The notes under the pieces: generated by a model
What the model saw: only the letters and a program-made list of their open reading frames with translations
Database searches by the model: none
Told to the model about the DNA's origin: nothing
Position numbers and translations under genes: made by a program
Origin: Lachnospiraceae bacterium
GTDB lineage: Bacteria; Bacillota; Clostridia; Lachnospirales; Lachnospiraceae
Direction: 5' to 3'
DNA: 13,779 bases
Assembly: GCA_900770535.1 (NCBI GenBank)
Contig: CAAHDV010000126.1
Span: 1-13,779 of the forward strand
Shown: positions 1-13,779 of the stretch, one piece after another
Numbering within the stretch: the first letter of the stretch is position 1
Layout of the letters: the number at the start of each line of letters is the position of its first letter

Positions 1-1
1 C

Positions 2-115
2 ACAGTTACGGGCAAAAATCCATTGAAAATTGCCTTCGGCAATGGGATTTTTGCCTGCAAGCCCATGTTTTCATACGGTCAGCGCAGTGAATGCGCAGAC
101 CTACTGAACAGTTAC
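2..115. repeat. Structured intergenic element upstream of pstS
   Basis: Two stem-loops lie here, between copies of an 8-base direct repeat, ACAGTTAC, at 2-9 and 108-115. The first hairpin pairs 11-25 with 40-55 (15 bp with one bulged G); a smaller alternative hairpin, TTGCC/GGCAA, sits inside it at 30-42. The second pairs 77-86 with 92-101 with one internal A-A mismatch. No reading frame here looks coding. The first hairpin could be the terminator of a gene to the left of the window, but it has no clean T-run. The flanking direct repeat and paired hairpins would also fit a small dispersed intergenic repeat. The structure is visible; the identity is inference. Confidence 0.45.
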
Positions 116-153
116 AAAACCACAATAACATAGAACGTAACAGAGAGTATTCA
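112..153 (+). promoter_or_regulatory. Candidate PhoB/PhoP box and promoter of pstS
   Basis: Three T(T/A)ACA pentamers occur at 112-116, 126-130 and 138-142, with starts 14 and 12 bases apart. Gram-positive PhoP boxes are known as direct repeats resembling TTAACA, about 11 bp apart, so the spacing is only approximate. A weak -10-like TATTCA at 148-153 lies 17 nt after the hexamer ATAACA at 125-130. The location, just ahead of the first gene of a pst-pho operon, is the main support. No strong sigma-A promoter is seen, which would fit an activator-dependent promoter. Confidence 0.3.
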
Positions 154-182
154 TAAACAGAGAGAAGAGGAGAGAAAGTATT

Positions 183-1139
183 ATGAAGAAAACATTAGCA
201 ATGGTATTAGCAATGGGTATGACAATTGCAAGTTTGACTGCATGCAGCAGCAAACCGGCAGAGACAACTGCAGCAGCTACCGAGGCAGCAAAGACTGAGG
301 CAGCAAGCGAGGCAGATACAAAAGCAGAAGAGACCACCGAAGCAGCTGGCGGCAAGGCAGAAGGCCCGATCACCGTTGTTTCCCGTGAGGATGGATCCGG
401 CACCAGAGGCGCTTTCATCGAGCTGTTCGGTATCGAGACCAAGAACGATGCTGGCGAGAAAGTAGATAACACCACCGAGGATGCAGAAATCACCAACAGC
501 ACCTCGGTTATGATGACCACCATCGCAGGCAACAAGGGCGCAATCGGATATGTTTCCCTGGGTTCCTTAAATGACACCGTAAAAGCAGTTGACATTGACG
601 GCGCTGAGGCAACCGTAGATGCCATCAAAGCTGGCGAGTACAAGGTAGCACGTCCGTTCAACATCGCAGTCAAAGAGGGCTTAAGTGATGTTGCTTCTGA
701 TTTCATCAAGTTCATCATGAGCGAGGATGGCCAGAAGGTAATCGAGGACAACGGTTATATCAGCCAGGGCAACGAGGGCGCTTACACCGCTTCCGGCTTA
801 AAGGGTAAGGTGGTTGTAGCTGGTTCTTCTTCCGTAACTCCGGTTATGGAAAAGCTGAAAGAGGCTTATGCAGCAGTAAACCCGGATGTAGAGATTGAAG
901 TTCAGCAGTCTGATTCCACCACTGGTATGACTTCCGCAATCGAGGGTGTATGCGATATCGGTATGGCATCCAGAGACTTAAAGGACAGCGAGCTGGAAGC
1001 TGGTCTGACCCCGACCGTCATCGCAATGGATGGTATCGCAGTCGTAGTTAACAACGAGAGCCCGGTTACCGAGCTGACCAGCGAGAACGTAAAAGACATC
1101 TTTACCGGTGAGATTACCGACTGGGCAGACGTTCAGTAA
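183..1139 (+). CDS. pstS: Phosphate-binding lipoprotein PstS with reversed (circularly permuted) domain order
   Basis: Substrate-binding protein of the Pst high-affinity phosphate ABC transporter, 318 aa, tethered outside the membrane. A signal peptide ends in lipobox LTAC with Cys21, followed by an Ala/Glu/Thr-rich linker to about residue 60. Residues 62-75 carry PITVVSREDGSGTR; R68, S72, G73 and T74 match the spacing of phosphate ligands R135, S139, G140, T141 of E. coli PstS. Residues 120-193 match what is normally the family's C-terminal end (GAIGY, FIMSEDGQKVIEDNGYI). Only then, at 209-217, comes KVVVAGSSS, normally the start of the mature protein, followed by IGMASRD (259-265) and the FTGEITDW segment (307-314), normally mid-protein, next to the stop. 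All elements are present, but the two halves are swapped. RBS AGAGGAG lies before ATG 183. The pst genes follow directly, supporting the role in phosphate uptake. Family is certain; permutation is read from motif order. Confidence 0.93.
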   Translation: MKKTLAMVLAMGMTIASLTACSSKPAETTAAATEAAKTEAASEADTKAEETTEAAGGKAEGPITVVSREDGSGTRGAFIELFGIETKNDAGEKVDNTTEDAEITNSTSVMMTTIAGNKGAIGYVSLGSLNDTVKAVDIDGAEATVDAIKAGEYKVARPFNIAVKEGLSDVASDFIKFIMSEDGQKVIEDNGYISQGNEGAYTASGLKGKVVVAGSSSVTPVMEKLKEAYAAVNPDVEIEVQQSDSTTGMTSAIEGVCDIGMASRDLKDSELEAGLTPTVIAMDGIAVVVNNESPVTELTSENVKDIFTGEITDWADVQ

Positions 1140-1154
1140 CAGTAGAAATGTGCG

Positions 1155-1196
1155 GCAGGGCAGCTAGGAAGACAAAACAAGCTGCCCTGCTTTTTT
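1155..1196 (+). terminator. Hairpin with U-run between pstS and pstC (partial terminator)
   Basis: A perfect 11-bp stem pairs 1155-1165 (GCAGGGCAGCT) with 1180-1190 (AGCTGCCCTGC) across a 14-nt loop, followed by six T at 1191-1196. This has the form of an intrinsic terminator. Because pstCAB-phoU follow on the same strand with no clear promoter of their own, it probably acts as a leaky terminator or 3' stabiliser that raises pstS output above that of the membrane and ATPase subunits. That functional reading is inference; the hairpin is seen. Confidence 0.85.
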
Positions 1197-1209
1197 ATAA
1201 GGAAAGAAA

Positions 1210-2070
1210 GTGAGAACCATGAAAAATCTGAAAGAACAGCTGATGCACGCAGTATTTTTACTCGGTGCCTGCGTGTCCATTCTGTGTGTTGCCATGATCT
1301 GTGTATTCCTGTTCGCAAATGGTATTCCGGCGATCGGAAAGATCGGAGTCCTGAACTTCTTAACCGGCGAAAAGTGGAAACCGGGCAATAACCTCTTTGG
1401 CATCCTGCCGATGATCTTAGGCAGCATTTACGTGACAGCCGGTGCCGTCATCATCGGAGTGCCGATCGGCATTCTGACTGCAGTTTTTATGTCGAAGTTT
1501 TGTCCGAAGCGAGTTTACAAGATTGTAAAGCCGGCAATCGATCTGCTGGCCGGAATCCCTTCGGTTGTATATGGATTCTTCGGTATGGTTGTGATCGTAC
1601 CGGTTGTCTCCACCCTGTTTGGCGGAAGCGGCAAGAGCATGCTGACCGCATCGATCCTACTTGGGATCATGATCCTGCCGACCATCATCGGCGTGTCGGA
1701 ATCCGCGATCAATGCCGTACCGTCCAGCTATTACGAAGGTTCCCTGGCACTAGGCGCCAGCCATGAGCGCAGCGTATTTTTCGCTACACTTCCGGCAGCA
1801 AAATCCGGTATTCTGGCCGGTGTGATCTTAGGCGTTGGCCGTGCCATCGGTGAGACCATGGCGGTCATCATGGTAGCCGGAAACCAGGCACGTATGCCAA
1901 AGGGCATTTTACAGGGTGTCCGCACCATGACGGCAAACATCGTTCTGGAAATGGGATACGCAACGGATCTCCACCGGGAAGCGCTGATCGCCACGGCGGT
2001 AGTCCTTTTCGTATTCATTCTGATCATTAACCTGTCGTTTTCAGTTATCAGCAGAAAGGCGAATGCATAA
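1210..2070 (+). CDS. pstC: Phosphate ABC transporter permease PstC
   Basis: Integral membrane subunit of the Pst transporter, pairing with PstA to form the phosphate channel. It is 286 aa if translation starts at GTG 1210, which has an AAGGA about 6 nt upstream; ATG 1219 (three codons later) is possible but further from the RBS. Hydrophobic segments begin at about residues 14-35 and 68-93, with more to the C-terminus at about 284. The cytoplasmic EAA-type loop that contacts the ATPase is visible as YEGSLALGASHERSVFFATL followed by the VGRAIGETMAV segment typical of PstC. Length and order are normal for the family. It follows pstS after a hairpin, and its stop codon overlaps the pstA start by one base (TAATG), so the two are very likely translationally coupled. 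Confidence 0.95.
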   Translation: MRTMKNLKEQLMHAVFLLGACVSILCVAMICVFLFANGIPAIGKIGVLNFLTGEKWKPGNNLFGILPMILGSIYVTAGAVIIGVPIGILTAVFMSKFCPKRVYKIVKPAIDLLAGIPSVVYGFFGMVVIVPVVSTLFGGSGKSMLTASILLGIMILPTIIGVSESAINAVPSSYYEGSLALGASHERSVFFATLPAAKSGILAGVILGVGRAIGETMAVIMVAGNQARMPKGILQGVRTMTANIVLEMGYATDLHREALIATAVVLFVFILIINLSFSVISRKANA

Positions 2071-2975
2071 TGGAAGCAGCTATGGAAAAGAAAAATATCG
2101 AAATGCAGGCGATCAACCGCCAGACTTTCGGGCAGCGGTTAAAGTCCTACAAACGCAGTCCTCTGTCTCTGGTGCTTCTGATCCTGGTATCGGCATCGGC
2201 ACTTCTGACGGTGATGACGTTACTGTTTTTACTGGCTTATATTCTGATCAAGGGAATCCCGTATCTGACTCCGAGTCTGTTTGCGTGGGAATACAACAGT
2301 GAAAATGTATCCCTCATGCCGGCACTTGTCAATACGGTGATCATGACAGGGCTCTCCCTGCTGATCGCAGTTCCCCTTGGCATTTTCGCGGCCATCTATC
2401 TGGTGGAATACGCCAAACGCGGCAACCGGCTGGTGAGCATCGTGCGGATCACCGCCGAGACCCTGACCGGCATTCCGTCCATAGTTTATGGCCTGTTTGG
2501 ATTTCTTTTGTTCGTGGTGGCCCTGGGCTGGTCTTACACCATCTTAGGCGGCGCCATGACGCTGGCGATCATGATCCTTCCAACGATCATGAGAACCACG
2601 GAGGAGGCCCTGAAAGCAGTCCCGGATTCTTACCGGGAAGGAAGCTTCGGTCTGGGGGCCGGACGTCTCCGCACCGTTTTCCAGGTAGTTCTGCCATCTG
2701 CAGTACCTGGAATTCTGGCAGGTATCATTCTGGCGGTTGGCCGTATTGTAGGCGAGACCGCGGCACTGATGTATACAGCGGGAACGGTTGCAGGCATTCC
2801 ATCCAACTTATTCGGCTCTGGCCGAACCCTGGCAGTGCACATGTACGTGCTGACCAATGAAGGACTTTACACCAACCAGTCTTACGCTACGGCAGTCGTA
2901 CTTCTGGTCATTGTGGTTTGTATCAACGCAGTATCCGGATTCATCGCAAAGAAAGTATCCGGAAAGGCTGCTTAA
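2070..2975 (+). CDS. pstA: Phosphate ABC transporter permease PstA
   Basis: Second membrane subunit of the Pst transporter, 301 aa. The N-terminal ~28 residues are polar, followed by a long hydrophobic segment at about residues 31-57 and several more through the C-terminus. The EAA loop reads EGSFGLGAGRLRTVFQVVLP, followed by GRIVGETAALMYTAGTVAG, which is characteristic of PstA rather than PstC. ATG 2070 overlaps the pstC stop and has AGAAAGG at 2053-2059 as a probable RBS; an in-frame ATG at 2082 is an alternative start. pstB begins 12 nt after its stop. Nothing is missing relative to the family. Confidence 0.95.
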   Translation: MEAAMEKKNIEMQAINRQTFGQRLKSYKRSPLSLVLLILVSASALLTVMTLLFLLAYILIKGIPYLTPSLFAWEYNSENVSLMPALVNTVIMTGLSLLIAVPLGIFAAIYLVEYAKRGNRLVSIVRITAETLTGIPSIVYGLFGFLLFVVALGWSYTILGGAMTLAIMILPTIMRTTEEALKAVPDSYREGSFGLGAGRLRTVFQVVLPSAVPGILAGIILAVGRIVGETAALMYTAGTVAGIPSNLFGSGRTLAVHMYVLTNEGLYTNQSYATAVVLLVIVVCINAVSGFIAKKVSGKAA

Positions 2976-2987
2976 AAGGAGAACATT

Positions 2988-3737
2988 ATGGATAAGCTTA
3001 CAATCAGCAATATGGAACTCTATTATGGAGATTTCAAAGCATTAAAAGGCATTAACTTAAATATTCAGGCCAACGAGATCACAGCTTTCATCGGCCCGTC
3101 CGGCTGCGGCAAATCTACCTTATTAAAATCCTTAAACCGCATGAATGACCTGGTTGAGGGATGCCGCATCACCGGAAGCATTCTGTTAGATGGCGAGGAC
3201 ATCTACGGGGATATGGATATCAACCTTCTGCGCAAGCGAGTGGGTATGGTATTCCAGAAGCCGAACCCGTTCCCGATGAGCGTGTACGACAACATTGCCT
3301 ATGGCCCGCGTACCCACGGTATCCGCTCCAAAGCGCAGCTCGATGATATTGTAGAGAAATCCCTGCGGGACGCAGCCATCTGGGATGAGTTAAAGGACCG
3401 CTTAAAAAAGAGTGCCCTGGGACTTTCCGGTGGACAGCAGCAGCGTCTGTGCATTGCAAGAGCCCTGGCTGTACAGCCGGAGGTGCTTCTGATGGATGAG
3501 CCGACCTCCGCGCTGGACCCGATCTCCACTTCCAAGATCGAAGACCTTGCGGTGGAACTGAAAAAAGATTATACTATCGTCATGGTAACCCACAATATGC
3601 AGCAGGCAGCGCGTATCTCCGACAAGACCGCCTTCTTCCTGTTGGGCGAAGTGATCGAGTTCGGTGAGACCGAGCAGATCTTCTCCATGCCGAAGAACAA
3701 GAAGACAGAAGATTACATTACGGGGAGGTTTGGTTGA
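2988..3737 (+). CDS. pstB: Phosphate ABC transporter ATP-binding protein PstB
   Basis: Cytoplasmic ATPase that drives phosphate import through PstCA; 249 aa, normal for the family. Walker [10 protein letters not shown] at 36-44, Q-loop region [14 protein letters not shown] signature LSGGQQQR at about 146-153, Walker B VLLMDEP at about 166-172 with catalytic E171, and the H-loop His at about 202 (VTHNMQQA). The [14 protein letters not shown] segment is diagnostic of PstB among ABC ATPases. ATG 2988 is preceded by AAAGGAG at 2975-2981, 6 nt away. It ends one base before the phoU start codon, so coupled translation is likely. All catalytic elements are intact. Confidence 0.97.
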
Positions 3738-3738
3738 T

Positions 3739-4386
3739 ATGCGTAACCGGTTTGATGAACAGCTGGAGCTGTTGAATGTGGAACTGATCCGCATGGGTGC
3801 CCTCTGTGAGGATGCCATTTCCTATGCGTCCCGCACCCTGATGGGCGAGGGCGATTTTGCCAACGAGGTTTATAAGGCCGACCACGAGATCGACCAGAAA
3901 GAGCGGGAAATTGAGAGTCTGTGCATGCGCCTTCTGCTGCAGCAGCAGCCGGTAGCAAAGGATCTGCGCCAGGTTTCTTCCGCGTTAAAGATGATCTCCG
4001 ATATGGAACGTATCGGTGACCAGGCGTCTGACATCGCGGAGATCTGCGGCTTTGTAGATGACCGTGACGCAAAGAGCCGCCTTCACATTCGCGACATGGC
4101 AGATGCTACCATGCGCATGGTGACACAGAGTATTGATTCTTATGTGAAACGGGATTTGAACATTGCAAAAGAGGTGGTTCAGTACGATGATGTGGTGGAT
4201 GACCTTTTTGACAAGGTAAAGCAGGAGCTGATCGGCATGCTGAGTGCCGGGAACAACGACGAAAAACTGGGCGAGTTCTGCATCGATATGCTGATGATCG
4301 CCAAATATTTTGAGCGGATCGGAGACCACGCGACAAACATTGCGGAGTGGGTGGAATATTCCATCACGGGAACCCATCTGGAATAG
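3739..4386 (+). CDS. phoU: Phosphate signalling protein PhoU
   Basis: Peripheral membrane regulator that connects Pst transporter state to the PhoR kinase and represses the Pho response when phosphate is ample. I place the start at ATG 3739 (MRNRFDEQLELL), 215 aa, preceded by GGGGAGG at 3722-3728; the frame stays open upstream into pstB, but that extension is not PhoU-like. The protein is all-helical in character, with the two repeats typical of the family. The matching signatures are ERIGDQASDIAE in the first half and ERIGDHATNIAEWVEY near the C-terminus, and acidic E/D clusters (for example EVYKADHEID) fit the family's metal-binding motifs. It lies 1 nt after pstB and 12 nt before the response regulator gene, so the position is classical. 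Confidence 0.95.
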   Translation: MRNRFDEQLELLNVELIRMGALCEDAISYASRTLMGEGDFANEVYKADHEIDQKEREIESLCMRLLLQQQPVAKDLRQVSSALKMISDMERIGDQASDIAEICGFVDDRDAKSRLHIRDMADATMRMVTQSIDSYVKRDLNIAKEVVQYDDVVDDLFDKVKQELIGMLSAGNNDEKLGEFCIDMLMIAKYFERIGDHATNIAEWVEYSITGTHLE

Positions 4387-4398
4387 AAGGAGAACACA

Positions 4399-5076
4399 AT
4401 GATCTATCTGGTTGAAGACGATGAAAGTATCCGGGAACTGGTAATCTACACGCTGCAGACCACGGGTCTTACCGCAAAGGGCTTCCCCTGCGCGAAGGAT
4501 TTCTGGAATGCCATGAAGCAGGAATATCCGTCCCTGGTGCTCCTTGATATCATGCTGCCCGACGAGGACGGCCTGACTATTTTGAAAAAGCTGCGGGACA
4601 ATGGTCCCACTAAGCGGCTTCCGGTCATCATGCTGACGGCCAAGGGCACGGAGTATGACAAGGTGGTAGGCCTGGACAGCGGTGCGGATGATTACATACC
4701 AAAGCCGTTTGGCATGATGGAGCTGGTGTCCAGAGTGCGCGCGCTGCTTCGCCGTACGGAGCCGGAGCAGCGAAACGATACCTGCAGCGCCGGTCCGATC
4801 CATGTGGACCTGAACCGCCATGTGGTGACAGTGGACGGCAAAAATGTAGCGCTGACCTTCAAGGAATTTGAACTGCTCTGTTACCTGATGGAAAACAAAG
4901 GCATGGTCTTAACCAGAGATCAGCTGTTATCGAAAATATGGGGATATGATTTTGACGGTGAGACCCGCACGGTGGATGTCCATATCCGGACATTACGGCA
5001 GAAGCTGGGAGAGGCCAGCCGCTGTATCGAGACCATCCGCGGAGTCGGCTACAAGCTGGAGGAATCGGAAACATGA
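4399..5076 (+). CDS. phoB: Phosphate-responsive response regulator, OmpR/PhoB family
   Basis: DNA-binding response regulator of the Pho two-component system (PhoB in proteobacteria, PhoP in Bacillus); 225 aa. The receiver domain spans about 1-118: acidic pocket E6-D7-D8, phospho-acceptor D50 in LLDIMLPDEDG, T80 in IMLTAK and K102 in PKPF. The C-terminal winged-helix domain spans about 130-222, with the recognition helix region ETRTVDVHIRTLRQKLGE and the closing IETIRGVGYKL. The start has AAGGAG at 4387-4392, 6 nt before the ATG. The stop overlaps the phoR start by ATGA. Placement after phoU and before a PAS-containing kinase makes phosphate control of this operon very likely; the direct target boxes are not proven. 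Confidence 0.93.
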   Translation: MIYLVEDDESIRELVIYTLQTTGLTAKGFPCAKDFWNAMKQEYPSLVLLDIMLPDEDGLTILKKLRDNGPTKRLPVIMLTAKGTEYDKVVGLDSGADDYIPKPFGMMELVSRVRALLRRTEPEQRNDTCSAGPIHVDLNRHVVTVDGKNVALTFKEFELLCYLMENKGMVLTRDQLLSKIWGYDFDGETRTVDVHIRTLRQKLGEASRCIETIRGVGYKLEESET

Positions 5077-6800
5077 AGATCAAACGAAAAATCTACTGGA
5101 ATCTGTGTCTGGTAGCACTTCTTGCCATGGCGCTATCAGCGCTCATCACAGCCCTGCTTTTATGCCAGGACTTACAGACCCAGATGCGCCAGTCTGTTAT
5201 GACTGAGGTTCGTTACTTGGAGTCCGCCATGGATGTGTCCGGGGAAGAGTACCTTGCACATTTAAAGAGCCGGGGTGACGGCAACAGTGTCAACCGCATC
5301 ACCTGGGTCAGCCCGGATGGAGAAGTCCTTTATGACAGCTTCGCAGACAGCGAGAGCCTGGAAAATCATAAAGACCGGCCGGAGATTGCGGCAGCGCTGA
5401 AAAACGGACGCGGAGAGAGTGTCCGCACCTCTCACACGCTGGCTGAGCAGACCTACTATTACGCAGCCCGCCTGGACGATGGCAGCGTCATCCGCGTAGC
5501 CAGCACCACAAAGAGCGCGCTGGCCACGGTAGTACATACCATTCCGGTTATGATTGCCATGGGTATTCTGATCGTACTTGGCGTCCTGATCCTGGCCGAG
5601 TTTCAGACGAAGCGGATCGTGGCACCGATCAATGAGATGGACCCGGATGATCCGAAGGCCGGTGAGGTTTACGATGAATTGGCCCCACTGGTGCGCCGCC
5701 TGGAAAAGCAGAAAGAAACCATCCGGCAGCAGATGGAAATACTGCGGGAAAAGCAGGAAGAGTTTACTGCTATTACCGAGAACATGCGGGAAGGCTTCAT
5801 TGTGGTGGACAGCAAGGGCGATGTGATGTCCTATAATAAGAGTGCGTTGAAGCTGCTGGGAATTCCGGCGGAGCAGGCAGATGGACATGACTATTCGGTC
5901 GGAGCTGCCGGAAACGCAGGCGCAGGACAGCGGGCGAACGTCAATATCATCAGCCTGAACCGCTCCGAGAATTTCCGCCAGGTGGTAGATGGCGCACTGA
6001 AAGGTACCCACTGTGAGCAGATGCTGGATGTGGGAAACCGCCATTACCAGATCATGGCAAATCCGGTGGCAGAGAGCAATGGCCGCAGCGGTGCTGTCGT
6101 AGTCATTCTCGATGTAACCGAGCAGCAGAGCCGCGAGGAACTGCGCCGGGAATTCACCGCCAATGTCTCCCATGAGCTGAAAACACCGCTCACTTCCATT
6201 TCCGGTTATGCGGAAATCATGATGAATGGACTGGTTCAGCCATCCGACATGGGACGATTCTCCGGCAAGATTTATCAGGAGGCACAGCGCCTTATCACCC
6301 TGGTGGGCGATATCATCCGCCTGTCTCAGCTGGATGAAGAAAAAGTCCAGCTGGAAAAGCGGCCGGTGGATCTGCACATGATTGCCTCCGATGTGGTAAA
6401 ACGCCTGCAGGATGTGGCCAAGAAAAACCAGATCACCCTGATGATGACCGGCAAACCAACTGTAGTAAACGGCAATCCGCAGATTCTCGACGAGATGATC
6501 TACAACCTCTGCGACAACGCCATCAAGTACAACAAGCCCTTCGGAGAAGTGGAAGTCAACGTGGCCACCATCAAAGACCATCCGGTACTGACCGTAGAAG
6601 ATGATGGCATCGGCATCCCGGTGGACGACCAGGAGCGCATCTTCGAACGCTTCTATCGGGTGGATAAGAGCCACTCCCGCCAGATCGGCGGAACCGGACT
6701 GGGACTTTCCATTGTAAAGCATGGAGCCATTTACCATAAGGCAAAGGTGGAATTAAAGAGCGCACTGGGGGAGGGAACCACGGTGCGGATTGTGTTCTAA
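5073..6800 (+). CDS. phoR: Phosphate sensor histidine kinase PhoR
   Basis: Membrane sensor kinase partner of the upstream regulator; 575 aa. TM1 is at about 8-31 and TM2 at about 155-176, flanking an extracytoplasmic domain of about 120 residues. After TM2 comes a short HAMP-like linker (KRIVAPINEMD) and a coiled stretch, then a PAS-like domain at about 230-350 (NMREGFIVVDSKGDVMSYN). The HisKA domain has VSHELKTPLTS with phospho-acceptor H367. The ATPase domain has an N-box around N478-N482, G1 DDGIGIP (D511, G512, G514), an F-box FERFYRVDKS and G2 GGTGLGLSIV from G539. All catalytic boxes are intact, so it should be an active kinase. Its start overlaps the regulator stop by 4 nt (ATGA). In this group PhoR is thought to read phosphate through Pst-PhoU rather than by binding phosphate itself. 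Confidence 0.93.
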   Translation: MKIKRKIYWNLCLVALLAMALSALITALLLCQDLQTQMRQSVMTEVRYLESAMDVSGEEYLAHLKSRGDGNSVNRITWVSPDGEVLYDSFADSESLENHKDRPEIAAALKNGRGESVRTSHTLAEQTYYYAARLDDGSVIRVASTTKSALATVVHTIPVMIAMGILIVLGVLILAEFQTKRIVAPINEMDPDDPKAGEVYDELAPLVRRLEKQKETIRQQMEILREKQEEFTAITENMREGFIVVDSKGDVMSYNKSALKLLGIPAEQADGHDYSVGAAGNAGAGQRANVNIISLNRSENFRQVVDGALKGTHCEQMLDVGNRHYQIMANPVAESNGRSGAVVVILDVTEQQSREELRREFTANVSHELKTPLTSISGYAEIMMNGLVQPSDMGRFSGKIYQEAQRLITLVGDIIRLSQLDEEKVQLEKRPVDLHMIASDVVKRLQDVAKKNQITLMMTGKPTVVNGNPQILDEMIYNLCDNAIKYNKPFGEVEVNVATIKDHPVLTVEDDGIGIPVDDQERIFERFYRVDKSHSRQIGGTGLGLSIVKHGAIYHKAKVELKSALGEGTTVRIVF

Positions 6801-6823
6801 AAGTAAATATTTAGTATCAAAAA

Positions 6824-6860
6824 AGGTCCGGGCGTACAAACGTCCGGATCTTTGCGTTTT
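6824..6860 (+). terminator. Terminator after phoR
   Basis: A 12-bp stem with two G-U pairs joins 6824-6835 to 6840-6851 over a 4-nt ACAA loop. It is preceded by an A-run (6819-6824) and followed by an interrupted T-run (TTTGCGTTTT, 6851-6860). This is a convincing end for the pst-pho operon, although the U-tract is broken by GCG. Confidence 0.7.
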
Positions 6861-6877
6861 CACATATCGTTACTTCC

Positions 6878-6959
6878 TGGAAAAGCGGACAAAAATGTAT
6901 GAATACATATTGGAAAAGCGGACAAAATAAGCATAAAAAGTTATGGAAAAACGGACAAA
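6878..6959. repeat. Three direct repeats with exact 33-bp period
   Basis: The motif TGGAAAAGCGGACAAAA occurs at 6878-6894 and 6911-6927, and with one change and a shorter end (TGGAAAAACGGACAAA) at 6944-6959. Starts are 33 bases apart both times, leaving 16-bp spacers that are not alike. The first spacer contains a perfect palindrome, ATGTAT-GA-ATACAT (6895-6908). The array ends 4 bp before the -35 of the predicted promoter for the ATPase gene, so the likeliest role is an array of regulator binding sites on one helix face (about three turns apart). The repeats are seen; the role is inference. Confidence 0.85.
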
Positions 6960-6963
6960 TGGA

Positions 6964-6992
6964 TTGCGCGATAAAAATGGCTGTGCCATAAT
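6964..6992 (+). promoter_or_regulatory. Predicted promoter of the DUF4143-type ATPase gene
   Basis: TTGCGC (6964-6969) and CATAAT (6987-6992) are separated by exactly 17 nt. The -10 is good (5 of 6), while the -35 is weak (TTG only), which would suit dependence on an activator bound to the repeats just upstream. Start of transcription would be near 6999, giving a leader of about 27 nt with GGAGAGGG as RBS. Confidence 0.55.
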
Positions 6993-7025
6993 AGAATAAA
7001 AAGAAGATTTGGAGAGGGTGACGTG

Positions 7026-8381
7026 ATGCTGAAACGGAAAATGGAAGATAAAATCCGGCACTTTTTTGAGACACAGAATAAGGCGCTTTTGATTACCGGG
7101 GCGAGGCAGACGGGGAAAACGTTTGTGATCCGGCAGTATGCGAAAACAGCAGGGAAAAATCTGGTGGAACTCAATTTTCTGGAAAATGAAAATGCCGGAA
7201 AACTGTTTGAGGGAGCCGCGAACAGCAGGGATATTCTGCTTCGCATTTCAGCATTAACGGACGTACCTCTGGAAAAAGGAAAGACCATCATTTTCTTTGA
7301 TGAGGTTCAGGAATGCCCGGAAATTGTAACGGCGGTGAAGTTTCTTGTCGAGGAGGGAAGTTACCAGTACCTTCTAAGTGGTTCGTTTCTGGGGGTGGAG
7401 TTAAAAGATATTCGTTCCATTCCGGTTGGCTACATGGATGTGTTTGAAATGTATCCGTTGGATTTTGAGGAATTTTGCAGAGCAAACGGAGTTTCTGAAC
7501 ACATTTTGACAGTATTACGCCAGTGCTATGAAGAGAAGACCCCGGTAGATGGGCTTGTTCATGAGAAAATGATGGAACTGTTCCGGCTGTATCTGATTGT
7601 TGGAGGTATGCCGGAAGCGGTGAATACATTTCTGAAAACCAACAATCTGAAACTGGTGGAGGAGATCCAGAAGGGAATTGTCCGGCTTTACAAAAAAGAT
7701 ATCGCCAAATACGACCCGGAACATAAATTATATCTGGAAGAAATATTTACCCTGATTCCGAGCGAACTGAATCAGAAGAATAAACGTTTTATTCTGAAAA
7801 ATCTGAATGAGAATTTCAAGTTTTCAAGATACGAGAACAGTTTCATCTGGCTGAAGGAGGCCGGAGTGGCGCTTCCAGTGTATTGTGCCTCAGAACCGGC
7901 GCTGCCGCTGCTTCTTTCAAGAGCCACGAATCTGTTTAAATTGTTCGCATCCGATGTTGGTCTGCTTGCATCTATGTATATGGATGGATTGCAGCTTCGA
8001 ATTCTGAACCGGGAAGTGGACATTAATTTTGGTTCCGTCTATGAAAATGTCATAGCCCAGGAACTGCGTACCCATGGATTTGATCTCTACTATTATAATA
8101 GTAAGAAAATGGGAGAATTGGATTTTCTGGTAGAATATAAAGAGAAAGTTCTGCCGTTAGAAGTCAAATCAGGAAAAGGTTACACAAGACATGCGGCCTT
8201 GAGCAATGTGCTTGCGGCAGAGAACTATGATATTCCGCAGGGACTTGTACTGTGCAATGAAAATGTGAGCACAATAGATAAAATTACCTATTATCCAATC
8301 TATATGATCATGTTTTTGGAAAAGGAAGCGGCGAAAGAGGATATGATTTATACGCCGGATTTCTCAATTTTGCGGCAGTAA
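7026..8381 (+). CDS. AAA+ ATPase with C-terminal DUF4143 (PD-(D/E)xK-like) domain
   Basis: Solitary ATPase of the AAA_14/DUF4143 family, 451 aa; biological role unknown. Such proteins are common in anaerobes, vary from strain to strain, and are suspected to act on DNA or as accessory defence or toxin-like elements, without firm proof. Walker A GARQTGKT spans 25-32; Walker B IIFFDEVQE has D92 and E93; SGSFLGVEL near residue 120 fits the AAA sensor region. Near the C-terminus GELDFLVEYK and LPLEVKSGKG place D366, E379 and K381 in the spacing of a PD-(D/E)xK nuclease core. I chose ATG 7026 (MLKRK) because family members usually begin so and GAGGG lies 7 nt upstream; GTG 7023 is also open. Codon use is more A/T-rich and less biased than in the pst genes, suggesting acquisition. 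It has its own promoter, repeat array and flanking hairpins. Confidence 0.88.
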   Translation: MLKRKMEDKIRHFFETQNKALLITGARQTGKTFVIRQYAKTAGKNLVELNFLENENAGKLFEGAANSRDILLRISALTDVPLEKGKTIIFFDEVQECPEIVTAVKFLVEEGSYQYLLSGSFLGVELKDIRSIPVGYMDVFEMYPLDFEEFCRANGVSEHILTVLRQCYEEKTPVDGLVHEKMMELFRLYLIVGGMPEAVNTFLKTNNLKLVEEIQKGIVRLYKKDIAKYDPEHKLYLEEIFTLIPSELNQKNKRFILKNLNENFKFSRYENSFIWLKEAGVALPVYCASEPALPLLLSRATNLFKLFASDVGLLASMYMDGLQLRILNREVDINFGSVYENVIAQELRTHGFDLYYYNSKKMGELDFLVEYKEKVLPLEVKSGKGYTRHAALSNVLAAENYDIPQGLVLCNENVSTIDKITYYPIYMIMFLEKEAAKEDMIYTPDFSILRQ

Positions 8382-8419
8382 AATTTGAATTACAAAACCC
8401 AATAAAGGTTCGAAGTTCC

Positions 8420-8446
8420 GGGACGGACCTTTAGCAGATCCGTCCC
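8420..8446. terminator. Hairpin between convergent genes
   Basis: GGGACGGA at 8420-8427 pairs perfectly with TCCGTCCC at 8439-8446 (8 bp, 11-nt loop partly closable). It lies in the 78-bp gap between the 3' ends of the DUF4143 gene (+) and the YhaN-like gene (-), where a shared bidirectional terminator is expected. T-runs are poor on both sides, so its strength is uncertain. Confidence 0.55.
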
Positions 8447-8459
8447 TAAATTGCTATTT

Positions 8460-10358
8460 CTACATCGTCACCAGATGATACGCAATCTGGTCCGCGGTCA
8501 TCATCTGAGCTTCTCTTTGGTGACAGGTAAAGATGATGATCTGCACCGGATATGCTTTTTTCAGCCATTTCAGCGCGGTGTGCAGCCGGTCTTCATCGTA
8601 GAGTACAAAGCTGTCATCAAAGATCAGCGGCATGTAATCGCCTTCCGGCTGGATGAGCTTGGCGGCAGCGAGGCGCAATGCCAGGTAGATCTGGTCCATG
8701 GTGCCGCTGGATACCTGCTCGACCGGAACCAGGCGGGTGCGGGTGTTCATGAACACATTCAGGTTTTCATCGACGCTCATGCTGTCGTAGATGCCGCCGG
8801 TGATACCGGAAATCAAATCTGAAGCGGTCTTGTTCAGGTATAGTCCGAAGGAATCCCGGATGGTGCCGGAAAGCCCGGTCATGGTTTCCAGGGCCAGGTC
8901 GATGGCAGTAATCTCCTCGCGGATGTGGTCATTCTCCGCCAGAACCTGTTTTAAGGATTCCGTCTGGTCCTTGCAGTGTGCCAGATGATCCAGTTTTTTC
9001 TCCAGCTCCCACTGGGCCTTCTGCTGGCGGGAGATGGCATCATCACAGTTTGTTTCCTTCTCCTGGAGGGCGGTGATCTCGGAGGCCTGTTCTTTCACGG
9101 ACTGCTCGGAGCGTTCCAGTACCTGGCTTAACCGGACAAATTCCTCCATGCGGCTTTCAAAGGCAGTCATGGCCTCTTCTGAAATGGAGGAATCTCCCAG
9201 ATGGCGGGAGAAAATCTCCTGCAGCAGCTTTTCTGTCATGGAAAATTCCTGTTTTAAGCTGCGGTTCTTCATAAAGAAAATGAGCCCTACCGCAAAGAAG
9301 AAGACAGCCGCGGCACTTAACCCGCAGATGAGCCCCACCGTGTAGCGGGCCACGCCGGTGGATACGGAAATCAGGGCACCCGTTCCGGACACAACCGGAT
9401 CCAGAGTCTGGGAACTGAAAAATCCCAGCACTCCGGCTCCCAGCGCGCAGAAAACGGCCAGCACCAGCATAACAACCGGAAGTATGGCCCGGCCTTTGTG
9501 GGAGGTTGCGTCCGCTAATTCCTTATAATGGGCATAGGTGTTCCGGGCGTTCTCCTGATATGCGTGGATGGATGCCTCATCGGTAAACTGCGCCCCGTCC
9601 AGTGCCTGACGCCCTTTGGCGATCTTCTGAAGCAGAGTCTCGCGTTCCGTCTGTTTCTCGGAAAGCTGGTTCTTCACCTGGGAGCGCAGATTTTGATAGG
9701 TCTGGAGCTGGTTCTCGTATTCCGGAGCGGAAATCTCTTTTTCAATGTTTTTGATCTCGGTCAGCAGTGCAGTGTAGGTGCGGGCGGCCTCCGGGGTGAG
9801 CTGGCGCTCAAACTCCTTGCGCCGGTTCTTTAAATAAGAAGTAGCTTTCGTGATATTCAGAGAAAGGTTGCCGGTGGTGTTCATGTTGGCAATGTAGTTT
9901 CGAAGTTCCGTCACCATGCCGCCTTCCGTCACGCATTTGAGCTGCCCGATGCTGATGGTATTGTTATAAGCCGTCTCCGTGAGGCCCCCCAGAAGAAAAT
10001 CCAGGAAACCCTTGGTGGGCTCCACTTCTTTGCCTGCGGTTTCATTGACGATCACAAAAGACTTCTGGTCCTTCTGGAAGTTTCGTTCCAGACGGTAGAT
10101 GACACCGTCCTTCTCCACCCGCATCCGGCCGCCGTAAACGGCCTTGTTCTGCCAGGGCTCATATTTGCTGTAAAGGTCCCCGCGGGCAGCACGCCCACGT
10201 CCCCGCTCCAGACCAAAAAGCATGCAGCGGATGAAGGTGTGCAGGGTGGATTTTCCGGCTTCGTTCTTGCCGTAAACCACGTTTAAATCTTGATCGAAAG
10301 AGACGGAGAGGTCATGGAATTTGCCGAATCCGTCGATATGTAAATCCAGTATCCGCAT
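8460..10358 (-). CDS. YhaN-like SMC/Rad50-type ATPase with two central hydrophobic segments
   Basis: ATPase partner of the metallophosphoesterase encoded just upstream, recalling the YhaO-YhaN and SbcD-SbcC pairs of DNA end processing and repair; 632 aa. The N-terminus (MRILDLHIDGFGKF) leads to Walker A GKNEAGKST at 30-38. Heptad-like charged coiled-coil stretches flank the middle. Two hydrophobic segments, about 291-314 and 340-364, form a possible membrane hairpin. The C-terminal half has an ABC-type signature VSSGTMDQIYLALRL (SSGT at 550-553) and Walker B PLIFDDSF with D581-D582. It is clearly shorter than Bacillus YhaN (over 900 aa as I recall it), the arms being reduced. ATG 10358 lies 3 nt after the upstream stop, with its RBS (AGGAG) overlapping that gene's end, so the pair is one operon. 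The exact DNA substrate cannot be read from sequence. Confidence 0.88.
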   Translation of the reverse strand: MRILDLHIDGFGKFHDLSVSFDQDLNVVYGKNEAGKSTLHTFIRCMLFGLERGRGRAARGDLYSKYEPWQNKAVYGGRMRVEKDGVIYRLERNFQKDQKSFVIVNETAGKEVEPTKGFLDFLLGGLTETAYNNTISIGQLKCVTEGGMVTELRNYIANMNTTGNLSLNITKATSYLKNRRKEFERQLTPEAARTYTALLTEIKNIEKEISAPEYENQLQTYQNLRSQVKNQLSEKQTERETLLQKIAKGRQALDGAQFTDEASIHAYQENARNTYAHYKELADATSHKGRAILPVVMLVLAVFCALGAGVLGFFSSQTLDPVVSGTGALISVSTGVARYTVGLICGLSAAAVFFFAVGLIFFMKNRSLKQEFSMTEKLLQEIFSRHLGDSSISEEAMTAFESRMEEFVRLSQVLERSEQSVKEQASEITALQEKETNCDDAISRQQKAQWELEKKLDHLAHCKDQTESLKQVLAENDHIREEITAIDLALETMTGLSGTIRDSFGLYLNKTASDLISGITGGIYDSMSVDENLNVFMNTRTRLVPVEQVSSGTMDQIYLALRLAAAKLIQPEGDYMPLIFDDSFVLYDEDRLHTALKWLKKAYPVQIIIFTCHQREAQMMTADQIAYHLVTM

Positions 10359-10361
10359 GGT

Positions 10362-11432
10362 TTAACTCCTCTCGTCTGTTGTGCGCAGCAGAGCATCGAT
10401 CCCGTAATACAGCGCCTTTTTCTCAACCGGGCTTGGATCGTTCTTCTGAAACGCCTGAATATAAAAACCAATCATATCACTGGGATGTTCCGCAAACAGC
10501 TGGCAGAAATCGTACTGTGGCTCCGATTCATCCACCGCTTCCACAATCTGCAGGCGGCGCTCTAACGGTTCTAAGTCAAAGGTAATGTCCGGGTCGCGCA
10601 TGCCGCGGATGCGGAACCGGTAGATATGTTCCATGCCGCGCTCTTTTACAGCATCGGTGATACGGTCGCACAGCTCACCGTTGGTGGTGGCCGGTGTGAC
10701 ATGGACCACCAGCGGAATGTACTGGGTGCGCGCTACCGGAACAAACTCCAGGGAGATGACCTGGCCGGATGCCGGCTGGATCTCACCCACCACCATGCCG
10801 TGGGCGCCGGTTTCTGTTTTGTCCAACGGCTCTAAGGAACCGGGATAAGCGTAGGAAAAATCCGGCGCCAGTTCCGGCTTGTGAATGTGGCCCAGCGCCA
10901 CATAGGAAAAACCGGTGCGGGCCAGACCTCCTTTATCTAACGGAAGGTGGGAGGCATCGCCGCCGTGGGCCAGCAGTACATGAATGCGGCCGTCATCCGG
11001 CGCCTTGATGCCGTTTAACCGTGCCTCGTTAATCTCTGCGGTATGGTAGGAGAAACCGTGCACCTCCAGGTTTAAGTCCTTAAAATAAATGGAACTTAAG
11101 TCCTCGGACATGAGGACGGTGACATTGGGACACCAGGTGAAGCTCATGAGCGCGGAGTTGGAGCGGATGCGGTCATGGTTTCCGGCAATGATGACCACCC
11201 GCACGCCCGGAATGGTGGAGAACAGGTAGTTGACCTCTTTTAAATCCCGCAGGAGCGGCTGGCGGTGAAACAGGTCTCCGGCAATGAAGAGGCAGTCCGC
11301 GTCCCGCAGTTTAGCCTGACGCACGACCTCCGCAAAACTGTCGCGGATGGCCTGGGCGCGTTCGCGGCTCCAGGGCCGGTCACTGTCCGGGTTCATGCCC
11401 CAGTGGACATCGGCAATGTGAATGAATTTCAT
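10362..11432 (-). CDS. YhaO/SbcD-like DNA repair exonuclease (metallophosphoesterase)
   Basis: Calcineurin-like phosphoesterase of the DNA repair exonuclease type, 356 aa, expected to be a Mn-dependent nuclease working with the downstream ATPase. All metal-binding motifs are visible in order: D8-V-H10 (IADVHWG), G52-D53 (FIAGDLFHR), G84-N85-H86-D87, then LLAHGG and GHIH further on. A C-terminal region of about 120 residues after the catalytic domain (from the PGSLEPLD segment) is the usual capping and partner-binding part. I start at ATG 11432 (MKFIHIADVHWG), which has AAGGAG 6 nt upstream; the frame is open for 40 further codons, but that stretch runs through hairpin DNA and is not family-like. 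asnS lies 137 bp upstream on the same strand; co-transcription is possible. Confidence 0.92.
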   Translation of the reverse strand: MKFIHIADVHWGMNPDSDRPWSRERAQAIRDSFAEVVRQAKLRDADCLFIAGDLFHRQPLLRDLKEVNYLFSTIPGVRVVIIAGNHDRIRSNSALMSFTWCPNVTVLMSEDLSSIYFKDLNLEVHGFSYHTAEINEARLNGIKAPDDGRIHVLLAHGGDASHLPLDKGGLARTGFSYVALGHIHKPELAPDFSYAYPGSLEPLDKTETGAHGMVVGEIQPASGQVISLEFVPVARTQYIPLVVHVTPATTNGELCDRITDAVKERGMEHIYRFRIRGMRDPDITFDLEPLERRLQIVEAVDESEPQYDFCQLFAEHPSDMIGFYIQAFQKNDPSPVEKKALYYGIDALLRTTDERS

Positions 11433-11471
11433 GGAAATCTCCTTATAAATGAAAACTGAGATGAAGCAACA

Positions 11472-11557
11472 ATGCGGGTATGCCGGCAGTTCATCCTGCA
11501 CAGTATACCCGCATAGGTTTTTGCGAATCCAGAACGTGTCAGCGACACGCATGGATT
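11472..11557. repeat. Two strong inverted repeats in the asnS to exonuclease gap
   Basis: Inverted repeat A pairs ATGCGGGTAT (11472-11481) perfectly with ATACCCGCAT (11505-11514); inside its 23-nt loop GCAG (11486-11489) can pair with CTGC (11496-11499). Inverted repeat B pairs AATCCA (11526-11531) with TGGATT (11552-11557) and, nested inside, CGTGTC (11535-11540) with GACACG (11544-11549) over a 3-nt loop. Read on the - strand, B lies just after asnS and A follows, but neither has a T-run on that strand; a T-run (11518-11522) follows A only on the + strand. It may be a small dispersed repeat, an RNA stability element or a weak terminator. Confidence 0.7.
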
Positions 11558-11569
11558 GGATTATTTGAT

Positions 11570-12961
11570 TTACAGATCGCAGTTGCCTACGGTTCTCGGG
11601 AACGGGATGACGTCGCGGATGTTGCCCATGCCGGTTAAGTACATCACGCAGCGCTCAAAGCCAAGGCCGAAACCGGAGTGGCGAGCAGAACCGTATTTGC
11701 GAAGATCCAGATAGAACTGGTAATCCTCTTTCTTTAAGCCAAGCTCGTCCATGCGCGCGGTCAGCTTCTCTAAGCTATCCTCACGCTGGCTGCCGCCGAT
11801 GATCTCACCGATGCCCGGTACCAGACAGTCTACTGCGGCAACGGTCTTTCCATCCGGATTCATCTTCATATAGAAGGCCTTGATCTCCTTCGGGTAGTCG
11901 GTTACGAATACCGGTTTCTTAAAGATCTGCTCGGTCAGGAAACGCTCGTGCTCGGTCTGAAGGTCGCAGCCCCAGGATACTTTGTAGTCGAACTGGTCGT
12001 TGTGCTCTTCCAGGATCTTAACAGCCTCAGTGTAGGTAACACGGCCGAACTCAGAATTTACCACGTTGTTCAGGCGGTCTAACAGACCCTTGTCGATGAA
12101 GTTATTGAAGAATGCCATCTCCTCCGGAGCATGCTCTAAAACGTAGCGGATGACATATTTTAACATGCCCTCAGCCACTTCCATGTTGTCTTCCAAATCC
12201 GCGAAAGCCATCTCCGGCTCGATCATCCAGAACTCTGCGGCGTGGCGGGTGGTGTTGGAATTCTCTGCGCGGAAGGTCGGTCCGAAGGTGTAGATGTTGC
12301 GGAACGCCATAGCGTAGGTCTCGCCGTTTAACTGGCCGCTTACGGTTAAGTTGGTCGGTTTTGCGAAGAAGTCTTTGGTGTAATCTACAGAACCGTCCTC
12401 ATTCTTTGGGATGCTGTTTAAGTCCATGGTGGTTACCTGGAACATCTCGCCTGCGCCCTCACAGTCACTTCCGGTGATGAGCGGGGTATGAACGTATACG
12501 AAGTCACGCTCCTGGAAGTACTGGTGGATGGCATATGCGATCAGGGAACGTACGCGGAATACAGCCTGGAAGGTGTTAGTGCGCGGACGCAGATGGGTGA
12601 TGGTACGCAGATATTCCAGGGTGTGGCGCTTTTTCTGCAGCGGATAGTCCGGAGCGGACGGGCCTTCTACAGAAACCTCAGTGGCCTGAATTTCGAATGG
12701 CTGCTTTGCGTCCGGGGTAGCAACCAGGGTACCCTTTACGATGATGGCAGCGCCTACATTTAATTTGCTGATCTCCGCGAAGTTTGCCATGGTGTCATGG
12801 TAAACCACCTGCAGGGTCTCAAAATAGGTTCCGTCGCTGACTACGATAAAGCCAAAGGCCTTGGAAGCACGCACGCTGCGCACCCAGCCGCCGATGGAAA
12901 CCTCTTTATCCAGGTAAGCTTCCCGGTTTTTATACAGTTCTCTTACAGTAACTAAATCCAT
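11570..12961 (-). CDS. asnS: Asparaginyl-tRNA synthetase AsnRS
   Basis: Class IIb aminoacyl-tRNA synthetase that charges tRNA-Asn with asparagine in the cytoplasm; 463 aa, the usual bacterial length. The N-terminal OB-fold anticodon-binding domain spans about 1-120 ([20 protein letters not shown]). The catalytic domain follows with [21 protein letters not shown], class II motif 2 [22 protein letters not shown] (from F230), and motif 3 GFGLGFER ending at R437, then a C-terminal [10 protein letters not shown]. The [14 protein letters not shown] form with this [11 protein letters not shown] loop is typical of AsnRS rather than AspRS. ATG 12961 has AAAGGAG at 12969-12975, 7 nt upstream, and a good sigma-A promoter lies about 65 nt before the start. 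No frameshift or lost motif is seen. Confidence 0.97.
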
Positions 12962-13033
12962 AATACTTCTCCTTTGATCTGCATTCTTTTCAATCTTTTA
13001 ACAGATATATCATTATTTGCATACTTAAACAAG

Positions 13034-13062
13034 ATTATACTTCATTTTATAAGGTGATTCAA
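13034..13062 (-). promoter_or_regulatory. Promoter of asnS
   Basis: Reading the - strand, TTGAAT (13062-13057) and a perfect TATAAT (13039-13034) are separated by 17 nt. Transcription would begin near 13027, giving a leader of about 65 nt. That is too short for a T-box, so tRNA-sensing attenuation is unlikely here. Confidence 0.75.
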
Positions 13063-13144
13063 GGAAAATATCGAAATACGCGCATTTTCGGCTCTATCCG
13101 GGAAACGATAGTACAAAACCGCATAAATTGTGTTACCCAATTCT

Positions 13145-13161
13145 CAATATATCATATATTG
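13145..13161. promoter_or_regulatory. Palindrome in the asnS-glgC divergent intergenic region
   Basis: CAATATAT-C-ATATATTG is a perfect 8-bp-arm palindrome with a single central base. It lies in the 335-bp region between divergent asnS and glgC, about 70 bp upstream of the glgC -35. The rest of the region is AT-rich with no convincing coding frame; a smaller inverted repeat ATTATT/AATAAT sits at 13206-13220. An operator is possible, but AT-rich DNA yields such palindromes by chance. Confidence 0.35.
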
Positions 13162-13231
13162 ACAAATACAAAAATTGCGCAAAAAGTGTCGGAAAATGTA
13201 CAAAAATTATTGAAAATAATACAATTATTTG

Positions 13232-13260
13232 TTCACTATTTCTGAAATGTGTGGTATAAT
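13232..13260 (+). promoter_or_regulatory. Promoter of glgC with extended -10
   Basis: TTCACT (13232-13237) and perfect TATAAT (13255-13260) are 17 nt apart, and a TG (13252-13253) one base before the -10 makes it an extended -10 promoter. The predicted start near 13267 leaves a leader of about 30 nt containing the RBS GAGGTGA. Confidence 0.8.
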
Positions 13261-13296
13261 GGTAGTCACAAGAAAACACTACAGCGAGGTGATAAC

Positions 13297-13779
13297 GTGA
13301 TTAAAAAGGAAATGATTGCCATGCTTTTGGCAGGGGGACAAGGCAGCCGCCTTGGAGTATTAACACAAAAAGTCGCAAAACCGGCAGTGTCGTTTGGCGG
13401 CAAATACAGAATTATCGACTTTCCGCTCAGCAACTGTATCAACTCTGGCGTCGATACAGTTGGCGTTTTAACACAGTATCAGCCATTACGTCTGAACAGT
13501 CACATCGGAATTGGTATTCCGTGGGACTTAGACCGTAATGTCGGAGGAGTTACCATTCTTCCTCCATACGAGCGGAGCAAGGGCAGTGACTGGTATACCG
13601 GTACTGCAAATGCGATTTATCAGAACCTGGAGTACATGGAGAGTTACAATCCGGACTACGTTCTGATCCTTTCCGGCGACCACATCTACAAGATGGACTA
13701 TGAGATCATGCTGAATTTCCACAAGGCAAACAAAGCGGATATCACAATTGCATGTATGCCTGTCCCTATGGAGGAAGCA
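13297..13779 (+). CDS. glgC: Glucose-1-phosphate adenylyltransferase GlgC, 3' end outside the window
   Basis: ADP-glucose pyrophosphorylase, which makes ADP-glucose from glucose-1-phosphate and ATP as the committed step of bacterial glycogen synthesis. Only the first 161 codons are present; full-length proteins are about 380-430 aa, so the left-handed helix domain is missing only because the window ends. Visible motifs are the nucleotide-binding [10 protein letters not shown] at 11-20, [20 protein letters not shown], the [16 protein letters not shown] segment, [14 protein letters not shown] and [10 protein letters not shown] with the catalytic metal-binding D128. I use GTG 13297 because GAGGTGA (13286-13292) sits just upstream and the peptide ([14 protein letters not shown]) begins as expected; ATG 13312 has no space for its own RBS. 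A glgD-like partner commonly follows in clostridia, but that is outside what can be seen. Confidence 0.96.

Follow-up and report, generated by a model that had tools for sequence, protein, structure and literature searches.

The pstS gene at the head of the pst operon in the window, as we call the whole 13,779-nucleotide stretch of Lachnospiraceae DNA analyzed here, raises the question of whether its product is a PstS protein with the two halves of the chain exchanged and, if so, how such a protein arose. E. coli PstS is the functional prototype of this family. Half A is used here for the GSSSV...FTGEITDW part and half B for the SREDGSGTR...GYI part. A preliminary description of the DNA had proposed a natural circular permutant of PstS. 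This was upheld by sequence, by a predicted structure compared with a solved relative of the same topology, and by conservation across loci. The product is very probably the phosphate-binding lipoprotein of its pst operon in circularly permuted form, and the permutation most likely arose once, by in-frame duplication.

Results

The halves of PstS are exchanged in the window protein

The translated open reading frame runs from a signal peptide through a tether, half B, a linker and half A to the stop codon (Table 1), and when the frame and its translation were checked, all segments quoted in the preliminary description were found where it had placed them. Cys21 was near-invariant (at least 90%) in an alignment of 31 sequences, and the tether was predicted with a pLDDT of about 43-57 in blocks covering residues 21-60. 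In a redundant set of 369 permuted proteins, the linker measured between envelopes was 16 aa long in 339 and 15-18 aa long in 364, and half A was followed by 0-3 aa in 365. The gap from half A to half B was 4-8 aa in 155 of 155 ordinary PstS rows. Tether length, estimated with a rough lipobox pattern, showed no clear difference, with a median of 17 aa in the permutants and 22 aa in the ordinary rows.

Table 1. Coordinates of the features in the window and of two tandem pstS genes in other loci
Feature	Position	Strand	Basis or remark
pstS, permuted order B-A	183..1139	+	318 aa; ATG start, TAA stop
Lipoprotein signal peptide of permuted PstS	183..245	+	Sequence; lipobox LTAC, ends at Cys21
Ala/Glu/Thr-rich tether, residues 22-61, ahead of half B	246..365	+	Sequence; modelled disordered
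Half B, residues 62-193 (ITVVSREDGSGTR ... GYI)	366..761	+	C-terminal half of ordinary PstS, placed first; R68, S72, G73, T74
New linker, residues 194-209, old C-terminus to old N-terminus	762..809	+	Spacing between envelopes in relatives
Half A, residues 210-317 (VVAGSSSVTP ... FTGEITDW)	810..1133	+	N-terminal half of ordinary PstS, placed last; S215, S217, S245, S263
pstC permease	1219..2070	+	TIGR02138, 295.5 bits, cut-off 196.45
pstA permease	2070..2975	+	TIGR00974, 271.1 bits, cut-off 193.45
pstB ATPase	2988..3737	+	TIGR00972, 424.6 bits, cut-off 343.2
phoU (start codon picked by eye)	3739..4386	+	TIGR02135, 197.7 bits, cut-off 130.25; two PhoU domains
PhoB/OmpR-type response regulator	4399..5076	+	Best family TIGR02154 PhoB, 228.6 bits, under cut-off 296.2
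PhoR/PnpS-type sensor histidine kinase with PAS domain	5073..6800	+	Best family NF046044 PnpS, 300.6 bits, under cut-off 400; HisKA, HATPase_c, PAS
AAA_14 plus DUF4143 ATPase adjoining pst operon	7026-8381	+	Domain matches
Rad50/SbcC-like AAA ATPase beside Mre11/SbcD-like phosphoesterase	8460-11552	-	Scores under cut-offs of named families
Single-ORF tandem PstS-PstS fusion	L148 1102-2685	-	In pst operon
Single-ORF tandem PstS-PstS fusion	L149 1099-2682	-	In pst operon

The NCBIfam profile TIGR02136 aligned to the protein as two swapped stretches, the best of which paired protein residues 204-317 with profile positions 35-155. The whole-protein match (E 1.7e-53) reached 181.7 bits and missed the curated cut-off of 206.6 bits, the colinear profile order being absent, as is expected when a permuted sequence is aligned by a colinear profile. 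The Pfam profile PBP_like_2 (PF12849) scored 124.5 bits in two stretches and passed its cut-off of 27. By these two profiles, both halves of the protein are homologous to PstS phosphate-binding proteins. When PDB sequences were searched, 4q8r, 4gd5 and 1twy each aligned as two stretches in swapped order, and 4h1x aligned as a single colinear stretch over protein residues 58-316 (E 6.3e-67). Half A alone (window positions 807-1136) matched 26 distinct PDB sequences; the match started at chain residue 6-64 in 25 of them, and at chain residue 157 in 4h1x alone. Judged from these sequence comparisons, the swap of halves is far beyond chance.

The 4H1X structure is PstS 2 of S. pneumoniae TIGR4 (SP_2084), which has the same half order and topology as the window protein. 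The preliminary description had counted Streptococcus PstS as canonical; this holds for PstS 1 (4exl) but not for PstS 2. Ordinary TIGR02136-type PstS proteins from Clostridium perfringens (4Q8R/4GD5) and Vibrio cholerae (1TWY) have halves homologous to those of the window protein and share its phosphate-loop residues and operon type, but their halves stand in A-B order, with an intact TNW..PIVVV loop and no joining linker. E. coli PstS (1IXH and others), also of A-B order, is much more distant and matched weakly to half A only (E about 0.1). The profile and PDB sequence matches bore out the proposal that the new ends were opened between FTGEITDW and PITVVSRED and the old ends joined by a linker. 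They show the new ends to fall within the short loop linking ..TNW to PI.VV.R in ordinary PstS. Two segments from one parent are thus present in exchanged order, with the old ends joined and the new ends in a former loop, as in a natural circular permutant.

The two-lobed PstS fold was retained in the structure predicted for the window protein and in the crystal structure of its relative 4H1X, and the best structural matches of the predicted model were PstS-like. Structure prediction had been proposed as a check, and it returned the PstS fold with the topology of 4H1X. Prediction and solved relative together show that the modelled chain closes into the usual two lobes. OpuAC was also among the structural matches, with a low Z (about 10).

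The permuted gene is found in pst operons of many lineages

Genes for PstC, PstA, PstB and PhoU, all scoring above their family cut-offs, lie directly downstream of the permuted gene and place it in a pst operon. A scan of genome contigs with two patterns, which favors permutants because both were drawn from the half-B part of the alignment of permutants, yielded 346 relatives among 425 stretches, and 80 named loci were kept. The order was B-A in 80 of the 80 kept loci, and pstC lay at most 1.5 kb downstream on the same strand in every one. The families named by NCBI among these loci were Lachnospiraceae (33), Clostridiaceae (7), Oscillospiraceae (6), Cellulosilyticaceae (4) and others. A search of Lachnospiraceae for the same order had been suggested beforehand; the order was found in 33 kept loci and in 35 of the 120 genomes in the family of Schaedlerella arabinosiphila (G001), Lachnospiraceae by NCBI. 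In that family, 84 of the 120 genomes had a match; 35 had a full B-A match, 43 a full A-B match and 3 both, and partial matches only were found in 9. Few genomes carry both forms, so permuted and ordinary PstS are mostly mutually exclusive per genome. In the class of G379, 35 of 46 genomes had a match, 9 of these full B-A, and in the phylum of Thermoclostridium caenicola (G002), a full permuted match was found in at least 14 of 398 genomes.

Swapped TIGR02136 stretches were found in 10 of 10 genomes reached through permuted loci, one of which (G002) had an ordinary PstS in addition. Two others (G003 and G009) had an extra large ORF (782 or 871 aa) that gave a weaker TIGR02136 stretch, and G005 had a weak third match. 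Two neighboring permuted pstS genes were observed on contig 1 of G484 (311881-313751). In the plasmid scan, 2 of 29 matching records covered 80% or more of the query at a single place. The carriers were Monoglobus pectinilyticus and Treponema saccharophilum (pTS2), and on both plasmids the permuted gene was followed by pstC, pstA, pstB and phoU. The Treponema operon (L185) lies on a 382 kb spirochete plasmid and encodes a PstS that is 59% identical, which suggests horizontal transfer. Among viral contigs, 114 stretches fit a search pattern and none of them was a relative. The permuted proteins in L185 and L186 carry only the NCBI name "substrate-binding domain-containing protein". Colinear profiles miss permuted PstS, and vague names in pst operons are the consequence; automatic annotation passes it over.

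Phosphate-loop residues and ligand of the permuted protein

Among 64 non-redundant permutants, residues R68, S72, G73, T74, S215, S217, S245 and S263 were each found in 64 of 64, and position 216 was Ser in 59 and Thr in 5. The large ORFs L092 and L095, with a weak PstS-like stretch, were left out of these counts. The position of D265 was Glu in 43, Asp in 13, Ala in 5 and Ser in 3, and it was variable in 88 ordinary PstS rows as well. The earlier claim that all phosphate-ligand motifs are retained is therefore correct for R68, S72, G73, T74, S215 and S217, which are invariant, and for S216, which is Ser or Thr, but not for D265. By analogy with ordinary PstS, the permuted protein would bind phosphate between its lobes and hand it to the adjacent PstC-PstA-PstB transporter. 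Its lipid tether would enter at the lobe of the SGT loop, not that of the GSS loop, as the lobes are read off the strand order.

It may be asked whether the ligand is not inorganic phosphate but, for example, a phosphonate or another oxyanion. Residue 244 (window positions 912-914), beside Ser245 of the ligand loop, speaks for this, as 61 of 64 permutants carry Asp there and 88 of 88 ordinary rows carry Gly; S. pneumoniae PstS 2 (4H1X) has Gly where most permutants carry D244. The clade-specific Asp might tune pH or anion preference. However, the SGT and GSS loops are conserved and a complete pstCAB-phoU operon with PhoB/PhoR-type regulators adjoins the gene, and we consider a different ligand very unlikely.

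Sequence trees favor a single origin

Whether the permuted order arose once was addressed in trees of PstS, of its halves and of PstC. In the PstS tree (74 rows, halves set into one order), 26 of 27 permuted rows formed one clade (99/96), with P0001, S. pneumoniae PstS 2 and the Treponema plasmid protein among its members. The non-PstS row L092 was present in the first PstS tree and omitted from later ones. The half-A tree likewise brought 26 of the 27 permuted rows together (98/90). In the half-B tree, all 27 fell in a set of 30 (96/91) that also held the ordinary L081, L105 and L120 on long branches. The long-branched half B of L081, an ordinary PstS from G002, was grouped with the B halves of permutants (98/84); this placement is either an artefact or the result of recombination. 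In the PstC tree, for which permuted rows were gathered via their PstS and S. pneumoniae PstC was left out, 33 of 33 rows from permuted operons formed one clade (96/90). Family members of the same order, which the preliminary description had named as a possible sign that the ancestral order was misjudged, do exist, but they form one nested group. Since the other 25 PstS-type PDB sequences and the canonical rows of the tree are A-B, the ancestral order was not misjudged.

The permutant that could argue for more than one origin is L150 (38% identity), which stood off the 26-row clade on a long branch both in the unconstrained PstS trees and in the half-A tree. It belongs to G321, whose family comprises 2 genomes, the other one carrying an ordinary PstS. 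Nevertheless, L150 has the common break point and a similar linker, its B half groups with 4H1X, and its PstC is the basal member of the permuted-operon clade. Moreover, when all 27 permuted rows were constrained to one clade in the tree without L092, the log likelihood was 11.57 higher and p-AU was 0.665. A separate origin, at least in the L150 lineage, is thus improbable, and the PstS trees together with the independent PstC tree favor a single origin of the permutation. That the halves were joined from two different genes, instead of by rearrangement of one pstS, could be argued from the poor resolution of the half trees and the three long ordinary rows mixed into the half-B set. But the permuted rows cluster in both half trees, and both halves are near Clostridia-type PstS, which leaves a two-gene origin with little probability. 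An assembly or annotation artefact, already refuted for the family, is scarcely conceivable for the window protein, whose order recurs in a crystal structure (4H1X), in all 80 of the named loci and in named records, the Treponema and Monoglobus plasmids among them.

Tandem fusions and part-duplicated forms of PstS

Tandem duplication followed by loss of the outer halves had been put forward as the route to the permutant. It is plausible, and tandem fusions exist, but those found are not direct ancestors. A-B-A-B fusions in one 527-aa ORF, lying between a sensor kinase gene and pstC, were found in 2 of 398 genomes of the phylum of G002. A homologue search from one tandem gave, among the 120 matches listed, 100 A-B, 10 A-B-A-B (query counted), 3 A-B-A-B-A-B, 3 B-A-B, 1 A-B-A and 3 B-A proteins. 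One tandem (P0123) is encoded on a 3.8 Mb contig of Clostridium sp. 'deep ...'; P0125-P0127 are triple PstS fusions. In the tandems (L148, L149, P0123 and others), B1 and A2 make up a stretch of permuted order inside A-B-A-B; unlike the permutant, these proteins have two full ordinary domains. As the copies within one tandem protein were 73-92% identical (six checked) and the tandem label needs four changes on the PstS tree, tandems arise repeatedly and recently as separate events. After unscrambling they were at most 47% identical to P0001, compared to 52% for ordinary PstS, and they were not sisters of the permutant in the PstS tree, so they were rejected as its direct ancestors. Their existence shows that in-frame duplication, with which permutation by duplication begins, recurs and is easy for pstS. 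Two adjacent ordinary pstS genes on contig 1 of G171 (L119; 817715-818584 and 818883-819752) are a pair of the type that could fuse.

One-and-a-half PstS proteins were found as B-A-B (P0139, P0140, P0164, P0242 and P0264) and A-B-A (P0187, P0333, P0335 and P0336); 2 of the B-A-B and 3 of the A-B-A forms were among the matches listed in a third homologue search. All nine named proteins have the source 'ena' and lie on short metagenome contigs (longest 1.5-8.8 kb), the joins inspected by eye sit in conserved stretches, and P0281 has the first part of P0139 (100% over 60%) fused to a tRNA-synthetase domain. None of these forms was present among the matches listed from the 398 and 120 genomes. They were not accepted as missing intermediates; they are chimeras of assembly or else hybrids between a permuted and an ordinary pstS.

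Discussion

A single event in a Bacillota ancestor is the most likely source of the permutation. An in-frame duplication of pstS would have been followed by loss of the outer halves, with the signal peptide and tether kept, and the permuted gene would then have traveled together with its own permease gene. A structure of the permuted form is already on record, yet it has apparently not been described as a permutant: the title of the 4H1X deposit makes no mention of permutation, no mention of 4H1X was found in the literature searched, and neither was any description of a permuted PstS, most subscription journals being outside the scope of that search.

A published precedent of another kind is TpMglB-2 (Tp0684) of Treponema pallidum, a Type I sugar-binding lipoprotein that is circularly permuted and whose relatives occur in treponemes and in gut bacteria that are gram-positive; its authors suggest that anchoring may explain the topology and consider halves from two different genes (PMC4990184). 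As described there, it resembles permuted PstS in being a tethered natural permutant of an ABC-transporter binding protein, but it differs in structural class and in its sugar ligand, and only its N lobe is reordered, so that a fourth hinge crossing is needed (PMC4990184). Compared by that description (PMC4990184), the window protein lies outside Type Ic / Cluster Bc, the group with a Type I sugar-binding fold and the strand order of TpMglB-2, as both its sequence and its best structural matches are PstS-like. The TpMglB-2 permutation is an event independent of that in PstS. That two families of binding proteins were permuted independently in bacteria with tethered lipoproteins is suggestive, no more.

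We hold only as a tentative and rather doubtful idea that permuted PstS is locked to its own permease lineage, that its operon has taken over from the ordinary system in many Clostridia of the gut and has reached streptococci and treponemes, and that the permutation is functional. If this is true, the exchange of halves would be no neutral accident but would act through altered tethering or docking on PstCA. The permuted gene offers a natural permutation that can be cleanly dated by phylogeny in one of the best-studied binding-protein families, with permuted and ordinary PstS within one bacterial family and fused tandems in other lineages. With both forms side by side and tandem copies at hand, the old question of whether a permutation is neutral or alters the way in which a tethered binding protein cooperates with its transporter becomes testable.
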